NCBI RefSeq assembly: GCF_000687995.1
Contig: NZ_JIAC01000001.1
Coordinates: forward strand, 930,001 to 994,000
Reading direction: 5' to 3'
From: Selenomonas ruminantium AC2024
Lineage (GTDB): Bacteria > Bacillota > Negativicutes > Selenomonadales > Selenomonadaceae
DNA: 64,000 bases
In this document: one piece after another, positions 1 to 64,000 of the stretch
Position numbering within the stretch: the first letter of the stretch is position 1
How the letters are laid out: the number at the start of each line of letters is the position of its first letter
Translations under genes and position numbers: made by a program
The notes under the pieces: model-generated
What the model was told of the DNA's origin: nothing
Seen by the model: only the letters and a program-made list of their open reading frames with translations
Databases searched by the model: none

Positions 1-581
1 CCGCCGATGGGCACGAGGATGGCGTCAATGTCCTTGCAGGCGTCGATGATTTCGAGTGCCGTGGTGCCCTGCCCTAAAAGCACCTGCAAATCGTTGAAGG
101 GGTGGATGTAGACATAGCCGTGCTGTTTTTGCAGTTCGAGGCTGTAGGCGTAGGCATCGTCAAAACCGTCACCGTGGAGCACAACTTCGGCGCCGAGGGC
201 TTTGGTACCTTCGACTTTTAAGATTGGGGTGGTGGCGGGCATACAAATAACGGCCTTGACGCCGAGTTTTTGTGCGGCAAAGGCTACGCCCTGTGCATGG
301 TTGCCAGCGGATGAGGTAATAACGCCTTTGGCACGCTCTTCGGGGGTGAGCTGGCTGATTTTATTATACGCGCCGCGCAGCTTGAAGGCGCCGGTGTGCT
401 GGAGGTTTTCGGGTTTTAGGTAGACTTTGTTGCCGGACAGTTCGGAGAAAAAGTCACTTTCAATGAGGCGGGTTTTGCGGACAATGCCCTCTAAATTGCG
501 GGCGGCTTGATAGACTCCTGCGATGGTAGTCTGGGCGACAATTTCGGCATTGTTTGGTTTGCTGGCTTTTTCTTTTGACAT
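1..581 (-). CDS. ilvA: Threonine ammonia-lyase (threonine dehydratase), 3' end cut by window edge
   Basis: PLP enzyme that deaminates threonine to 2-oxobutanoate, the first step to isoleucine, or a catabolic version of that step. The first 193 residues are visible on the minus strand. They include the PLP-lysine segment KPENLQHTGAFKLRGAYN and the SSAGNHAQGVA substrate loop, both typical of the family. The ATG at 579-581 is preceded by a GGAGG site seven bases upstream. The C-terminal part, including any ACT regulatory domain that would separate the biosynthetic IlvA from the catabolic TdcB type, lies outside the window, so the exact subtype is open. It is transcribed divergently from the stress protein genes. 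Confidence 0.9.
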   Translation of the reverse strand, partial: MSKEKASKPNNAEIVAQTTIAGVYQAARNLEGIVRKTRLIESDFFSELSGNKVYLKPENLQHTGAFKLRGAYNKISQLTPEERAKGVITSSAGNHAQGVAFAAQKLGVKAVICMPATTPILKVEGTKALGAEVVLHGDGFDDAYAYSLELQKQHGYVYIHPFNDLQVLLGQGTTALEIIDACKDIDAILVPIG

Positions 582-773
582 GATATGGCCTCCTCGTTGT
601 ATGGCGGTTTACATAATTGTTATTTTTATCTAGTATAATCATCTAAAATGTTCTATTTAGTGTAGCATTATCCGTGAGAAAATGTCAATGTATTTTCTCG
701 TTGTCAGGGCAGGATTTTGCAGGCGGCGGCGCGAAGTATAAAGACAAAGAGTATTACGGGGAGGTATGTTCAG

Positions 774-1202
774 ATGAAGTTATCCCGTATTTTAGTGCCG
801 GTGGACGCGTCCGATACATCGAAGCGGGCTCTGAAGTTTGCAGCAAATCTGGCTGATGAGATGGGAGCCAAGCTGGATGTGCTCCATGTGACTTATTTTA
901 CCAGTGAAACGGATGCGCAGGAGGAAAGCTGGCTGCCGGATGATATTGCCGGGGATGTGCGCAGTGATGAAGCAGCAACTCAGACCATGGTCAAGGGTTG
1001 TATGCCGGATGATGTTGATTATGCGTATCATACTCGCACGGGGATGCCGGTGGAGGAGATTTTGCAGTTTGCTGAGGAAAGCCTGCCGGATTTAATCGTG
1101 ACCGGTGGCCGGGGGCTGGGAGTCGTGGAAGGCTTCTTTGCAGGCAGTGTCAGCCAGGAATTGGTTGAGCGGGCGCAAACGGCAGTGATGGTGGTTAAAT
1201 GA
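774..1202 (+). CDS. Universal stress protein (UspA family), ATP-binding type
   Basis: 142-residue single Usp domain, a small cytoplasmic nucleotide-binding fold. It opens with RILVPVDASD and ends with the ATP-binding signature G-x2-G-x9-G-S (GGRGLG then AGSVS), so it belongs to the ATP-binding subgroup. The start is placed at 774 because GGGGAGG lies nine bases upstream; the frame stays open to 717 but that extension has no ribosome binding site. The second Usp gene follows after 19 bases, so the two are probably one transcript and arose by duplication. The target process cannot be read from sequence. Confidence 0.88.
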   Translation: MKLSRILVPVDASDTSKRALKFAANLADEMGAKLDVLHVTYFTSETDAQEESWLPDDIAGDVRSDEAATQTMVKGCMPDDVDYAYHTRTGMPVEEILQFAEESLPDLIVTGGRGLGVVEGFFAGSVSQELVERAQTAVMVVK

Positions 1203-1221
1203 CCTTGAGGGGGTAATCATT

Positions 1222-1638
1222 ATGATGAAAAATATTCTTGTACCGGTGGATGGTTCGGAAGGTTCGGATCGTGCCGTGGCAGAGGCTATCGCTATGGCCG
1301 AGGTCTGTGAGGCAAAGCTCAACTTTCTCTATGTGGCCAACATCAATCAGCTGGCGATTAATGCCTGCCTGTCGGATGCTATTTTGGAAGCGGTAACGAA
1401 GGCCGGAAATGTTATTCTGGACAGAGCGATGGAAATGGTGCCCTCGGGGATTGAAAAGGAAGCCTTTTCGGAAACGGGGTCGCCGGCCGTGGTGATTCTG
1501 GATTTTGCTTCGTCTAATGATATTGATTTGATTATTATGGGCAGCCGCGGGCTCGGTATTGTCAAAGGGGTACTGTTGGGCAGTGTCAGCCAGTATATTG
1601 TGGAACAGGCGAAATGCCCGGTGCTTGTTGTTAAGTAG
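1222..1638 (+). CDS. Universal stress protein (UspA family), second copy
   Basis: 138-residue Usp domain beginning NILVPVDGSEGSDRAVAEA, with the ATP-binding signature GSRGLG and LGSVSQ near the C-terminus. It is a paralog of the gene just upstream and is probably co-transcribed with it. A GAGGGGG site precedes the ATG ATG start. A strong hairpin terminator inside a larger palindrome lies about 90 bases after the stop. Confidence 0.88.
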   Translation: MMKNILVPVDGSEGSDRAVAEAIAMAEVCEAKLNFLYVANINQLAINACLSDAILEAVTKAGNVILDRAMEMVPSGIEKEAFSETGSPAVVILDFASSNDIDLIIMGSRGLGIVKGVLLGSVSQYIVEQAKCPVLVVK

Positions 1639-1647
1639 TTCTTGGTT

Positions 1648-1875
1648 GGCTAGTGGCTGGCGGGGCGGCTGGCTGTTGTCCACGCTGTGCTATGGCATTT
1701 TGCTAAAAATATTTTTTGCCAATTATAAAAAGCAAAGCATCTAAACTCACTGCGTTCAAACAGTAGATGCTTTGCTTTTTTTAGGTGGTGGGCAAAAAAT
1801 ATTTTCTTAACGCGAAATGTCATACGCGCCGCTTAGGACAACAGCCAGCCACCCCGCCAAAGATACTATCTAGCC
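1648..1875. repeat. Nested palindrome (about 230 bp) with a terminator at its centre
   Basis: An imperfect inverted repeat. The outer arms at 1659-1681 and 1836-1858 are near-perfect complements (GGACAACAGCCAGCC on one side), with GGCTAG/CTAGCC at the extreme ends. A second pair of arms carries AAAATATTTTTTGCC and its complement. The centre is a 17-bp stem (1727-1743 with 1764-1782) that ends in seven Ts and would terminate the usp transcript in either direction. The loop holds the complement of CTGTTTGAACGCAGTGAG, a motif seen again in the neighbouring palindromes. This fills most of the gene-free stretch 1639-1960. Confidence 0.8.
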
Positions 1876-1969
1876 ATTATTATGCAACTATATCGCTGGT
1901 TGGGACAAAAACTCGCCGAAAAGTTAGCAGCAGCCGCATGGCTGAGCAAAAGCGATAGCCTCGCAACTA

Positions 1970-2172
1970 GCCGCCAGCGGCCATACTTGCCTAAGCGAAG
2001 CGTTAGGCGAGCGAGCGTAAAGAAAAATCTCCTTTGCCTACCTTAATATCTTGGGGAAAAGTCTACTGTTTGAGCGTAGCGAGTTTTGACTTTTCACCAT
2101 GCTTAATTAAGGGCAAAGGAGATTTTTTAGCGAGCCGCCGAGCTGCGCGTGGCAAGTATGGCCGCTGGCGGC
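1970..2172. repeat. Second nested palindrome, same architecture
   Basis: Arms 1970-1991 and 2151-2172 are perfect complements of 22 bases. Inner arms at 2023-2038 and 2112-2128 (AAAAATCTCCTTTGCC and complement) pair in turn. The central loop contains CTGTTTGAGCGTAGCGAG between AAAAGTC and GACTTTT. Together with the preceding palindrome it accounts for the spacer between the usp and nrdG genes; no gene is seen there. Confidence 0.8.
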
Positions 2173-2195
2173 GTACTACGAATACGAAGTGCGAA

Positions 2196-2690
2196 CTAAA
2201 ATAGTGTTTTAATCTTGCCTGTCTTGCGGTAGGCGTTCATATCGATGACTCTTTGGTTGCTGGAGCCGCGGAAGTTCAGGGTCAGGTCCCGCAGGCGTTC
2301 TTCGTAGCGGCCATCCACCAGCACATCGAGTTCTTTCAGCAGAGCATCGATGGCGGGATTTTTCTTGGCAACGAGCTGTTCTAAGGTGTAGCCCGTGTAA
2401 CTCCAAACATCAAGCCCGCGGGCATGGGCCTCACGGGCTAGTTTGGTCAAGGGGGAGGGCTGTAGGAACGGCTCACCGCCGCTGAAGGTGATGCCGTCCA
2501 GCAGGGGATTGGCATCTACGAGGGCGAGAATTTCGTCCGTATCGGCATCACGGCCGCCGGTGGCGGGATGGGTGCCAGGGTTATGGCAGCCAGGGCAATG
2601 ATGGGGACAGCCCTGGGTAAAGATTGAGAGGCGCAGGCCGTCACCGTCCACGATGGATTCCTCTACAATGCCTGCAATGCGAATTTTCAT
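2196..2690 (-). CDS. nrdG: Anaerobic ribonucleotide reductase activating protein (radical SAM)
   Basis: 164-residue radical SAM activase that installs the glycyl radical on the class III ribonucleotide reductase NrdD using S-adenosylmethionine and a 4Fe-4S cluster. The cluster motif CxxxCxxC is seen as CPHHCPGC near residue 30, after GDGLRLSIFTQG, and the SAM-binding GGEP follows (FSGGEPFLQ). Length is normal for NrdG. It starts six bases after the glycyl-radical-like gene at 2697-2984, so both are one operon read leftward from the NrdR-like region near 3.1 kb. No full-length nrdD is in the window. Confidence 0.93.
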   Translation of the reverse strand: MKIRIAGIVEESIVDGDGLRLSIFTQGCPHHCPGCHNPGTHPATGGRDADTDEILALVDANPLLDGITFSGGEPFLQPSPLTKLAREAHARGLDVWSYTGYTLEQLVAKKNPAIDALLKELDVLVDGRYEERLRDLTLNFRGSSNQRVIDMNAYRKTGKIKTLF

Positions 2691-2696
2691 TTTGGC

Positions 2697-2984
2697 TTAG
2701 TGCATAACCGTGTGTTTTACGCGGTCGTGTTCTTCTGCGCGCTTCGCATTGTTCCAGCGGTCAATGGTACCTACCAGATAACCGGTAATGCGGCGGATGC
2801 GTTCAAATTTCTGCGGCTGGAGTACATAGTCCAAATGAATCTGGCCGTCGGCTGCAGGGGTCAAGGTCAGTTCGTTGACTTTTTCGTTGGTCTGTTCTTC
2901 CACATAACCAATGTACTGGGCGATTTCTGCCTCGGTTACATCGCTGAGACCATCAACGGTTACTGCTACATCATTTACCATCAT
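2697..2984 (-). CDS. Stand-alone NrdD-like glycyl-radical domain protein
   Basis: 95-residue protein whose C-terminal third reads RRITGYLVGTIDRWNNAKRA followed by EEHDRVKH. This has the layout of the C-terminal glycyl-radical loop of anaerobic ribonucleotide reductase NrdD (R-x-C/T-G-Y-L, then N-x-G/A-K and RVKH). The rest of the reductase (barrel, active-site cysteines, zinc site) is missing. It may act as a spare radical domain or an accessory subunit; that role is inference. ATG at 2984 is preferred because AGGTGATT lies just upstream; a GTG at 2993 is in frame. It is first in an operon with nrdG. Confidence 0.7.
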   Translation of the reverse strand: MMVNDVAVTVDGLSDVTEAEIAQYIGYVEEQTNEKVNELTLTPAADGQIHLDYVLQPQKFERIRRITGYLVGTIDRWNNAKRAEEHDRVKHTVMH

Positions 2985-3070
2985 GATAATCACCTATCCT
3001 TTAATTTATATGACCCGTTGGGGTGTGTTTAAGACTAACCACAATAAGTGGTGAATGTAAGGAAATTATA

Positions 3071-3111
3071 CAATATGTATGGCGCTTAGTCAATAGAAAT
3101 ACTATATATAG
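3071..3111 (-). promoter_or_regulatory. Pair of NrdR-box-like sites
   Basis: CAATATGTAT (3071-3080) and CTATATATAG (3102-3111) start 31 bases apart, about three helical turns. The second contains the core of the known NrdR consensus (ACACTATATATAGTGT-like), and paired boxes with this spacing are usual for NrdR. They lie upstream of the nrd-like operon read leftward. The first box is weaker. Confidence 0.6.
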
Positions 3112-3127
3112 GTGTTTGTGCACGTAG

Positions 3128-3216
3128 TTATCCACAAGGAAATTGGCGCATGAAGCCCGCGCCAAAGGCGCAAAAAAAATTATCCACAGATTGCCATGAC
3201 GGGAATCTGTGGATAT
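3128..3216. promoter_or_regulatory. DnaA-box cluster and hairpin
   Basis: Two perfect DnaA boxes TTATCCACA lie at 3128-3136 and 3180-3188. A reverse-strand box with one mismatch (TGTGGATAT) is at 3208-3216. The last two form a perfect 11-bp inverted repeat (ATCCACAGATT ... AATCTGTGGAT) that could also fold as a hairpin after mscS. DnaA control of nrd operons is known in other bacteria; its use here is inferred from position. Confidence 0.6.
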
Positions 3217-3235
3217 CTGCATGTTTCTGTTGTCG

Positions 3236-4294
3236 TTATTGCTGAACGATGGTCCGAATCGGGAAGGGAATTTCGATGCCTTCTTGGCGGAAACGGGCGG
3301 TCAGCGCTTTGATGAATTCGTGCTTGAGGCGGAACTGGTCATCAAAGCGGGCGGAGTGCAGGAGCACGTTGAAGTCGATGCTGCTGTCGCCGAATTGATA
3401 GAAGCGTACAGCGGGCTGACGGTCGGCATCGAGTTTTTCATTGAGGTCGGTAAGCACCTGACGGGCAACTTCCAAAGTCACCTCTTCCACCTTCTGTAAA
3501 TCGCTGTCATAGGCCACGCCCACGGGAATCTTGATGACGATATCGTGGCGGGGCATACTGTAGTTCGTGATGATGGAGGAGGCAATTTTCTGATTCGGAA
3601 TGACGACCATATTGCCGTCCCCAACCGGAACGATGGTGGTGAAGCGCCAGGTGATGTCGGTGACGCGGCCTTCCTCGCCGGAGCTTAGATGAATGTAGTC
3701 ACCTAAGCGCAGCTGTTTGGAAAGAATCAGATGCAGCCCCGAAAAGATATTGGCCAGTGTTTCCTGCAGAGCCAGGGCCACGGCCATACCACCGACACCT
3801 AAAGCGGTGAGGATGGGAGCAATGGAAATGCCGTAGTATTGCAACACGACGAGGATGCCCATGGCGTAGATGATGCCGTTGACGATGGCATTCAAGAGTG
3901 TGGTCTTGGGCATGGTCTGCTGGGAGCGTTCGATTTGCATATCGATAACGCCGCTGACTGTGCGGGCGATGACCCGCGTGATGGTCAGGATAATCACGGT
4001 AAAGAGAATGTAGGAAAAAATCTTTACCAATGGTTCGATGATGTCGATGGTGTTGACAATCCAGTAGAGGCCAACGACTAAACAAAAGGAAATCGGCACG
4101 CCCTGCAAGGCTGTTACCAATACGGACTGCCATGAGGCTTCGTCCGTATTGATGCGATTCATGACTCGCTTTTTTATCATGCGGTTGAGCATGATGCCTG
4201 CCGTGAGTGCCGCAAAAAGTATGCAGAGTGGCACAATGAGCATTTCCAAAAGATGAGTCCAGTCAATGCTGCTCATCCATCCTGTATTGAGCAA
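3236..4294 (-). CDS. MscS-family mechanosensitive ion channel
   Basis: 352-residue inner-membrane channel that opens under membrane tension and protects against osmotic downshock. Several N-terminal membrane segments are followed by the pore helix and beta domain: GVGGMAVALALQETLANIFSG, then LGDYI, GRVTDITWRFT and VVIPNQKIASSIITNYS, which are diagnostic for MscS. A TTG start at 4294 is chosen because AGGGAGG lies seven bases upstream; a longer ATG frame from 4342 lacks a ribosome binding site. It is divergent from the acetyltransferase gene. Confidence 0.9.
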   Translation of the reverse strand: MLNTGWMSSIDWTHLLEMLIVPLCILFAALTAGIMLNRMIKKRVMNRINTDEASWQSVLVTALQGVPISFCLVVGLYWIVNTIDIIEPLVKIFSYILFTVIILTITRVIARTVSGVIDMQIERSQQTMPKTTLLNAIVNGIIYAMGILVVLQYYGISIAPILTALGVGGMAVALALQETLANIFSGLHLILSKQLRLGDYIHLSSGEEGRVTDITWRFTTIVPVGDGNMVVIPNQKIASSIITNYSMPRHDIVIKIPVGVAYDSDLQKVEEVTLEVARQVLTDLNEKLDADRQPAVRFYQFGDSSIDFNVLLHSARFDDQFRLKHEFIKALTARFRQEGIEIPFPIRTIVQQ

Positions 4295-4383
4295 AGTAAT
4301 TCCTCCCTTGCGATAAATCTTGAAATAAAAAATCCCTCTCATTATACTATATGTAGCTGAAAAAAAATAGTAAGGGGGATTTT

Positions 4384-4923
4384 ATGTCTGAGATTTTAAT
4401 AACGGGGCCTCGCCTGCGCCTGCGGAAAGCTACGGAAAAAGACCTGGATTTCATTATAGATTTGGAATACGCCGAGGATAACCTGCCTTATATCGTGCCC
4501 TTTGACCGGGATTTCCATATCAATATCGTCACGAAAGGCGAAGCCTCCATGGATGTGATTGTGGAGGAAGTCGAAACTGGCGAGCCAGTGGGATACTTTC
4601 TCGTGGCAGGCTTAAAGACGGACGCTAAGGAAATGGAATGGACCCATGTGATTATCGCCAAGAAAGGTTTGGGCTATGGGCATGAGGCCATGCAGCTTAT
4701 CAAGAAATGGTGCTTTGCGGTGAAGAAATTCCATCGGGCTTGGTTGGATTGCAAGGATTATAATGAGCGGGCCTTGCACCTCTATGAGTCGGAAGGTATG
4801 GTGCGGGAAGGATTGATTCGCGAGACAATCATTACGAATGGGAAGTATGAGAATCTTGTGATACTGGGCATTCTTGATCGGGAGTACGAGGCTCGCTTGG
4901 CAGAGGGGAAAGAGCTGTCCTAA
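4384..4923 (+). CDS. GNAT-family N-acetyltransferase (RimJ/RimL type)
   Basis: 179-residue acetyltransferase. It begins ITGPRLRLRKATEKDLDFI, the usual opening of RimJ/RimL-like GNAT enzymes. The acetyl-CoA-binding region around GLGYGHEAM lies near residue 100, and DCKDYNERALHLYESEGM is the characteristic end of the fold. AAGGGGG precedes the ATG. The substrate is not recognisable. It is a single gene followed by a long repeat-filled spacer. Confidence 0.85.
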   Translation: MSEILITGPRLRLRKATEKDLDFIIDLEYAEDNLPYIVPFDRDFHINIVTKGEASMDVIVEEVETGEPVGYFLVAGLKTDAKEMEWTHVIIAKKGLGYGHEAMQLIKKWCFAVKKFHRAWLDCKDYNERALHLYESEGMVREGLIRETIITNGKYENLVILGILDREYEARLAEGKELS

Positions 4924-4965
4924 TGGTTAGCTCGTGCTAAAGATATTCCGTTCATGTGTTGTTCG

Positions 4966-5162
4966 GGGCAAACGGAGGAGTAATTTTTCTGTTTTCCGCT
5001 AAACGCCCCCCCTCGCGAAATAGAGCTGTCCAGTTACCTGCGCCGGGCAGGCCAACGGCGCTGCTTTCAGCGTGTTTGCTTAGCTTTGTTCTCTTGGGGC
5101 CGGCCTTCACTACGCTCAGGCAGTCGCTCCCTACAGAAAAATCACTCCCCCGTCCGCCCCAA
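4966..5162 (+). repeat. MITE-like element, copy 1 (197 bp)
   Basis: Ends are complementary over about 24 bases (GGGGCAAACGGAGGAGTA at the left with the complement near 5140-5162). The interior contains AGTTACCTGCGCCGGGCA at about 5031 and a CACTACGCTCAGGCAGTCG box near 5110. The same boxes occur in the same order, on the opposite strand, in copy 2. There is no coding potential worth calling; the 72-codon open frame here is a by-product. With copy 2 it fills the gene-free stretch 4924-5550. Confidence 0.65.
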
Positions 5163-5267
5163 GTTGCGGATTAGGCATTTGCCACGAACTCGTTGCTCCC
5201 GTAACAAGAACATCGATGTACTTGCTCCTTATCACCACGAAAATGATGGTTGATACGGACATCACTT

Positions 5268-5466
5268 AGGGCGGAGATGGTGATGCTTTTCGCTGTGGAA
5301 CGACTGTCCGAACGCAGTGAGGACTGGCCCACAAACGGCACAGACTAAACACTGGGCTGAACATACGCGCCGCCGGTCTTGCCCGGCGCAGGTAACTAAA
5401 AAGCCCATAAATTTACTTGTGGGTCATTCAGTGCAACGGCGAAAAGTATTGCCACCTCCGCCCAAC
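5268..5466 (-). repeat. MITE-like element, copy 2 (199 bp, inverted)
   Basis: Read on the minus strand this copy starts GGGCGGAGGTGGCAATAC and ends with the complementary arm (5268-5294 pairs with 5440-5466). It contains the same AGTTACCTGCGCCGGGCA box (plus-strand 5381-5398) and a CACTGCGTTCGGACAGTCG box. Its length matches copy 1 within two bases. Because the copies are inverted, their internal boxes can also pair with each other. Confidence 0.65.
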
Positions 5467-5557
5467 TGAGCTGTAACAAATATCAGCAAGCTCGCATTAA
5501 CATCGACATACTGCAATTGACCAGCGCGAACAAAAAAGCGAATAATTTTATCCAAGT

Positions 5558-5587
5558 AAAAGGACACTTACAGACATGTGTCCTTTT
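5558..5587 (+). promoter_or_regulatory. Dyad upstream of deoC (possible operator)
   Basis: AAAAGGACAC and GTGTCCTTTT form a perfect 10-bp inverted repeat with a 10-base spacer. It looks like a small terminator, but no gene ends nearby. It abuts a possible promoter (TTTTAT at 5584-5589, TACAAT at 5607-5612). A related AGGACA dyad precedes the nucleoside transporter gene, which suggests a common regulator of the nucleoside cluster. Confidence 0.45.
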
Positions 5588-5671
5588 ATTGTGCGATGAA
5601 TTGCGATACAATAAGAATAACAAAGGGGATGAATAGATGTTCCCACGGGTTTTAAGCTAGGAGGCTATACA

Positions 5672-6331
5672 ATGAATGCACAGGAAATTTTGTCCAAGGT
5701 TGACCACACGTTGCTCAAGCAGACGGCCACTTGGGAGGATATAAAGGAAATCTGCGAGGAGGCTGTGAAGTATCACACCGCTACGGTTATGATTCCTTCT
5801 TGTTTCATCACGAAGATTCGGGAGAATTATGGCGGCAAGCTCAAAATTGCAACCGTAGTCGGTTTCCCGAACGGTAACTGCAACACGGCGGCCAAGATTG
5901 CCGAAACGGCACAGGCCCTGGCCGATGGTGCGGAAGAAATCGACATGGTGATTAACATTGGCATGCTTAAAGCCGGTGAAACGGAATACGTTACCGAAGA
6001 AATCCGTGCGCTGAAGCGCCTGTGCGGTGAACGTGTGCTCAAGGTTATCGTAGAAACCTGCTTCCTGTCGGAAGAGGAGAAAATCGCCGCCTGCAAGTGC
6101 GTAACGGAAGCTGGCGCTGATTTCATCAAGACTTCTACGGGCTTTGGTTCTAAGGGCGCAACGCTGGAAGATATCAAACTCTTCAAGGACCATATCGGCG
6201 AAGGCGTACAGATGAAGGCTGCGGGCGGCATTCATACCCGCGAGGAAATGGTCGGCTTCATCGAAGCTGGCTGTACGCGTCTGGGGGCCAGCGCAGCGGT
6301 GAAAGTGCTGAAAGACGAGGTGGATAAATAA
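5672..6331 (+). CDS. deoC: Deoxyribose-phosphate aldolase
   Basis: 219-residue class I aldolase that splits 2-deoxyribose 5-phosphate into glyceraldehyde 3-phosphate and acetaldehyde, the last step of deoxynucleoside catabolism. It starts with the family pattern SKVDHTLLKQTATWEDI. The Schiff-base lysine is K153 in FIKTSTGFG, and the barrel motifs EIDMVINIG and AAGGIHT are present. TAGGAGG precedes the ATG. Its stop codon overlaps the deoB start, so translation is coupled. It is first in a five-gene nucleoside salvage cluster. Confidence 0.96.
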   Translation: MNAQEILSKVDHTLLKQTATWEDIKEICEEAVKYHTATVMIPSCFITKIRENYGGKLKIATVVGFPNGNCNTAAKIAETAQALADGAEEIDMVINIGMLKAGETEYVTEEIRALKRLCGERVLKVIVETCFLSEEEKIAACKCVTEAGADFIKTSTGFGSKGATLEDIKLFKDHIGEGVQMKAAGGIHTREEMVGFIEAGCTRLGASAAVKVLKDEVDK

Positions 6332-7512
6332 TGGGCAAGTTCAAAAGAGCGTTTGTTATCGTTTTGGACAGCTACGGCATTGGCCAGGAACCGGATGCAG
6401 CAGACTTCGGCGATGGCGAGTGCAACACCTTAAAATCCATTGTGGGTTCTTCGAAATACGACACGCCGAATATGAAGAAGCTGGGCCTCTTTAACATTGA
6501 TGGTGTAGGCTGCGGTGAGCCGGTGGAAAAGCCGCTGGGTTCCTTTGCCCGCCTGCGTGAGCTTTCCCGCGGCAAGGATACGACCACGGGCCATTGGGAA
6601 ATCGCGGGCATCGTGTCCGAGCGTCCCATGCCGACCTATCCGGATGGCTTCCCCGCTGACCTCATTGAAAAGCTTGAAAAAGCCTTCGGCAAGAAGATCC
6701 TTTGCAACAAGCCGTACTCCGGCACGGCAGTCATCCATGACTATGGTCAGGAGCAGGAAAAGACTGGCGGTCTGATTGTCTACACTTCCGCAGACAGCGT
6801 ATTCCAGATTGCCGCCAATGAAGCGGATGTTCCCGTGGATGAACTCTATGGCTACTGCAAGACGGCACGCGAAATCCTGCAGGGTGAGCATGGTGTAGGC
6901 CGTGTCATTGCCCGTCCGTATGTGGGCAAGTTCCCGGACTATCAGCGCACTTCCCGCCGCCATGATTTCTCCCTTGACCCCACGGGCGATACCATGATGG
7001 ACGCTCTGCGCCGCAAGGGGCTCGATACCATTGGCGTAGGCAAGATTTCCGATATCTTTGCGGGCAGAAATGTCAGCCGTTCCTTAGGGATAAATAAGGA
7101 CAACGTAGATGGCATGGAAAAGACGCTCAAGGTGATGGATGAAGACTTTGAAGGTCTGTGCTTTGTAAATCTCGTGGACTTTGATATGCAGTATGGCCAT
7201 CGCCGCGATATTGACGGCTATGCAAATGCCGCAACAGTATTTGATAAGCAGCTTGGTGAATTCATGGCCAAGATGCGCGATGATGATGTGCTGATGATTA
7301 CGGCTGACCACGGTTGTGACCCCGGCGCTCCTGGCACCGACCACACCCGCGAATACATCCCCCTGCTGATTTACGGTAAGCATGTCAAAGAAGGCGTAAA
7401 TCTGGGCACGTATCCCACCTTTGCTATGATTGGCGCCACCATTTCCGACATGTTTGACTGTGACCTGAAAACCAAGGGCGAGAGCCTGCTCCCGCGCTTT
7501 ATTAAAGATTAA
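6331..7512 (+). CDS. deoB: Phosphopentomutase
   Basis: 393-residue metal-dependent mutase of the alkaline phosphatase superfamily. It converts (deoxy)ribose 1-phosphate from nucleoside phosphorylases to the 5-phosphate used by DeoC. The N-terminal metal site VLDSYGIGQEPDA, the phosphorylated threonine region KDTTTGHWEIAG, and the C-terminal metal ligands TADHGCDPGAPGTDHTRE are all seen. Length is standard. It overlaps the deoC stop and is followed 24 bases later by the pyrimidine nucleoside phosphorylase gene. Confidence 0.96.
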   Translation: MGKFKRAFVIVLDSYGIGQEPDAADFGDGECNTLKSIVGSSKYDTPNMKKLGLFNIDGVGCGEPVEKPLGSFARLRELSRGKDTTTGHWEIAGIVSERPMPTYPDGFPADLIEKLEKAFGKKILCNKPYSGTAVIHDYGQEQEKTGGLIVYTSADSVFQIAANEADVPVDELYGYCKTAREILQGEHGVGRVIARPYVGKFPDYQRTSRRHDFSLDPTGDTMMDALRRKGLDTIGVGKISDIFAGRNVSRSLGINKDNVDGMEKTLKVMDEDFEGLCFVNLVDFDMQYGHRRDIDGYANAATVFDKQLGEFMAKMRDDDVLMITADHGCDPGAPGTDHTREYIPLLIYGKHVKEGVNLGTYPTFAMIGATISDMFDCDLKTKGESLLPRFIKD

Positions 7513-7536
7513 ACTTTAGAAAAGAGGCTGTTTTCG

Positions 7537-8859
7537 ATGAGAATGTACGACCTGATTACCAAGAAAAAACACGGTGAGGTTCTGACGGATGAAGAAATCC
7601 AGTTCATGATTGATGGCTATGTCAAGGGTGAAATCCCCGACTACCAGATGTCTTCTATGCTGATGGCGATTTGGTTCAACGGCATGACGGACCATGAAAT
7701 CACCCAGCTGACGATGGTGATGGCAAAATCCGGCGATATGATTGACCTCTCCGCGATTGAAGGCCGTAAGGTCGACAAACATTCCACGGGCGGTGTCGGC
7801 GATAAGACGACCCTGATTGTTGGCCCGATTGTCGCTGCCTGCGGCGGCAAGGTGGCCAAGATGAGCGGCCGCGGCCTCGGTCATACCGGCGGTACGGTGG
7901 ACAAGCTCGAATCCATCCCCGGTTACAAGACGGCCCTTGACCGCAAGGAATTCTTCGATACGGTCAATAAATGCGGTATCAGCCTGATTGGCCAGTCCGG
8001 CAATCTTGCGCCTGCCGACAAGAAACTCTATGCCCTGCGCGATGTAACGGCAACCGTTGATTGCATTCCTTTGATTGCCTCCTCCATCATGAGCAAGAAG
8101 CTGGCCGCAGGTTCTGACTGCATTCTGCTCGACGTTAAGACCGGCAGCGGCGCGTTCATGAAGACGCTCGATGATTCCATCAAACTTGCTCAGACCATGG
8201 TGGCTATCGGTGAAGGCGCAGGCCGCCGCACGGTAGCACTCATTACCGATATGGATACGCCGCTGGGCCTTGGCATCGGCAACAGCCTCGAAGTCATCGA
8301 ATCCATGGATGTTCTGAAAGGACATGGCCCGGCTGACCTCACGGAAGTATCCCTGCAGCTGGCCGCCAACATGCTCTATCTCGTGGGCAAGGGCGACCCG
8401 GATGAATGCCGCAAGCTGGCCGAAAAATCCATCGAAGATGGTTCTGCCTTTGAAACCTTCTGCACGATGGTCAAGGAACAGGGCGGCGACGACAGCGTAC
8501 TGCGCGATTACAGTAAGTTTGCTCAGGCACCGTTCAAGGCCGAAATCAAGGCTGAGGAAGACGGCTTCATCACGAAGATGAACGCTGAAGCCATCGGCGA
8601 AATGTCCGTTATCTTAGGCGCAGGCCGTGAAACGAAGGAAAGTGATATCGACTTCTCCGCCGGCCTTATGCTCCATAAGAAATACGGTGACGCGGTGAAG
8701 AAGGGCGACGTCCTCGTTACGCTCTATACGTCCAAGGAAGCAGCCCTTAAAGGTGCCGAAGACCTCTACCGCAAATCCGTGGTTATCGGCGCGGACGCTC
8801 CCGAAAAGAAACCGCTGGTTTATGCCCGCGTGGAAAAAGACCTGGTAGAGAAGTATTAA
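7537..8859 (+). CDS. pdp: Pyrimidine-nucleoside phosphorylase
   Basis: 440-residue phosphorylase releasing uracil or thymine and (deoxy)ribose 1-phosphate, which DeoB then isomerises. The phosphate-binding motif KHSTGGVGDKTTL, the GRGLGHTGGT signature and DVKTGSGAFMKT are clear. The length and motifs fit the Gram-positive Pdp type that takes both uridine and thymidine, rather than a strict DeoA. AAAGAGG precedes the ATG. A repeat element separates it from cdd. Confidence 0.95.
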   Translation: MRMYDLITKKKHGEVLTDEEIQFMIDGYVKGEIPDYQMSSMLMAIWFNGMTDHEITQLTMVMAKSGDMIDLSAIEGRKVDKHSTGGVGDKTTLIVGPIVAACGGKVAKMSGRGLGHTGGTVDKLESIPGYKTALDRKEFFDTVNKCGISLIGQSGNLAPADKKLYALRDVTATVDCIPLIASSIMSKKLAAGSDCILLDVKTGSGAFMKTLDDSIKLAQTMVAIGEGAGRRTVALITDMDTPLGLGIGNSLEVIESMDVLKGHGPADLTEVSLQLAANMLYLVGKGDPDECRKLAEKSIEDGSAFETFCTMVKEQGGDDSVLRDYSKFAQAPFKAEIKAEEDGFITKMNAEAIGEMSVILGAGRETKESDIDFSAGLMLHKKYGDAVKKGDVLVTLYTSKEAALKGAEDLYRKSVVIGADAPEKKPLVYARVEKDLVEKY

Positions 8860-8862
8860 GAA

Positions 8863-8987
8863 AAGCCTTCCCCTTAAGGGGAAGGGGGACCGCGTTAGCG
8901 GTGGATGAGGTGATGATTGGCCAATTGAGCGTTTCCACCTCATCCGTCAGCCTTATGGCTGACACCTTCCCCTCAAGGGGAAGGCTT
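8863..8987. repeat. Short palindromic repeat element between pdp and cdd
   Basis: About 125 bases with complementary ends: AGCCTTCCCCTTAAGGGG at the left, CCCCTCAAGGGGAAGGCT at the right, each also self-palindromic. Inner pairs are GGATGAGGTG/CACCTCATCC and the small hairpin GTCAGCCTTATGGCTGAC. From memory, elements with this TTCCCC...GGGGAA and GATGAGGTG pattern are dispersed in many Firmicute genomes. It probably folds in the mRNA and may modulate downstream expression. Confidence 0.75.
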
Positions 8988-9033
8988 CCCAATAAATTGT
9001 CATATAATTATGTATTGAAGGAGAGTTTTTACT

Positions 9034-9414
9034 GTGGAGGATAAAGACTTAATCGCCGCGGCGAAAAAATATCGGGAAAACGCCTACGCGCCGTATTCCA
9101 AGTTCAAAGTTGGCGCGGCCGTGCTGACGAAAAAAGGCAATGTCTACGGCGGCTGCAATATCGAAAATTCCAGCTTCCCCATCACGAATTGTGCCGAGCG
9201 CACGGCCATCTTCAAGGCCGTATCCGAAGGGGAACAGGAGTTTGCCGCCATTGCGCTCATTGCCGATACGCCGGGGCCCTGCTCGCCTTGCGGTGCCTGC
9301 CGTCAGGTGATGGTGGAGTTTAAGATTCCCCGCATCATCATGGCGAATATGAAGGGTGATGTGAAGGTAGTTACCCTTGAAGAAATTATGCCTTATGCTT
9401 TTACAGAATTCTAA
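9034..9414 (+). CDS. cdd: Cytidine deaminase
   Basis: 126-residue zinc enzyme that deaminates cytidine and deoxycytidine to uridine forms, feeding Pdp. Zinc and catalytic motifs are seen as NCAERTAIFKA (Cys and proton-shuttling Glu) and PCSPCGACRQVM (two further zinc cysteines). N-terminal AYAPYSKFKVGAA is typical of tetrameric Cdd. The start is GTG with GAAGGAGAG eight bases upstream. It belongs to the nucleoside salvage cluster. Confidence 0.95.
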   Translation: MEDKDLIAAAKKYRENAYAPYSKFKVGAAVLTKKGNVYGGCNIENSSFPITNCAERTAIFKAVSEGEQEFAAIALIADTPGPCSPCGACRQVMVEFKIPRIIMANMKGDVKVVTLEEIMPYAFTEF

Positions 9415-9418
9415 TATA

Positions 9419-9484
9419 TTGACAATTACACTGGATTTGTGCGAAAATAGGACACATGTCCTATGATTAACAATTAGGACATGG
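9419..9484 (+). promoter_or_regulatory. Promoter-like site with AGGACA dyad before the nucleoside transporter
   Basis: A TTGACA hexamer (9419-9424) is followed about 23 bases later by the dyad ATAGGACA-CA-TGTCCTAT (9447-9464), with a further TAGGACAT at 9475-9482. The dyad sits where an operator over the transcription start would be. The same AGGACA half-site forms the dyad upstream of deoC. The -10 element is poor, so the promoter call is tentative. Confidence 0.45.
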
Positions 9485-9513
9485 AAGTACAAATCTCTAA
9501 AGGGGAATGAATC

Positions 9514-10713
9514 ATGTATTTAGTAGTAAACCTTATTGGCATCTTTGTCTTTGTAGCCATTGGTGTCTTGTTGTCGAAAAAGCGAAAATCCATTCAGTGG
9601 CGCTGTGTGGGTGCGCTTTTAGCACTTAATGTATTTTTGGCCTGGTTCCTGACGTCCTTTTCCATTGGCCGTGAAATTATCATCGCCGCTGCTGCCGGCT
9701 TTAACTGGCTGGTCAGTGTAGCTTATGAAGGTATCGCCTTCGCTTTCCCGGACTGGGTGCATGTGCCGCAGATGAACTTCTTCACGTCGGCTCTGCTGCC
9801 TATCCTCCTGGTTGTGCCGATGTTCGATATTTTGACCTACATCGGGATACTGCCCTGGGTTATCAAATGGGTAGGTAAGGTACTGGCCTTCCTGACCCGC
9901 GCACCGAAGTTTGAATCCTTCTTTGCGATTGAAATGATGTTCCTCGGCAACACGGAAGCCTTGGCTGTATCGAGCCTGCAGTTAAAGCGCATGAAGGCTG
10001 ACCGCTGCCTGACGCTTGCGATGATGTCCATGAGCTGCATCACGGCAGCTATGGTGGGTATCTACATCAAGATGATGCCCGGTGAATTCATCCTGACGGC
10101 TATTCCTTTGAATGTCATCAATGCTTTGATTGTCACCAACATTCTGCATCCGGTGAAGATTAAGGAATCGGAAGATACGGTAGCAACTGTAGGCGAAGGC
10201 AGCGAAGAAAAAGAACCCTTCTTCTCCTTCCTGGGCAACAGCATCTTAAATGCCGGCCGTCTGGTGTTGATTATCTGTGCTAACGTTATCGCGTTTGTGG
10301 CACTGGCAAAACTCATCGATATGCTGCTGGTGCTGATTCATCCGGCTATTACCCTGGAAAATATCCTGGGCTGCATCATGTTCCCCTTTGCCTGGCTCAT
10401 GGGTTTGGAGAGCGGGGAGGCTTTCCAGCTGGCACAGTACATGGGAACGAAGCTCGTGACCAACGAATTCGTCGTTATGCTGAGCGTTCAGGATACGCTC
10501 GCAACCTTCAGCCGTCATATGCAGGGCGTGCTCACGGTGTTCGTCACTTCCTTTGCGAACTTTGCAACGCTCGGTATGATTATCGGCTGCTTCAAGAGCA
10601 TGGTGGATGATGACAAGAATGAACTCATCTCCCGCAACGTAGCCTATATGCTGCTGTCTGGTATTCTTGTATCCCTGCTGTCCGCAGGTATTGCCGGTCT
10701 CTTTATCTGGTAA
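9514..10713 (+). CDS. nupC: NupC-type concentrative nucleoside transporter
   Basis: 399-residue polytopic membrane protein of the concentrative nucleoside transporter family, importing nucleosides with a cation. Family signatures are GNTEALAVSSLQLKRM in the first repeat, the Nucleos_tra2-like region around MGLESGEAFQLAQYMGTKLVTNEFV, and a C-terminal FANFATLGMIIG. It supplies substrates to Cdd, Pdp, DeoB and DeoC encoded just upstream. AAAGGGGAATGA precedes the ATG. It may have its own regulated promoter (dyad upstream). A terminator follows at once. Confidence 0.93.
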   Translation: MYLVVNLIGIFVFVAIGVLLSKKRKSIQWRCVGALLALNVFLAWFLTSFSIGREIIIAAAAGFNWLVSVAYEGIAFAFPDWVHVPQMNFFTSALLPILLVVPMFDILTYIGILPWVIKWVGKVLAFLTRAPKFESFFAIEMMFLGNTEALAVSSLQLKRMKADRCLTLAMMSMSCITAAMVGIYIKMMPGEFILTAIPLNVINALIVTNILHPVKIKESEDTVATVGEGSEEKEPFFSFLGNSILNAGRLVLIICANVIAFVALAKLIDMLLVLIHPAITLENILGCIMFPFAWLMGLESGEAFQLAQYMGTKLVTNEFVVMLSVQDTLATFSRHMQGVLTVFVTSFANFATLGMIIGCFKSMVDDDKNELISRNVAYMLLSGILVSLLSAGIAGLFIW

Positions 10714-10719
10714 ATTATT

Positions 10720-10748
10720 CAAGCCTTCCATTTTGGAGGGCTTTTTCT
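10720..10748 (+). terminator. Intrinsic terminator after nupC
   Basis: AAGCCTTCC and GGAGGGCTT pair around a four-base loop, followed by a run of Ts. It ends the nucleoside salvage transcript. Confidence 0.85.
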
Positions 10749-10816
10749 TATGGCAAAAAACGCCCGATAGCGTTATAATGAGATATATTTGCTTTCAATG
10801 ATGACGAGGTGGACGA

Positions 10817-11623
10817 ATGATTAAACTTATCATGTCGGATATGGATGGTACTTTGCTGGACGAAAACGGCCAACTGCCGAAGGGATTTGATGATATCATC
10901 CGCCAGTTGCGGGAAAAAGGTGTGCTCTTTGCGCCCTGCTCCGGGCGGCAGTATTATTCCCTGCTGGAAACCTTCAAGGGGTATGAGGATGAGTTCCTCT
11001 TCTTTGCGGAGAATGGCACTATGGTGCGCTACCATGACCGGGAAGTTTGCTCAAGTGTCATGCGGCGGAGCCTGGGGATGAAGGCTTTGCAGGCGACCCA
11101 GACTATTCCGGGCGTTTACGAAGTGTTCTGCGGCAAGAAGGATGCTTATGTGCTGAGCAGTCAGATGAATGATACGCTGGCCGACGAACTGCACAAATAC
11201 TATACCCGCACCCAGGTGGTGGATAGCTTCGAGGAAATCGATGATGAGATGATTAAGGCTTCGTTCTATGATGAGCAGGGCCGGGCCGGGGAACGGATTT
11301 ATCCCTATCTGAAAAAATTCCGCGGTCCGTTCCAGGTGGCGACCTCCAGCGATTACTGGGTGGATATGATGCGCTTTGACATCAACAAGGGCATTGCCAT
11401 TCAGCACGTGCAGAAGAAACTGCATATTAGCCCTATGGAATGTGCGGCCTTTGGCGATTACATGAACGATGCAGAGATGATGAGCTCGGTTTACTATAGC
11501 TTTGCTATGGACAACGCCCATCCAAAAATCAAGGAGCTGGCACGGTTCAGCACGGCCAGCAATGTAGAGCACGGCGTTTTGCAGGGAATCCAGAAATTGA
11601 TTGACGACGGACTGTGCGGCTAA
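10817..11623 (+). CDS. HAD-superfamily hydrolase, Cof type
   Basis: 268-residue haloacid dehalogenase-like phosphatase. Motif I is SDMDGTLLDENGQLP at the N-terminus, and motif IV is AAFGDYMNDAEMM near residue 215. The cap domain lies between, as in Cof-type sugar-phosphate or cofactor phosphatases. The substrate is unknown. A GAGGTGG site precedes the ATG. The PHP-domain gene follows after 12 bases, so the two phosphatases are likely co-transcribed. Confidence 0.88.
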   Translation: MIKLIMSDMDGTLLDENGQLPKGFDDIIRQLREKGVLFAPCSGRQYYSLLETFKGYEDEFLFFAENGTMVRYHDREVCSSVMRRSLGMKALQATQTIPGVYEVFCGKKDAYVLSSQMNDTLADELHKYYTRTQVVDSFEEIDDEMIKASFYDEQGRAGERIYPYLKKFRGPFQVATSSDYWVDMMRFDINKGIAIQHVQKKLHISPMECAAFGDYMNDAEMMSSVYYSFAMDNAHPKIKELARFSTASNVEHGVLQGIQKLIDDGLCG

Positions 11624-11635
11624 GGGGGAGTAGTT

Positions 11636-12484
11636 ATGCGGGCAGATTATCATATGCATTTTGAAAAGGGCTCCTATGATGAGGAATGGGTGGAAGGCTT
11701 CTTCCATCAGGCAGAGCTGCTGGGCCTCGAAGAAATCGGCATTTCCGAGCATTCCCATACCTTTCCGGAGTTTGAGAGCCTTTACTATGATGATTTGATT
11801 CTGGATGACAGCTTCATCGGCCAGTTCCAGAAAAAATGGCTCAAGACCAATAAGTTCAAATATACCTTGGACGAGTATTTTGCCTTTATGGCAAAGCTGA
11901 AGAAAAAGCACAAGGTCAAGACCGGCATTGAAGTCTGCAACTTCCAGAATCAGGATGCGGTGCGGGACATCCTCAAGGACTACAAGTTTGACTATGTGAT
12001 TGGCTCCGTGCATTTCCTGAATGGCTGGGCTTATGATTCGGCAGAAATCATGGCGCAGTGGGATAAGGAAGATTTGGCAGACGTCTATGAGGCGTATACG
12101 CAGGAAGTGGAAAAGTTGGCGGCTGCCGGACTCTACGATGTCCTGGGGCATCCGTATAATATCCGCCTGTTCCATTACATTCCGGAATTTGATGCCACGC
12201 CGTATCTGATTCGCGCAGTGGCAGCGCTCAAAAAAGCGAATATGGTGGTGGATGTCAATACGGGGACGTTCTATCGTTATCCGATTGCGGAGATTACGCC
12301 TTATTACAAGTTCATGCGTGTGGCTTCGCAGGAGGGCCTGCCCATTGTCATCACCTCGGATGCGCATAAGCCGGAGGACTGTGGCGCGTATCACGACGAA
12401 GCGGTGAACTATGCCCGCTCTTATGGCTATGAACAGACAATTCGGTTCACCCAGCGGCAGCGGGAAGTCGTGCCACTGGAATAA
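11636..12484 (+). CDS. PHP-domain phosphatase, histidinol-phosphatase (HisJ/HisK) family
   Basis: 282-residue metal-dependent phosphoesterase. PHP motifs are the N-terminal DYHMHFE, EIGISEHSH, GSVHF, DVLGHPYN and C-terminal ITSDAHKPEDCG, supplying the metal ligands. This family includes the histidinol phosphatase of histidine synthesis, but no other his gene is near, so the substrate is not fixed by context. AGGGGGAG precedes the ATG. A hairpin follows at 12493-12525. Confidence 0.82.
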   Translation: MRADYHMHFEKGSYDEEWVEGFFHQAELLGLEEIGISEHSHTFPEFESLYYDDLILDDSFIGQFQKKWLKTNKFKYTLDEYFAFMAKLKKKHKVKTGIEVCNFQNQDAVRDILKDYKFDYVIGSVHFLNGWAYDSAEIMAQWDKEDLADVYEAYTQEVEKLAAAGLYDVLGHPYNIRLFHYIPEFDATPYLIRAVAALKKANMVVDVNTGTFYRYPIAEITPYYKFMRVASQEGLPIVITSDAHKPEDCGAYHDEAVNYARSYGYEQTIRFTQRQREVVPLE

Positions 12485-12492
12485 GTAGAAAC

Positions 12493-12525
12493 AGCAGCCT
12501 TTCTTTCGGGGGAGGCTGCTGTGTT
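12493..12525 (+). terminator. Hairpin terminator after the PHP phosphatase gene
   Basis: AGCAGCCT and AGGCTGCT pair around a 17-base loop; the following T content is modest (GTGTTC), so efficiency is uncertain. Confidence 0.55.
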
Positions 12526-12565
12526 CATCGTAAATAATCAGATAATAAAATATTTTTACAAGATA

Positions 12566-12594
12566 TTGACAAACTGATTGCACAGGAGTACAAT
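12566..12594 (+). promoter_or_regulatory. Near-consensus housekeeping promoter with long leader
   Basis: TTGACA (12566-12571), a 17-base spacer and TACAAT (12589-12594) make one of the best sigma-A-type promoters in the window. Transcription would start near 12601, leaving a leader of about 235 bases before the small gene at 12836. The leader has short hairpins (for example GATGG-TTATT-CCATC near 12774) but matches no riboswitch class I recognise. This covers the gene-free stretch 12485-12835. Confidence 0.7.
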
Positions 12595-12835
12595 GAAGAT
12601 GTATCAGTAATTGAAGCTTATATGCAGAACTGAAAAGTATCTGAAAATTTTTCCATATTTTCATCAGAAAACCCTTAAGTATTTTCAGAAAATATCGATA
12701 TACCTTGTAAGAAAAAACTGGAAGCAATGTACAGGGGATTGTACTTGCAGTGACAACTGACGAGAAAGCCGTGGATGGTTATTCCATCAAATGTCAGGAG
12801 AAGTCACGAGTTTTTGATACAAGGAGAGATATATC

Positions 12836-13066
12836 ATGAAAGTACAAATTTGTTCGCAATGGATGGAAGAAGTTTTTATCCCTGTTCGCGTCAAACAGTT
12901 CACCAAGGCCGCAAAGCTCTTAGGTCATAGCGACTTCAAGGCTTATGCAGGTGGAAATGACATGGACGACCTGGTTCAGATGGGCCGCAAGTCCGTTGAA
13001 CGGCAGGTAGTAGCTGAGTGGCTCGATGGCCGTGGTATTGCAGGTGTGGCTGACGGGGTCGCATGA
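12836..13066 (+). CDS. Small hypothetical protein, 76 residues
   Basis: Not recognised. MKVQICSQWMEEVFIPVRVK opens a mixed hydrophilic protein with no membrane segment and no cysteine cluster. AAGGAGAG precedes the ATG, a near-consensus promoter with a long leader lies upstream, and a strong terminator follows 17 bases after the stop. It is therefore a well-isolated single-gene unit that is likely well expressed. Confidence 0.7.
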   Translation: MKVQICSQWMEEVFIPVRVKQFTKAAKLLGHSDFKAYAGGNDMDDLVQMGRKSVERQVVAEWLDGRGIAGVADGVA

Positions 13067-13082
13067 TGGAAATATGGAAAAA

Positions 13083-13124
13083 GGGCACTCCCCTCGTAAG
13101 GTGGGAAGTGCCCACTATTTTTTT
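13083..13124 (+). terminator. Strong intrinsic terminator
   Basis: GGGCACT and AGTGCCC pair, with further CCC/GGG pairing inside the loop, followed by ACTA and seven Ts. It terminates the 76-residue gene; the minus-strand gene at 13129 converges on it. Confidence 0.88.
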
Positions 13125-13128
13125 GCCT

Positions 13129-13704
13129 TTAATTCAGCTTTTGTTTGGAAGGTGGCACGGGAATCGAGAGTGGCACCTCGATAACGGAGCTTGCGGCCTC
13201 GCGCATCTGCGCGGGGCTTTTTTGTGCCCAGATGGTCTGGACGGCAAGGCGCAGGGCGGCTTCGTCCAAGGTGGCTGCTTTCTGCGCCGCTACATGTTTA
13301 TGGAGGATGGCCATAAAATCTGCCGGAAGGGGAACATCCCGCTGGGCCAGTAAAACCTGTAGCGTGGTGTCCACAAGATAAAGATGCAGGGTGGTATCTG
13401 CCAGGCTCTTTTCTGTGGGGAGCAGTTCTGGTTTTACGCCGCAGAGGGAGAAGGGGGCATCGCCCCAGCCTTCTTTGAAGATGCCGTCAATTTGATAGAG
13501 GAAGAACAGCAGGCCGTCCTGTTCGTAGAGAGCCAGTTCCATCTTGCCGGTGCGGAAGGCTTCGGCGGCAATGACATCATGGCGGGAGAGCTGCAGGATA
13601 AACATACAGCCGTTGGCGTCAATTTGGAAAAGGCCGCCGTCCTGTTGGTTTTTGATGGGCAGGGGGAATTTTTCCCCGACTTGAAAGTTTGCGTAGTTGC
13701 TCAT
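13129..13704 (-). CDS. Hypothetical protein, 191 residues
   Basis: No family recognised. A soluble-looking protein with beta-rich stretches (NGCMFILQLSRHDVIAA, LLFFLYQIDGIF, LHLYLVDTTLQVLLAQ) and a C-terminal helical segment. The ATG at 13704 (MSNYANFQVGEKFPLPIKNQ) is chosen because AAAGGAGCG lies upstream; the open frame extends further but over the hydF promoter side. It is divergent from hydF. Confidence 0.75.
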   Translation of the reverse strand: MSNYANFQVGEKFPLPIKNQQDGGLFQIDANGCMFILQLSRHDVIAAEAFRTGKMELALYEQDGLLFFLYQIDGIFKEGWGDAPFSLCGVKPELLPTEKSLADTTLHLYLVDTTLQVLLAQRDVPLPADFMAILHKHVAAQKAATLDEAALRLAVQTIWAQKSPAQMREAASSVIEVPLSIPVPPSKQKLN

Positions 13705-13803
13705 TGTGGTCGCTCCTTTGCGTTTGTTCTTTCCTAGTGTATCATATTTTGCGGAGAATGTGCTATACTGATTACAGATGAGGTTGGGAGGAGGAATGTT
13801 CAA

Positions 13804-15024
13804 TTGACTCTTAACGATACAACGCGGGGGAATCGTCTGCATATTGGGCTGTTTGGCCGCCGCAATGCGGGGAAGTCTTCGCTGATTAATGCGTTGACAG
13901 GGCAGTCGGTGGCTACTGTTTCGGCTGTGCCGGGGACGACCACGGACCCGGTTTATAAGGCCATGGAACTGCATGGCGTTGGCCCGGTGGTGTTTATTGA
14001 CACGGCGGGCTTTGATGATGAGGGAGAACTGGGGCAGCTGCGGGTGGAGAAGACGGAGCAGGCGGCCCGGGAGACGGATATTGCTTTGCTGTTATTCAGT
14101 GGATTGGATATGGCAGAGGAGTTGAAATGGCTGGCGATTTTCCGCCGGCAGAAAACGCCGGTGATATTGGTGGTCAGCTGCACGGATGAACGGGAGGCGG
14201 CTGGCGAGGCGCTGGCAAAGGCAGTGGAGGAGGCCACAGGTGTCTGCCCGCTGCAGGTCAGCGCGGTGAAGAAGCAGGGGCTCGAAGAATTGCGGCAGGA
14301 ACTTATCCGTGCCCTGCCAGAAGATTATGAACAGCCATCGATTACCGGGGATTTATGTCAGGCCGGGGATTTGGTATTGCTCGTGATGCCGCAGGATATT
14401 CAAGCGCCCAAGGGGCGGCTGATTCTGCCACAGGTGCAGACCCTGCGGGAACTTTTGGACAAGGGCTGTCAGGCCCTTTGCTGTACGACAGACAGGTTGC
14501 AGGACACCTTGACAAGGCTCAAGGAGCCGCCGCAGTTAATCATTACCGATTCTCAGGCGTTTAAGGAAGTATATCCCTTAAAACCGCAGGGCACGCTATT
14601 GACGTCCTTTTCCGTGCTCTTTGCCGCGTTTAAGGGGGATATGGATTACTTTTTAGCTGGGGCAGAAAAACTCCTGCAGCTGAAGGAGTCGGCCCATGTT
14701 CTGATTGCTGAAGCCTGCACTCATAAGCCACTGCAGGAGGATATCGGGCGGGTGAAACTGCCGCGCCTGCTGCGGAAGAAAATCGGCGATGGTTTACAGA
14801 TTGATATTGTATCGGGCAAGGATTTTCCAGAGGATTTGTCCGGCTTTGATATCATCATTCACTGCGGGGCCTGCATGTTCAACCGCAAGCTGGTGCTAAG
14901 CCGCGTGAAGGCGTGCCGGGAGCAGGGCATTCTCATGACCAACTATGGCCTCGCCATCGCCGCTCTTTTGGGCATTTTAAGCAGGGTAGCATTGCCCAAT
15001 GGGACAAAATACGCTAAAATGTAA
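13804..15024 (+). CDS. hydF: [FeFe]-hydrogenase H-cluster maturation GTPase
   Basis: 406-residue scaffold and GTPase that assembles the 2Fe subcluster and delivers it to apo-hydrogenase. The N-terminal GTPase domain has GRRNAGKSSLIN (G1), PGTTTDP (G2) and DTAGFDD (G3). The C-terminal iron-sulfur ligands have the HydF arrangement: CTH in EACTHKPLQ, then HCGAC about 50 residues later. The start is TTG with GGGAGGAGG nine bases upstream; the nearby ATG is out of frame. HydE and HydG are not in the window. It shows that the host makes an [FeFe]-hydrogenase. Confidence 0.93.
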   Translation: MTLNDTTRGNRLHIGLFGRRNAGKSSLINALTGQSVATVSAVPGTTTDPVYKAMELHGVGPVVFIDTAGFDDEGELGQLRVEKTEQAARETDIALLLFSGLDMAEELKWLAIFRRQKTPVILVVSCTDEREAAGEALAKAVEEATGVCPLQVSAVKKQGLEELRQELIRALPEDYEQPSITGDLCQAGDLVLLVMPQDIQAPKGRLILPQVQTLRELLDKGCQALCCTTDRLQDTLTRLKEPPQLIITDSQAFKEVYPLKPQGTLLTSFSVLFAAFKGDMDYFLAGAEKLLQLKESAHVLIAEACTHKPLQEDIGRVKLPRLLRKKIGDGLQIDIVSGKDFPEDLSGFDIIIHCGACMFNRKLVLSRVKACREQGILMTNYGLAIAALLGILSRVALPNGTKYAKM

Positions 15025-15066
15025 GGTGAGCTTGAATTTTAGATGATGAAACATGAGGTGAACACT

Positions 15067-16023
15067 ATGGATAAACGAATGTATAATTTTATCGGACTGA
15101 GTTTGTTGGCAAGTTCTCTTATGCTGGGAAATCCTCAGGCTGTTCAGGCGGCACATATTGACTTTGACCATCAGGCCAAGGCGGCAGCGGCGCAAACAAG
15201 CAAGCCGGCTGACGCGAAAGAACAATGGTACTGGTTGGCCTCAGATGATAACTATAGCAAATATTTTGACCCGGAATCCGTGGTGGTGACCCGCACGGTG
15301 GAAACAGCACATGGCAAGGTGCCCACGGAGATTCAGGTCTGGACGAAGACCACCTACAGCTACGGCGGTGCTCAGGATACGTTGAAGGCCTATGGCCTCA
15401 GCGACAAGTTCCCGGATGCCTCCAAGCTGAATTTCAGCACGGCACAGCTGGTTATTCGTCCGCAGTTCCGCACGGTGCAGTGCATTGCGGAGCATTTTTA
15501 TGATGCCAGTGGCAAGGTAATTTGGTCGGAAGCAAATCCGGCGGCCAAGGAAAAGGAAATCAATTCCCAGAACTTCAATGAAGATTTCTATGCGGCAACG
15601 GTAGACCAGGCTTTTCATCAAAGCCGGGAAATGGAACGGGTCAATGCCAAGAATCGCTGGCTGACCGTGTTTGATTCCACCTCACCGGATGGCATCTATA
15701 CCCATACCAAGGTAGACACTTCTACCATGCGCATGCAGGGCAGCAATCTGGTGTTCTGGCAGTGGCAGGAGGTGAAGAACAGCGATGGCCAGGTCATGGA
15801 AATCAAGTTCTTGAAGATGGCGGTCAATCTGCCGCAGGCTACGGAAAAAGCCATTGCCGGCCAGTATTGGACGCCGAAAACGGGCTGGAAGTCCTTGGAT
15901 GCGGCCATTGACGGTCAGTACCGCATGGTGAGCCGCAACAGTGAAGAATATCGTTATATCATCGAGCTGAGAAATTACGTGGAAACCCATAGTGCCTGGG
16001 TACATCGTTACGGCTTGGAGTAA
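15067..16023 (+). CDS. Exported protein of unknown function, 318 residues
   Basis: Not recognised. An N-terminal signal peptide (hydrophobic FIGLSLLASSLMLG, probable cut after AVQAA) is followed by a soluble domain with SDDNYSKYFDPESVVVTR and repeated beta segments, suggesting a periplasmic or surface location. ATG at 15067 has GAGGTG six bases upstream and is preferred to an in-frame ATG at 15043. The exported protein gene at 17047 is a plausible distant relative by layout. metA follows after 16 bases. Confidence 0.75.
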   Translation: MDKRMYNFIGLSLLASSLMLGNPQAVQAAHIDFDHQAKAAAAQTSKPADAKEQWYWLASDDNYSKYFDPESVVVTRTVETAHGKVPTEIQVWTKTTYSYGGAQDTLKAYGLSDKFPDASKLNFSTAQLVIRPQFRTVQCIAEHFYDASGKVIWSEANPAAKEKEINSQNFNEDFYAATVDQAFHQSREMERVNAKNRWLTVFDSTSPDGIYTHTKVDTSTMRMQGSNLVFWQWQEVKNSDGQVMEIKFLKMAVNLPQATEKAIAGQYWTPKTGWKSLDAAIDGQYRMVSRNSEEYRYIIELRNYVETHSAWVHRYGLE

Positions 16024-16039
16024 GGAGAGAGTTAGTTAG

Positions 16040-16975
16040 ATGCCAATTAAGATACCCAATGCGCTGCCAGCAACGCATATTCTCGAAGGGGAAAATATCT
16101 TTGTGATGGATGCCGACCGGGCTTACAGCCAGGATATCCGTCCTCTGAAAATCCTTATTCTGAACTTGATGCCCATTAAGTACATTACGGAAACACAGCT
16201 TTTGCGGCTGCTGGGTAATACTCCCCTGCAGGTGGAAGTGGATTTCATCTACACCGAGAGCTATACCCCCAGCCATACGTCCATGGATTATCTGGCGCAG
16301 TTCTATGGCACCTTTGATGAGGTACGCCATAAGAAATACGATGGCATGATTATCACCGGTGCTCCAGTGGAGAACATGGCTTTTGAAGAAGTGGCATACT
16401 GGGACGAAGTGGCAGAAATCATGGAGTGGAGCAAGAAGCATGTCTATTCCACCTTCCATATCTGCTGGGGTGCCCAGGCGGGTCTTTACTACCATTATGG
16501 TATTCCTAAGTACCAGGTGCCCGAAAAGATTTTCGGCGTGTTCCCGCATCATCTCTGTGTGGAGCATGAAAAACTCCTGCGGGGCTTTGATGATGTGTTC
16601 TATGTACCTCATTCCCGCCATACGGAGGAGCACAAGGAAGATATTTTGAAGGTGCCGGAGCTTACCATTCTGGCGGAAGCCGAGGGGGCGGCAGGCCCGT
16701 ATATCATCGCCAATTTGGAAAAGCGCCAGTTCTTTATCACGGGGCATGCGGAATATGACCCCACGACCTTGAAGCAGGAATATGACCGGGACTTCAAAGC
16801 GGGGATGAACCCGAATATCCCGCAGAATTACTATCCCAATGATGACCCGAGCCAAAAGCCGATTGTGCGCTGGCGCAGCGTGGCTCATCTGCTCTTTGCC
16901 AACTGGCTGAATTACTACGTTTATCAGGAAACGCCTTATGAACTGGATGAACTCTACAAGGAGCGGGATGACTGA
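16040..16975 (+). CDS. metA: Homoserine O-acetyltransferase (MetA family, Glu111 type)
   Basis: 311-residue acyltransferase of methionine synthesis that activates the hydroxyl of homoserine. Catalytic Cys142 is in [10 protein letters not shown], and the family opening [19 protein letters not shown] is present. Residue 111 is Glu (TGAPVE). In this family Glu111 goes with acetyl-CoA use and Gly111, as in E. coli, with succinyl-CoA, so acetyl-homoserine is the predicted product. Length is typical. GGAGAG precedes the ATG. No other met gene or SAM riboswitch is visible. Confidence 0.93.
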
Positions 16976-17046
16976 CTTCTTCAGTATTTTTTCAGCAAAA
17001 AGGTGTAGAATAGAAACGTTGTAAATTAGAGCTAGGGGGATTCTAT

Positions 17047-17697
17047 ATGAAAATGCGTTGGGGCGCAGGAATTTTGGCGGCGGCCATGCTGTTTATGGCA
17101 CAGCCGCAGGCACAGGCAGACGAGGTGATTTCACCGGACATCTATCAGTGGGTGCAGTCTACCTCTCGTCAAAACTATTTTTTTAACAAGCAGCATATGT
17201 ACTTTGGACAGGATAGCAAGGGGATTCTCGATGCCAACATCATGCTGGTGCCGGTACTGAAAACATATGATTCTGTGCAGATTCAGGATGTTCAGGCCAA
17301 GCGCCGCTGGAAGATGCTGCCGATGGAAGGCTACGAAGCCCTTGTGGGTACCGCTGAATACCTGCGTTTTGATTTGGCCCAAGGCACCGTGACGGTGGTT
17401 AAACATGAAGATTTGGATGAGGATTGGGGTGTACTCAGTGTCACCACTTCCGACAAGGCCGTCAAAATCGCCGACCTCTCGGAAAAAGATGTGGACGGTG
17501 TTTTCTACAAGGCCATTCTGAAATACGCTTATGCCCATATTGACGATATGGTGGAGCGTACGGAAAAAAACAAGCGGGCCAAGGTCAATGATGCGGTCAA
17601 AAAGAAAATTGCCGAGCTGAAAAAGCCTGCGGAAAAGCAGGCGGCACAGGAATCCAAAGACAGCAAAAAGGATAATAAAAAGAAAAAAGCTGACTAA
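17047..17697 (+). CDS. Exported protein with lysine-rich tail, 216 residues
   Basis: Not recognised. A signal peptide (GAGILAAAMLFMAQPQAQA) is followed by a soluble domain and a highly charged C-terminal tail of lysine, alanine and aspartate from about residue 180. Such tails occur in periplasmic proteins that contact peptidoglycan or membranes; that is only a suggestion. AGGGGG precedes the ATG. It stands alone between metA and the LPP20-like gene. Confidence 0.75.
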   Translation: MKMRWGAGILAAAMLFMAQPQAQADEVISPDIYQWVQSTSRQNYFFNKQHMYFGQDSKGILDANIMLVPVLKTYDSVQIQDVQAKRRWKMLPMEGYEALVGTAEYLRFDLAQGTVTVVKHEDLDEDWGVLSVTTSDKAVKIADLSEKDVDGVFYKAILKYAYAHIDDMVERTEKNKRAKVNDAVKKKIAELKKPAEKQAAQESKDSKKDNKKKKAD

Positions 17698-17825
17698 GGC
17701 AATTTTTAATTAAAATTTAATCGGATTTCAATGCTTTTTTAATCTTTTCATGCGATATTACAGGTGAAGACAAGATAACTTCATCGTGATAAAGAAATCA
17801 ATATTAAGGGAAGAAATGAGGGATT

Positions 17826-18734
17826 ATGATGAACAGATTGGCAAAAGTATTGGGCTTAATGAGCCTGGTGGCAGCAATGCTGGTAGCTTCTATGGCTACG
17901 GTTCTGGCTGCGGAAAATGTGGACTGGAACAGCAACGTGATTCGGGCAACCGGTGGCGGCGTAGCTCCAGCAGGTGCCAGAACCATGGCGCAGGCACGTA
18001 TGATGGCCCGGCGGGCGGCGATTGCGGATGCTTACCGTCAGCTGGCTGAATACGTGGGCGGTGTGAACGTGGATTCGGAAACCACTGTGAATATGGCGGC
18101 TGTACAGAGTGATGTGATTCGCACGAAAGTAAAGGCAACCATTCGCGGTGCCCGCATTGTATCGGAAGGCCAGACCAGTGATGGCGGTTATGAAGTGACC
18201 ATGGAAGTGCCGATGTTCGGTGTTTCTTCCCTGGCTAGTGCCGTGATTGACCGTCCGGCTGTAAGAGAAGCATTCCCGCAGCAGGTGCCGAACGTTCTGC
18301 CTGCACCGGTGAAACCTCATGATGGCGGCGGCTGGATTACGCCGGAAACTTCCACGGCATCTGGACATGGCAGCTCTGCTGCAACGGCTCCGGATGGCAA
18401 AGCCATTGGCAGCTTCACGGGACTGATTGTAGATTGCCGCGGTTTGGGCCTGAAACCGGTCATGAGCCCCGTAATCAAGAATGTTAACGGCAGCCCCATT
18501 TACGGTTATAAAAACCTCGATTATGACAAGGTCATTGAAAACGGCATGGCATCCTATGCCAAGGATATGAGCGGTGCAAAACGCGCTGGCAGCAATCCGC
18601 TGATTGTCCGCGCTGTTGATGTAGAAAACCATGGCGGCACCCCGGTGTTGTCTGTGGCTGATGCCAATCGCATCCTCATCGAAAACGGCGCAACTCATTT
18701 CTTGGATAACACTAGAGTGGTATTCCTGAGATAA
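17826..18734 (+). CDS. LPP20-family exported protein
   Basis: 302 residues with a signal peptide (LMSLVAAMLVASMATVLAAE) and then the LPP20/FlgT-N-like pattern: a conserved tract ARMMARRAAIADAYRQLAEY, followed by VRGARIVSEG-like strands (ATIRGARIVSEGQTSDGGYE). The C-terminal half (SFTGLIVDCRGLGLKPVM...) is a second domain that often follows it in Negativicutes, from memory. There is no lipobox cysteine, so it is probably periplasmic. ATG ATG at 17826/17829 leaves one residue in doubt. A strong terminator follows. Confidence 0.78.
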   Translation: MMNRLAKVLGLMSLVAAMLVASMATVLAAENVDWNSNVIRATGGGVAPAGARTMAQARMMARRAAIADAYRQLAEYVGGVNVDSETTVNMAAVQSDVIRTKVKATIRGARIVSEGQTSDGGYEVTMEVPMFGVSSLASAVIDRPAVREAFPQQVPNVLPAPVKPHDGGGWITPETSTASGHGSSAATAPDGKAIGSFTGLIVDCRGLGLKPVMSPVIKNVNGSPIYGYKNLDYDKVIENGMASYAKDMSGAKRAGSNPLIVRAVDVENHGGTPVLSVADANRILIENGATHFLDNTRVVFLR

Positions 18735-18745
18735 GCAAAGAAAAG

Positions 18746-18784
18746 TACCGGATTGGTCGTAGCAGACTAATCCGGTATTTTTTT
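18746..18784 (+). terminator. Strong intrinsic terminator
   Basis: TACCGGATTGGTC and GACTAATCCGGTA pair over 13 bases with a six-base loop, followed by seven Ts. Confidence 0.9.
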
Positions 18785-18872
18785 ATGCTTTTGGTTAATT
18801 GTATTTTAATATTCACTCCGTATAATGCAATCGTAATGCATAATCTATAATATTTTAAGGAGTAGTGATTCT

Positions 18873-19304
18873 ATGGAACAAATAGTGGTGTGGGCCGTAC
18901 CTGCAGTGGCGTTATTTTTTAGCTTGCTGTTTTTTATTTTATCCAAGGTACTTTATCGCAGTCATCTGCAAAAATTTGCCACCTATACGGCGGAGGTACA
19001 GGGCGTTCTTGTAGGCTGGCAATATCATCACTCCATTTATAGAGCAGGCGTAGATGGCTGGTATCCAATCGTTTCCTATAACGTGGGAGGCGAGCATTAT
19101 GAAAAAGAAGAACCCATAGCCTATCCGAAAGAAGGCGAAGCCGGGATAGCGACAGTCATTCACTACGACCCGGAGGCGCCATATAAGTTTTACATGAATA
19201 AAGAAATCTATTTAAGACAGGTGCGGGTATTTAGATTGGCTAGCTATACGGCACTATTCGTATCGCTGGTGTTTTTCTATATCGTTTATGAGCTGGTGGG
19301 ATAA
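18873..19304 (+). CDS. Small membrane protein, DUF3592-like, copy 1
   Basis: 143 residues. A membrane helix at 5-25, an outside beta-rich domain with YPIVSYNVGGEHYEKEEP and VIHYDPEAPYKFY, and a second helix near the C-terminus. This helix-beta-helix layout with V-x-Y-x-P-x-x-P resembles DUF3592 proteins. Function is unknown. A possible promoter (TTGTAT, 16 bases, TATAAT at 18821-18826) lies upstream. The next gene is a paralog. Confidence 0.72.
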   Translation: MEQIVVWAVPAVALFFSLLFFILSKVLYRSHLQKFATYTAEVQGVLVGWQYHHSIYRAGVDGWYPIVSYNVGGEHYEKEEPIAYPKEGEAGIATVIHYDPEAPYKFYMNKEIYLRQVRVFRLASYTALFVSLVFFYIVYELVG

Positions 19305-19362
19305 AAGTAGAAAGGCAAACCGCAGGAAGTTCATGTAGATTGTACAAGAAGGACGGAAAAAT

Positions 19363-19800
19363 ATGTCTGAATCGTTATGGGTACTCGCGTTTATACTGCT
19401 GACAGGTCTTATCTTTATATTTGCAGCTGGTGGTATAAGGTGGATGGCAAAAAGGAAACTGGAGGTTTGTACAGCGGAAACAACAGGACGCGTAATTCGC
19501 TGGCTGCAAGAAGAGGTATACGATGATTTTAATTCTGCAACAAGTTACATGTGGTTTCCAGTATATGCCTATGATGTACAGGGAAAGCACTATGAGAAGA
19601 AAGGGGATATTGGTTTATCAGAACCTGGAAAAACAAATGAAGATGTAGTCCTGCACTATGAACCGGCCAATCCGTATAACAGTTATGCAACCCTCAGGAA
19701 TTATGACATTCTGGTATATATCTTTTGGATATTGGGCGGGCTTCTTACCATGGGAGCGCTTGCTGTCTGGTGGCTTATTCATGCAGGCTGGACGGAATGA
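19363..19800 (+). CDS. Small membrane protein, DUF3592-like, copy 2
   Basis: 145 residues with the same plan as the upstream gene: an N-terminal helix (VLAFILLTGLIFIFAAGGI), a middle domain with WFPVYAYDVQGKHYEKKGD and VLHYEPANPYNSY, and a C-terminal helix. The two are clearly paralogs, separated by 58 bases, and probably act together at the membrane. It is the last core-like gene before the island. Confidence 0.72.
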   Translation: MSESLWVLAFILLTGLIFIFAAGGIRWMAKRKLEVCTAETTGRVIRWLQEEVYDDFNSATSYMWFPVYAYDVQGKHYEKKGDIGLSEPGKTNEDVVLHYEPANPYNSYATLRNYDILVYIFWILGGLLTMGALAVWWLIHAGWTE

Positions 19801-19970
19801 TGCCCCACTAAATTGGTCCTTATATAGGTTTTTTATCCGGGTCCCTGGATTGCAATTTAGTGGATTTTTATACAGTTTGTATTGGGCCGGCACCTGTCAG
19901 AACGAATAGATGGGGATAGACACGTTCACTTTATCTGCTGTATAATGAAGATGAAGAAAGGGCGAGTAAT

Positions 19971-20837
19971 ATGGCGTATACAATCAAACCTTGGGAAGAA
20001 CTGACCATACAGGACGATTACATGTTCAAGCTGGTCATGAGCCGTAAACGCATCTGTAAGAAGATGCTGGAGAAGATTCTCAAAATCAAAATTCATGATA
20101 TAAAATACCTGGAGGAAGAAAAGACCATAACGGCCACCTACCAGAGCAAGGGGGTTCGTCTGGATGTCTATGTGGAAGATGAAAAGCACACGGTCTACAA
20201 TGTGGAAATGCAGGTGCGCAAGCTGACGGATGCGGCGTTGTTCAAGCGTCCCCGTTACTACCAGTCGATGATTGATGTTGACCTGCTGGCCACGGGAGCT
20301 GAATATGATGAGCTGAATGATACTTACATCATATTCATTTGTCCTTTTGCAATTCTGGATGAACAGAGACACATCTATACATTCCGTAACTATTGTACAG
20401 AGGATAAGAATATCCTGATGCCGGATGGTTCCACTAAAGTGTTCCTCAGCACCAAGGGAAATATGGATGATGTTACGCCAGACGTTAAAGCATTCTTGGA
20501 CTATGTGGATGGAATAATCAGCAATGATGAATTCGTTCAGGAGTTAGACCAGGAAATTAAGGACGTAAAGACTATCGAACGGGAGAGGAGGAGCTATATG
20601 ACTTACGAGATGAAAATGCGCGAAATGCGTAATATAGGACTTGAAGAAGGCCGTGAGGAAGGGCGTAAGGAAGGATTGGCGGAAGGCCGTGCTGAAGCTG
20701 CACAGGAAGGGATGCAGAATGTTATTGCTACGGTGAGAGACCTTAATCTTGATAAGGATGTAGCTGTTCAGCAACTGATAAAAAGGTACTCCTTGCCACA
20801 GAATGATGCAGTAGAATTTGTAAATAACAACTGGTAA
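19971..20837 (+). CDS. Rpn/PD-(D/E)XK nuclease-family transposase-like protein
   Basis: 288 residues. The N-terminal pattern IQDDYMFKLVMSRKRICKKMLE, then RLDVYVEDEKHTVYNVEMQV, gives the D-x(n)-E-x-Q form of the PD-(D/E)XK core used by the Rpn recombination-promoting nuclease family. The C-terminal tail is a run of EEGREEGRKEGLAEGRAE-like repeats forming a charged helix, also typical. These genes are common solitary mobile-type genes. A TATAAT at about 19940 may be the promoter. It marks the left edge of the variable region. Confidence 0.85.
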   Translation: MAYTIKPWEELTIQDDYMFKLVMSRKRICKKMLEKILKIKIHDIKYLEEEKTITATYQSKGVRLDVYVEDEKHTVYNVEMQVRKLTDAALFKRPRYYQSMIDVDLLATGAEYDELNDTYIIFICPFAILDEQRHIYTFRNYCTEDKNILMPDGSTKVFLSTKGNMDDVTPDVKAFLDYVDGIISNDEFVQELDQEIKDVKTIERERRSYMTYEMKMREMRNIGLEEGREEGRKEGLAEGRAEAAQEGMQNVIATVRDLNLDKDVAVQQLIKRYSLPQNDAVEFVNNNW

Positions 20838-20845
20838 ATTGCGAA

Positions 20846-20877
20846 GGTCGTACAGCAGAAGCTGTGCGGCCTTTTTT
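20846..20877 (+). terminator. Intrinsic terminator
   Basis: GGTCG...CAGC pairs with GCTG...CGGCC around AGAA, followed by six Ts. It ends the Rpn-like gene. Confidence 0.8.
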
Positions 20878-20950
20878 GTCGGGAAGGTCGTGAATATGCC
20901 GAAAATTAATTGCATACTATGAATATGAAAATAGAGCTACGACATCACTG

Positions 20951-20985
20951 ATGCCCATCGCCGAGTAAGCGCTGGGCATATTTTT
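20951..20985 (+). terminator. Second hairpin downstream of the Rpn-like gene
   Basis: ATGCCCA and TGGGCAT pair around a 15-base loop, followed by ATTTTTG. It insulates the WYL promoter region from upstream transcription. Confidence 0.55.
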
Positions 20986-21010
20986 GTGAAAAAATTTCTG
21001 CTAAGTTAGT

Positions 21011-21046
21011 AAAACGACATGTGGTGTCGTAGTAGTGTTGTATGAT
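21011..21046 (+). promoter_or_regulatory. Operator-like dyad and extended -10 before the WYL gene
   Basis: ACGACA-TGTGG-TGTCGT (21014-21030) is a perfect inverted repeat. An extended -10 (TGTATGAT, hexamer TATGAT at 21041) follows. The block AAAACGACATG and the TGTATNAT element recur with the same spacing before the gene at 38320. Autoregulation by the WYL protein is the simplest reading. Confidence 0.55.
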
Positions 21047-21081
21047 TGAAATAAGTTTATGGAGAAGGGAGGTGTGAGCGA

Positions 21082-22053
21082 ATGAAGCCAACGCTTAGAA
21101 TTATTCACTTGTTTTGCCGTCTGTTACAGCGGGAACGGCTTAACCGGGAAAATGTTATCGAGGAGTACAAAATCAATAGTCGTACCTTTGACCGCGATAT
21201 CAGCGATATTCGCAATGTGCTGTCGGAGCTGCATGCTCGGGACGAGCTTATTTATGACCGCAACGACAAATGTTACTATCTGTCTAGAGGCGGCCTGCAT
21301 GAGTTTACAGGCATGGATGTAATGGCTCTCTTGAAAGTGCTGTTGGGAAGCCGTGCATTGTGCCATGATGAAATGATGAGCATGGTTTGTGCCATTCGCT
21401 CACTTCTGCCTTATGATGATAGGAAAGCACTTTACCATGCCATCGAGGACGAACTGAAAAACTATATCGAACCGCTGCATGGGAAACATATACTGGAATT
21501 GCAGTGGAAAATCAATAAATCCATAATCAGCAAGCAAAAAATACAGATTATTTACACAAAGGCAGACGGAAAACGAATTGAACGGGATGTATTGCCTGTA
21601 AATATCGTATTTGCAGAGTTCTACTTTTACCTTGTGGCGTTCCGCGATGAATCCGAGTATGAGTATCCGGCATTTTTCCGCCTGGACCGTATAGAATCTG
21701 TCAAGGTGCTGGGCAAGGTGGGGGAAAATTCACTGTATACGAATTTCCGCTATAGCGATATGCGCCCAGCAGTGCAATTCATGTATGCGGGAGAACTCTT
21801 TGAAATCAAGCTGCGATGCAGAAAATCAGCACTGGAAGCTGTTTTGGACAGAGTACCGAAGTATGAGATTATACAGGAATTAGATGGCTGCGTCATAGTA
21901 AAAGTGACTGCATTTGGCGAAGGCTTTATCCGTTGGGCAGCCATGCAGGGCGAGAACGTAGAAATTCTTGCTCCGCAGGAATTGAGAACACGGATGAGCC
22001 AATGGTTCACGAAAGCGGCTGAAGTATATATGCAGGATGTAAAAGATGCATAA
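21082..22053 (+). CDS. WYL-domain transcriptional regulator
   Basis: 323 residues. An N-terminal winged-helix region (NREN VIEEYKINSRTFDRDISDIR) is typical of DeoR/YafY-like WYL proteins. The WYL domain lies around residues 160-230 (VNIVFAEFYFYLVAFRDE, then ALFRLDRI-type ending FFRLDRIESVKVLG), with a C-terminal WCX-like region. WYL domains sense nucleic-acid-like ligands and often control defence or phage genes. GGAGGTG precedes the ATG. It is transcribed in the same direction as the GTPase operon that starts 240 bases downstream. Confidence 0.85.
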   Translation: MKPTLRIIHLFCRLLQRERLNRENVIEEYKINSRTFDRDISDIRNVLSELHARDELIYDRNDKCYYLSRGGLHEFTGMDVMALLKVLLGSRALCHDEMMSMVCAIRSLLPYDDRKALYHAIEDELKNYIEPLHGKHILELQWKINKSIISKQKIQIIYTKADGKRIERDVLPVNIVFAEFYFYLVAFRDESEYEYPAFFRLDRIESVKVLGKVGENSLYTNFRYSDMRPAVQFMYAGELFEIKLRCRKSALEAVLDRVPKYEIIQELDGCVIVKVTAFGEGFIRWAAMQGENVEILAPQELRTRMSQWFTKAAEVYMQDVKDA

Positions 22054-22292
22054 AAAAAGAGGGGGATGTTTTAAAACAAAATAACTGAAAATTTAGAAAT
22101 AAAATTATACTCAGATGTGGCATGTGATATAGTGAGTAACTATGGCGCGTTTCGAAGCAAAAGGAGATGTACTGTCCTATTGTAATAGTCGGTACGGTTT
22201 TTCCATTTATTTAGAATAGCGAAGGGATTCTGAAGACGTGGGCGAATATGAGAATATATATGTAAACGAGGAAAGGATTACAGGAGCTAACA

Positions 22293-24152
22293 ATGTCAGA
22301 GATTATAGGTATTGATTTTGGTACGGGTTCCCTGACAGCGGCAGTTGTAAAGGATGGCATCCCTGAATGTGTGAAGGATAGCGAGGGGAACACGGCTTTT
22401 TTTCCAGGAGATGGTGGTAAAGGTGTGGCTGCATGGGGAACAAAAGGTAAACCTAGTACGTATCTTTCTGCTGTAAGCAGTATTAAAAGAGAAGCTGTTA
22501 TTGGTGGCAAATATCCTTGGTTGGAAGGAAAAGTTTACTATCCCGTTACATTGCTCACAGATATGTTCAATGAGCTCAAAGTTTTGGGCGAATCATTTTT
22601 GGGCAGGACAATTTCACAGGTTGTGATTTGTCTGCCTGAGAGATTGCAGGGCAAGCAGACGGAAGTGGTCAACGAGGCTGCAGTTCGAGCGGGCTTCGAG
22701 CGGGTACAAATTATCGCGGATGGTGTAGCTGCTATGCATTATTATGCATATTGCAATCAAAACAGGGAGAATATCCTGATATGTGATGGAGGGGCAGGTA
22801 CTTTTAGCGTGACTTTGGGCAGTATCAAAGGGGGAGAGATAGAAAAGCTTTATGGCAATACGGAGATGTTTTTTGGGGGGCTGGATTTTGATACAAAAAT
22901 TGTAGACAGGTTGGCTAAAGAATTCGCTACTGAGTACGGCATAAGTCTGTATGGTCTTAAGGGGGCAATGCCACGTTTGTATAATGCGGCTGAAGATGCT
23001 CGAATTTCCCTTTCCAGTAAGCATGAAGCCGAAATTTATTTGCCTCAGCTTGCTGCTAAACGATCACAAATATTTGATTTGTGTAGAAAAATTGGCCAAG
23101 GGGAAATGTATGAACTGACTTATGGATACAGGCTGCTAATTTTAAATATGCTTAGGTCGCTTGATATAGGTATTCCTGTACAGCGGGTGCTGCTTACGGG
23201 GGGACTTTCATATATGCCTATGGTAGGAGACTGTATTCGCGAGGAATTTGGTAATGTGCCTGTGGAAGTTTTCCATGTTAAAGAGGCCCAAGCTATGGGG
23301 GCTGTTCTATATGGCACAGATATAGCAAGCAGGAAAGAAAGCAAATTTTCCGGGCCTAGGAATGCGTTTTTGGAAAAAACTGGTTATAAGAAAAAACTTT
23401 GTAAGATTTTGGTAACGGCGACTATGAGCGCAGGCAAGTCCACTTTCATCAATGCTCTCATAGGTGAAAAAGTGAGCAAGACAGAAAATATGGCCTGTAC
23501 TGACCGCATTCTTTCCTTTGCAAACTCAGGTGGAAAAATTTCTCGTACCTTTGAAAGTGAAGAGGTTGTGCTGGTGGGGTTCGGTGGAAAGTTGACAGAG
23601 TTTGATCTTGTTATCAAAGATTCCCCGGGGGTAAATTCTAGCATGGAAAGAAGTCATCGGGATATAACGAGGCGGGAGATAAAGCAGGGAGACTATGATT
23701 TGCTGGTTTATATCATCAATGCCTCGCAGATTGGGGTCAATGATGATAGCTACCATATGGAGTTTGTACGTGAGCATGCAATGGGAAAACCAGTGCTATT
23801 CCTGCTTAATAAGATAGATTGCTTAAATCCAGAAGAGGAAGATTTGAAGGAGATTATCAGAAGGGTTCGCAGGTATATTTCAAGCAAGGGGTTCAAGGCA
23901 CCGATGATTTGCCCTGTATCGGCTAAGGTCGGATTTGAAGCACTGAGTGATGAGGGAGAGTTAGAATTGGAAGATCAATTGGAAAGACGCAGATGTAAAC
24001 GTCTTTTCGAGACTTTTGGTATTCCTCAATATTATGCGCAGGAATTTTCAAAACATTGTACTGACTCCGAGGTTGAAAATCTACATACATTATCAGGCAT
24101 TAATTATGTGGCCATGATCATTATGGAACTATGCAAGGGAGGAAAAATTTGA
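22293..24152 (+). CDS. Hsp70-like ATPase fused to a dynamin-type GTPase domain
   Basis: 619 residues with two domains. Residues 1-340 are an Hsp70/actin-fold ATPase: IGIDFGTGSLTAAVV (phosphate 1), ICDGGAGTFSVTLG (phosphate 2), MFFGGLDFD and VLLTGGLSYMP (adenosine). Residues 365-619 are a GTPase: P-loop ATMSAGKST at 376-384, DSPG at 443-446, NKID at 506-509. The P-loop form with ATMSAGKSTF matches the dynamin-like partner gene directly downstream. No substrate-binding domain of a DnaK is present. AAAGGATTACAGGAG lies upstream of the ATG. The stop overlaps the next start (TGATG). Fusion of these two folds is unusual; see findings. Confidence 0.82.
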   Translation: MSEIIGIDFGTGSLTAAVVKDGIPECVKDSEGNTAFFPGDGGKGVAAWGTKGKPSTYLSAVSSIKREAVIGGKYPWLEGKVYYPVTLLTDMFNELKVLGESFLGRTISQVVICLPERLQGKQTEVVNEAAVRAGFERVQIIADGVAAMHYYAYCNQNRENILICDGGAGTFSVTLGSIKGGEIEKLYGNTEMFFGGLDFDTKIVDRLAKEFATEYGISLYGLKGAMPRLYNAAEDARISLSSKHEAEIYLPQLAAKRSQIFDLCRKIGQGEMYELTYGYRLLILNMLRSLDIGIPVQRVLLTGGLSYMPMVGDCIREEFGNVPVEVFHVKEAQAMGAVLYGTDIASRKESKFSGPRNAFLEKTGYKKKLCKILVTATMSAGKSTFINALIGEKVSKTENMACTDRILSFANSGGKISRTFESEEVVLVGFGGKLTEFDLVIKDSPGVNSSMERSHRDITRREIKQGDYDLLVYIINASQIGVNDDSYHMEFVREHAMGKPVLFLLNKIDCLNPEEEDLKEIIRRVRRYISSKGFKAPMICPVSAKVGFEALSDEGELELEDQLERRRCKRLFETFGIPQYYAQEFSKHCTDSEVENLHTLSGINYVAMIIMELCKGGKI

Positions 24153-26701
24153 TGGCAAAATTGTATGTTAAGTATAATCCCTATCGTTTACAAACAGAAA
24201 TTAGGATTAATGGCAATGCCATAGAAAAAGACAGCAGGCTGTACAAATATGTCAAGGACAAGCGTTTACAGGAATGGGTGGGGGATTTTCCAGAAGAATT
24301 GCGAAAAGCAGTCAACACTGTAGATTTTGATATAAAATTTCACGGCATGGAAATGGATTGGGATGATTTTGAAGATGCCTTTCATCAGGCAGTGGAGAGA
24401 GGTGTTATAAAGCCGCCTGCTATGGAATTCATCGCAGGGAAGTCTCAGAAAAACATCGTGGAGAAATTGACAAAGATTTTTGATGATTTGCGAGATGAGA
24501 ATGCTCCTGTAGAGGCATTCAAAGATGAAGCTCTGAAAAAATCATTTGATAATGTGAAGAATGCTGTATTTCCTATCAATGTCATTGCTACGATGAGCTC
24601 TGGAAAATCTACACTAATCAATGCCTTGTTATCAAGGAAGATGATGCCATCTAAAAATGAGGCTTGCACAGCCACCGTAACCCGAATAACCGATAATGAC
24701 AGAGATGATTTTCAAGGAATTGCATACGATAGAGAGGGAAATATCATCTCAAAAATAGAGAATATAGCCTATGAGAATATGGTGGAGCTGAATGAAGATC
24801 CTAAAGTGCAAGAAATTGCCATATCCGGCAATATCCCTTTTATCGATGCCAACACAACGGCTTTGCGTTTAGTGGATACACCGGGACCAAATAATTCACA
24901 GAATCAAGCCCATAAAAATACAACATATAGAGCTGTAGAAAGTGATGCAAACAATTTAATACTGTATGTGTTGAACGGGACGCAACTGGCTACCAATGAT
25001 GATGATCATCTACTCAATCATGTGGCAGAGAAAATCCGTACCGGAGGAAAATTGATGCGGGACAGATTTTTGTTTGCCATAAACCGCATGGATGATTTCA
25101 ACCCGGAGGAAGAGAATATCGAATCTGCCATTGAGAAGGCAAGGACTTACTTAGTTAATCATGGTATAGAGAATCCGCAGATTTTCCCATGTTCTGCTTA
25201 TACAGCCTTGAATATTCGCACATATCTCAGGGATATAGATCCTGCTAAGTTAACATTGGATGATATGGATAACCTTCCTAATGCAGCTTTGGATACTATT
25301 AGCAAAATGAGACGGTTTAGGAAGCATGAATCCATGCACTTAGAAGCATACAGTAATTTGTCTCCTATAGCCAAGCGGGAACTGAATGCTGAATTAGCTG
25401 CTGCTTTAGATAGTAAAGACAGCAAAGGGCAAGTGTTAATCCACTGTGGCATACGCTCTATAGAGTCTGCCATCATCGCCTATGTGAAAAAATATGCTAT
25501 GACTAAAAAAATCAAGGATCTGGTAGAAACTTTTCAAGGCGTATTGGAAGCCAGTGAAGTCCTGGCAAAAGTCAAGGCAACGGTGGCTACGGATGAAAAT
25601 GCACTAAGGGAAATTAATGAGCGTGCGAAGATTATTCAGGCGCGTATAGATGACGGCAAAGAAGCACAAAAATTCAAAGCTAAGATAAATGCTTTCAATC
25701 CGATGAAATCTATAGAGGAGAAAACCGAGGAGTTGCAGGATAAGATAGAGGACGAGATTATTCAAATTTTTAGAAGATATGATGATGTTATTGAAAGTAA
25801 GAGTGAGGCTGTGCGGCTGGTAAATCAGTTCACGGATATGGCATCCAATACTATGGCTAAATTGGCAGCTGAACTGGAAACCATCATCAATCGCGAATTG
25901 GTAGAAACTGGCGAAGGACTGCTATGGGAATACCAGGAGAAGCTCAATCGCTTCGATAAGGAGGCTCAAGTAGAGGCGTTAGACTTTGATACAGCATCCC
26001 TGGTGAAGGACGGTTTGATGAACCTTCGGGAGAGCATCAATGCTTGGCGCTCCGATTCCTTTGCTATGGAAAAAGCGGAGGCCATAGGTGAGACTACCAT
26101 AGAAGAAGAGACTTATCATGAGAAGATAGGCACTAAAAAGGAAGATGTCATAGTGGGATCGCATGAGGAAGAAGTGGGGACACGCCAGGTAAAGTCAGGT
26201 TCTCATCAAGTAGAGCGCACTAGAAGAGTGAAGAATCCCGACAAGCAGGGGTGGAAATTTTTGCTGTTCTGGCGGGATGATTATGTGGATGAAACGTATT
26301 ATGTAAATGTGGATGATTATCGCACAGAGAAAGTATACAAGACGGTGCTTGATTATGAGACAGTAGAAAGAGATGTTTTTGAGGAGCGTACTAGAACTAC
26401 CGAGAAGTTCCGTGCAGATAAGGATAAGATACAGGCAGATCTTCTGGCAAAATATCAGCAAAAGCTGGGAGAGAGCATTAAAAAATCACTTGGTTACGCT
26501 GAGGAACAGATAGACGGTATGAAGAAGCAGTTTTCTAATAGCTTTGATGAATTAGATAGACGTATTGGCGAAAAGTATAAGGAAATTAAGGCTTGCACGG
26601 TCGACCAGAAAACAAGAAAAGAAGAACTTGAAAAGAATAAGAAAATCATAAAATGGATTGAGGCCAATATTGCTGAACTGAACGGTATTTTAGATGTTTA
26701 G
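24152..26701 (+). CDS. Large dynamin-like GTPase
   Basis: 849 residues from the ATG at 24152, which overlaps the stop of the preceding gene and has AAGGGAGG nine bases upstream. The P-loop is ATMSSGKST at 146-154; RLVDTPGPNNS (G3) and NRMDDF (G4) follow. A long helical stalk (about 450-640) precedes a charged C-terminal domain with alternating strands (EEVGTRQVKSGSHQVERTRR, then DDYVDETYYVNVDDYRTEKV) and a coiled-coil end. Dynamin-like proteins remodel or tether membranes. Pairing with a second GTPase as here is common for bacterial dynamins, and heteromeric action with the Hsp70 fusion is likely. Confidence 0.82.
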   Translation: MAKLYVKYNPYRLQTEIRINGNAIEKDSRLYKYVKDKRLQEWVGDFPEELRKAVNTVDFDIKFHGMEMDWDDFEDAFHQAVERGVIKPPAMEFIAGKSQKNIVEKLTKIFDDLRDENAPVEAFKDEALKKSFDNVKNAVFPINVIATMSSGKSTLINALLSRKMMPSKNEACTATVTRITDNDRDDFQGIAYDREGNIISKIENIAYENMVELNEDPKVQEIAISGNIPFIDANTTALRLVDTPGPNNSQNQAHKNTTYRAVESDANNLILYVLNGTQLATNDDDHLLNHVAEKIRTGGKLMRDRFLFAINRMDDFNPEEENIESAIEKARTYLVNHGIENPQIFPCSAYTALNIRTYLRDIDPAKLTLDDMDNLPNAALDTISKMRRFRKHESMHLEAYSNLSPIAKRELNAELAAALDSKDSKGQVLIHCGIRSIESAIIAYVKKYAMTKKIKDLVETFQGVLEASEVLAKVKATVATDENALREINERAKIIQARIDDGKEAQKFKAKINAFNPMKSIEEKTEELQDKIEDEIIQIFRRYDDVIESKSEAVRLVNQFTDMASNTMAKLAAELETIINRELVETGEGLLWEYQEKLNRFDKEAQVEALDFDTASLVKDGLMNLRESINAWRSDSFAMEKAEAIGETTIEEETYHEKIGTKKEDVIVGSHEEEVGTRQVKSGSHQVERTRRVKNPDKQGWKFLLFWRDDYVDETYYVNVDDYRTEKVYKTVLDYETVERDVFEERTRTTEKFRADKDKIQADLLAKYQQKLGESIKKSLGYAEEQIDGMKKQFSNSFDELDRRIGEKYKEIKACTVDQKTRKEELEKNKKIIKWIEANIAELNGILDV

Positions 26702-26712
26702 GAGGGTGAGAT

Positions 26713-27375
26713 ATGCATGATTCGGTAAGGACTTGTATTGCCAATGGTGACATAGAGGGCTTGAAATATATTTTCAAGGATGCTTTGGATGTGGATCCCA
26801 CCTTTGCAAAATATCAGGATGATTACAATCAAGTGTTAAAGGCTGGGTTATTTGAGTCACATCAGGTACTGTCCAGCTCCAAGGAAAGTTCTACTCAGTG
26901 GGATAAGGCTTATTGGAAGAGATTAAAGAAGGATTTATTAAAGAACTTTTCCAAAGAACGTGTAGACCATATGCGAAAAGTGGCTCAAGTGATATATGCG
27001 GATGATATAAGCAGAAAAGAGGAGACTTCTGAGAGTGCAGTTGATGAGCACCAGGTTTTGACAAAAGCGGAGCTACAGCCCAAACCTGTCGAAATAGCTT
27101 CGGCTGTGTCCAAAGTTGTGCAACCGAAAGAATCCAAGGAAGAATACGAAAGACGCATACAAAAAGAACTGGCAGAGGATAGAAAGAAATACGCATCAGT
27201 CAGTCCTATTCCACGCATCGAGGGGCCAGAGCTAAAAAAAAAACAGTCTCGTCCAATCAGTCGAACACCATCGGGAAAAAATCAGGCAAAGAGCAAGGAG
27301 AATCTGGAGAAAATTGTTTTGCCGATAATAGGTGCATTGGCGATATTGTTGATTCTGTTGATACTGTTGCGATAA
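26713..27375 (+). CDS. Tail-anchored membrane protein of the GTPase operon (frame continues after a shift)
   Basis: 220 residues in the zero frame. A helical N-terminal domain (about 1-100), a charged linker and a single hydrophobic helix at the very C-terminus (IVLPIIGALAILLILLILLR). An A10 run at 27234-27243 lies in the linker. One frame back (-1), translation stays open across the stop for a further 100 codons to 27683, so the natural product may be longer (next entry). GGAGGGTGAG precedes the ATG. Not recognised as a family. It could anchor the two GTPases to the membrane. Confidence 0.7.
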   Translation: MHDSVRTCIANGDIEGLKYIFKDALDVDPTFAKYQDDYNQVLKAGLFESHQVLSSSKESSTQWDKAYWKRLKKDLLKNFSKERVDHMRKVAQVIYADDISRKEETSESAVDEHQVLTKAELQPKPVEIASAVSKVVQPKESKEEYERRIQKELAEDRKKYASVSPIPRIEGPELKKKQSRPISRTPSGKNQAKSKENLEKIVLPIIGALAILLILLILLR

Positions 27376-27683
27376 AGCCGTCTAGAACGAAAAGCGTAGC
27401 TTGGCGAACTGTATTAATTATTAATCCTGAGGAAAAGTACTTCTTATCGGAGGGGAGTAAACTGCTAAAAAAACATTCTAACAACAGGGAGGCTGTTTAT
27501 GAGCTCACAGAAGACTTGTACTTTAAAGATCGTGGCTGGGAAAGGATAAAAGGTTATTCGCCACAGGGATTTGCTATTTATATGCAAAGTTATGAAGGGC
27601 ATCCAACGGGCTATTATAAGCTTGAGATAGCAGGAAAAAAGAAAAGATTCTATCGCAGATTTGCGGGAGGTGGTGGTTTATGA
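27376..27683 (+). pseudogene. Orphan reading frame continuing the membrane protein (frameshift, recoding or sequence error)
   Basis: No usable start codon lies at its beginning, yet the frame is open from at least 27244 and reads like a real domain: PEEKYFLSEGSKLLKKHSNN, YELTEDLYFKDRGWERIKGY, GFAIYMQSYEGHPTGYYKLE. Its TGA at 27681-27683 overlaps the ATG of the next gene (ATGA at 27680), the layout of translationally coupled neighbours. It is reached from the upstream gene by a -1 shift, either at the A10 run or near its stop codon. It could be a true recoded fusion, a recent inactivating indel, or an assembly error. Confidence 0.6.
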
Positions 27684-30600
27684 AGTGGAATGGGTTTGAT
27701 AGTAAGATGGCGGAGGTAAATAAAGAGATTTTTTTGCATGAAGAGATGGGAAAAAAGCAACTGCCGTTAGTGAATGAAAATCAGATCACAATAGAACCCA
27801 AGTTAGATGATTCGCAGAAAGAAAAGCATATTGAACAGTTATCATTGCAAGAATATGAACAGTTTGATCGCTTGACTATTTTGCAGAATAACCTTGCCAA
27901 TTGCTTGAAAATTATTGATGATGAAGTGATGAAGGGGTATTTGGCAAAACTTGATAGTTTGAAGATTGTGGATGCAGATGCAGAGGCTTTAGCAAAACTT
28001 AATCAGATTCAGTTTTTCCGCATTGATAAGCTGGCATATCAAGCGGAGGAATTCTCATTGCATAATCTGGCAACTTTGTATCGGGTATTGAGTGATAAGC
28101 CGTGCACTTTGGTGTTGATGGTAAAAAGCGATGGCATAACGGTGGAATTTTTCTTGGGAGTGAGACCCAAATCTGCTATTCACGCTGCTGGTACCATGAA
28201 ATGTATGCTGGAGGACAGTCTCAAAGGTCTTTTCCCCGGTAGCTGCACCTCGGCTTATTTGGAAGAGGCTTTGCAGAAACAAATGGAAAACATCTCCATA
28301 GGAGCCATTTCTAGTGTTACTTGCATAGCTGATTTTCGCCAGAATGAGGAGGGATTGAGCGATAGACGTTTTGTGCAGGGGGTAGAGAAATTCATTGATA
28401 GCATGAAGGGGAAGAGCTATCAGGCGTTTTTCGTTGCAGAGAATGCAAGCTATGACTATCTTGCGGAAACGCGGAGAGGCTATGAAAGCATTGGTACGCA
28501 AATATCCCCCTTTGTCAATATGCAGATGAATTTTTCATTAAACGATTCTGATGCTGAGGCAAATGCTAATAGCAGTGGTAAAACCATAACACTTTCGCAA
28601 AACAAAGGGGTGGGAAAAACTGTAAATGATGGTATTACCCTGTCAAAGAATATCGAAAAAAATTTTGGAACGAATACTTCTATTACTGTAGGGGAAAATA
28701 AATCTGTGGCTGTTGCTCACACATATACATCTGGGGCAGCCGATGGGGTGAATGAGTCTACAGCAGATGCTCACAGCGAGAGCACTAATACGACAGATGG
28801 TTCTACAGTGGGGGCGGGGGCTTTTTATGGTGTGGGTGTAAGTTACAGTAAAAATCACAGCGAAGGCAAAGGCAGCAGTGATACTCATACTGTCACCAAA
28901 GGCACTAGCCATACGATATCTGAGTCTCAATCCATTTCGCGCACATTGACTCATGGTCTAAGTACATCAAAAACAGTGGGGGAAAGTAGCGGTATCAGCG
29001 AAGGAGAAGGTACGGCTAGAAATTTTGGGATTGCTATTAATGATACTGAGACGATAGGACGGAGCGAGGCTGTTACCTTGACCGATTCCTTGACGATTAC
29101 ATCCACCTTGGGAAAAAGTCAAGGAATCACTCTAGGGGCAGAAAATAAAACCTTCGTTGCGATTGCCAAGCGGCTGGAAAAGCAGCTTCAGCGCCTAGAG
29201 GAGTGCGAGAGCATGGGGATGTGGAATTTTGCTGCTTACTTCGTGGGGGAAAGCTCAGCTGAGACGGAAATGGCGGCTAATATCTATCGTTCCGTGGTTT
29301 CTGGTAAAGGGAGTGGGATTGAGCGATCGGCCATCAATACCTGGAACGATGAACAATCCTTAGTGCAACTGGCACCATATATCAAGAATTTCTTGCATCC
29401 TGTGTTCGAGTATCAAGGTTTTGACTACGAGGGAGAACGTTGTGTAAAAGTGACTCCTGCTGTTTTAGTGAGTACTGGAGAGTTGGCAATCCATATGGGA
29501 CTGCCTCATACTTCAGTGAAGGGACTCCCTGTGGTCAACCATGCAGCTTTTGCAAGAGAGGTTTTGCATGGCTGGCAGACTGACAGTGGGCAGAAGAATA
29601 TGTTGCAAATTGGTCGTATTTTCCATATGGGTGAGCGGACAGAGACCGTGGTTGACCTGGACACAGAAAGCCTTGCTAGCCATACATTTGTAGCTGGTTC
29701 TACCGGGGCTGGAAAGAGCAATGTTGTTTGTCATATCATCAATGCTTTACAAAAACAGGGGAAGAAATTCTTGGTCATTGAGCCAGCCAAAGGAGAATAT
29801 CGTCATATGTTCCCCCAGACACGAATTCTTGGGACTAACCCCAGGCTAGGGGAAATGTTGCAACTTAATCCATTTGTATTCCCATCTTCCATCCATGTGC
29901 TTGAGCATATAGATAGATTGGTAGAGATATTCAATGTTTGTTGGCCTATGTATGCAGCTATGCCTGCTATTTTGAAAGAGGCTGTGGAGAGGGCTTATAC
30001 AAGATGCGGTTGGAATCTGTCCCTTTCGGAGAATAGCATTCATGAAGGGGTATATCCTGGCTTTGCCGATGTGCAGGAAGAGGTTAGGCAGATTTTGGCT
30101 GAAAGCGAGTACTCTGCGGACAATAAAAGTGACTATATAGGTTCCCTGGTCACCAGATTGCGTTCATTGACCAATGGCATAAACAGCCTTATCTTTTCTG
30201 CCAAAGGCATTTCCGATGAGGATCTTTTCAACGAGAATGTTATCGTTGATCTCAGTAGGATTGGATCTGCAGAAACTAAGTCCCTACTCATGGGATTATT
30301 GGTGCTCAAATTACAGGAACATCGTATGGAAGAACGTAGCAGGGGGGCTTCGCCGAACAACACCCTATTCCATGTCACTGTCTTAGAAGAGGCACATAAT
30401 CTCTTGAAGCGTACTAGCAGTGAGCAGACTGCCGAAGGAGCTAATCTTTTGGGAAAATCAGTGGAAATGTTGGCTAATTCCATAGCAGAGATGCGTACCT
30501 ATGGCGAGGGCTTTATCATCGCTGACCAATCACCGGGGCTTTTGGATTTGTCAGTTATTCGCAATACGAACACAAAAATCATCCTGCGTTTGCCGGAACT

Positions 30601-31219
30601 ATCTGACCGTGAATTAGTAGGAGCAGCTGCTGGATTAAATGCGTCACAGATTGAAGAAATCGTGAAGCTGGAAAAAGGCGTAGCAGCGGTGAGTCAAATT
30701 GATTGGTTGGAACCCGTTCTTTGTCAGATTCCACTTTATGAGCCGCCAAAGACTATTGATGAAAAGCAGAAAGTAGAGATAAAGGATTTGGTTAAAATAG
30801 AGGATCAATTGTTGGACGCTATCAGGAATAATGGTATTGGCGGTTCTAAATTACGAAAAGCTTTGCTTAACATGAAGACTGAGATTCTGTGTTCACCATT
30901 GAGGGGGGCTTTGAAGGCTGAATGCTTGATGTATGCAAAAAGTGGAAATGCTTCAAATTGGCAGTACTTTTTGTTTGAGTTTTTTGATGCACAAAAAGCT
31001 CTTAATCATGCTAAATCTTGTGGGGAAATGAATTCTTGGTTGAAAACAGTAAAAGAAAAGCTAATACCTGCGTCATATGAACTTGCACCGCAACAAGTAG
31101 ACATTCTTTTAGGAATTGTATTGCGTGAGGCAGTTAAAAGAGACGGAAGTTACTTGAATATTTTTCTGAGGTTTACTGAAGAACACCGAAGCAAGGGTGG
31201 TGCGTTTGTCAATGGATGA
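27680..31219 (+). CDS. HerA/DUF87-type ATPase with Ser/Thr/Gly-rich insert
   Basis: 1179 residues. The N-terminal third is of unknown fold. Residues about 290-490 are a low-complexity tract rich in Ser, Thr, Gly and His (for example KGTSHTISESQSISRTLTHG). The C-terminal half is a hexameric-type pump ATPase: Walker A GSTGAGKS at 673-680, VIEPAKGEYRHMF just after it, Walker B VTVLEEAHNLL with E903-E904, and a later EMRTYGEGFIIADQSP arginine-finger-like region. This matches the HerA/FtsK/VirB4 division of DNA or protein pumps. It is coupled (ATGA) to the frame before and overlaps the nuclease gene after it. Confidence 0.85.
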   Translation: MKWNGFDSKMAEVNKEIFLHEEMGKKQLPLVNENQITIEPKLDDSQKEKHIEQLSLQEYEQFDRLTILQNNLANCLKIIDDEVMKGYLAKLDSLKIVDADAEALAKLNQIQFFRIDKLAYQAEEFSLHNLATLYRVLSDKPCTLVLMVKSDGITVEFFLGVRPKSAIHAAGTMKCMLEDSLKGLFPGSCTSAYLEEALQKQMENISIGAISSVTCIADFRQNEEGLSDRRFVQGVEKFIDSMKGKSYQAFFVAENASYDYLAETRRGYESIGTQISPFVNMQMNFSLNDSDAEANANSSGKTITLSQNKGVGKTVNDGITLSKNIEKNFGTNTSITVGENKSVAVAHTYTSGAADGVNESTADAHSESTNTTDGSTVGAGAFYGVGVSYSKNHSEGKGSSDTHTVTKGTSHTISESQSISRTLTHGLSTSKTVGESSGISEGEGTARNFGIAINDTETIGRSEAVTLTDSLTITSTLGKSQGITLGAENKTFVAIAKRLEKQLQRLEECESMGMWNFAAYFVGESSAETEMAANIYRSVVSGKGSGIERSAINTWNDEQSLVQLAPYIKNFLHPVFEYQGFDYEGERCVKVTPAVLVSTGELAIHMGLPHTSVKGLPVVNHAAFAREVLHGWQTDSGQKNMLQIGRIFHMGERTETVVDLDTESLASHTFVAGSTGAGKSNVVCHIINALQKQGKKFLVIEPAKGEYRHMFPQTRILGTNPRLGEMLQLNPFVFPSSIHVLEHIDRLVEIFNVCWPMYAAMPAILKEAVERAYTRCGWNLSLSENSIHEGVYPGFADVQEEVRQILAESEYSADNKSDYIGSLVTRLRSLTNGINSLIFSAKGISDEDLFNENVIVDLSRIGSAETKSLLMGLLVLKLQEHRMEERSRGASPNNTLFHVTVLEEAHNLLKRTSSEQTAEGANLLGKSVEMLANSIAEMRTYGEGFIIADQSPGLLDLSVIRNTNTKIILRLPELSDRELVGAAAGLNASQIEEIVKLEKGVAAVSQIDWLEPVLCQIPLYEPPKTIDEKQKVEIKDLVKIEDQLLDAIRNNGIGGSKLRKALLNMKTEILCSPLRGALKAECLMYAKSGNASNWQYFLFEFFDAQKALNHAKSCGEMNSWLKTVKEKLIPASYELAPQQVDILLGIVLREAVKRDGSYLNIFLRFTEEHRSKGGAFVNG

Positions 31220-31868
31220 GATAAATGAAAGTTCAGATGTTCAGGAAAATCATGGAGAGTTTGAAAGTTATCAGGAAATAGGCTCAGAAGGAGATATTTC
31301 TCAAGATGAGGCAGAAAATTATTGGGGAGAACAGTTAGAGTCAGCAGAAATAGAAAATCCTGATATCGAGACAGCGCCCTTCAGTACATATGAAGAGCGT
31401 TTGGCTCATGTGCCAAGGGAAAATTCGGATAGAGGCACATGGGAGGGTGAAAGAGGAGAAAGCGGCTATAGACCTGCAGACGGAGAAACCATAGAAGCTA
31501 TGAAAGAGCGTGGGGTAAGTGAAATCCCCTATCAGGATGCCATGGTGGATTTTAGCGGGGTGGCAGAGGCCACAGTGGAAATTGATAATATGACGGAGCA
31601 TCGTCTGGGCCGAGACGGAAATTTTGAGCAGTGTGATACGAAATTATCTGAAGTATGGAATAGAGAAAATCATGATGGCAGGGCTGACTGGACACCTCGC
31701 GATGTATCGGATTGGCGTCATGAGAATAATTACTCTTGGCATGAACGTAACGATATGAGAACTTGCGACCTTGTGCCTACAAAGATACATGAAGCTTGTA
31801 CCCATTTAGGTGGCGTGTCGGAATGTAAGAAGGCCAGCCAAGAAAAGGAGCGTATTTTTGATGATTAA
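31212..31868 (+). CDS. HNH-type nuclease effector (polymorphic-toxin-like)
   Basis: 218 residues from the ATG at 31212 (in-frame GTG codons lie at 31197 and 31200). The first 90 residues are acidic and low in structure. The C-terminus reads YSWHERNDMRTCDLVPTKIH and then EACTHLGGVSECKK, which follows the WH-x(n)-LVP-x-x-IH-x(n)-H-x-GG signature of HNH/endonuclease VII-fold toxin nucleases (LHH/WHH groups). It overlaps the ATPase gene by eight bases and the next gene by eight, so all three are coupled. A DNA-cutting effector neutralised by the downstream protein is inferred. Confidence 0.72.
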   Translation: MDEINESSDVQENHGEFESYQEIGSEGDISQDEAENYWGEQLESAEIENPDIETAPFSTYEERLAHVPRENSDRGTWEGERGESGYRPADGETIEAMKERGVSEIPYQDAMVDFSGVAEATVEIDNMTEHRLGRDGNFEQCDTKLSEVWNRENHDGRADWTPRDVSDWRHENNYSWHERNDMRTCDLVPTKIHEACTHLGGVSECKKASQEKERIFDD

Positions 31869-32238
31869 TCATAAGAAAGTCAGACTATGGGGGAGAGACC
31901 TGGATCTTGAAATACAATATGACTGCTATGCAGGTGAAGAAGTACTTCCTGTTCAGGAAGAGGCTTTAGAGAGTGTGTTGAATAATTGGCAGATTGTAGA
32001 AGATGCGAAGGCTTATGTTGTGAAATATATGCTGGAACGTGATGGTGATAAGATAGAGAATGCGAATAATCTTAATGTGTTTAAATATGTAATGCCACAA
32101 AATCTTTTTGTAGGGAGGAGCAAAGGAACCCCGTCGGTGTATTTAGTCTGTGCTTACAGATATAATGAGGATGATGGTTTAGTGGTGGAATTTGTAGATG
32201 CTGCTGTAAGACAGGTGGGTACACAAAGCATTATTTGA
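31861..32238 (+). CDS. Probable immunity protein (DUF6985-like)
   Basis: 125 residues. Starts INHKKVRLWGRDLDLEIQYD and ends YRYNEDDGLVVEFVDAAVRQ followed by VGTQSII. This ending resembles the family with a terminal G-x-x-V/I-x-F...I/V-G-x-Q-x-I pattern often found beside nucleases. The ATG at 31861 has AAGGAG ten bases upstream and overlaps the toxin stop. Position directly after an HNH effector is the main argument for an immunity role; the family assignment is tentative. Confidence 0.55.
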   Translation: MINHKKVRLWGRDLDLEIQYDCYAGEEVLPVQEEALESVLNNWQIVEDAKAYVVKYMLERDGDKIENANNLNVFKYVMPQNLFVGRSKGTPSVYLVCAYRYNEDDGLVVEFVDAAVRQVGTQSII

Positions 32239-32347
32239 AATGATGAATGTTTCTTAAATAAGGTTGCCTGTTCAAAGCAGAACAACGTCATGCGCGTAAA
32301 GAAGATTATTTCAATGAGCGCATTAAGTAAATTGAAACCACGGCAGA

Positions 32348-32627
32348 ATGCATGACCACTATGAGCGAACTAAAGCCTATGATGGTAAAATGGCAACTAT
32401 GTATAAGTCGTTTGTAGAGGAAGTAGAGAGAGTATCTTGAAATTCATTATGAATTTGAAAAGGCATTTGATTCTAATGAAAGAATAGAAGAAGCAATTGG
32501 ATGTTCAGTCAGACTAGCGGAAAAATGTAAGGTGGATAAAAAGAAAATCATTCATAATATTAAGGAGTTGGATAATTTTTTTACCAAGGTACATAATGGA
32601 AAAATGTGTACGGGCGTGTGTGTTTAA
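32348..32627 (+). pseudogene. Decayed gene with a frameshift, flanked by relic sequence
   Basis: An ATG frame (MHDHYERTKAYDGKMATMYK) runs 29 codons to a TGA near 32438. One base on, the reading EIHYEFEKAFDSNERIEEAI continues for about 60 codons to 32627. Together they look like one small helical protein broken by a single-base change. Just upstream (32260-32325) another relic reads FKAEQRHARKEDYFNERIK then stop. The whole gene-free stretch 32239-32660 is therefore eroded coding sequence, perhaps old toxin or immunity cassettes. Confidence 0.5.
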
Positions 32628-32660
32628 GAGACAGGATATAGAAAGAGAGGGGGCGGGGGT

Positions 32661-33422
32661 ATGGCTTATTGTAAAGATGCAGATTTAGAGATTTTGGCTT
32701 CGGCGAGTGATGAAGATTTGCAAATACTAGTGGATTATCTTATAAAAGATAAGGATGGTAGCCCAAGGTTAACTGAAGAATTGACATTAACAGAAGTATA
32801 TAAAAATTATTCAGATAGACCAAGTATGTATTGGCAGGAAATTGCTGGGGAGTTGCAGCATTTTGGTGGAAATAGTATTGCTAATTTAGTTAGAAATATA
32901 TTTGGTAATGGTGAAGGAGTCCTGTATAGAGAAATTCTATGTGATGTTTGCGATAAGATGAAAGTAAATTATAATTATAAAGCTTCTATTGAAATAATAG
33001 AGATGAATTTATTGCAAAAAATTCTAATAGACGCTATTGATAAAATGAATAGTGAAGAATTAAAAAAGATAATAGATGAGTTGGATTTGAAGACAACTGA
33101 TTTTACCAAAGAAGCTTTGATCGCGGCATTACAAGCCGGTATATTGAAAGGGGGATTCTTCGCGTATCAGATAGCAGTAATAGTAGCTAATGCTGTAGCA
33201 AAGGCGATTCTTGGTAGAGGATTATCTTTAACAGCAAATGCAACAATAACAAGAGCCATGGGGGCATTGGCTGGACCTTTGGGAATTGCTTTGACTGCTT
33301 TATGGACTTTGGTAGATATTGCTGGGCCTGCATACAGGGTCACAATACCAGCGGTCGTACAAGTTGCATATATTCGTATGAAAACGAAAGAAATATTGCG
33401 CTTAGAAAGTGGACGGTCTTGA
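32661..33422 (+). CDS. YaaW-family protein (DUF3944)
   Basis: 253 residues. The opening DADLEILASASDEDLQILVD, the central YWQEIAGELQHFGGNSIANL and the ending AYRVTIPAVVQVAYIR match the YaaW family of E. coli as I remember it. A hydrophobic region around 165-225 (glycine and alanine-rich) may insert in a membrane. Family function is poorly known; it recurs in accessory regions beside membrane or toxin genes. AGAGGGGGCGGGGG precedes the ATG. A terminator follows at 33476-33502. Confidence 0.85.
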   Translation: MAYCKDADLEILASASDEDLQILVDYLIKDKDGSPRLTEELTLTEVYKNYSDRPSMYWQEIAGELQHFGGNSIANLVRNIFGNGEGVLYREILCDVCDKMKVNYNYKASIEIIEMNLLQKILIDAIDKMNSEELKKIIDELDLKTTDFTKEALIAALQAGILKGGFFAYQIAVIVANAVAKAILGRGLSLTANATITRAMGALAGPLGIALTALWTLVDIAGPAYRVTIPAVVQVAYIRMKTKEILRLESGRS

Positions 33423-33475
33423 TGATGCTGTAAAGATAGGCACAGGCTGATTTGAGTCTTAGTTAAGAAAAAATT

Positions 33476-33502
33476 AAGGTTGCCTGTATGGCAACCTTTT
33501 TT
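33476..33502 (+). terminator. Intrinsic terminator after the YaaW-family gene
   Basis: AAGGTTGCC and GGCAACCTT pair around TGTAT, followed by Ts. A partial copy of the same arm occurs at about 32261 in the decayed region. Confidence 0.85.
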
Positions 33503-33546
33503 GTATTGTTACGTGTTATGATCAATAATAATAGGAGAAAGTTAAG

Positions 33547-35016
33547 ATGAAAATTAATTATGAGTCCCCTTGGGTTCAATTTTATCAGCGAGCAGTTAAA
33601 TACTTAAATCTCGAATTTGATGAAAAAATCTTTATTGGGGAATGCTTGCCTTTATTTGAGAGTATCCGTTCTTGGAATCATCTTGATTCGGAAACGTTAA
33701 ACTGGGTGAAGTCGCAACCAATGTTAAATCACTATAGCATACCTGTTATAGATGGGATGACAAAAGAAGGAATTATGCGATATAGAGAAAAATGGTTAGA
33801 TGATGATGAATTTGGGGGGATATTCGATCGATTTATATCAAATCCTTTTTCTGGATTTCATGAAATTAGTGAAATGATACCTTGTGGTACTTTGGTTTAT
33901 ATGCTAAAAAAGGCTTGTCAGTATTATGACAAAAAATGTGAAGAGTTGTGTAAGAAAATAGACGAAATAAAAAATAATGAAGAAATGTTGGCTGAGAAGG
34001 AAAAACTAGCTTCAAGTGGCGATGTGGGCGCGATGGTTTTCTTAGGTGATGCCTATCACGAAGGTATGTTGTGCCGTCGGGATGTGAAGAAATCATTTAA
34101 ATACTATGAAATGGCGGCAGAGAGCAACAGTGCCGATGGTTGGTTCGGTATGGCAAGATGTTATTCGCTGGGAGAATGTGTAGAAGCTGATGCTGAAAAA
34201 GCGATAACTTTATATGAAAAAGCAGCTAGTAATGGAAATTATAAGGCAATGTTGTTACTTGGTGGAACTTATTTAGGCGGGGGTGCTAGTGATAAAACTG
34301 ATAAAGTATATATTGGAAATGTTAGTTTTGATAGAGAATACGATTTTTCTAAAGCAAAATCCTGGTATGATAAGGCTATAGTTGCTTGTGGTGATGATAA
34401 AGAAGCGTTGGCTTTGTGCTACCATCGCATAGCTTCGGATATTCAGTACTCTAAAAATAAGGATGAATTGAGTAACATAGCAGAGGAGTATCATAGAAAA
34501 GCTGCTGACTTAGGAAATGTTGGGTCAATGTTGGATTTGTTGCGTATATATGATATCGCAGAATCATTAGACGATGATTTTATGAAAAAATATAAGAGAT
34601 GGTTGGATAATGCAGTAGAAGAGAGTGGGTTGAAAACTATTGGCATTATTGGAGCTAAATACATAGAAGGTGGTTTGGTTACTGAAAAGCAAGAAGATAA
34701 GAAGAATAAAATTAAAGCAGAGTTTAAATGGTTGAATGAAAAAGCCAATGCCGGTGATGGTTGGGCTGCCTTTACTTTGGGGAATGTTTGCTATTATGGA
34801 TATGGAGCTTGGGGCGTTCGTATCAATAAAGCGCATGAGTATTATAAAATAGCATCAGAATCTATTAATCCTGTATACGCAATAGAATTGGGAGATATGT
34901 ACTGGCAAAAAAAGATTCCATGTGTTCAAAGGAGAAATAGTGCTATAAAGTGTTATTATATGGCTTTGATAAATGGTAATGGATTAGCGTTGGAACGTTT
35001 GGAAAAATTCTTTTAG
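33547..35016 (+). CDS. Sel1-repeat protein A
   Basis: 489 residues. A unique N-terminal domain (about 1-150) is followed by Sel1-like helical repeats (GDVGAMVFLGDAYHEGMLCR, DGWFGMARCYSLGECVEADA, GNYKAMLLLGGTYLGGG). The C-terminal stretch with IGIIGAKYIEGG and GDGWAAFTLGNVCYYGYG is shared with two other proteins in this cluster. Sel1 repeats are protein-binding scaffolds. AGGAGAAAG precedes the ATG. AT-rich codon use contrasts with the core genes. Confidence 0.83.
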   Translation: MKINYESPWVQFYQRAVKYLNLEFDEKIFIGECLPLFESIRSWNHLDSETLNWVKSQPMLNHYSIPVIDGMTKEGIMRYREKWLDDDEFGGIFDRFISNPFSGFHEISEMIPCGTLVYMLKKACQYYDKKCEELCKKIDEIKNNEEMLAEKEKLASSGDVGAMVFLGDAYHEGMLCRRDVKKSFKYYEMAAESNSADGWFGMARCYSLGECVEADAEKAITLYEKAASNGNYKAMLLLGGTYLGGGASDKTDKVYIGNVSFDREYDFSKAKSWYDKAIVACGDDKEALALCYHRIASDIQYSKNKDELSNIAEEYHRKAADLGNVGSMLDLLRIYDIAESLDDDFMKKYKRWLDNAVEESGLKTIGIIGAKYIEGGLVTEKQEDKKNKIKAEFKWLNEKANAGDGWAAFTLGNVCYYGYGAWGVRINKAHEYYKIASESINPVYAIELGDMYWQKKIPCVQRRNSAIKCYYMALINGNGLALERLEKFF

Positions 35017-35048
35017 CTATTAAGTGCTGGATGGAAGGTAATACTGGC

Positions 35049-35768
35049 ATGAAAATTATAGGATTTGATGAAAAAGTTGAAGCTGCTAATAAAATAGTAG
35101 CTGATTATGCTAACCGTTTTAGCGGCCAAAGTAATTGTGAAACCGAATTGCTTATCGATACATGTAAGAGTATGTGTCAGGATATAGCTGGATGTTTTGG
35201 CTATAGTATTACGGATGAGGAATTTTTGGCCATACATGGATTTGAAATGAATATTATGCGAGAGATAAGGCAAGATGTTGAGGAATTTAGTAATAAATAT
35301 CAAGATGTAGATTCAGAGCATAGGGCTATTATTAGGAGAGCGCTTAGTCTGGCTCAACCTCCGGGAGAAGTGATAAAAAAATGTGGACGCGATTATATAA
35401 GAGCCACTTCTAATTGGCTCGAAAGTGATTGTGAAGAGAAATTAATGAAATCTGTAAATGCTTATGTAAATGAGCATAGGCATGAATATGCTGAATGGTT
35501 GCAAATTGTTGCAGAAAAAAGCAAAATGCCTATGATTGGTCAGATTGGCCAGGATTATCTAGCAGGCAATATGACCTATGGATGCAAGAAGGATACATAC
35601 CCTCAGCTAAGAGCTGAGGAATCTTGGCTGATGGATGCTGGGGCAGCAGGTGATGGCTGGGCAGCATTTACACAGGCTTGTCTTTGTTACTTTGGAGCTG
35701 TTCGTTTGAAGGTGGCTATTGAGTGTTATGAAAAGGCGAAAGAATTATTGATAAATGATTGTAAGTGA
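35049..35768 (+). CDS. Protein sharing the C-terminal module of Sel1 protein A
   Basis: 239 residues. The N-terminal part is a helical domain not recognised. The C-terminal part (MIGQIGQDYLAGN, then GDGWAAFTQACLCYFG) matches the conserved end of the proteins at 33547 and 41158, with fewer Sel1 units. GGAAGG lies ten bases before the ATG at 35049, which is preferred to an ATG at 35031. It starts 32 bases after Sel1 protein A, so both are one transcript. Confidence 0.7.
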   Translation: MKIIGFDEKVEAANKIVADYANRFSGQSNCETELLIDTCKSMCQDIAGCFGYSITDEEFLAIHGFEMNIMREIRQDVEEFSNKYQDVDSEHRAIIRRALSLAQPPGEVIKKCGRDYIRATSNWLESDCEEKLMKSVNAYVNEHRHEYAEWLQIVAEKSKMPMIGQIGQDYLAGNMTYGCKKDTYPQLRAEESWLMDAGAAGDGWAAFTQACLCYFGAVRLKVAIECYEKAKELLINDCK

Positions 35769-35802
35769 TCGGTAAATATGTATAAATAGGGAGGTTTGCA
35801 TC

Positions 35803-37356
35803 ATGGAAAAGAATATGAACTTAGAAGACTTGATGGAACTGGGCAATGAGGCATTTTTAAAAAAAGATTACGAGTTGTCCGTTAAATATTATCGACAGGC
35901 AGCTGATGCGGGCGAAACAGATGCTATGGCGCAGATAGGGATTTTTTATCAGAGTGGACAAGGTGTTGAGCAATCCTTTGAAAAAGCTATAGAATGGTAT
36001 CATAAAATATTAGATGCGGGTAATGTGGATGGCTGGTATCTATTGGGGACTGTTTATGAGGATATGGAGGATTATGAAAAGTCAGTAGAGTGTTATGAGC
36101 GGCAGATAGATGAAGAAGGTACCTGTAAATATGATGCTTATTATGGCTTAGCAAAAGCCTATCGATATGGTTTGGGAAAAGAGGAAAATTTTGCCAAGGC
36201 ATTGGATTATTATCAACAAGCAGCTGGCAATGGTGTAATTATGTCCATGGTTGACTTAGGGCAGCTTTATTACGAGGGCGATTTCGTCAAGCAGGATTAT
36301 AGTATCGCTAATTATTGGTTTGAAAAGGCAGCGAATTCCTATAATGGTAATTATCTAGCCTTTGCTCATTTGGGAGAGGCATATCATCATGGCTTAGGGA
36401 AGGAAGTAAATTACGATAAGGCTAAAGAATACTACGAAAAGGCGATGGATGCGGGGGAAGATGCTGTCCTGTTCTGGTATGGGGAAATTTACTTTGATGA
36501 AGAGCAATATAAAGAAGCATTAAATTATTTCCAGCGTGCAGCAGTTGATGGGAATGAATTTCAAGCTGAAGCGGAGAATACCATTGGTATAATGTATCAG
36601 CAGGGCAAAGGCGTTGAGCAGGATTTTGTTAAAGCAGCTGAATGGTATCAAAAAGCTGCCGGGCATGGCAATGCATCGGCAATGTGTGCGCTGGGGACTA
36701 TGTACAATCGTGGACAGGGGATGGCGCAGGATTGTGCTCAGGCAGCATACTGGGCTTTACAAGCTGCCAAGCTGGGCGATGTTGTAGCAATGTATAATAT
36801 TGGTTCATATTATGAAGAGGGCAATGGCGTTGAACAAGATTATGTTGCTGCCTTGGCTTGGTATATGCGTGCAGCTGATTATGGTGATGAAGATGCCATG
36901 AATGAAATAGGCGATATATATTATTTCGGCAATGGCGTAGAGCGGGATTATTCCATCGCTAAGGAGTGGTTTGAAAAGGCTATTGCAGCAGGGAATGAAA
37001 CACCGTTTATGCCATTGGGAACTATCTACTATTACAATGAGAATTATGACAAGGCAATGGAACTATACTTGAAGGCTGTAAATGACGATAATACATATCA
37101 GCATATAGCTGAAGCGAGAATTGGCGATTTGTATTTGGAAGGCTCAGGCGTTGAACAGGATATGGCAAAGGCTGCAGAGTGGTATGAAAAATCAGCTGCG
37201 CATGGTTATGCGACGGCAATGCTGGCCCTAGGAGATATTTATTGTGATGGCGAGGGAAATGTCGAACAAGATTTGACCAAAGCCAAGGAATGGTATGAAA
37301 AAGCCAAGGCTACAGGAAGTGAAGAAGCTGAACAGCGACTGGCTGATTTGGAATAG
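35803..37356 (+). CDS. Sel1-repeat protein B, about 12 repeats
   Basis: 517 residues made almost wholly of 36-residue Sel1 units (A-x-x-x-L-G-x-x-Y-x-x-G-x-G-V-E-x-D-x-x-K-A-x-x-W-Y-x-K-A-A), for example GNASAMCALGTMYNRGQGMA and ATAMLALGDIYCDGEG. No signal peptide is seen. It would form a superhelical adaptor in the cytoplasm. GGGAGG precedes the ATG. A terminator follows. Confidence 0.9.
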   Translation: MEKNMNLEDLMELGNEAFLKKDYELSVKYYRQAADAGETDAMAQIGIFYQSGQGVEQSFEKAIEWYHKILDAGNVDGWYLLGTVYEDMEDYEKSVECYERQIDEEGTCKYDAYYGLAKAYRYGLGKEENFAKALDYYQQAAGNGVIMSMVDLGQLYYEGDFVKQDYSIANYWFEKAANSYNGNYLAFAHLGEAYHHGLGKEVNYDKAKEYYEKAMDAGEDAVLFWYGEIYFDEEQYKEALNYFQRAAVDGNEFQAEAENTIGIMYQQGKGVEQDFVKAAEWYQKAAGHGNASAMCALGTMYNRGQGMAQDCAQAAYWALQAAKLGDVVAMYNIGSYYEEGNGVEQDYVAALAWYMRAADYGDEDAMNEIGDIYYFGNGVERDYSIAKEWFEKAIAAGNETPFMPLGTIYYYNENYDKAMELYLKAVNDDNTYQHIAEARIGDLYLEGSGVEQDMAKAAEWYEKSAAHGYATAMLALGDIYCDGEGNVEQDLTKAKEWYEKAKATGSEEAEQRLADLE

Positions 37357-37379
37357 TATAATAGGACTTATGGACACAG

Positions 37380-37413
37380 AAAAGACACCTTCGGCGATGA
37401 AGGTGTCTTTTTT
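37380..37413 (+). terminator. Intrinsic terminator after Sel1 protein B
   Basis: AAAAGACACCTTC and GAAGGTGTCTTTT pair around GGCGAT with a T-run. Confidence 0.9.
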
Positions 37414-37513
37414 ATGATGATAAATTGTCTGAATTTACCTATATATTATTGATTGGATGGCAGGTTTTCATTGCAAGCTGGCGAATAATGTTATCAGGAT
37501 GGAGGGATGGCGT

Positions 37514-38074
37514 ATGCTGGAGCAAGGGCTGATTGAAGAGCTGGAACGCTATATACTGCTGAACTATCGCCCGGATGGGGCGAAGGAGAAGGGCTTTGCA
37601 GAGGAGCCTAAACGGAAGAAGGATTCCACTAATGGGGCTTGGGGGATAGGGGCACCTTTTGCTGCTTGTATCGCATTGCCGGAATTCCTGACGGGAATAG
37701 AGTCATTGACAAACAAGTTGGAAATGTCTTTTTCAGAGAAACTTATGTGGTGGATAAAGGAACGGAAGCGCAAGCCGGTGGAGATATACCGTGCGGCAGG
37801 CGTGACCAAGGCGCATTTTGCTAAAATCCGCAATAATGTGCAGTACCACCCAACGAAAGAGACGGTACTGGCTTTTGTGATTGCCTTGCACCTGTCTATG
37901 GATGAGGCTGCTGATTTACTGAAGCGGGCAGGCTATGCTTTGTCTGAAAGCCGTTTGGGGGATATGATTGTGAAGTTTTTCTTGGAAATGAAGCGCTATA
38001 ATATAGATGAAATTAATGAGGCGTTGTATACGCACGATTGCAAGACCTTGACCAATTGGCGGGGGAACAAATAA
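37514..38074 (+). CDS. HTH-like DNA-binding protein, 186 residues
   Basis: The middle region SFSEKLMWWIKERKRKPVEI and YRAAGVTKAHFAKIRNNVQY resembles a Cro/CI helix-turn-helix, followed by HPTKETVLAFVIALHLSMDE AADLLKRAGYALS, a pattern shared with Xre-type regulators. The N-terminus (LERYILLNYRPDG) and the C-terminus (NIDEINEALYTHDCKTLTNW) are separate helical parts. ATG at 37514 has GGAGGG seven bases upstream. It may regulate the cluster. A terminator follows at 38105-38131. Confidence 0.68.
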   Translation: MLEQGLIEELERYILLNYRPDGAKEKGFAEEPKRKKDSTNGAWGIGAPFAACIALPEFLTGIESLTNKLEMSFSEKLMWWIKERKRKPVEIYRAAGVTKAHFAKIRNNVQYHPTKETVLAFVIALHLSMDEAADLLKRAGYALSESRLGDMIVKFFLEMKRYNIDEINEALYTHDCKTLTNWRGNK

Positions 38075-38104
38075 GATACAAATGTCTTCATATATAGGAA
38101 ACAG

Positions 38105-38131
38105 CCGATTCTGTAATGGAATCGGTTTTTT
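38105..38131 (+). terminator. Intrinsic terminator
   Basis: CCGATTC and GAATCGG pair around TGTAATG, followed by six Ts. Confidence 0.8.
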
Positions 38132-38158
38132 CGTAAAAAAAATTATTTGGCGAATTGT

Positions 38159-38196
38159 AAAACGACATGAGACGTCATAGCCCTGCTGTATTATCG
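38159..38196 (+). promoter_or_regulatory. Second copy of the AAAACGACATG operator-like site
   Basis: ACGACATGAGACGTCATAG (38162-38180) matches the site before the WYL gene at 15 of 19 positions, and TGTATTAT follows at the same spacing as TGTATGAT there. It precedes the gene at 38320. It points to joint control by the WYL or another island regulator. Confidence 0.5.
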
Positions 38197-38319
38197 GGGT
38201 ACCAAGAAGGCATATGCTAAAAAATAGCAAGGTTGCCTGCTTGGATACCACTTAGACGTGTACGTTCTGTATAATCTAAGTAATCAAGCAGTATTGGAGT
38301 TTGTAAGGAGGAAATTGGT

Positions 38320-38736
38320 ATGATTTGGAATTTTGTTGTTGGTGGCGCTGTCGGTTGGTTGTTGGCAAATTTGATGGAAGAGGATAAGCCAGTGGAAAAA
38401 GCTGAGGTTACTCCAGAGCAGGCTTTAGAAGTGCTGGTACAGGACATCCGCGATGAAGCGGAGTGGGCGATGGAAGAGTGCACCACGGATGAGGAGCGTG
38501 AAATGGTCTATGCGCAGGTGAAAGAGTCGGTGCAAAAGATTCAGCTTACGCTGCAGGAAAAGGGCGAAGAAATCATAGCCGACTTGCGTGCACAGGTAGC
38601 GGATGCTCCCAGTAAGGAAGAAGTTGCAGATTCTGTGGAAAGCAGGGTGCAGGATTTCAAAGAGAAGATGGACAACTTATCGGATTCTTTGAATCAGGCA
38701 CTTTCGGATTTGAAGCCTAAAACGGCGGAAGCTTAA
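38320..38736 (+). CDS. Membrane-anchored coiled-coil protein (YtxH-like), 138 residues
   Basis: A short hydrophobic N-terminus (MIWNFVVGGAVGWLLANLM) followed by a long acidic helical domain with heptad-like spacing (VESRVQDFKEKMDNLSDSLN). The layout is like YtxH-type stress proteins. TAAGGAGG precedes the ATG. It is likely controlled by the operator-like site at 38159. Function is unknown. Confidence 0.65.
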   Translation: MIWNFVVGGAVGWLLANLMEEDKPVEKAEVTPEQALEVLVQDIRDEAEWAMEECTTDEEREMVYAQVKESVQKIQLTLQEKGEEIIADLRAQVADAPSKEEVADSVESRVQDFKEKMDNLSDSLNQALSDLKPKTAEA

Positions 38737-38762
38737 TAGTTACTCATAGCAGTTCACTAGTT

Positions 38763-38791
38763 CAGCACAGGCGAATATATCGTCTGTGCTG
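38763..38791 (+). terminator. Hairpin terminator
   Basis: CAGCACAG and CTGTGCTG pair around a 13-base loop; a T-poor tail (TTGTGTC) follows. Confidence 0.5.
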
Positions 38792-38862
38792 TTGTGTCAA
38801 TATTGCACTTTAGAAGTTATGGGGCTTTGAAGAGATTTTACGAGTATGACAGGGGAAAGTAA

Positions 38863-40347
38863 ATGAACGGTAAGAAAAGGTGTTTTTATTACAATGCCAT
38901 AGAAGATGATTGGCAGCAGGAGCAAGTTTGCCCACAGGATGATTTAGAGTATCGTCTGAAGGGGCTAAAAATGGATGACTGGCGATTTTCCTATGTCTAT
39001 TTGCCATTGAGCTGGAGTGTAGAGTTGCTTCCTAATAGAACGGTAGAACTTGCTTTACATGTCAAAAGGGTTACTTTAGAAGAAAATACGATTACTGAGG
39101 TCACGGATAAGGATTGGACGATTGAGTGTGATATTGACCATGGCAATCTGCAAGGGTGGCCTGCATCCATTGTGGGCAATGATATAAGGAACTGGCGTAA
39201 TGGCTATGTTTGTGGGGGAAGTATATTATTTCCGGAATTACTGGCGGCAAGGCATGTTGATATACCGGCGGTGGCTATTGATGTGGCCATTGATTATCTA
39301 AGAGAAATAGCAGAAGACAAATACGGATTTCGTCCTAGTTATTTAGGGGATGCCCACGGCTTGCAGCATTTGATTGCCTTTTGTGAAAGTGCGTTGGACC
39401 CTAATATATATATTCTGAAAGATGTTTTGGGACAGGCCGCTTATAAAGCAATAAAGGAACAAGGCCGTTTTGACAGTTATCGGGAATTATGCAGATATTT
39501 GGACATAGAAAATCTGCCACCCAGTCTAAGAAAAGCATATGTGCGGAGTCCGGAAAGCATATTGGTATACGTTTTTCTTCGTCAATGTGGATTTACGGAT
39601 ATCAATATCATTCGCCGCTTTTTCTACCGGGAAGAGATTTTCGGTTATCGGTTACTGAATATGCGTTACAATGCCACCGCTGGTGTGTTGAATTTAAGAG
39701 GAACGGGTGCCTATGACTTGGATCGTTTCCAACGGTTTTGCCGTTGGCTGCTGCGTCATCGCGAGGAAAAAGCGATTGCTCCGCGTGTGCTTCGTTGGTG
39801 TAATGATAATTTCACCTATGCTGCATTGGATACGCTGAGAATGTTCGTGGAAGCCGAGCTGGATAATAACGAGGGGCTGATAGACTGGAACGTGTATCGT
39901 CGGCTTCTGAATGAGGGGCTTACCCAGGAAGTCCACGATGCATTAGTGGATGAGCTGTTTATCGCACGTCCGGATATAGTAAATCGCTATAGGAGCGCAG
40001 GGAAGAATTCCAAACGTGAGAACAAAATATATGAATATAAAGAAAAAGAACTGGCCTTAGAAACAAATCTTGGGGAATATACGTTCCATTTGCCTAGAGA
40101 TACAAATGAATTGCATAAATGGGGGAATCTATTCCATAACTGTGTCGCAAGCTATGATTCGGATGTTCTATCTAAATGGTCGCTAATCGCAGCGATGAAA
40201 AAGCAAGAAAAATATGTGGCTTGCATTGAGGTGAAACAGGGCAGGATTACGCAGGCTCTGGGCTATTGTAATCAAAGTTTACCAGCAGACTATCGTGCGG
40301 CTATTGCAGAATGGGCAAAAGAAAATAAGATTTTCTATAGACACTGA
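38863..40347 (+). CDS. PcfJ-like protein
   Basis: 494 residues. The C-terminal part FHLPRDTNELHKWGNLFHNC, VASYDSDVLSKWSLIAAMKK and CIEVKQGRITQALGYCNQ matches the PcfJ family found on conjugative plasmids and elements. The preceding half is helical (LLRHREEKAIAPRVLRWCND). Function is not established in the family. GGGGAAAG precedes the ATG. The FtsZ-like gene follows after 17 bases. Confidence 0.8.
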   Translation: MNGKKRCFYYNAIEDDWQQEQVCPQDDLEYRLKGLKMDDWRFSYVYLPLSWSVELLPNRTVELALHVKRVTLEENTITEVTDKDWTIECDIDHGNLQGWPASIVGNDIRNWRNGYVCGGSILFPELLAARHVDIPAVAIDVAIDYLREIAEDKYGFRPSYLGDAHGLQHLIAFCESALDPNIYILKDVLGQAAYKAIKEQGRFDSYRELCRYLDIENLPPSLRKAYVRSPESILVYVFLRQCGFTDINIIRRFFYREEIFGYRLLNMRYNATAGVLNLRGTGAYDLDRFQRFCRWLLRHREEKAIAPRVLRWCNDNFTYAALDTLRMFVEAELDNNEGLIDWNVYRRLLNEGLTQEVHDALVDELFIARPDIVNRYRSAGKNSKRENKIYEYKEKELALETNLGEYTFHLPRDTNELHKWGNLFHNCVASYDSDVLSKWSLIAAMKKQEKYVACIEVKQGRITQALGYCNQSLPADYRAAIAEWAKENKIFYRH

Positions 40348-40364
40348 TTGAGGGGGAATATAAA

Positions 40365-41108
40365 ATGTTCGAGTTAAATGAAAATATGGATAAAGAATTG
40401 TGTAATTTTAGAGTTGCTTTCATAGGTAAAACTGCCGAGATATGGAAACAGCAAACCTTTGCTGAAAAATTTAAGTTGCTGGATGGAAAGCCATTAGAAG
40501 CTGCATCATGGAGGAGAGTAGACATTGGCTTTTTGATTGCCGATGCCAGGGAGAAGGAAGATGTAGATTATCTAAAAAAAGCGGCAGCGGCTGCTAATAA
40601 TACCTGTATATCATTATTGATACCAATATTGATTTCTGCAGAACAGATAGATGTACCAGCGTCCTTGATGACTATAAATCCTAAAAAATATGCAGGAGAG
40701 TCTGAGCTTTACAAGACTATATACGATGCTATTAAGTCTATATATGATGTCGTTTGTATTCCAGGACTCGTAAATCTGGATTTGTGTGATGTTCAAGCTG
40801 TTTGTAAGGATAAAAAGAAGTTATTGTTAGCTACGGGAGAAGCTGAAGGTGAAAGGGCAAGTATAATTGCTGCTATGGAGGCCATAAACAAACTGACAAA
40901 GCAGAATGAAAAAGCTCAAAGCGTAGGCACGTCTGTTCTGTTGAATGTTACTGGCAGTGAAGCTAATTTGAGTATGTATGAAATTCAAGAAGCTAGTGAA
41001 ACAATACACGATTGGATGGAGAATAAGCAGGCAGCGATTATTTGGGGCGCATCTATTGATGAATCGTTGGATGATGTGATTCGGGTGTCTATTTTGATTG
41101 GGGAATAA
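40365..41108 (+). CDS. FtsZ-like protein lacking the nucleotide-binding domain
   Basis: 247 residues. The second half aligns by eye with FtsZ domain 2: PGLVNLDLCDVQAVCKDKKK (FtsZ T7 loop NLDFADV), LLATGEAEGERASIIAAMEA (MGTG-x-A-x-G-E-x-R-A), LLNVTGSEANLSMYEIQEAS (VNITGG-x-D-L-x-L-x-E), and AIIWGASIDESLDDVIRVSI (FGA-x-x-D-x-x-x-x-D-x-I-R-V-T). The first half is not the GTPase fold: the GGGTGTG loop is absent, and IGKTAEIWKQQTFAEKF with GFLIADARE stand in its place. It probably binds FtsZ or forms its own filaments. AGGGGGAA precedes the ATG. Confidence 0.72.
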   Translation: MFELNENMDKELCNFRVAFIGKTAEIWKQQTFAEKFKLLDGKPLEAASWRRVDIGFLIADAREKEDVDYLKKAAAAANNTCISLLIPILISAEQIDVPASLMTINPKKYAGESELYKTIYDAIKSIYDVVCIPGLVNLDLCDVQAVCKDKKKLLLATGEAEGERASIIAAMEAINKLTKQNEKAQSVGTSVLLNVTGSEANLSMYEIQEASETIHDWMENKQAAIIWGASIDESLDDVIRVSILIGE

Positions 41109-41157
41109 AGGTGGAAATGATGGAGAAGGCCAATTAGGTGTATGAACTATAAAGTGG

Positions 41158-42354
41158 GTGGGAATCTTGGAGAAGAATTGTTTGTATAAGGTCAAGAGAG
41201 CCTATCGGTTGAAAAATTATGATGTAGTGGTGGATGAACGCAGCCCGGAAGTTATATGTGAGGATAATTGTGCTTGGACAACAGCCTATGTATATCGTGG
41301 CCTTAGAAATCGTAAAAATCCCAAATCAATAACAGAATTGGAATGGGAACAAGGAACAAAGCTGAAGATATGTGCGGAGGGAACAGGTGCAAAAAGAATA
41401 GTAAAGAGTATAGTGGAATGGCTCTATAACAAAAAAAGTATAGAGTTTGATGAGGCAAGGTTCCTAAGTCAATGTATGCAAAGATTTGCGGACATTCGTA
41501 ATGAATGCAATTTGGATGAAGAGACGTTAAGACGAGCTGAAAAAATCCGTTTAGTGGAACGTGAGGCGGCTTTGGTATTGGCAGGTTGTACGGAACAGGG
41601 AATCAAAGAAATTGAGAAGAAACTGCCAGCGTGGGAAGAGAAAAAAAGACAGAATGATTATGGGTGGAGCAGCGGTGAAATCCTTGATTTTTCTTTACGG
41701 GAATCAGCACCCGTAGATATAACAGCAAATAGAATAGAACGAATGTGTGATTATTATCGAGAGCAGTGTGATCGGTTAAATTGGAAAATGGAGCAGGTTC
41801 GACATTTTGAGGAAATCATCAATGGAAAAGAGCAGTTAGCATCTGCTGGCGATATTGAGGCAATGTTCTTCTTGGCAAAAGCATATGAAACGGGGCGGCT
41901 TTGTGAACGTGACATGGAAAAGGTACGCGCGTATTTGAAAATGGCCAAGGAGGCATTTGCTGGTGACTTAGTCAAAAAATACAAGGTCTGGCTGGATAAG
42001 GCTGTACAGGATAGTGGCTTGGAAATGATAGGCCGTTTAGGGCGTGAATATATAGAAGGGACCTTTGCAGAGTCGGCCAAAAAGAATAAGGACGTTAAGC
42101 TTAAGAAGGAGATTAAATGGCTTAATCAGGCTATAGAATCCGGTGACGGCTGGGCTGCTTTTACCAAAGGGAATATTTGCTATTACGGTTATGGACGCTG
42201 GGGCGAAAGACGACAGGAAGCCTATAATAACTATCTTAAGGCTGCTAAGTCTAAGGAGTCCATATACGCACTGGAATATGGAGAACTGTGTTTGAAAAAC
42301 GGAGCTTTGAAAGAAGAAGTCGTAAAAGTATTAGCGCAGGCACTTAGCGAGTAA
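41158..42354 (+). CDS. Sel1-type protein C
   Basis: 398 residues from a GTG at 41158; a TTG at 41167 is an equally possible start. The N-terminal 200 residues are unlike the other Sel1 proteins. The C-terminal part has one Sel1 unit (SAGDIEAMFFLAKAYETGRL) and the shared module MIGRLGREYIEGTF and GDGWAAFTKGNICYYGYG seen at 33547 and 35049. It lies between the FtsZ-like and HAD genes in one operon-like run. Confidence 0.72.
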   Translation: MGILEKNCLYKVKRAYRLKNYDVVVDERSPEVICEDNCAWTTAYVYRGLRNRKNPKSITELEWEQGTKLKICAEGTGAKRIVKSIVEWLYNKKSIEFDEARFLSQCMQRFADIRNECNLDEETLRRAEKIRLVEREAALVLAGCTEQGIKEIEKKLPAWEEKKRQNDYGWSSGEILDFSLRESAPVDITANRIERMCDYYREQCDRLNWKMEQVRHFEEIINGKEQLASAGDIEAMFFLAKAYETGRLCERDMEKVRAYLKMAKEAFAGDLVKKYKVWLDKAVQDSGLEMIGRLGREYIEGTFAESAKKNKDVKLKKEIKWLNQAIESGDGWAAFTKGNICYYGYGRWGERRQEAYNNYLKAAKSKESIYALEYGELCLKNGALKEEVVKVLAQALSE

Positions 42355-42373
42355 TATCAAGAGGTGGCTATAG

Positions 42374-42799
42374 TTGAAAATAATCTTTTTAGACGTGGAC
42401 GGTGTGTTGAATTCTATGCAGGATGGATATTCGATAAGATTGAAGACAGATTCGCATTTGAAACTTTTGCAGTACATCGTAAGGGAAACAGATGCTAAAA
42501 TCGTACTGTCATCCTCGTGGAGGATAGGCTTTACGCCTGCCAGTAAAAATCTGCTGAATCGATTCAAGGAATATGGACTGGAGATTATGGACTGCACGCC
42601 GGAATTATCCAGTGCATGCCGGGGCGATGAAATACGTAAGTGGTTGAACGATACAGAGTATAGTGTGGAGAATTTCGTTATCCTGGATGATGAGGCAAAT
42701 ATGGCAGAGTTTACAGAGACAAATCTGGTACAGACGGATACCAATGTTGGCCTGCAAGAGAATGAGGCAATCAGGTGTGTTAAGATGTTGAATGCGTAG
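42374..42799 (+). CDS. Small HAD-fold phosphatase-like protein
   Basis: 141 residues. Motif I FLDVDGVLNS and motif II KIVLSSSWR near residue 45 with FVILDDEAN as the later acidic motif fit the short cap-less HAD family seen in RNA-repair and defence contexts (HAD domain with LSSSWR). Start is TTG with AAGAGGTGG upstream. It is in operon with the Sel1 protein C gene. Confidence 0.78.
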   Translation: MKIIFLDVDGVLNSMQDGYSIRLKTDSHLKLLQYIVRETDAKIVLSSSWRIGFTPASKNLLNRFKEYGLEIMDCTPELSSACRGDEIRKWLNDTEYSVENFVILDDEANMAEFTETNLVQTDTNVGLQENEAIRCVKMLNA

Positions 42800-42827
42800 T
42801 GTTACAGTTAGAAAAGGAGGGCTGGTC

Positions 42828-43010
42828 ATGGCTATAAGGAAAAAGCATACTAAGCATAGCAAGTATAAAAAGAAATCTGGTAATGTGGTTAGTGCAGTGA
42901 AAGCCAGTAATATCAATCTGACTGAAGAGCAAAAGAGGTTAGCAGTATTGGGGATAATAGTAAATATGAGTCCGCCTCCGTTTCTACGAATCGATGAGAG
43001 TATAAAATAA
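42828..43010 (+). CDS. Small very basic protein, 60 residues
   Basis: Starts AIRKKHTKHSKYKKKSGNVV, strongly basic, then a neutral tail. AAAAGGAGGG precedes the ATG at 42828. It may bind nucleic acid. Not recognised. A hairpin follows directly (43012-43043). Confidence 0.6.
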   Translation: MAIRKKHTKHSKYKKKSGNVVSAVKASNINLTEEQKRLAVLGIIVNMSPPPFLRIDESIK

Positions 43011-43011
43011 A

Positions 43012-43043
43012 GCCGGCTCCTATATATTCATACAGGAACCGGC
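43012..43043. terminator. Hairpin between convergent genes
   Basis: GCCGGCTCCT pairs with AGGAACCGGC around a 12-base loop; no clear T-run on the plus strand. Confidence 0.55.
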
Positions 43044-43061
43044 CTATCATCTCTCATCTTG

Positions 43062-43328
43062 TCAGTCGAGAGGAACCAAATCATAAATGGTTATGCGGTA
43101 AGTATCATCGGTTTTGTGAATTTTAAAAGTCACGCCCAAGCCGGCTTCGCTGGAGCAGGACCATAGCAGGCAAGGCTCTCCCTTCTCCAGAATATCCATC
43201 ACCTCCTGGTCTTCGATAAGGCTCGGCAGCACTTCCGAAGGATTGATAAGCGTCCTGCACTTATCAATCAGGTGGTTCTTCAAGATGAATTTCAAAACTT
43301 CGTCATCAAATACCATTTGAATTTGCAT
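43062..43328 (-). CDS. Small paralogous protein P1, 88 residues
   Basis: MQIQMVFDDEVLKFILKNHL opens a helical-beta protein ending YRITIYDLVPLD. It is homologous to the 82-residue protein at 44466 (MKIQMNFDADCLEYILKNDL). Both start with the same framework. AAAGGGGATTTTTTT lies before the ATG. Unknown function. It is on the opposite strand to its neighbours. Confidence 0.68.
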   Translation of the reverse strand: MQIQMVFDDEVLKFILKNHLIDKCRTLINPSEVLPSLIEDQEVMDILEKGEPCLLWSCSSEAGLGVTFKIHKTDDTYRITIYDLVPLD

Positions 43329-43560
43329 AAAAAAATCCCCTTTCCAAAACAGAAAAATATATTATCCAGCAAATAGACAGACTGATAGCAGCCTGCTATT
43401 TGCTGAACAACATTGTCTCTTTCAAAAAAGGGATGTTTCCTAAAATTATGGACATATTATAGCACAAATTATGGGGGAGGGATAGCCCAATAGGTAATTT
43501 TTCTAAAAATTATCGGAGAGAAATAACGTAAGATGAAAATATGTGAGGAGATGTCGTACA

Positions 43561-44298
43561 ATGGATAAATTTGAGAGGCTGTTGGTTATCGGCGATATTC
43601 ATGGAAAATGGGAAAGATTCAAGTCTGTCTATGATAAGGTCGGTTTTAATCCGGAGAAGGATTTGATTGTGTTTTTGGGAGATTATCTAGACCGGGGGGA
43701 TGCTCCTGTCCCTGTTATGGAATGGGTGCTGGAGCATTATGGGCAGAAAAATATGATATTCCTGCGTGGTAACCATGAGCAGATGTTTTATGATGCATTT
43801 TTGGAGGTCCAAAGCGGTGATGGGGGGAAAGCCTTTTCAATGGATTCGTCCCTGGCGATGTGGCTGGGAAACGGTGGCCAGATTACTTATGAGGAAATCA
43901 GAAAAACAGGAAGAAAAGATAAGTTAATAAATAACTGGCTAGGCTTTGTCTCGAAATTGCATCTATGTACAGAGATGGTGGTGAATGGGCAGACATACTG
44001 GTTTATGCATGCAAATTGCAATCCTAACCGGCCACTCTCTGAACAGGATGATGTTGATTTGCTGTGGAGAAGAACTTTAGCGGAAAGGCCGAGTTTACAT
44101 CATGGAGAGCAGATTATTGTGTTGGGACATACGCCTGTGCAGGCGTTAGGCTTTGAAGCTAAGCCCCAGTGGCTGCAAAATGGCAGATTGGTGCTTATGG
44201 ATACGGGCAGTTATTTGGATTCTAGTCGCCATTTGGGGGCAGGGAAAATTTCCTGTGCTGATTTATTAAGTGGTGAAATCTATCAGTCGGTTGTATGA
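43561..44298 (+). CDS. Metallophosphoesterase, PrpA/Ser-Thr phosphatase type
   Basis: 245 residues. The calcineurin-like motifs are complete: VIGDIHGKWE (D-x-H), FLGDYLDRGD (G-D-x-x-D-R-G), LRGNHEQM (G-N-H-E), and VLGHTPVQ with DTGSYLDS near the end. This fits small protein phosphatases or diadenosine tetraphosphatase-like enzymes common on phages and islands. ATG at 43561 has GAGGAGA nine bases upstream. It is flanked by the two small paralogs P1 and P2. Confidence 0.87.
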   Translation: MDKFERLLVIGDIHGKWERFKSVYDKVGFNPEKDLIVFLGDYLDRGDAPVPVMEWVLEHYGQKNMIFLRGNHEQMFYDAFLEVQSGDGGKAFSMDSSLAMWLGNGGQITYEEIRKTGRKDKLINNWLGFVSKLHLCTEMVVNGQTYWFMHANCNPNRPLSEQDDVDLLWRRTLAERPSLHHGEQIIVLGHTPVQALGFEAKPQWLQNGRLVLMDTGSYLDSSRHLGAGKISCADLLSGEIYQSVV

Positions 44299-44465
44299 AT
44301 AAAGGGGTATGAATGTCTGGACAAAGGAAGATAAAGGCGGTATAATTCTTACAAAGAGTACAACCTCTTTTCACATGGATAATGGCACTAGGACAGGAAT
44401 ATAGGCAGGGGAGTAGTCTGCCTATATTCTAGACTAAGTGTTTTTTGTGGAAAGGGGTATTTTTT

Positions 44466-44714
44466 ATGAAAATCCAAATGAATTTTGACGCTGATTGCCT
44501 GGAGTACATCCTTAAAAACGACCTGTTGGAAAAAATCCGTCCCTACTTGAGCTTGAGTGAAGTTCTTGAATGGATGGCAAATTATCCGGAGGTTTTAGAG
44601 TGCGAAAAGGATGCGCACTTGTATACCGGGACAGAGGGCGTAGGCATAGTCCTCAGAATGAACCGTAAAGAAGATGCATTCATAGTGACGGTGTATGATG
44701 TGTCCATCTACTGA
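44466..44714 (+). CDS. Small paralogous protein P2, 82 residues
   Basis: KIQMNFDADCLEYILKNDLL and the ending FIVTVYDVSIY mirror the protein at 43062-43328 on the other strand. ATG at 44466 has AAAGGGG upstream. A hairpin (GAATATAGGCAG ... CTGCCTATATTC, about 44397-44430) lies ahead of it. Unknown function. Confidence 0.68.
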   Translation: MKIQMNFDADCLEYILKNDLLEKIRPYLSLSEVLEWMANYPEVLECEKDAHLYTGTEGVGIVLRMNRKEDAFIVTVYDVSIY

Positions 44715-44772
44715 ACAATTTCAGTTCATGCCAAAATAACAGATTTCAACTGCATATTATATTCGTGAATCC

Positions 44773-44801
44773 AGCACAGGTGATATTGCCTGTGCTTTTT
44801 C
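44773..44801 (+). terminator. Intrinsic terminator after P2
   Basis: AGCACAGG and CCTGTGCT pair around TGATATTG, followed by a T-run. Confidence 0.82.
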
Positions 44802-44829
44802 TTATGTGAAAAATCGAGGAGGCATCAAC

Positions 44830-45927
44830 ATGAAACAGGGCAGATCATTAGAAGAATTGGGTGTGGAACTTCAGAGGCAGCGCAATGTAAGGCAGGACTT
44901 CGTGGCAGACAGCCGCAAGCTGACATTTTCCACGGGGGAAGGTGGTTCAAAATTATCCATGGACATGGGCAAAGAACTGCTGGAGTTTGGTGTGAATCCG
45001 TTGGCCCATCAGCAGATTTCCACCCGGCTGGGGATTCCGTTGAAGTATTATCAGCGTATGCAGCGTGAGTCACCAGCTTTACTGGATGCCAATGTCAACA
45101 ACTGGTTGCAACAGACGCGTGACCGGCGTATGCTCCGTGTGATGGATGGTAATGTGCGAGCGTTTCTGTCTGACCGTTATCGCCGGTTGGATAATCTGGA
45201 GCTTTGTGCTGCAGTATTTCCGATTATTAAGGATATGAAGGGGGCAGTGATTGAGTCCTGTGAAATAACAGACGCGCATTTGTACTTGAAGGTCATCAAT
45301 CGCCGCATGAAAGCGGAAGTGGCTGTGGGGGATCCGGTGCAGGCAGGATTTGTCATTTCCAACAGTGAGGTAGGCCTAGGGCATCTGACGATAGAGCCGA
45401 TGATCTTCCGGCTTGTCTGCAAGAATGGCATGATTTGCAAGGATTTCAGCCAGAAGAAACGCCATGTGGGCAGGCAGGTGGAAAATTATGATACGGCCTA
45501 CGAGTTGTACAGTGATGAAACACTAGCGCAGGACGATAAAGCCTTCTTCATGAAGGTGGCTGATACCGTCCGCTGCGCTGTGGATGAAAGCAAGTTTATG
45601 CTGACGGTGGGCAAGATGCAGGAGGCTATGAATATTCCGCTGGATCATCAGCCGATGCAGGAAGTAGAGCTTTTGGCGGATCGATTCAATCTGACCGAAA
45701 ATGAACAGGGGGATATCTTCCGGCAACTGTTCATCAGTGGTGATAATAGTCGTTATGGTCTGCTCAATGCAGTTACGGCTGCATCACAAAATGCTGCAGA
45801 TTATGAGCGCGCAACCGAGTTGGAGCGTATTGGCGGAGAAATTCTTGCCTTGCCGGTAAAAGATATAGCGCCGATAGCACTTCCCGCAGGCAAGGTGACA
45901 CCGCTTAGAAAGGAGCTGGCATCATGA
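44830..45927 (+). CDS. DUF932 protein (phage/plasmid family)
   Basis: 365 residues from the ATG at 44830, which has GAGGAGG upstream. The sequence FGVNPLAHQQISTRLGIPLK YYQRM, then RAFLSDRYRRLDNLEL and FRLVCKNGMI, is typical of DUF932/phage-plasmid-like proteins carried on mobile elements. It opens a co-directional cluster of mobile-element genes. Overlaps the next small gene (ATGA). Confidence 0.85.
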   Translation: MKQGRSLEELGVELQRQRNVRQDFVADSRKLTFSTGEGGSKLSMDMGKELLEFGVNPLAHQQISTRLGIPLKYYQRMQRESPALLDANVNNWLQQTRDRRMLRVMDGNVRAFLSDRYRRLDNLELCAAVFPIIKDMKGAVIESCEITDAHLYLKVINRRMKAEVAVGDPVQAGFVISNSEVGLGHLTIEPMIFRLVCKNGMICKDFSQKKRHVGRQVENYDTAYELYSDETLAQDDKAFFMKVADTVRCAVDESKFMLTVGKMQEAMNIPLDHQPMQEVELLADRFNLTENEQGDIFRQLFISGDNSRYGLLNAVTAASQNAADYERATELERIGGEILALPVKDIAPIALPAGKVTPLRKELAS

Positions 45928-46031
45928 AAAATAATGATATTCTGTATACTTTGGGGTTGGAAGCGTTGGGGATTTTGCTTCGTTGGGGAGCAGATAAGCT
46001 TTCTGAAAGCGATAAGGAAAAAGATGAATAG
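45924..46031 (+). CDS. Small protein, 35 residues, coupled to the DUF932 gene
   Basis: ATG at 45924 overlaps the TGA of the upstream gene, and AAAGGAG lies nine bases ahead. The product MKNNDILYTLGLEALGILLR ends with a charged tail (KLSESDKEKDE). A terminator follows 13 bases after the stop. Unknown function; position and ribosome binding site argue that it is real. Confidence 0.6.
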   Translation: MKNNDILYTLGLEALGILLRWGADKLSESDKEKDE

Positions 46032-46043
46032 AAATTTTGGTTC

Positions 46044-46072
46044 GGGCATGGCTTAGGTCATGCCCATTTTTC
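46044..46072 (+). terminator. Intrinsic terminator
   Basis: GGGCATG and CATGCCC pair around GCTTAGGT, then ATTTTTC. Confidence 0.78.
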
Positions 46073-46111
46073 ATGGGACTTTACAACGATACTACAGGAG
46101 GATGAAGATAA

Positions 46112-47521
46112 ATGAACATTGAAGAAAAAATTGAGAAAAATAAGCAGAATATATGGCAGGCGCTGGATGATTATCGGGCACATACCAGCAGTACAGAAGT
46201 TTTGGACGATATTACCGATGATTTTGTGAACAGGTTGGCACGGGATAATGCCTATGCCAAGATGGAACTGCGACAGCTTTTCCGTACATCACCAGTATGG
46301 AATGAAGAACTGGATGCCTTGGTTATCAACGGTACCCGTACCCATAACCCGGATTATGAACGTATTAGGAAACTGGCGTGTGATATACTGGCTCCAGCCT
46401 ATGAAAAATGTGATAAGGAGAAACGGGGGCTGCTGAATCTAGCTATAAATTTCTTTGCCCTTCCTAAGGGGGAGAAGGCTTATCTACAAGCTATCCAATC
46501 GTTAGCACCCAAAGCTTATGCCCCTAACAAGAAGAGAAGCCGCATTTTCAAGGCTATGTGTGATGAACTGGGCATTTCGGATGATACTGCGGGCAGTGAC
46601 TTTCAGCGGCTTTACGCCCAGTTTGCTGATGAGTTGTCAGCCAAGAAAATTGACTTCAAGTTCTATGTCTCACTGAATCCGGCACATTTTCTGACCATGA
46701 GCAACCCCAAGGATGATAAACGTGGTTGCACCCTGACAAGTTGTCATTCGCTAAATAGCGTAAGCTACTCATATAATAATGGTTGTTCTGGCTATGCGCG
46801 GGATAATTACAGCTTTATTGCCTTTGTGGCAGCAGACCCCAGTATTCCAGAAACGCTGAACAACCGCAAAACCATGAGGCAGGTCTTTGCTTATAAGCCA
46901 GGAAATGGACTACTACTGCAAAGCCGCTTGTATAATACAACTGGTGGGACTTACGGGGCGCAGACTGAATCGAAGATTTATCGGGATTTGGTGCAGCGGG
47001 AAATATCTCAGCTGGAGCAGGTTCCGAATCTTTGGCAGACTTACAATTACTTTAATAACACGCACTGCAAAATTAGTGCCGGTTCAGGGTTTGGTGGCTA
47101 TCCGGATTGGATGTATCAAAACTTTGGAGCAAAAATCAGTATTCGGCAGGATAAGGCTGATAGCTACGAACCCTTCTATATTGGTACCTATGGGTTGTGT
47201 ATTTGCTGTGGCAATGAAATCGGCAACCATCTTTACTGCGAAGATTGTGGGGACGAGGTTGATGATGACTCATCCCGTTGTGATTCCTGCGATGAGTTCT
47301 ATGATGATACCTACCCGGTCTATAACAGCGAAGGTATCGAAATATATGTTTGTGCAAATTGCCGAGATCGGTATTACGCTTATTGCTCCGAGTGTGGGGA
47401 GTATTACCCGAAGGATGAAGTTATTACAGCAGATGATGGAGAGCGGATTTGTAACCATTGTCTGGAACGCAGGGAAAATGATGCTACAGAAGATAAGGCA
47501 GATAAGGAGCTGGTTGCATGA
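46112..47521 (+). CDS. Mobile-element protein with C-terminal zinc ribbons, 469 residues
   Basis: The N-terminal two thirds are unknown, with a cysteine-bearing segment (RGCTLTSCHSLNSVSYSYNN). The last 110 residues hold about five CxxC pairs (CICCGN, CEDCGD, CDSCDE, CANCRD, CSECGE, CNHCLE), as in tandem zinc ribbons. GGAGGATGAAG precedes the ATG. It overlaps the peptidase gene by four bases. Confidence 0.75.
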   Translation: MNIEEKIEKNKQNIWQALDDYRAHTSSTEVLDDITDDFVNRLARDNAYAKMELRQLFRTSPVWNEELDALVINGTRTHNPDYERIRKLACDILAPAYEKCDKEKRGLLNLAINFFALPKGEKAYLQAIQSLAPKAYAPNKKRSRIFKAMCDELGISDDTAGSDFQRLYAQFADELSAKKIDFKFYVSLNPAHFLTMSNPKDDKRGCTLTSCHSLNSVSYSYNNGCSGYARDNYSFIAFVAADPSIPETLNNRKTMRQVFAYKPGNGLLLQSRLYNTTGGTYGAQTESKIYRDLVQREISQLEQVPNLWQTYNYFNNTHCKISAGSGFGGYPDWMYQNFGAKISIRQDKADSYEPFYIGTYGLCICCGNEIGNHLYCEDCGDEVDDDSSRCDSCDEFYDDTYPVYNSEGIEIYVCANCRDRYYAYCSECGEYYPKDEVITADDGERICNHCLERRENDATEDKADKELVA

Positions 47522-48567
47522 TGACGCTGGAAGAGATTATCCGGTTATCACAAGGGCAGTTATTCTATCACCTGCAAAGGCTTTTCGCCGATAATAATGT
47601 TGCCTGTGAAGGGAAATACCTGTTGGTCAAGGGGGAAATGCCGATATTGCTCGTGGCCCATCTGGATACGGTGCACCGGGAAAAGGTGAAAAATATCTGC
47701 TATAGCGAAGATGGCAATATTTTGATGTCCCCGCAGGGCATAGGCGGTGATGACAGGTGCGGTGTATATGCCTTGATTAAGGCATACGAGCAGGCCAATA
47801 AAAAGCCATGGATGCTCTTTACCTGTGATGAAGAAACTGGCGCTGGCGGTGCAAGAGCCTTTACGGAAAGTTATGCGAAGAAGAAATTACCACAGGAACT
47901 TGGTCAAATTAAGTGCATGGTAGAGCTTGACCGAAAAGGAAGTCGTGATGCTGTCTATTATGACTGCGCCAATGAGGATTTTGAAAACTACATTTCCGGT
48001 AAGGGATTTCAAACGGCTATTGGTTCCTTCAGTGATATTTCCGTGCTGGCTCCAGCGCTGGGCTTGGCTGCTGTTAATCTGTCAGCAGGCTATTATCATG
48101 CCCATACCCAGCACGAGTACATTGACCGCAGCCAGTTGGAAACTGTAATTGCCAAAGTGGGGGAAATCATCCAAGATGCAGCGGGAGAAGATTTTCCCCG
48201 CTATGAATTTATTGGAGAAACGCTGGATGGTTATGTTCCGACTGATGTTCCAGGGAAATATGCGGAACTATACAATATTCTGCTGGATTATTATTTCCCG
48301 GAAGAAATCGAGGAATACCGCATGGCCTACGGTAATGTGATTTTACAGGCCCTTTACGAGAATGCTTTTGGCGTGCCGTATCGTATAAGTAGAAAACGTA
48401 AGGTCAGAGGGAGTGATGTACATGAACGCGGCTGGACAACTGGTGAGATTTCCCAAGCCGCATCTGATGATGGCACCTATAATAAAACAAGAACAGGCCA
48501 GACAGTCACATCTGCATGGCCAGAACAGAAATCTGACACAGTGGCTTCTGCAGTGTCGTTGTATTAG
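47518..48567 (+). CDS. M20/M42-type zinc peptidase-like protein
   Basis: 349 residues. LLVAHLDTVHRE, then GIGGDDRCGVYALI, TCDEETGAGGARAF, VELDRKG and a late HTQHEYIDRS give the metal ligands and catalytic acid of M20/M42/M28-like co-catalytic peptidases. Found among element genes, it may act on peptides or be a non-peptidase hydrolase. Start overlaps the upstream stop (ATGATGA). The last 70 residues are basic and poor in structure. Confidence 0.8.
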   Translation: MMTLEEIIRLSQGQLFYHLQRLFADNNVACEGKYLLVKGEMPILLVAHLDTVHREKVKNICYSEDGNILMSPQGIGGDDRCGVYALIKAYEQANKKPWMLFTCDEETGAGGARAFTESYAKKKLPQELGQIKCMVELDRKGSRDAVYYDCANEDFENYISGKGFQTAIGSFSDISVLAPALGLAAVNLSAGYYHAHTQHEYIDRSQLETVIAKVGEIIQDAAGEDFPRYEFIGETLDGYVPTDVPGKYAELYNILLDYYFPEEIEEYRMAYGNVILQALYENAFGVPYRISRKRKVRGSDVHERGWTTGEISQAASDDGTYNKTRTGQTVTSAWPEQKSDTVASAVSLY

Positions 48568-48594
48568 TGAAGGTTTTTGGCAGGAGGTGTAAAG

Positions 48595-49491
48595 ATGCCA
48601 GCTACAAAGTTTATCTGCCCGAATGGACGGCGGATTACCATTAAGCGCTGTTTGACTGCCTGTCCACAAAAGGAACGATGCATGTTTTTACCGACATTGC
48701 GAGCTGTGGCAGAATCTCTTGACCGAGGGCTTAAGGGCGCAACGGTAACAGAACTGATATCCGGCGTAAGAGAAGCTTATCTGAAGAAGAAAACCAGTTA
48801 TGCTGTAAATCCGCAGGATGAACTGTATTCTCTGCATGGGCAGGCGGTTCACACTATTCATGAGAACAATACCTACGGAGATATCCTGGGGGAAATACGC
48901 CTGCAGGATAAGATTACCAGTGGGAAGTTTGACCTGTACGGCAAAATTATTGACGAAGAAGAAGGCGTGTTGGGAGACCTAAAGGTAACTAGTTCCTACA
49001 AGCTGGCAAAAGCACTTGGAATCTACAAGCTGGATGTCCCCACAGGCGAGGTCTATAGGACCGGGGCTAGAAAAGGTCAGCCAAAGACGCGAAAGGAGTT
49101 TCGTTATGACGGTGTACGTCATGTCTGGGATTGGGCAGTTCAGCTGAACTACTATCGGTTGTTACTGGAGCAGTCTGGTTTTGAGGTCAAGAAAATGTTT
49201 ATCCAAGCGTTGTGTCGGGATTCAAGCTTACGGACAGCAACGGAGCGGGGCATCGATAAGCCGGTTTACATTATTCCTATAAACAAAATCAGCGACAGGT
49301 GGCTTCTGAGATATTTCGGGAAGAAGGCTTCGATGCTCAAGACAGCCTTGCGCACTAAGACGCTTCCCCCGCCATGTTCGCTAAAAGAAACATGGAAGGG
49401 CAAAAAGTGCCTGGAATACTGCGAGGTGAGGGAGAAGTGCCCACATGCAGCAGCTATAGCAGAACTGTTACAAGCAGGGCATGCAGTGTAA
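48595..49491 (+). CDS. PD-(D/E)XK nuclease-like protein with cysteine cluster
   Basis: 298 residues from ATG 48595 (AGGAGGTG upstream). The core SGKFDLYGKIIDEEEGVLGD followed by LKVTSS gives the D-x(n)-D-x-K signature, and the WAVQLNYYRLLLEQ helix follows. An N-terminal pair (CLTACPQKERC) and a C-terminal group (CLEYCEVREKCPHA) could bind an iron-sulfur cluster as in AddB and Cas4-like nucleases. Probable element recombination exonuclease. No CRISPR array is in the window. Confidence 0.72.
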   Translation: MPATKFICPNGRRITIKRCLTACPQKERCMFLPTLRAVAESLDRGLKGATVTELISGVREAYLKKKTSYAVNPQDELYSLHGQAVHTIHENNTYGDILGEIRLQDKITSGKFDLYGKIIDEEEGVLGDLKVTSSYKLAKALGIYKLDVPTGEVYRTGARKGQPKTRKEFRYDGVRHVWDWAVQLNYYRLLLEQSGFEVKKMFIQALCRDSSLRTATERGIDKPVYIIPINKISDRWLLRYFGKKASMLKTALRTKTLPPPCSLKETWKGKKCLEYCEVREKCPHAAAIAELLQAGHAV

Positions 49492-49529
49492 TGGTTGTGA
49501 TTTTTAAATGACAAAATGCGGAGGTAAAG

Positions 49530-50297
49530 ATGATGGCAAAAACGACAAAAAACAGCAAGGACATCGTAAGTGTTGAAGATACAGGTTATTTGACATTGCG
49601 GGATTTTGATTTCAAGGCAGCAATCGCAGAAGAAATGGATGGTTTGAACACTTTCTTTGAACGGATTAAGATGCCGTCTGGAGAAACGACCCTTTATCAG
49701 TTGCCGGCTGATAATCCTGAAGAGCCTGATTTTGCTAAGGAGTTTTCGGCAGTTATCCTGCATCATCACCCTATAAGGGCATATTTCAGTCAGAAGTTTA
49801 ATGGTGCAGCAAATCCTCCAGATTGTGGAAGCCTTGATGCAGTTAAAGGATTTGGTAATCCTGGTGGTGATTGTAAAAGCTGTATCTATAATGAATACAA
49901 CTCTGGGGACAATGGCTCTAAAGCCTGCAAAGAGCGACATAGACTTTATCTGTTACGGGAAGGTGAAATGTTCCCTGTGATTCTATCTCTGCCGACTGGT
50001 TCACTAAAGGAATTGAGCCGTTATCTAATGAGATTATTAACCAAAGGAATTAAAAGCAGTGAAGTGGTAACGAAATTCTCATTGGTCAAGGCAGCCAATA
50101 AGGGCGGTATCGTCTATGCTAAAGCATGTTTCCAGATGGATAGAAAATTAACTGCTGAAGAAATACCGTTGGTAGCAGGTTTATCAGAACAGATAAAAAT
50201 GTTGAGCCGTAATATTGATTTCGATGATGTGGATAATGAACCAGCTGTATTATCAAAAAGTGATACGGTAATGAACGAGAACGAGAGAAGTGCATAA
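49530..50297 (+). CDS. Element-associated protein, possible ssDNA-binding role
   Basis: 255 residues. Middle region GFGNPGGDCKSCIYNEYNSG with further C and H (KACKERHRLYLL) could bind a metal. The flanks are helical-beta with no recognised motif. It follows the PD-(D/E)XK gene as recombination or ssDNA-binding partners often do in such elements; that role is only by context. GGAGG precedes the ATG. Confidence 0.6.
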   Translation: MMAKTTKNSKDIVSVEDTGYLTLRDFDFKAAIAEEMDGLNTFFERIKMPSGETTLYQLPADNPEEPDFAKEFSAVILHHHPIRAYFSQKFNGAANPPDCGSLDAVKGFGNPGGDCKSCIYNEYNSGDNGSKACKERHRLYLLREGEMFPVILSLPTGSLKELSRYLMRLLTKGIKSSEVVTKFSLVKAANKGGIVYAKACFQMDRKLTAEEIPLVAGLSEQIKMLSRNIDFDDVDNEPAVLSKSDTVMNENERSA

Positions 50298-50317
50298 CTG
50301 ATAAATCTAAAGATATA

Positions 50318-50489
50318 GGCGCAAACATCAGCTTGGCAGCTGATGTTTGCGCCCATTGCCAGTATTCATGCTAAAAGAGAAAACAGGGAGATCATCCTCT
50401 CCGAGGCTCGCCCGTTTTCTTTTTTACAGGCGTGAATAATTATCAACAGCAGGGCGAGCCTAGAAGACGCTGCTCTCCCTGCTGTTGAT
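50318..50489. terminator. Three hairpins between convergent genes
   Basis: A perfect 16-bp stem (50318-50333 with 50338-50353, loop TGGC) is followed by a stem AGAAAAC/GTTTTCT with T-run (50378-50425), then ATCAACAGCAGGG/CCCTGCTGTTGAT (50442-50489). The segments AGGCTCGCCC (50404-50413) and GGGCGAGCCT (50452-50461) are also complementary, so the last two structures can swap. They serve as terminators for both converging transcripts. Confidence 0.7.
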
Positions 50490-50502
50490 GAAAGATTCTA
50501 CT

Positions 50503-51024
50503 CTATGTATGAAGATGGTTAGAGGTGTTCTCTAAATCTTTGATTTTTATTAGTGGAAAATTATATTTAGATAATACGTTGTTTATCAATATCTGATAAT
50601 GATGAATCGAATAGGATTGACGATAAAGATTGCCCATTATACCGATGTAGTTCAACATATAGTGGCAATGAATATTGTTGGTACCATTAAAATGAATAGA
50701 AGCAAATATCTGTCGTTGATCATTACCACGTAATATGAATCCGACTTCTGTGCAGACTGCTCTTATATATGGATTATCTTTAGTGATGAAATTATCGAAT
50801 GATAGGATTATCTGTTGATATGTTTTATGGTAATAGTCCCAAGATGGATAGTGATGGTAATTTTGTACCAACTCCATTTCAGGAATAGGATTGGCTGGAT
50901 TGACATTAAAACCGATAAAAGAATCAATGGTTGTTTTGAGTGGGTCAGCTAAATAAGTATACATTTCATATAGATGATGTCGCTTGTTATTTTGTACGAA
51001 TTTCAATATAGACATATTAATCAT
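50503..51024 (-). CDS. Small HUH relaxase-like mobilisation protein
   Basis: 173 residues. The pattern YHKTYQQIILSFDNF, then QIFASIHFNGTNNIHCHYML N, follows relaxases of the Mob type: a Y/H-rich SF motif and a central H-x-H (here IHCHYMLN). It is short for a relaxase; C-terminal domains are absent. The gene overlaps the RHH gene upstream by eight bases. It likely nicks an oriT and makes the element mobilisable. Confidence 0.6.
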   Translation of the reverse strand: MINMSILKFVQNNKRHHLYEMYTYLADPLKTTIDSFIGFNVNPANPIPEMELVQNYHHYPSWDYYHKTYQQIILSFDNFITKDNPYIRAVCTEVGFILRGNDQRQIFASIHFNGTNNIHCHYMLNYIGIMGNLYRQSYSIHHYQILINNVLSKYNFPLIKIKDLENTSNHLHT

Positions 51025-51316
51025 CCTTGTTGGCTAAAGTGTTAAGTTTGGATATTGCATTTGATAATGAATTTTGTAGCTCTTGGATGGGAAGAGATTT
51101 ATAAAGAGTTAATTTTTGCAACTGTTCGTTGAGATTATAAATTTCGGCAATAAGAATATCACCATCATGAATGACATTTGTTCGGTTTGAGTTAATGCAG
51201 TTGATTACATATTTACTTAAATCCATACCGACATCTTTGGCCTTTTGTTTTAAGTTGTTTTTGTAATCATCAGATACCCTAATAGTAATAACACCTTGTT
51301 TTTTTTCTCTTGCCAT
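51017..51316 (-). CDS. Ribbon-helix-helix mobilisation accessory protein (MobC-like)
   Basis: 99 residues starting at the ATG at 51316 (MAREKKQGVITIRVSDDYKN), with an N-terminal ribbon-helix-helix (GVITIRVSDDYKNNLKQKAK) and a coiled coil behind. Such proteins bind oriT and aid the relaxase. AAAGGACTG lies upstream of the ATG. Overlaps the relaxase gene downstream by eight bases. Confidence 0.7.
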   Translation of the reverse strand: MAREKKQGVITIRVSDDYKNNLKQKAKDVGMDLSKYVINCINSNRTNVIHDGDILIAEIYNLNEQLQKLTLYKSLPIQELQNSLSNAISKLNTLANKDD

Positions 51317-51706
51317 AATATAATCAGTCCTTTCACAAATGTATATACAGATTAAATAGATGTAATATGTGATGTAAAAATAAATAAAAACCATACGCTG
51401 ATAATGTATGGTTTTTAAGGCAAGATAGACGTTTGTATATACGTTTTATAGATAAGGATGACAAGTTGTTTGAGAGAATGAAATGAATTTGATATGTATT
51501 TGATAAATCAATATAAAAGCCTATTGTATATCATAAAATTAACTATACAAACAGCATTTCACCACTTTCACCAGATTTACAAGTACAGTAGTAGCTATAG
51601 TAGAAGGCAGGTGGGGCTTTTAAAAAGTGGTGAAAGTGGTGAAAACGGAGAAATGATGCAGGATTTGCTGCTGCTTTGTGGAAATAACAAACAGGAGGTG
51701 GTTAAC
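51317..51706. other. Divergent control region, possible oriT
   Basis: Gene-free region between the mobC-like gene and the divergent gene at 51707. It has a bidirectional hairpin AAAAACCATAC/GTATGGTTTTT (51386-51416), two GTATATAC sites (51341 and 51435), and a perfect 16-bp inverted repeat TTTCACCACTTTCACC (51558-51573) / GGTGAAAGTGGTGAAA (51629-51644), each arm itself a tandem of GTGGTGAAA. Palindromes and tandem sites suit an origin of transfer or an operator. The stretch is open in frame with the next gene but has no coding look. Confidence 0.45.
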
Positions 51707-53404
51707 GTGGCTATAAGGGCAGAGTATACGAGAATTTATGATGAGGTAAGTATGGAGTTAGGGGCAAGGAGTTTCACTGGTGAGGAATTATTTTACCACT
51801 GCATGGAAACCTGTCGCAAACTATTTGATATAGCTGAATTTAAGCCAGGAAAGCCGGCTGTTAACATACCAGATGAAATAATAGATGATATCGGTGCATT
51901 ATACGATGAGAAATATGGAGAAATCGATGATAGCTCCTTTCCTTGCGGTAAATATGATTACGCTACTTCGTGGGATAACTTTTCAGATGAAGATAGTATA
52001 AGTATGTATGATTTATCAATGATTATTGCAGGGAAACCTAAAGATAAGCGTGTAAGGAAAAAATCATCAGATGGAGATAATAGTGCGATTGATGATTGCT
52101 ACAATGAGATAAAAAAGATATATAGAAACTTTTTACCTAAATACTTTGGTTACGTTTATAATGACAAGATGAATGATGATGAAAAGTACGAATTAATTCG
52201 TCTTACTAAAATACTATATGATTGTAAAATGGAATGTGGGGTTGATTTGGGAGTTTTAAAACGAATATCGTTGTTGCAATTTAGAATGGATATACCGAGC
52301 AGCTATCAAAAAGCTATAAACTTTATTAAGGCAAGAATAGTTTTACGCAGGCATGATGCTGATTGTCACTTGTCGTTTCAAAATCTTATTGCTATCGAAC
52401 GTTATTGTAGTGCGGTAAAAAACTTTATATACTCTATACCGATAATTTCAGTAAATCAAATTATATCTAGAATTGCAACCCCGACATATCAAGTTTATAG
52501 ATACATTGATAAATGTGTATACTCTGAGCTTATGAATAATATGAATGAATTACCAAGTATCGATTATGATGTGATAATGCCAGCTGAGGGAGTTCAAGTA
52601 ATTTCGTATTTTGATTTTTTAACTAAAGATATTGAATCTGTTTATGCTAATGATGATGTGGATAAGAATATAGTTGTCTTAACCGATTCAATATATTATG
52701 CTGAAGATGGTTGGCGTAATTATTGGATAAAAAATGTAACTTATGTAAATAATATTGAGGAATTTGTAATAGGGCATGTAGAAGCAATAGTTATGATAAT
52801 TTATTCTAAGGTGGTTGATTATAAAGATAAAAAGCTTATGAGAAAGTATGTTACAAGAATAAAAAAACATATTCCTTACTATATGACAATGATGCGTATT
52901 TATAATATCGGTATGAGTGGTAATGAAAATGATTTTTTAACGGTTAGAGAAGTGGCGCTGTTGATTTCTGCTTTTGAAACTATAAATGATGCCAAATTTG
53001 GAATTCCTTTGTATAGTGGATATAGTGGGGGACGAAGGAAAAGACAAAAAATAAAAAAACTATTAGATAAAATAGAGCGGACGCTGAATAAAGAAGATTA
53101 TGATCATCAACTTGAAGCAGAAGAGTTTTTTGTTGCATCATATTGGCTGTTTAATTACATGCATATGGTTATGATGTGTCAAACGGAAGAAACGATTAAT
53201 TTAATGAACGAAATTCGGAGAAAATTATATGAGTATTTTAAGAAAAATATTCCGCTACTAACGAATGAGGGTTTTCTTCTTCCATTAGATAAAATAGCCA
53301 ATAAACTACTGCCAGAAAAAACGATGATGAATATTTTAAAAGAGGCTAATGATATAGCTAATATTAGCGGATTGGTTAGCATGGGGAATATTATCTATGA
53401 ATAA
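51707..53404 (+). CDS. AT-rich protein of unknown function, 565 residues
   Basis: No family recognised. A mostly helical, lysine/tyrosine/isoleucine-rich cytoplasmic protein. GTG at 51707 is chosen because a perfect AGGAGGTGGTTAAC lies directly before it; an ATG at 51653 is a weaker option. Base composition is much more AT-rich than the genes around, which suggests separate transfer. A terminator follows at 53516-53550. Confidence 0.7.
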   Translation: MAIRAEYTRIYDEVSMELGARSFTGEELFYHCMETCRKLFDIAEFKPGKPAVNIPDEIIDDIGALYDEKYGEIDDSSFPCGKYDYATSWDNFSDEDSISMYDLSMIIAGKPKDKRVRKKSSDGDNSAIDDCYNEIKKIYRNFLPKYFGYVYNDKMNDDEKYELIRLTKILYDCKMECGVDLGVLKRISLLQFRMDIPSSYQKAINFIKARIVLRRHDADCHLSFQNLIAIERYCSAVKNFIYSIPIISVNQIISRIATPTYQVYRYIDKCVYSELMNNMNELPSIDYDVIMPAEGVQVISYFDFLTKDIESVYANDDVDKNIVVLTDSIYYAEDGWRNYWIKNVTYVNNIEEFVIGHVEAIVMIIYSKVVDYKDKKLMRKYVTRIKKHIPYYMTMMRIYNIGMSGNENDFLTVREVALLISAFETINDAKFGIPLYSGYSGGRRKRQKIKKLLDKIERTLNKEDYDHQLEAEEFFVASYWLFNYMHMVMMCQTEETINLMNEIRRKLYEYFKKNIPLLTNEGFLLPLDKIANKLLPEKTMMNILKEANDIANISGLVSMGNIIYE

Positions 53405-53515
53405 TATTTTTATTCCTTAAGATTGAAATGGATTTCGAATCGTAATCTGCCAAATTTCCTTTTTTTCTCCAGAAAATAATTTTCAATCTCATCTGACGTT
53501 TTCTTTACTAATGTG

Positions 53516-53550
53516 AACCGGAAGTTTCTACATTGAAACTTCCGGTTTTT
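53516..53550 (+). terminator. Strong intrinsic terminator
   Basis: AACCGGAAGTTTC and GAAACTTCCGGTT pair over 13 bases around TACATT, followed by Ts. The probable intron remnant starts within five bases of it. Confidence 0.9.
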
Positions 53551-53552
53551 AG

Positions 53553-53970
53553 TGTGTGCCTAGTATGGGGGGCTCTAATCAGGGAAAGCCCCTAGAAGAG
53601 GGGAGGACATAGAGGGAAACATCAAGGGAACATCGTGAGATGAAATTTGACGTTGTCAGCAGGCAAACCTATGGCATGACGAATAGAAACCACATCAGGC
53701 TAAGGCAGATCGGGGTCTTACCGGGAATACCTCACGAACATATTCAAAGCCATAGAATATTGGCGGTCATGGTTGAAACAAGATTCATCGTGAAAAGTCA
53801 GCCGAGTTCGTAGTTTAAAGCGGGGCTATAGACTGCTTCTGAAGGACTGAACTTTAGGAGAAGTCAACAATTGAATGAAACTAAGCAGGAACTGTCTTTG
53901 CGGGCGTCAAGGTCAATGTCGATTGCAATATAGTATTCCGTCTATATGAAAAGAAATTGAAAAGCTTCCT
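53553..53970 (+). other. Probable group II intron 5' remnant (no reverse transcriptase)
   Basis: The stretch begins GTGTGCCTAG, fitting the GUGYG 5' end of group II introns, and contains GC-rich, purine-looped segments (GGGAAAGCCCC, GAACATCGTGAGATG, GGTCATGGTTGAAACAAG ATTCATCGTGAAAAGTCAGC) that I recall from intron RNA domains and the start of intron ORFs. A frame RRSQQLNETKQELSLRAS is a possible relic of the maturase start. No domain V/VI or reverse transcriptase follows, so it is 3'-truncated. It directly follows a terminator, the site preferred by class C introns. The rest (53970-54110) shows nothing. Confidence 0.45.
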
Positions 53971-54116
53971 TAATATAATATTTATCTAGCTGGAAGACAG
54001 GCATGAATATGCGAAAAATCATGTCATTATTAGCCCCTATATTCATAAACGGATAAGAGTTAGACTAATAACCGTGAAAGGTCGGCCGCCCTTCCAATAA
54101 CTTAAGAGGGAGCGTG

Positions 54117-56198
54117 ATGAACATGAGTTCATTACCAACGAGCGGTGGAAATCCGTTCTTGAAGGCAGATGTGGTGCCAATAAGCGTCTTAAATGAGACT
54201 CCTTACCAAGTGGGAAAGTCATTAAAGACGGTTGTCGAGCACATGCCGATGAGCCAAGGCTTTCGGAAAGCAGCGATGGAGGTGCATGTGGGGGATAATC
54301 CTTATGTGACACCGGCGGAATATGCTGCGGCTACAGGGCTGTGGCTAACAGGAGTTCGTCAAGATGGATCTCCGTGGAATGATGGAACGATTAGAGCGAC
54401 TTCCGCGAAGCACGGAAAAATTCTAGACAAATTCTTGGTGGAGGTGGATGGGATTTATCTGCGTCCCACGAACACCAAGCAAGACGAATATGTCCAGCTC
54501 TCCAATTTCGATTTTCGAATTGTTGAGCTTTTGGCTCGACATCGGCGAGGTGGTGCCGTTGTCAAAGAGGTCAGTTATGTGGTGCTGGGCCATGAGGATG
54601 AGCCTCAACGCATTACATATTCTGACTATAGCGCCAAGTTGATTGACCGGATTATAGGCACATTCCCGGATTGCTGTATAACCCACTCAAACAATGGCTG
54701 GGCTAAGAACCTCCTGCGGGAATATGCTTCAGCTTGTTATGGTGAGGCTCTGCAGAGACTTAAAGAGCGTGAGTTATATGGATATCATGGTTGGGAAGAA
54801 GTGGGAGGTAAGATGGTTTACCTTTCGGCCGCAAGAGAAGATTGCGAATGTGACTGCTTCGTTCCCGACACGCCGCAGTCGCAGGAAGCAGAAATTTGGC
54901 GGAATGGTCTGAGTATCTTAGACATAGGTCGGCAGGTTATCCGGAAGGATGGAAGTCTGGATGCCTACCAAACCTATAAGGTTTCGTTGCCTTTCTGGCT
55001 CTACTTGCATATGGGATATGCTAGTCGTTTGTTTCAGGATGCAGGTTTGAACCTCCAATTTATACTGCTCATCGTAGGGCGGTCTGGAAGCCTTAAGACC
55101 AGTACGTGCAAGGCGTTTGCGGAACCATTTCATCCAGGTGGGATGCTTCGGTTAGAATCCACGCCGAGAGCCTTGGAACTCTACCGAGAATCCTGCATTG
55201 ACCAGACCATGATTGCGGACGATATCTTCGCCCAAAAGGGGGCTGTTCTGGCTAACTTTGAGGATATTATTCGGGCCTTCGGCGACGAGGTAGGTCGTGC
55301 GCGGTCATGTGGAGCAAATTATAGCGACATAATGCGTACACAAGTACGTGGGGCTTGTATCGTGACAGCCGAAGAACCGCTGGATTCGCAGCAGTCTAGT
55401 GCCTTGCGGTATATTACCTTGCGCTTTGAGGCTGATTCCATAGACCCTAATAAACTTAGGCCGTTCCAGGAAAATCAGCGAATTTCTCAAAGAACGGGAG
55501 AAACATCGTTGGTTCAGGCATATTTTGCGGGGTGGATTCACTTCCTTGAACGCAATTATGATAAGCTTGTAGCTTTCATAGAAACCCATCAGCCTCCGAA
55601 ATTGGAGTTGCGCTTCAAGCGCCATCAGCAAATCTATAGGGCTTTTTCGGCAATAGCATCGATGGTTTTGCAATGGGGGAAAGAAGTAGGTGCCGTTGAG
55701 GTTGAGGAAGAGCAGCTCGCTGCTTTATGGCTGGGGATAATTACTTCACTTATGAAGCAGAACGAAGAGATGGCCATAGTCGCTGAGCCATGGCAGCAGT
55801 TCTTACTTGTCTTGCAGAATAGCATTGGTACGGGCAGAGTTTTCCTGGCTAATACCAAGGAAGAGTACGAAGGCAATAGTGGAAAATTTCTGGGCTATAA
55901 ACGTCTTGGAAAAGACGGCGATTGCGAGTATGTTTTTTCGCCAGAGGAAACATATGCACATGTTAAGGCGCAATTGCAAAGTGCAGAAAAGAAGCTTATT
56001 GCCAAGCCTTTGAGCATATACCATGAGCTTTGTGAACATGGAATAGCCAAGGGCTATGTAGAACAGGCAAATGGCAGAAAAACGAGAAGTCGGTATCTGA
56101 AGCGAATCAAGCTTCACGGGCATCAAGTTGAGATGCTGGTTATATCTGCTGATGGTATGGAAGAGTGTATAACGTCAATTAGGGAGGGTGCAAAATGA
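54117..56198 (+). CDS. DUF927-family ATPase (element replication/helicase-like)
   Basis: 693 residues. Central AAA-like region: LILLIVGRSGSLKTST (Walker A), TMIADDIFAQKG (Walker B), IVTAEEPLDSQ, typical of DUF927 proteins related to primase-helicases of integrative elements. The C-terminal part is helical. ATG at 54117 is preferred (GAGGGAG upstream); ATG 54123 is possible. It overlaps the next gene. Probable replication or maintenance helicase of the element. Confidence 0.8.
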   Translation: MNMSSLPTSGGNPFLKADVVPISVLNETPYQVGKSLKTVVEHMPMSQGFRKAAMEVHVGDNPYVTPAEYAAATGLWLTGVRQDGSPWNDGTIRATSAKHGKILDKFLVEVDGIYLRPTNTKQDEYVQLSNFDFRIVELLARHRRGGAVVKEVSYVVLGHEDEPQRITYSDYSAKLIDRIIGTFPDCCITHSNNGWAKNLLREYASACYGEALQRLKERELYGYHGWEEVGGKMVYLSAAREDCECDCFVPDTPQSQEAEIWRNGLSILDIGRQVIRKDGSLDAYQTYKVSLPFWLYLHMGYASRLFQDAGLNLQFILLIVGRSGSLKTSTCKAFAEPFHPGGMLRLESTPRALELYRESCIDQTMIADDIFAQKGAVLANFEDIIRAFGDEVGRARSCGANYSDIMRTQVRGACIVTAEEPLDSQQSSALRYITLRFEADSIDPNKLRPFQENQRISQRTGETSLVQAYFAGWIHFLERNYDKLVAFIETHQPPKLELRFKRHQQIYRAFSAIASMVLQWGKEVGAVEVEEEQLAALWLGIITSLMKQNEEMAIVAEPWQQFLLVLQNSIGTGRVFLANTKEEYEGNSGKFLGYKRLGKDGDCEYVFSPEETYAHVKAQLQSAEKKLIAKPLSIYHELCEHGIAKGYVEQANGRKTRSRYLKRIKLHGHQVEMLVISADGMEECITSIREGAK

Positions 56199-56809
56199 AG
56201 TATCTGGTTCTAGGTGAATATAATATTGCTTTTTGCGAAGGGATAAGTGAGCTGGCAACAGCTCTGCATTATCGTCAATCGCTAGACTGTAGAGTAGTGG
56301 TCAGTGAGGACTGGGATTCTTTGTTAGGGATGGCTCAGGTTGGACAGCAACGTCAGATTGATTGCTGTATAGATAAGTCCCTTGTTCATATGGGGTTACC
56401 ACCTGTAGTAACAGGACCGGTAGCGTTGGTGAACCCAGCAGGCACGGCACTTCCAACCGTTGCTGCAGAAGGTACTGAAGTCGGCGCGTGGGGGATCAGC
56501 GCGTTGAATGGCTTCTGCGTAGCCAAGTCAATAGCTGAACTTTGCCAGCTTATGGCCGGGGAAATGATGGTTTATCCGATTGCACAATGGTTTGGATCTA
56601 TTGAAGTAGCTGTGGCAGCGGCGCGCAACCATTACACAGGGAGCTTCTATTCAAGATATATGACGCCAGCTGAGATTACTGGGCTGCCTCAGATGTATTT
56701 GGAGTATTTTGTTGATCCGTACTTCGATGAAAGAGAAAAACGTCGTGAAGCGCAGATTAAGCAACTTCAGAAGAGACAATTAGAGGCTTGGGAACGAGGT
56801 TGGCGATAA
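56195..56809 (+). CDS. Hypothetical protein, 204 residues
   Basis: Overlaps the DUF927 gene by four bases, so it is coupled. No family recognised. Middle stretch VVTGPVALVNPAGTALPTVA and a tail rich in charged helix (EREKRREAQIKQLQKRQLEA). GGGAGGG precedes the ATG. Likely a partner of the DUF927 ATPase by position. Confidence 0.65.
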   Translation: MKYLVLGEYNIAFCEGISELATALHYRQSLDCRVVVSEDWDSLLGMAQVGQQRQIDCCIDKSLVHMGLPPVVTGPVALVNPAGTALPTVAAEGTEVGAWGISALNGFCVAKSIAELCQLMAGEMMVYPIAQWFGSIEVAVAAARNHYTGSFYSRYMTPAEITGLPQMYLEYFVDPYFDEREKRREAQIKQLQKRQLEAWERGWR

Positions 56810-56983
56810 ATGGCTGGCTGGGGATAAGGCAGTTAGTTTGAAAATTTGTCGTCAAATGGGGATATACCATTAAGATGACAGGCAGAAGCAGTATGTAGCG
56901 TGGCCTTATAGTCAGGATGCCGTCCATGCTATGCTAGTTGATGGCGGCGCCGCAACGGCAGCGGCGCAAGATTGGAGGATGTT

Positions 56984-57166
56984 ATGAAAGATACAAAGTC
57001 TCAGCAGTTGAGGTTTATTTCGGTGAAGGCTTTGGCGGCAATGGTGCCAGTAAGCCGCTCGCTGATATACGACCGAATAGCAAAGAATAAAATCCCCTGT
57101 TTGAGAATTGGCCGCAGAATACTAATCCCTGTTAGTTATGTGCAAAAAATGCTTAACGTAATGTAA
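56984..57166 (+). CDS. Excisionase-like helix-turn-helix protein
   Basis: 60 residues. FISVKALAAMVPVSRSLIYD and RIAKNKIPCLRIGRRILIPV is the MerR-like winged helix of HTH_17/excisionase proteins. ATG at 56984 has GGAGGATG upstream. Directly before the integrase gene, it is expected to steer excision. Confidence 0.82.
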   Translation: MKDTKSQQLRFISVKALAAMVPVSRSLIYDRIAKNKIPCLRIGRRILIPVSYVQKMLNVM

Positions 57167-57240
57167 TTTTTAGTTTAGTGCGGTGTAGATGAATGCTGAC
57201 CTTGTCTGCACCGCTTTATCTATGAAGTAAGTAGGTGAAA

Positions 57241-58422
57241 ATGGTGGGACGACGAAGTGCTGGCGAAGGCGGGATCTATCAGGATGTTCGCCGAGGCTTA
57301 TGGATCTATCAAGTGTCCTATAAGGAGGCTCAAGAGGGTAGAAAAAGAAAGAAATTTGCAGCAAAAACAAAGCAGGCTGCGATGGAGAAGGGCAATGCCT
57401 TCTTGCTATCTACAGGTGTAAAGATGGACACCAACAGGGCTGAGGAGACTGTTAGCGACTGGGTGGATGAATGGCTGGAAAAATATGCAAAATTACGTTT
57501 ACGGCCACGCACGGTGGAAAAATATAAAAGCACGTTCAAATGCTATATTTTGCCGCAGTTGGGGCTTACGCGGCTTTGTGATTTGAATATGCAACAAGTT
57601 CAGAAACATTTTAATTCGTTGTTGATGGATGGTCGAATGGATGGCAAAGGATTAGCCCCGTCCACTGTAAATGCGGCCAGACGTTATTTTGCGCAAGTAA
57701 TCGATGATGCGATTAGGGAGGGGATACTTATGAAAAATCCTGTGAGAATGAGCAAGGCCCCACGTATCCAGAGAAAGGAGATTGTTGTGCTGGATAAATT
57801 CGAGATAGATAATCTGGTAAAAGCTGCTGGGGAGATTGACCACAGCTTCATGAGCGTTATGATGCCAGAGCTGGTATCCTTTACGGTTCGGACAGGCTTG
57901 AGACAAGGGGAGGTGTTTGGGCTGAAGTGGGAAGACGTTGACTTCATTAATGGATGTATCTTCGTGAAGCGGTCGCTGGCGCATGTAGTGGGCAAAGGGG
58001 CGGTGTTTCAGGAAACCAAGACTAAAGCAAGTCGTCGGCGCGTTTTGCTTATGCCTGAGGATGTGGAAGCGCTGAAACGGTATCGGGAGTGGCAGAGAAA
58101 CTATGCTGATGATCTTGGGGATATGTTTGAATGGCATAATCTGGTGTTCACCAGTCCGTTTGGAGCACCTATCAGCCCCACGAACTTTAGCAGGCGATAT
58201 TTTAAGCCTCTGATTAAGAAGTGCAGAATTGCAGATGGTTTTACCTTCCACTGCCTGCGGCATACCCATGCAACCTTGCTTTTGCAGCAAGGGGTTAATC
58301 CCAAAATAGTACAGGAACGACTGGGGCATAGCTCTATAAAGGTGACTATGGACACCTACAGCCACGTACTTCCGGACATGCAGAAGCAGGCTGTGGAGGC
58401 ATTGGGAAGGGTGTTTGGCTAA
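57241..58422 (+). CDS. Tyrosine recombinase / phage-type integrase
   Basis: 393 residues. An N-terminal arm-binding domain, a SAM-like core-binding domain (VSDWVDEWLEKYAKLRLRPR), then the catalytic set: R in RTGLRQGEVFGLKW, K in ETKTKASRRRV, H-x-x-R in FHCLRHTHATLLL, H in RLGHSSIKVTM, Y in DTYSHV. ATG at 57241 has AGGTG upstream. It is located 185 bases from the 3' end of tRNA-Arg, the likely attachment site. Confidence 0.93.
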   Translation: MVGRRSAGEGGIYQDVRRGLWIYQVSYKEAQEGRKRKKFAAKTKQAAMEKGNAFLLSTGVKMDTNRAEETVSDWVDEWLEKYAKLRLRPRTVEKYKSTFKCYILPQLGLTRLCDLNMQQVQKHFNSLLMDGRMDGKGLAPSTVNAARRYFAQVIDDAIREGILMKNPVRMSKAPRIQRKEIVVLDKFEIDNLVKAAGEIDHSFMSVMMPELVSFTVRTGLRQGEVFGLKWEDVDFINGCIFVKRSLAHVVGKGAVFQETKTKASRRRVLLMPEDVEALKRYREWQRNYADDLGDMFEWHNLVFTSPFGAPISPTNFSRRYFKPLIKKCRIADGFTFHCLRHTHATLLLQQGVNPKIVQERLGHSSIKVTMDTYSHVLPDMQKQAVEALGRVFG

Positions 58423-58538
58423 GCTCATCGGGTTGAAGGAAAAGAAAAAAATACATGAATAATATATCAATATGCATGTATAAATATACTCTTTACTTAG
58501 AGGTTGATTTCCATGTTTTCCGAAGAGGATTTTTGTTA

Positions 58539-58563
58539 ATGCCCCACCTAATGCCCCACTAAA
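58539..58563 (+). repeat. Tandem ATGCCCCAC repeats beside the integrase
   Basis: ATGCCCCACCTA and ATGCCCCACTAAA are adjacent direct repeats between the integrase stop and tRNA-Arg, where integrase arm sites lie. The second 13-mer recurs exactly at 19800-19812, at the left edge of the island. Confidence 0.5.
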
Positions 58564-58570
58564 CGCGAAA

Positions 58571-58599
58571 AAGGGTTCCAGCAAAACGCTGAAACCCTT
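58571..58599. terminator. Hairpin between the integrase gene and tRNA-Arg
   Basis: AAGGGTTCCAGC pairs with GCTGAAACCCTT around AAAAC. In the minus direction it ends the tRNA transcript with a short run of Ts. Confidence 0.65.
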
Positions 58600-58607
58600 G
58601 AATTTAC

Positions 58608-58684
<77 letters not shown>

Positions 58685-58698
58685 GAAGTTTAAGTGAA

Positions 58699-58775
58699 TG
58701 GTCGGGATGACAGGATTCGAACCTGCGACATCCTGCTCCCAAAGCAGGCGCGCTACCAAACTGCGCTACATCCCG
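58699..58775 (-). tRNA. tRNA-Pro (anticodon TGG)
   Basis: Minus strand: acceptor CGGGATG pairs with CATCCCG, D-arm GCGCAGTTTGGTAGCGC, anticodon loop TTTGGGA (anticodon TGG), T-arm AGGTTCGAATCCT, discriminator A and an encoded CCA. In tandem with tRNA-Arg, 14 bases apart, as one transcript. Confidence 0.95.
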
Positions 58776-58798
58776 CAAATCACTTGTCTATTATAGCG

Positions 58799-58846
58799 AA
58801 AAAGACTATACCTGTCAAATCTTTTTTGGCTGGCATAGTCTTTTTT
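58799..58846. terminator. Bidirectional terminator
   Basis: AAAAAGACTAT and ATAGTCTTTTT pair around a loop of 25 bases, giving T-runs on both strands. On the minus strand it separates the YvyF-like gene from the tRNAs. Confidence 0.75.
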
Positions 58847-58860
58847 ATGGATAAGGTTTT

Positions 58861-59328
58861 TTATTTTTCTCCGCGCAATATTTTGAGGATATTCAAGCTG
58901 CTTTCTTTCTTTTGGAGATATTTTCTCTTGATACGTTCCTGTTCATCCTTTACACGGCGCTCGGCTTCCAGTTTTTTGGCAGTGATGGTGGCTTCGTGAA
59001 CCTTGGCCATGCAGGAGCCGCAGTAGAGGCCGGTGGTAATGGCTTTGCCACAACGGCTGCAGGGGTAGCTGATTTTGCCGCCGGCTACGAACTGCCCCTT
59101 ATTAATCATATTGGTAGCAAATCGCAGTGGTATCTTTGTTTGTCTGACGATATCTTTTACGGTACAGTGTGGATGTGTCTTAACAAATTCATTTATCTGG
59201 GTCTCGTAATTCCTCATTTTGTCATAGCATTTCTGGCAGACGCCAATGCCGGTATCGCTGAATAACTTTTCACAGATAGGGCAGTTGCGAAGCACGCCTT
59301 TGCGATTGGATGTCAGCATATTCATCAT
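58861..59328 (-). CDS. YvyF-like flagellar-operon protein
   Basis: 155 residues. N-terminal NCPICEKLFSDTGIGVCQKC and middle YPCSRCGKAITTGLYCGSC give two CxxC zinc-ribbon pairs with a helical segment between, matching YvyF/TIGR03826-like proteins encoded near flagellar regulators in Firmicutes. The C-terminus is a basic coiled coil. GAGAGG precedes the ATG cluster. No other flagellar gene is in view. Confidence 0.78.
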   Translation of the reverse strand: MMNMLTSNRKGVLRNCPICEKLFSDTGIGVCQKCYDKMRNYETQINEFVKTHPHCTVKDIVRQTKIPLRFATNMINKGQFVAGGKISYPCSRCGKAITTGLYCGSCMAKVHEATITAKKLEAERRVKDEQERIKRKYLQKKESSLNILKILRGEK

Positions 59329-59498
59329 CCCTTCCTCTCCATCAGGGGTATCTTGCTTCCCTGCAAATAGATTACTGCTTATATTATACCATAGATGAAA
59401 GAAATAATATATAATTCAGAAAAATATTTTATTAAAGAGAAGCTGCAGGCCGTTAATGAAAAGTCATCAAGCGTGTTAGCAGAAAGGCGCAGACGAAG

Positions 59499-59542
59499 AA
59501 GGACGAATACTTGCAGGATTATTTCTGTAGGTATTCGTCCTT
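59499..59542. other. 12-bp inverted repeat (hairpin)
   Basis: AAGGACGAATAC and GTATTCGTCCTT pair around 20 bases just after the stop of the beta-helix gene (read leftward). There is no T-run, so it is a weak terminator or a protective hairpin. Confidence 0.5.
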
Positions 59543-59561
59543 AGAGGTAGATGATTTAATT

Positions 59562-60968
59562 TTAGCGCATGGGTTGCAATTTGCCACCGCCGGGGAGGTG
59601 GATGGTTTTGCCGTTAAGACCGGGATTGCTGTTTTTGTCGTAGTAGATATTGTGCTTGTTGCTGTTGATGTTGCTGAAATCACTGGCTTCATTGGTGATG
59701 GAGGTGACATAGGCATCGGCGGTGAGCTGCCAGCTGGCGCCTTTGCTTAAGCTGACCTTGGCACTTTCTGCCTGATTGTCGCTATTGATGGTTCCCTGAA
59801 AGCTGCTGTTTTCGCCAAGATTCAAGGCAACTTTGCTGATATTGTTGGCCAGGATTTGTCCTTTGAGCTGCTGATTCTGGGCGTTAAGGGTAAAGTCACC
59901 GCCATTTTTCCCCTCGGCTCCCCAGCGGTCACTGGTTACCTTGACGAGAATATCACCGGCTTGCTTGAGCTGGGTGTTTTCGAGCGTGGCTTCGGCGGTG
60001 GTGTTGGTGATGTAGAACATGGGACCATCCGAGTTGTTGTTCAGGGTGGAATCCTTGGCTGTGAATTTGGCTATGCCCACATTGGCGTCACCGGAAAAAC
60101 TCTGATAGAGCATAACGCCGTGTTTTACATGACCGGTCAATGTGGAATGGTTAAGGGTAATGGAGTTCTTGCCTTCCACGACGGCGATTTCGCTGCCGGT
60201 TGCAGTGCCTTCGCCATTGGTGAGCTGGATGTTGCCGGTGGAGTAAATGCAGGGGCTGCCTTCACCGGACGTGTGGATTTTGGCCCCGTTTACCAGCACA
60301 TTTCCTTCGCCTCTGTCTGTAGCCAATGCGCCACAGTGAGCGCCTTCGGTGGTGATGTCCACATCCTCGGCTTTGATGGTGCCGCCGTAAGTGGCGTCAA
60401 GGCCGCGGGAGGAGTTGTTCTTGGTATGAATTTTGATATGCTTGGCCGAAATCTGGGCTTTTTCGCCAGTGGCGAAGATGGCGTTGGCCCCGTCTGCGTC
60501 AGAGGTCAGCTCCAGATTTTCCAGTGTGGCGGTGGTGTTGTTGGCCAGCAGAATGGCGTTCTGTCCGCTGAAATTGCTGGCATCGGCGCTGGAGCTGTCA
60601 CCGGTTTTTGTAAGGGATGAGCCGGTGAGGGTGAGGCTGCCGCCGTTGCGCACGAGCAGGACATTTTCGTCGGTCTTGTCATTGGTAAGGTTGTGACCGG
60701 TCAGTTGGCTCGTGTGTTCTATAATCTGACTAGCTTTGAGGCTGCTGGCATCACTGCGTTCTTGCTGCATGCCGCCAAATTTGCCATCAGGAGGAGGGCC
60801 AGGGGGATTTTGTCCGTCAGGTGGTGCAGGCAGCATGCTGATATCTGCCATAGGAAGGGGCTGGGAGGTACTAGCGGCATAGGTCTGGGCACCGAAGCTG
60901 CCGAGGCAGGCCAGGGATAGTCCGGCAATCAACAGATGTTTTTTCTGCAGGTTGTTTATCTTTAACAT
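59562..60968 (-). CDS. Exported beta-helix surface protein (adhesin-like)
   Basis: 468 residues. A signal peptide (HLLIAGLSLACLGSFGAQTYA), a proline/glycine-rich linker, then repeated beta-helix rungs with N/S/T-rich turns (NGGSLTLTGSSLTKTGDSSS, ATLENLELTSDADGANAIFA, HSTLTGHVKHGVMLYQSF) as in autotransporter passengers or pectate-lyase-like adhesins. No C-terminal beta-barrel or LPXTG anchor is present, so how it is attached is open. GGAGCGATTGCT precedes the ATG. Confidence 0.78.
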   Translation of the reverse strand: MLKINNLQKKHLLIAGLSLACLGSFGAQTYAASTSQPLPMADISMLPAPPDGQNPPGPPPDGKFGGMQQERSDASSLKASQIIEHTSQLTGHNLTNDKTDENVLLVRNGGSLTLTGSSLTKTGDSSSADASNFSGQNAILLANNTTATLENLELTSDADGANAIFATGEKAQISAKHIKIHTKNNSSRGLDATYGGTIKAEDVDITTEGAHCGALATDRGEGNVLVNGAKIHTSGEGSPCIYSTGNIQLTNGEGTATGSEIAVVEGKNSITLNHSTLTGHVKHGVMLYQSFSGDANVGIAKFTAKDSTLNNNSDGPMFYITNTTAEATLENTQLKQAGDILVKVTSDRWGAEGKNGGDFTLNAQNQQLKGQILANNISKVALNLGENSSFQGTINSDNQAESAKVSLSKGASWQLTADAYVTSITNEASDFSNINSNKHNIYYDKNSNPGLNGKTIHLPGGGKLQPMR

Positions 60969-61056
60969 AGCAATCGCTCCTTATAGTTGATATCCATAAC
61001 TATAAGGAGCGAAGATTAAAATCCCTTGTGAGGAGGATTAATTTCCAATTAAAATT

Positions 61057-61935
61057 TTACCAGGGCTGGGGCGTCATGGGGGTAATTACGCCGAAGCTGT
61101 AGCCTTTTTCCCGCAGGACGCGGATGATTTCCGGCAGGGCCTTGACGGTTTCTTCATGGCCTGCCGAGCTATGCATCAGGATGATGGCGCTGTTCATCAC
61201 AGCCTGGCCGGAGATGTTGTCGATGAAATCCTGTGCGACCGGATGGTTGGGGGCAGCGTCGGCAGAGCTTACGTTCCAGTCATGTTCCACATAACCGTTA
61301 GCATCCATAATGGCTTCGTAAGCGGCGGTGAAGTTGCCCATGCGGCCGCTGGGGGCACGCGTAATCAGAGGGCGCACGCCCAGCAGTTCATAGATGGCAT
61401 CATCGGCCTGTTCCATTTCCGCCAGATAGCTGTCGGCAGAGGCATAGAGGCGCTTGTAGTCATGGTCATAGCTGTGGTTGCCCAGGGCATGACCCTCGTT
61501 GAAGATACGTTTGGTTATATCCGGATAGGCTTTGACATTTTTGCCCAGCACATAGAAGGTGGCTTTTACACCTTCCTGCTTTAAGATGTCCAGCACCGCA
61601 GCGGTGTTCTTTTCATCCGGCCCATCATCAAAGGTGAGGTAGGCCACCTTCTTATCCCGGTAAGGTGTAATCTTGGGCAGGACTGTGGTCAAGCCTTTGG
61701 CCCGGCGCTGGGCCAGCGTATAGTGGTCATAAACAGGCGTTTCGGCATTGTCCAGCGTAAGGTTGCTGAAATCATCCGCGGCGGTGATATAAGCCGGAGC
61801 TTTTTCTTCCACAGGTGCGGGTTCCTCGGCAGGGGCGGCAGGCTGGCTGGCCTTTTCAGATTGGCCGCAGCCGCTAAGCAGTAAACAGGCAAGGCAGAGG
61901 ACTGCCCCGCAGGACTTTATGGATGGAACAAACAT
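61057..61935 (-). CDS. Polysaccharide deacetylase lipoprotein
   Basis: 292 residues. Signal peptide with lipobox LLSGC (acylated Cys near 23), a Pro/Glu-rich spacer, then the NodB deacetylase domain: LTFDDGPDEKNTAAVLDIL (D-D of motif 1), GNHSYDH (motif 2 H-S-x-x-H), RAPSGRMG (motif 3) and ILMHSS. It probably deacetylates peptidoglycan or a surface glycan outside the cytoplasmic membrane. Confidence 0.88.
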   Translation of the reverse strand: MFVPSIKSCGAVLCLACLLLSGCGQSEKASQPAAPAEEPAPVEEKAPAYITAADDFSNLTLDNAETPVYDHYTLAQRRAKGLTTVLPKITPYRDKKVAYLTFDDGPDEKNTAAVLDILKQEGVKATFYVLGKNVKAYPDITKRIFNEGHALGNHSYDHDYKRLYASADSYLAEMEQADDAIYELLGVRPLITRAPSGRMGNFTAAYEAIMDANGYVEHDWNVSSADAAPNHPVAQDFIDNISGQAVMNSAIILMHSSAGHEETVKALPEIIRVLREKGYSFGVITPMTPQPW

Positions 61936-61986
61936 CAGTGAATCAATCTCCCTTCGATGGTATTGTACATTCTTCTATCAGACGGC

Positions 61987-62028
61987 AAAAAAATCGGCAG
62001 CAGAGAAATGGTTTCGCTGCTGCCGATT
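61987..62028 (-). terminator. Intrinsic terminator after the DUF1858 gene
   Basis: On the minus strand AATCGGCAGCAG and complement form a 12-bp stem followed by seven Ts. Confidence 0.87.
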
Positions 62029-62041
62029 GCCTTTATGAAAC

Positions 62042-62245
62042 TTATGCTTCAGCACCTACAACTTCGTTGAGGTTGCTGATGAGTGCATCTATATCGATGC
62101 CGTGAGCCATTGCGCCCTGTTCGATGTTTTCGAAGTGAGCGGCAGCGCAGCCCAGGCAGCCCATGCCAGCGTTCACGAATACGTCAACGGTGTCCGGGTA
62201 CTTCTGTACAACTTCGATGATGCTCATGTCCTTAGTGATAGCCAT
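62042..62245 (-). CDS. DUF1858 domain protein
   Basis: 67 residues. ITKDMSIIEVVQKYPDTVDV followed by NAGMGCLGCAAAHFENIEQG has the hybrid-cluster-associated DUF1858 pattern with a CxxC pair. Common in anaerobes; it may bind iron-sulfur or act in redox sensing. AGGAGG precedes the ATG. Confidence 0.9.
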   Translation of the reverse strand: MAITKDMSIIEVVQKYPDTVDVFVNAGMGCLGCAAAHFENIEQGAMAHGIDIDALISNLNEVVGAEA

Positions 62246-62419
62246 TATAAAATCCTCCTATGCGAAAACGCGATAAAACTAATTTAACCAACAACCGAAT
62301 TATAACATAGTTAGCCCATAGGGTACAAGAAACAAATGGTACGGAAAAATAAATTTGTGTGGTTTTTTTGCGGGTTTTGCTGTACAATGACAAGGTATGA
62401 TTAGAGATGGAGGCGGAGC

Positions 62420-63247
62420 ATGAAGCGGCAAATTTTTAGCTGGCGTTATATTATAATGATAGTTTGCATATTGGCAGCGGTGGGCGCCGTGATTTTTTCT
62501 CAGCAGCCCAAGCCATTGCAGGCTACGATGGTGGCGGACAGCGAGAGTGGCACGAAGGTGCTGGTGCTGAATTACCATAAGATTGACCATACCTTTATCT
62601 CCTTGGCGGTGCGTCCGGAAGATTTTGACAGTCAGATGAAGTACCTGCGGAATAATGGGTACCATACCATCACGCCGGATGAATTATACGATGCCTTGGC
62701 TGGCAGTAGCACGCTGCCGGAAAATCCCGTGTTGATTACCTTTGATGATGGGTATGAGGATAATTACACCAACGCTTATCCCATCCTCAAAAAGTATGGC
62801 TTCAAGGCAACCATCTTCGTGGTGACGGGGTTCCTCGACAAGCACAAGAAGGGATATCTTAGCTGGGACCAGGCCCGCGAGATGGATAAGAACGGCATCA
62901 ATATCGAATCCCATACGGTGAATCACAGGTCCATGACGGATTTGACGGATGATGAACTGCGCTCCGAGCTGGTGGATTCCAAGAAAAAAGCCGAGGCCGA
63001 GCTGGGGCATGCGGTTAATTATATAGCTTATCCCACCGGTACTTATAATCTCCATATCGCCCAGATGGTGAAGGAGGCAGGATATAAGGCTGCCTTTACC
63101 ATCAAGTACGGCAATGTGGATAAGGCCAGCAATATCTATGCTTTGGAGCGTGTGCCTATTTTCCATACGGAGGAAACCAATAAGGACTTTATTGAACGCA
63201 TACGGTTCCAGCCGATTTTTGAGAGCTTCGGTTGGATGAAAAACTGA
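62420..63247 (+). CDS. Membrane-anchored polysaccharide deacetylase
   Basis: 275 residues. An uncleaved N-terminal helix (YIIMIVCILAAVGAVIFS), then LVLNYHKID and the NodB motifs ITFDDGYEDNYTNAYPIL, ESHTVNHRSMTDL and AYPTGTYN. This is a PgdA/YheN-like enzyme of cell-envelope glycans. It is distinct from the lipoprotein at 61057. GGAGGCGGAG precedes the ATG. Confidence 0.88.
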   Translation: MKRQIFSWRYIIMIVCILAAVGAVIFSQQPKPLQATMVADSESGTKVLVLNYHKIDHTFISLAVRPEDFDSQMKYLRNNGYHTITPDELYDALAGSSTLPENPVLITFDDGYEDNYTNAYPILKKYGFKATIFVVTGFLDKHKKGYLSWDQAREMDKNGINIESHTVNHRSMTDLTDDELRSELVDSKKKAEAELGHAVNYIAYPTGTYNLHIAQMVKEAGYKAAFTIKYGNVDKASNIYALERVPIFHTEETNKDFIERIRFQPIFESFGWMKN

Positions 63248-63274
63248 GTTCGGTTAACATCGATGAACTAAGAC

Positions 63275-63353
63275 GCCCGGTGGCTGATAATACTTTTCCT
63301 TTGCTTATGCAGGCTTGCCTAACGCGACGGAAAAGCATCATCAGCCACCGGGC
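63275..63353. repeat. Palindromic element, short relative of the MITE-like family
   Basis: GCCCGGTGGCTGAT-AAT-ACTTTTCC pairs with GGAAAAG-CATCATCAGCCACCGGGC around a 29-base loop with CTTGCCTAACGCGAC. The arm GTGATGCTTTTC-like tract resembles the arms of the element at 5268-5466. It also works as a terminator for the deacetylase gene. The remaining bases to 63430 hold nothing else. Confidence 0.65.
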
Positions 63354-63434
63354 TGTTTTCGTATAGAGCTTAATTCATGTTCTAAGCCGCCCCTCTCCTC
63401 CGCCTTTTAAGTCTAGATGTTAGGATTTTTTTAC

Positions 63435-63550
63435 TTATCCACAGGGAACTATGGATAACCTCTTGATATTGGCCGTGTTTTGCTATAAAATAAAAAGTAC
63501 CGAAAGTGGGGAATTGTGGTAGAAAGTGGTAGAAAATGTGGTAAAGGTGG
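63435..63550 (+). promoter_or_regulatory. mraZ control region: DnaA box, promoter and GTGG repeats
   Basis: A perfect DnaA box TTATCCACA lies at 63435-63443, with a partial reverse box at about 63452. TTGATA (63463-63468) and TATAAA (63484-63489), 15 bases apart, could be a promoter. Five GTGG repeats start at 63506, 63516, 63526, 63538 and 63547; the first three are ten bases apart. MraZ is known to bind such repeats and repress its own operon. Confidence 0.65.
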
Positions 63551-63559
63551 TGAGGCAGG

Positions 63560-63997
63560 ATGTTTATGGGGGAATACACCCATTCGATTGACGCCAAAGG
63601 GCGTATCATTCTGCCTGCAGATTTCCGTCAGGAATTAGGCGTCACCTTTATCATTACCAAGGGCTTCGACAAGTGCCTTTTCCTTTACGGCCAGCAGGCT
63701 TGGGAGGAATTGGCGGCCAAGCTGCGGTCTTTGCCCATTTCCAAGCCCGAAGCGCGGGCGGTAAACCGCTTTTTCTTCTCCGGGGCCCGTACCCTGGAGT
63801 GCGACAAGCAGGGACGGTTTCTCATCCCTGCCAATCTGCGCAATCATGCGGAGATTGCCTTGAAGCAGGATGTCATCCTCACCGGTGTGGACAACCGCAT
63901 TGAGGTGTGGAGCAAAGATAATTGGAATGTTTATAACGGCGAAGTGGAGCCGGATGTTACGACCATTGCCGCGTCACTGGCGGAATTGGGAATTTAA
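63560..63997 (+). CDS. mraZ: Transcriptional regulator MraZ
   Basis: 145 residues with two SpoVT/AbrB-like repeats: MGEYTHSIDAKGRIILPADF and the second LECDKQGRFLIPANLRNHAE. These are standard MraZ motifs. It is the first gene of the dcw division and cell-wall cluster, the rest of which lies beyond the window. GTGAGG is close to the ATG, and GTGG repeats upstream are the likely autoregulatory sites. Confidence 0.95.
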   Translation: MFMGEYTHSIDAKGRIILPADFRQELGVTFIITKGFDKCLFLYGQQAWEELAAKLRSLPISKPEARAVNRFFFSGARTLECDKQGRFLIPANLRNHAEIALKQDVILTGVDNRIEVWSKDNWNVYNGEVEPDVTTIAASLAELGI

Positions 63998-64000
63998 GTT

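What the first reader, a model, noticed from the sequence alone, without database searches (positions are those of the whole stretch)
22293..24152. Fusion of Hsp70-type ATPase and dynamin-type GTPase in one chain
Complete nucleotide-binding motifs of both folds are visible (phosphate and adenosine motifs of Hsp70; P-loop, DSPG and NKID of the GTPase), and the usual Hsp70 substrate-binding domain is replaced by the GTPase. This suggests ATP-driven control of a membrane GTPase.
Basis: seen in the sequence. Interest (0 to 1): 0.75.

Follow-up and report, generated by a model that had tools for sequence, protein, structure and literature searches.

The report
Dynamin-Hsp70 fusion in toxin operon
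A rumen-type bacterium (Selenomonas) carries a real single protein that joins the ATP-binding half of the chaperone Hsp70 to a dynamin-type GTPase, and it turns out to be one swappable part of an undescribed, widespread gene cassette of two dynamins, a membrane-anchored protein and a ring-motor ATPase that travels with an exchangeable toxin and, usually, its antidote.

Summary
The fusion is real: one intact 619-codon ORF (22293-24152), Hsp70 nucleotide-binding domain (1-345) plus dynamin-type G domain (about 370-619). Three further copies (92, 42, 37% identity; two genera) exclude a frameshift. All GTPase motifs are intact, but in all four copies the Hsp70 half lacks DnaK's E171, D201 and R151, so it is more likely an ATP-binding switch than an ATP-driven motor.

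The gene is DLP1 of an operon: WYL regulator - DLP1 - DLP2 - tail-anchored protein - HerA-family ATPase - nuclease toxin - putative immunity. The same order occurs in other Negativicutes, another family of the phylum, and on Lactococcus, Treponema and E. coli plasmids, with swapped toxins (WHH, HNH, GH-E, NS_2, papain fold) and SUKH/SUFU immunities. Some different toxins share N-termini. DLP1's N-module is exchangeable: Hsp70 (one origin), helical or absent. In one Selenomonas relative the whole cassette is replaced between 91-96% identical flanks. Related ATPases pair with separate Hsp70-like proteins instead.

Most likely a membrane machine that handles a polymorphic toxin. Whether the toxin goes to neighbours or acts inside infected cells is unresolved. 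No description of this cassette was found in the papers searched.

The parts
21082..22053 (+). WYL/WCX transcriptional regulator, conserved first gene next to the cassette
   Evidence: Pfam WYL 6.5e-12, WCX 5.7e-9; 91% identical in G148 (L181), 88% in G157, where different cassettes follow; WYL genes also precede the cassette in L122, L182, L214, L236, L238
22293..24152 (+). A = DLP1: Hsp70 NBD fused to dynamin-type G domain, 619 aa (the finding)
22293..23327 (+). Hsp70 nucleotide-binding domain, residues 1-345; ATP-binding loops kept, catalytic residues lost
   Evidence: Pfam HSP70 1.6e-37; phmmer to DnaK 2v7y 6.4e-34 over 1-346; residue table
23328..23399 (+). variable linker, residues 346-369; no DnaK-type VLLLD linker
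   Evidence: pLDDT <50 at 350-366; dN/dS 0.59, highest in the protein
23400..24149 (+). dynamin-type G domain, residues 370-619, no long stalk
   Evidence: Dynamin_N/MMR_HSR1; G1-G5 motifs
24152..26701 (+). B = DLP2: full bacterial dynamin-like protein (849 aa); start ATG 24152 overlaps A's TGA by one base
   Evidence: Foldseek best hit BDLP 2j69, E 4e-11; VIA Z 17-18.6 to mitofusin, Campylobacter DLP pair and BDLP
26090..26419 (+). predicted very long two-stranded hairpin of DLP2 (residues 647-756) with aromatic tip WKFLLFWRD; candidate membrane paddle
   Evidence: AlphaFold secondary structure; sequence
26713..27375 (+). C: small protein with C-terminal transmembrane helix (tail anchor)
   Evidence: TM scan; homologues in L035, L036, L037, L122, L181, L213, L214
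27680..31219 (+). D: HerA/FtsK-family ATPase, 1179 aa, with S/T/G-rich middle region
   Evidence: Pfam DUF87 4.9e-12; NCBIfam CedD 9.2e-22, ser_rich_anae_1 8.8e-25; closest solved structures HerA 4d2i 2.3e-19 and other HerA/DUF87 proteins
28532..29179 (+). S/T/G-rich region of D (residues 285-500; T 15%, S 15%, G 12%)
31197..31868 (+). toxin: WHH/colicin-type DNase (probable start ATG 31212, overlapping D)
   Evidence: Pfam WHH 2.1e-12, Colicin-DNase 1.2e-10; homologous to the toxin of the Lactococcus plasmid cassette
31861..32238 (+). putative immunity protein, weakly DUF6985-like
   Evidence: DUF6985 0.0015, below cut-off; position directly after the toxin as in other cassettes

Best explanation
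The fusion protein (DLP1) and DLP2 form a heterotypic dynamin pair at the membrane, held there with the tail-anchored protein C. Together with the HerA-family ring ATPase D they make a machine dedicated to one polymorphic toxin encoded at the end of the operon, while the immunity protein protects the cell. The toxin's N-terminus is the docking tag for the machine, its C-terminus the exchangeable poison. GTP hydrolysis by the DLP pair remodels or opens the membrane; D uses ATP to move or load the toxin. The Hsp70 half is an input module: it binds ATP (or a protein in an ATP-dependent way) and gates the GTPase by conformation rather than by fast ATP turnover; in sister systems a helical domain or a separate Hsp70-like protein takes this place. 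My preferred fate of the toxin is delivery out of the cell against kin and competitors. Shown by comparison: the fusion, operon conservation, toxin/immunity identity and swapping, shared toxin N-termini in some pairs, module exchange of DLP1, dynamin fold of DLP2 (predicted). Inferred: complex formation, membrane opening, docking tag, direction of transport, gating by the NBD. Share of belief: a machine dedicated to the toxin about 0.75; with export to other cells about 0.45 overall.
For: Order DLP1-DLP2-anchor-D in 12 loci of whole genomes (window, L035, L036, L037, L122, L181, L182, L184, L186, L190, L213, L214; L037's D is interrupted and L213 shows no toxin after D) and on plasmids of Lactococcus, E. 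coli and Treponema, across three phyla. Toxins after D: WHH/colicin DNase, HNH, GH-E, Endonuclea_NS_2, papain-fold Gln-amidase, and LHH/WHH/RelA-SpoT in related D loci; immunities SUKH and SUFU. Toxins with unrelated C-termini share N-termini: L149 WHH vs RelA/SpoT (score 128, shuffles max 84), L186 vs L190 (94, max 65), each 0 of 1000; window vs L036 weaker (2 of 1000). 44 of 51 D loci have a DLP or Hsp70-like gene within three genes; DLPs 35 of 285 near genes vs 10 of 322 far, Hsp70-like 20 vs 4. Hsp70-type DLP1s are one clade (100/99) grouped with helical-module DLP1s. Whole cassette replaced between conserved flanks in G148: WYL 91% and the next gene after the cassette 96% identical, cassette proteins 37-50%, different toxin/immunity. 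DLP2 fold matches BDLP/mitofusin/Cj-DLP, and paired bacterial DLPs tether membranes (PMC6104087). NBD catalytic residues lost.
Against: No secretion channel or outer-membrane component in the cassette, and the same cassette occurs in one-membrane (Lactococcus) and two-membrane (E. coli, Treponema, Selenomonas) cells, which is odd for an exporter. D's nearest solved relatives are HerA/DUF87 proteins, several from anti-phage complexes. The site is a defence-like hotspot: a JukA-family gene (E 1.1e-76) flanks it, and G157 has an IetA-like AAA operon there. No experiment shows that A and B interact, nor that A binds ATP.
Confidence: 0.45

Rival explanations
1. Intracellular anti-phage (abortive) system: the DLP/HerA complex senses infection or membrane damage and frees or activates the toxin inside the same cell, the immunity protein preventing accidental self-killing; the Hsp70 half senses ATP or strips the immunity protein.
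For: WYL regulator, JukA-family flank, IetA-like and PDC-S29 genes at the same site in G157; D close to HerA of anti-phage complexes; weak LeoA/LeoBC similarity of DLP1 G domains; plasmid-borne, one with an Abi gene nearby; no envelope-specific parts.
Against: SUKH/SUFU immunities, shared N-termini with swapped C-terminal toxins and wholesale cassette exchange are marks of polymorphic toxin systems (PMC3482391); the HerA defence systems that I know of carry no immunity gene (own knowledge).
Confidence: 0.35
2. Stress-responsive membrane repair or vesicle-release device in which the toxin gene is a passenger (addiction module) that stabilises the cassette.
For: Bacterial DLPs bind, repair or tether membranes (PMC6104087); toxin and immunity could act as an addiction pair on plasmids.
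Against: Some toxins share system-specific N-termini and the toxin genes sit tightly after D, often overlapping it.
Confidence: 0.12
3. Artefact: sequencing frameshift joining two genes.
For: None found.
Against: Three other full-length copies in two genera, constraint on both halves.
Confidence: 0.01

Closest known systems
Bacterial dynamin-like protein pairs (BDLP 2j69; Campylobacter DLP1/DLP2 5oxf/5owv; IniA)
   Same: Two adjacent DLP genes; DLP2 has G domain plus helical bundle, VIA Z 15-18; G motifs intact
   Different: DLP1 has no long stalk and carries an Hsp70 NBD; DLP2 has a very long predicted beta hairpin; linked to a HerA-family ATPase and toxin
Polymorphic toxin systems with SUKH/SUFU immunity (PMC3482391)
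   Same: Swapped toxin domains, immunity families of the known kinds, shared N-termini, allelic exchange
   Different: The trafficking modes listed there (T7SS, T6SS, PVC and others) include no dynamins; the term dynamin does not occur in the held text
HerA-nuclease anti-phage systems (DUF4297-HerA, Sir2-HerA)
   Same: HerA-family ATPase next to an effector that is often a nuclease
   Different: Adds two dynamins, membrane anchor, immunity gene, exchangeable effector; D has an extra N-terminal part and an S/T/G-rich region
CoCoNuT / NxD McrB systems (PMC11090510)
   Same: Hsp70-like domain fused to a GTPase
   Different: Their GTPase is of the McrB AAA type and the Hsp70 unit keeps its SBD; here dynamin-type GTPase and NBD only
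LeoABC (PADLOC)
   Same: Dynamin-like proteins; weak match (2e-8) over the G domain only
   Different: The match does not extend beyond the GTPase; here a HerA-family ATPase and toxin are part of the operon

Membership tests
Hsp70 chaperones | Actin-like nucleotide-binding domain | tested here: met
   Pfam 1.6e-37; Z about 32 to DnaK
Hsp70 chaperones | Substrate-binding domain and conserved interdomain linker | tested here: not met
   Protein continues into a G domain after about residue 365; no SBD match
Hsp70 chaperones | Catalytic residues E171, T199, D201, R151 | tested here: not met
   E171, D201, R151 absent in 4/4 copies, T199 in 2/4; kept in 13/13 Hsp70 controls
Dynamin-like proteins (DLP1 = A) | G1-G4 GTPase motifs of dynamin type | tested here: met
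Dynamin-like proteins (DLP1 = A) | Helical stalk/assembly region | tested here: not met
   Only short C-terminal helices after the G domain
Dynamin-like proteins (DLP2 = B) | G domain plus long helical bundle | tested here: met
Polymorphic toxin systems | Exchangeable C-terminal toxin domains | tested here: met
Polymorphic toxin systems | Adjacent cognate immunity gene | tested here: met
   SUKH, SUFU in relatives; for the window itself only a weak DUF6985 match
Polymorphic toxin systems | Toxin delivered to other cells | not testable with these tools
   Needs competition or secretion assay
HerA-type anti-phage systems | HerA/DUF87 ATPase with effector gene | tested here: met
HerA-type anti-phage systems | Protects against phage | not testable with these tools
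   Needs phage challenge
LeoABC | LeoA/LeoBC models matched over most of their length | tested here: not met
   Only 67-237 of 559 and 87-265 of 601 positions, GTPase part

The most novel reading that the evidence does not exclude
A previously unrecognised toxin-delivery machine, found in one- and two-membrane bacteria, in which a heterotypic dynamin pair rather than a protein channel opens the membrane, a HerA-family ring motor loads the toxin, and Hsp70-type domains (fused or separate) gate the GTPase.
Probability: 0.3. Interest if true: 0.9.

Novelty: new variant of a known kind. Interest (0 to 1): 0.7.

Why it matters
Bacterial dynamins are numerous, but for most the job is unknown. This cassette ties a dynamin pair, a HerA-family motor and Hsp70-type domains to a defined cargo, a toxin with its antidote, in a compact gene set that is present on natural plasmids and so can be tested. 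It would either add a new way to move toxins across membranes or show how dynamins arm an abortive defence. The natural swap Hsp70 / helical / nothing on DLP1, and the separate Hsp70-like partner in sister systems, give a ready set for testing how an ATP-binding domain controls a dynamin.

Tried and rejected
Frameshift artefact: rejected. Wider search for the fusion: found only in Selenomonas and one related genus among 189 genomes of the order, none further in 398 phylum genomes (only DnaK-like matches over about 1-345), none in plasmids or phages at 80% coverage. Viral contig scan with the fusion alignment gave only Hsp70 matches. SrfABC as an Hsp70+GTPase precedent was considered (papers listed); the L147 Hsp70-like protein got no SrfB hit in Pfam, not pursued. 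A regular expression for a common toxin N-terminal motif was not general (3 of 19 toxins had it N-terminally; background 5%). The window and Lactococcus immunity proteins do not align above chance although their toxins do. The cassette is not common in E. coli: 1 of 5426 genomes. Profile comparison of the large Hsp70-like proteins with the four fusions themselves gave nothing usable (probability 6%), only with DnaK. Literature searches found no paper joining dynamin, HerA and polymorphic toxins; the library holds only open-licence papers. The VIA comparison of A filled with Hsp70s, so its G domain was not tested by fold search.

Full report
Observation. The ORF at 22293-24152 is intact, 619 aa. 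Pfam sees HSP70 (1.6e-37) and Dynamin_N / MMR_HSR1 (1.7e-10, 1.9e-8). The AlphaFold model (mean pLDDT 78, made with 25 aligned sequences) matches DnaK over residues 1-350 (Foldseek 5e-26; VIA Z 33, 333 residues at 3.4 A). The G domain resembles that of the neighbouring DLP2 family (30%, about 4e-26). Three more full-length copies exist: Selenomonas ND2010 (G160) at 92% and two in G122 at 42 and 37%. dN/dS against G160 is 0.33 for the NBD, 0.11 for the G domain, 0.59 for the linker. The frameshift objection fails.

The Hsp70 half is altered. Mapped on DnaK through alignment A6, all four copies keep D8, T11, D194, G196, G198 and the adenosine glycines, but lack E171 (D, D, D, P), D201 (S, S, S, N) and R151; T199 is kept in two. 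All 13 Hsp70 controls keep these residues. The place of K70 is uncertain (in two copies the lysine lies next to that column). From established work on Hsp70, canonical hydrolysis is unlikely; ATP binding remains possible. The GTPase motifs are intact in all DLP1s apart from conservative changes. So 'ATP-driven' is not supported; 'ATP-binding switch' is an inference.

Operon. A's TGA overlaps B's ATG by one base. B is a full bacterial dynamin-like protein: AlphaFold pLDDT 83, best Foldseek hit BDLP, VIA Z 17-18.6 to mitofusin, the Campylobacter DLP pair and BDLP. It has a predicted two-stranded hairpin of about 48 residues per strand with an aromatic tip. C has one C-terminal transmembrane helix. 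D is a HerA/FtsK-family ATPase, nearest in sequence to solved HerA and other HerA/DUF87 proteins. Then come a WHH/colicin-type nuclease and a small protein in the immunity position. A WYL regulator precedes.

Conservation. Searching 380 genomes of the class with a D profile gave 48 with a match. In 40 fetched plus earlier neighbourhoods, scanned with local profiles, D is accompanied by a DLP or a roughly 1000-aa Hsp70-like protein in 44 of 51 loci within three genes. That large protein matches the DnaK profile (hhalign probability 97%; weak PDB hits to DnaK). Twelve loci have the DLP1-DLP2-anchor-D order, among them L122 in another family of the phylum. The same order is on Lactococcus pF27B, E. 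coli pTW10590_133 and Treponema pTS2, where the public annotation reads dynamin, dynamin, hypothetical, ATP-binding/DUF87, HNH nuclease, SMI1/KNR4 or hypothetical.

Toxins. Recognised after D: WHH/colicin DNase, HNH, GH-E, Endonuclea_NS_2 and papain-fold Gln-amidase in DLP-pair loci; LHH, WHH and a weak RelA/SpoT match in related D loci; immunities SUKH and SUFU (L036's HNH is read by eye, no Pfam hit). L186's 202-aa product is not recognised. Pairs of toxins with different C-termini share N-termini well above shuffles (L149 pair, L186/L190), and window/L036 marginally. This is the layout of polymorphic toxins described in PMC3482391, which in the held text does not mention dynamin. The toxins show no transmembrane segment in the simple scan.

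Module exchange. DLP1's N-terminal part is Hsp70 (four copies), helical-looking and about 160-190 aa (L122, L181, L182, L184, L213, L214, L236; L238 has its own N-terminal region) or absent (L186, L190, L237) ('helical' is judged from sequence, not modelled). On a tree of G domains the Hsp70 form is one clade (100/99) grouped with helical forms: one origin. In G148 the flanks are 91% (WYL) and 96% identical to the window in protein, while A to D are 37-50% identical, DLP1 has the other N-module and the toxin/immunity pair is GH-E/SUFU. In G157 the same regulator is followed by an IetA-like AAA operon. So the site exchanges whole cassettes.

Mechanism. The comparative evidence supports a machine devoted to the toxin. 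Paired bacterial DLPs bind and tether membranes (PMC6104087). I infer that DLP1/DLP2 plus C act at the membrane, that D loads or moves the toxin through its N-terminal tag, and that the Hsp70 half gates DLP1. Direction is open: polymorphic-toxin hallmarks favour delivery to other cells; the missing channel, the occurrence in one- and two-membrane cells, the HerA kinship and the defence-like hotspot (JukA-family neighbour) favour action inside the cell. I put 0.45 and 0.35 on these.

Novelty. The parts are known families; the combination was not found in the papers searched. The nearest published Hsp70-GTPase fusion concerns McrB-type GTPases (PMC11090510). I file the cassette as a new variant of polymorphic toxin systems, with a 0.3 chance that it is a new kind of delivery machine.

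Noticed in passing
window 32661-33422: JukA-family gene (PADLOC PDLC04113, E 1.1e-76) directly after the cassette, conserved in G160 and G148; no JukB partner was recognised in the neighbouring genes tested.
   Followed up: partly
L233 6184-11134 (G157): At the same site after the same WYL regulator lies an operon with an IetA-like AAA ATPase and a PDC-S29 candidate defence protein.
   Followed up: partly
L036 615-2348: After the HNH toxin and SUKH gene, an open frame of 578 aa holds an EF-Tu-like GTPase domain behind an unrelated N-terminal part; possibly a decoy or target copy.
   Followed up: no
L149 12877-14309: Toxin with weak RelA/SpoT match followed by a protein that by eye looks like an HD-type alarmone hydrolase, as if immunity were by degrading the product.
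   Followed up: no
L147, L185, L187, L215 and others: Sister D loci have a roughly 1000-aa Hsp70-like protein upstream and a 290-320 aa protein with a long glycine/alanine-rich hydrophobic N-terminus downstream, plus small coiled-coil proteins; undescribed as far as seen.
   Followed up: partly
window 26090-26419: Extremely long predicted beta hairpin in DLP2 with aromatic tip; the shorter DLP2 of L122 (751 aa) seems to lack it.
   Followed up: partly
window 28532-29179: S/T/G-rich stretch in the middle of the HerA-family ATPase, present in D homologues in varying length; role unknown.
   Followed up: no
L037 6992-8302: Serine-recombinase gene on the opposite strand where D is cut short in the second G122 copy, suggesting an insertion in D.
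   Followed up: no
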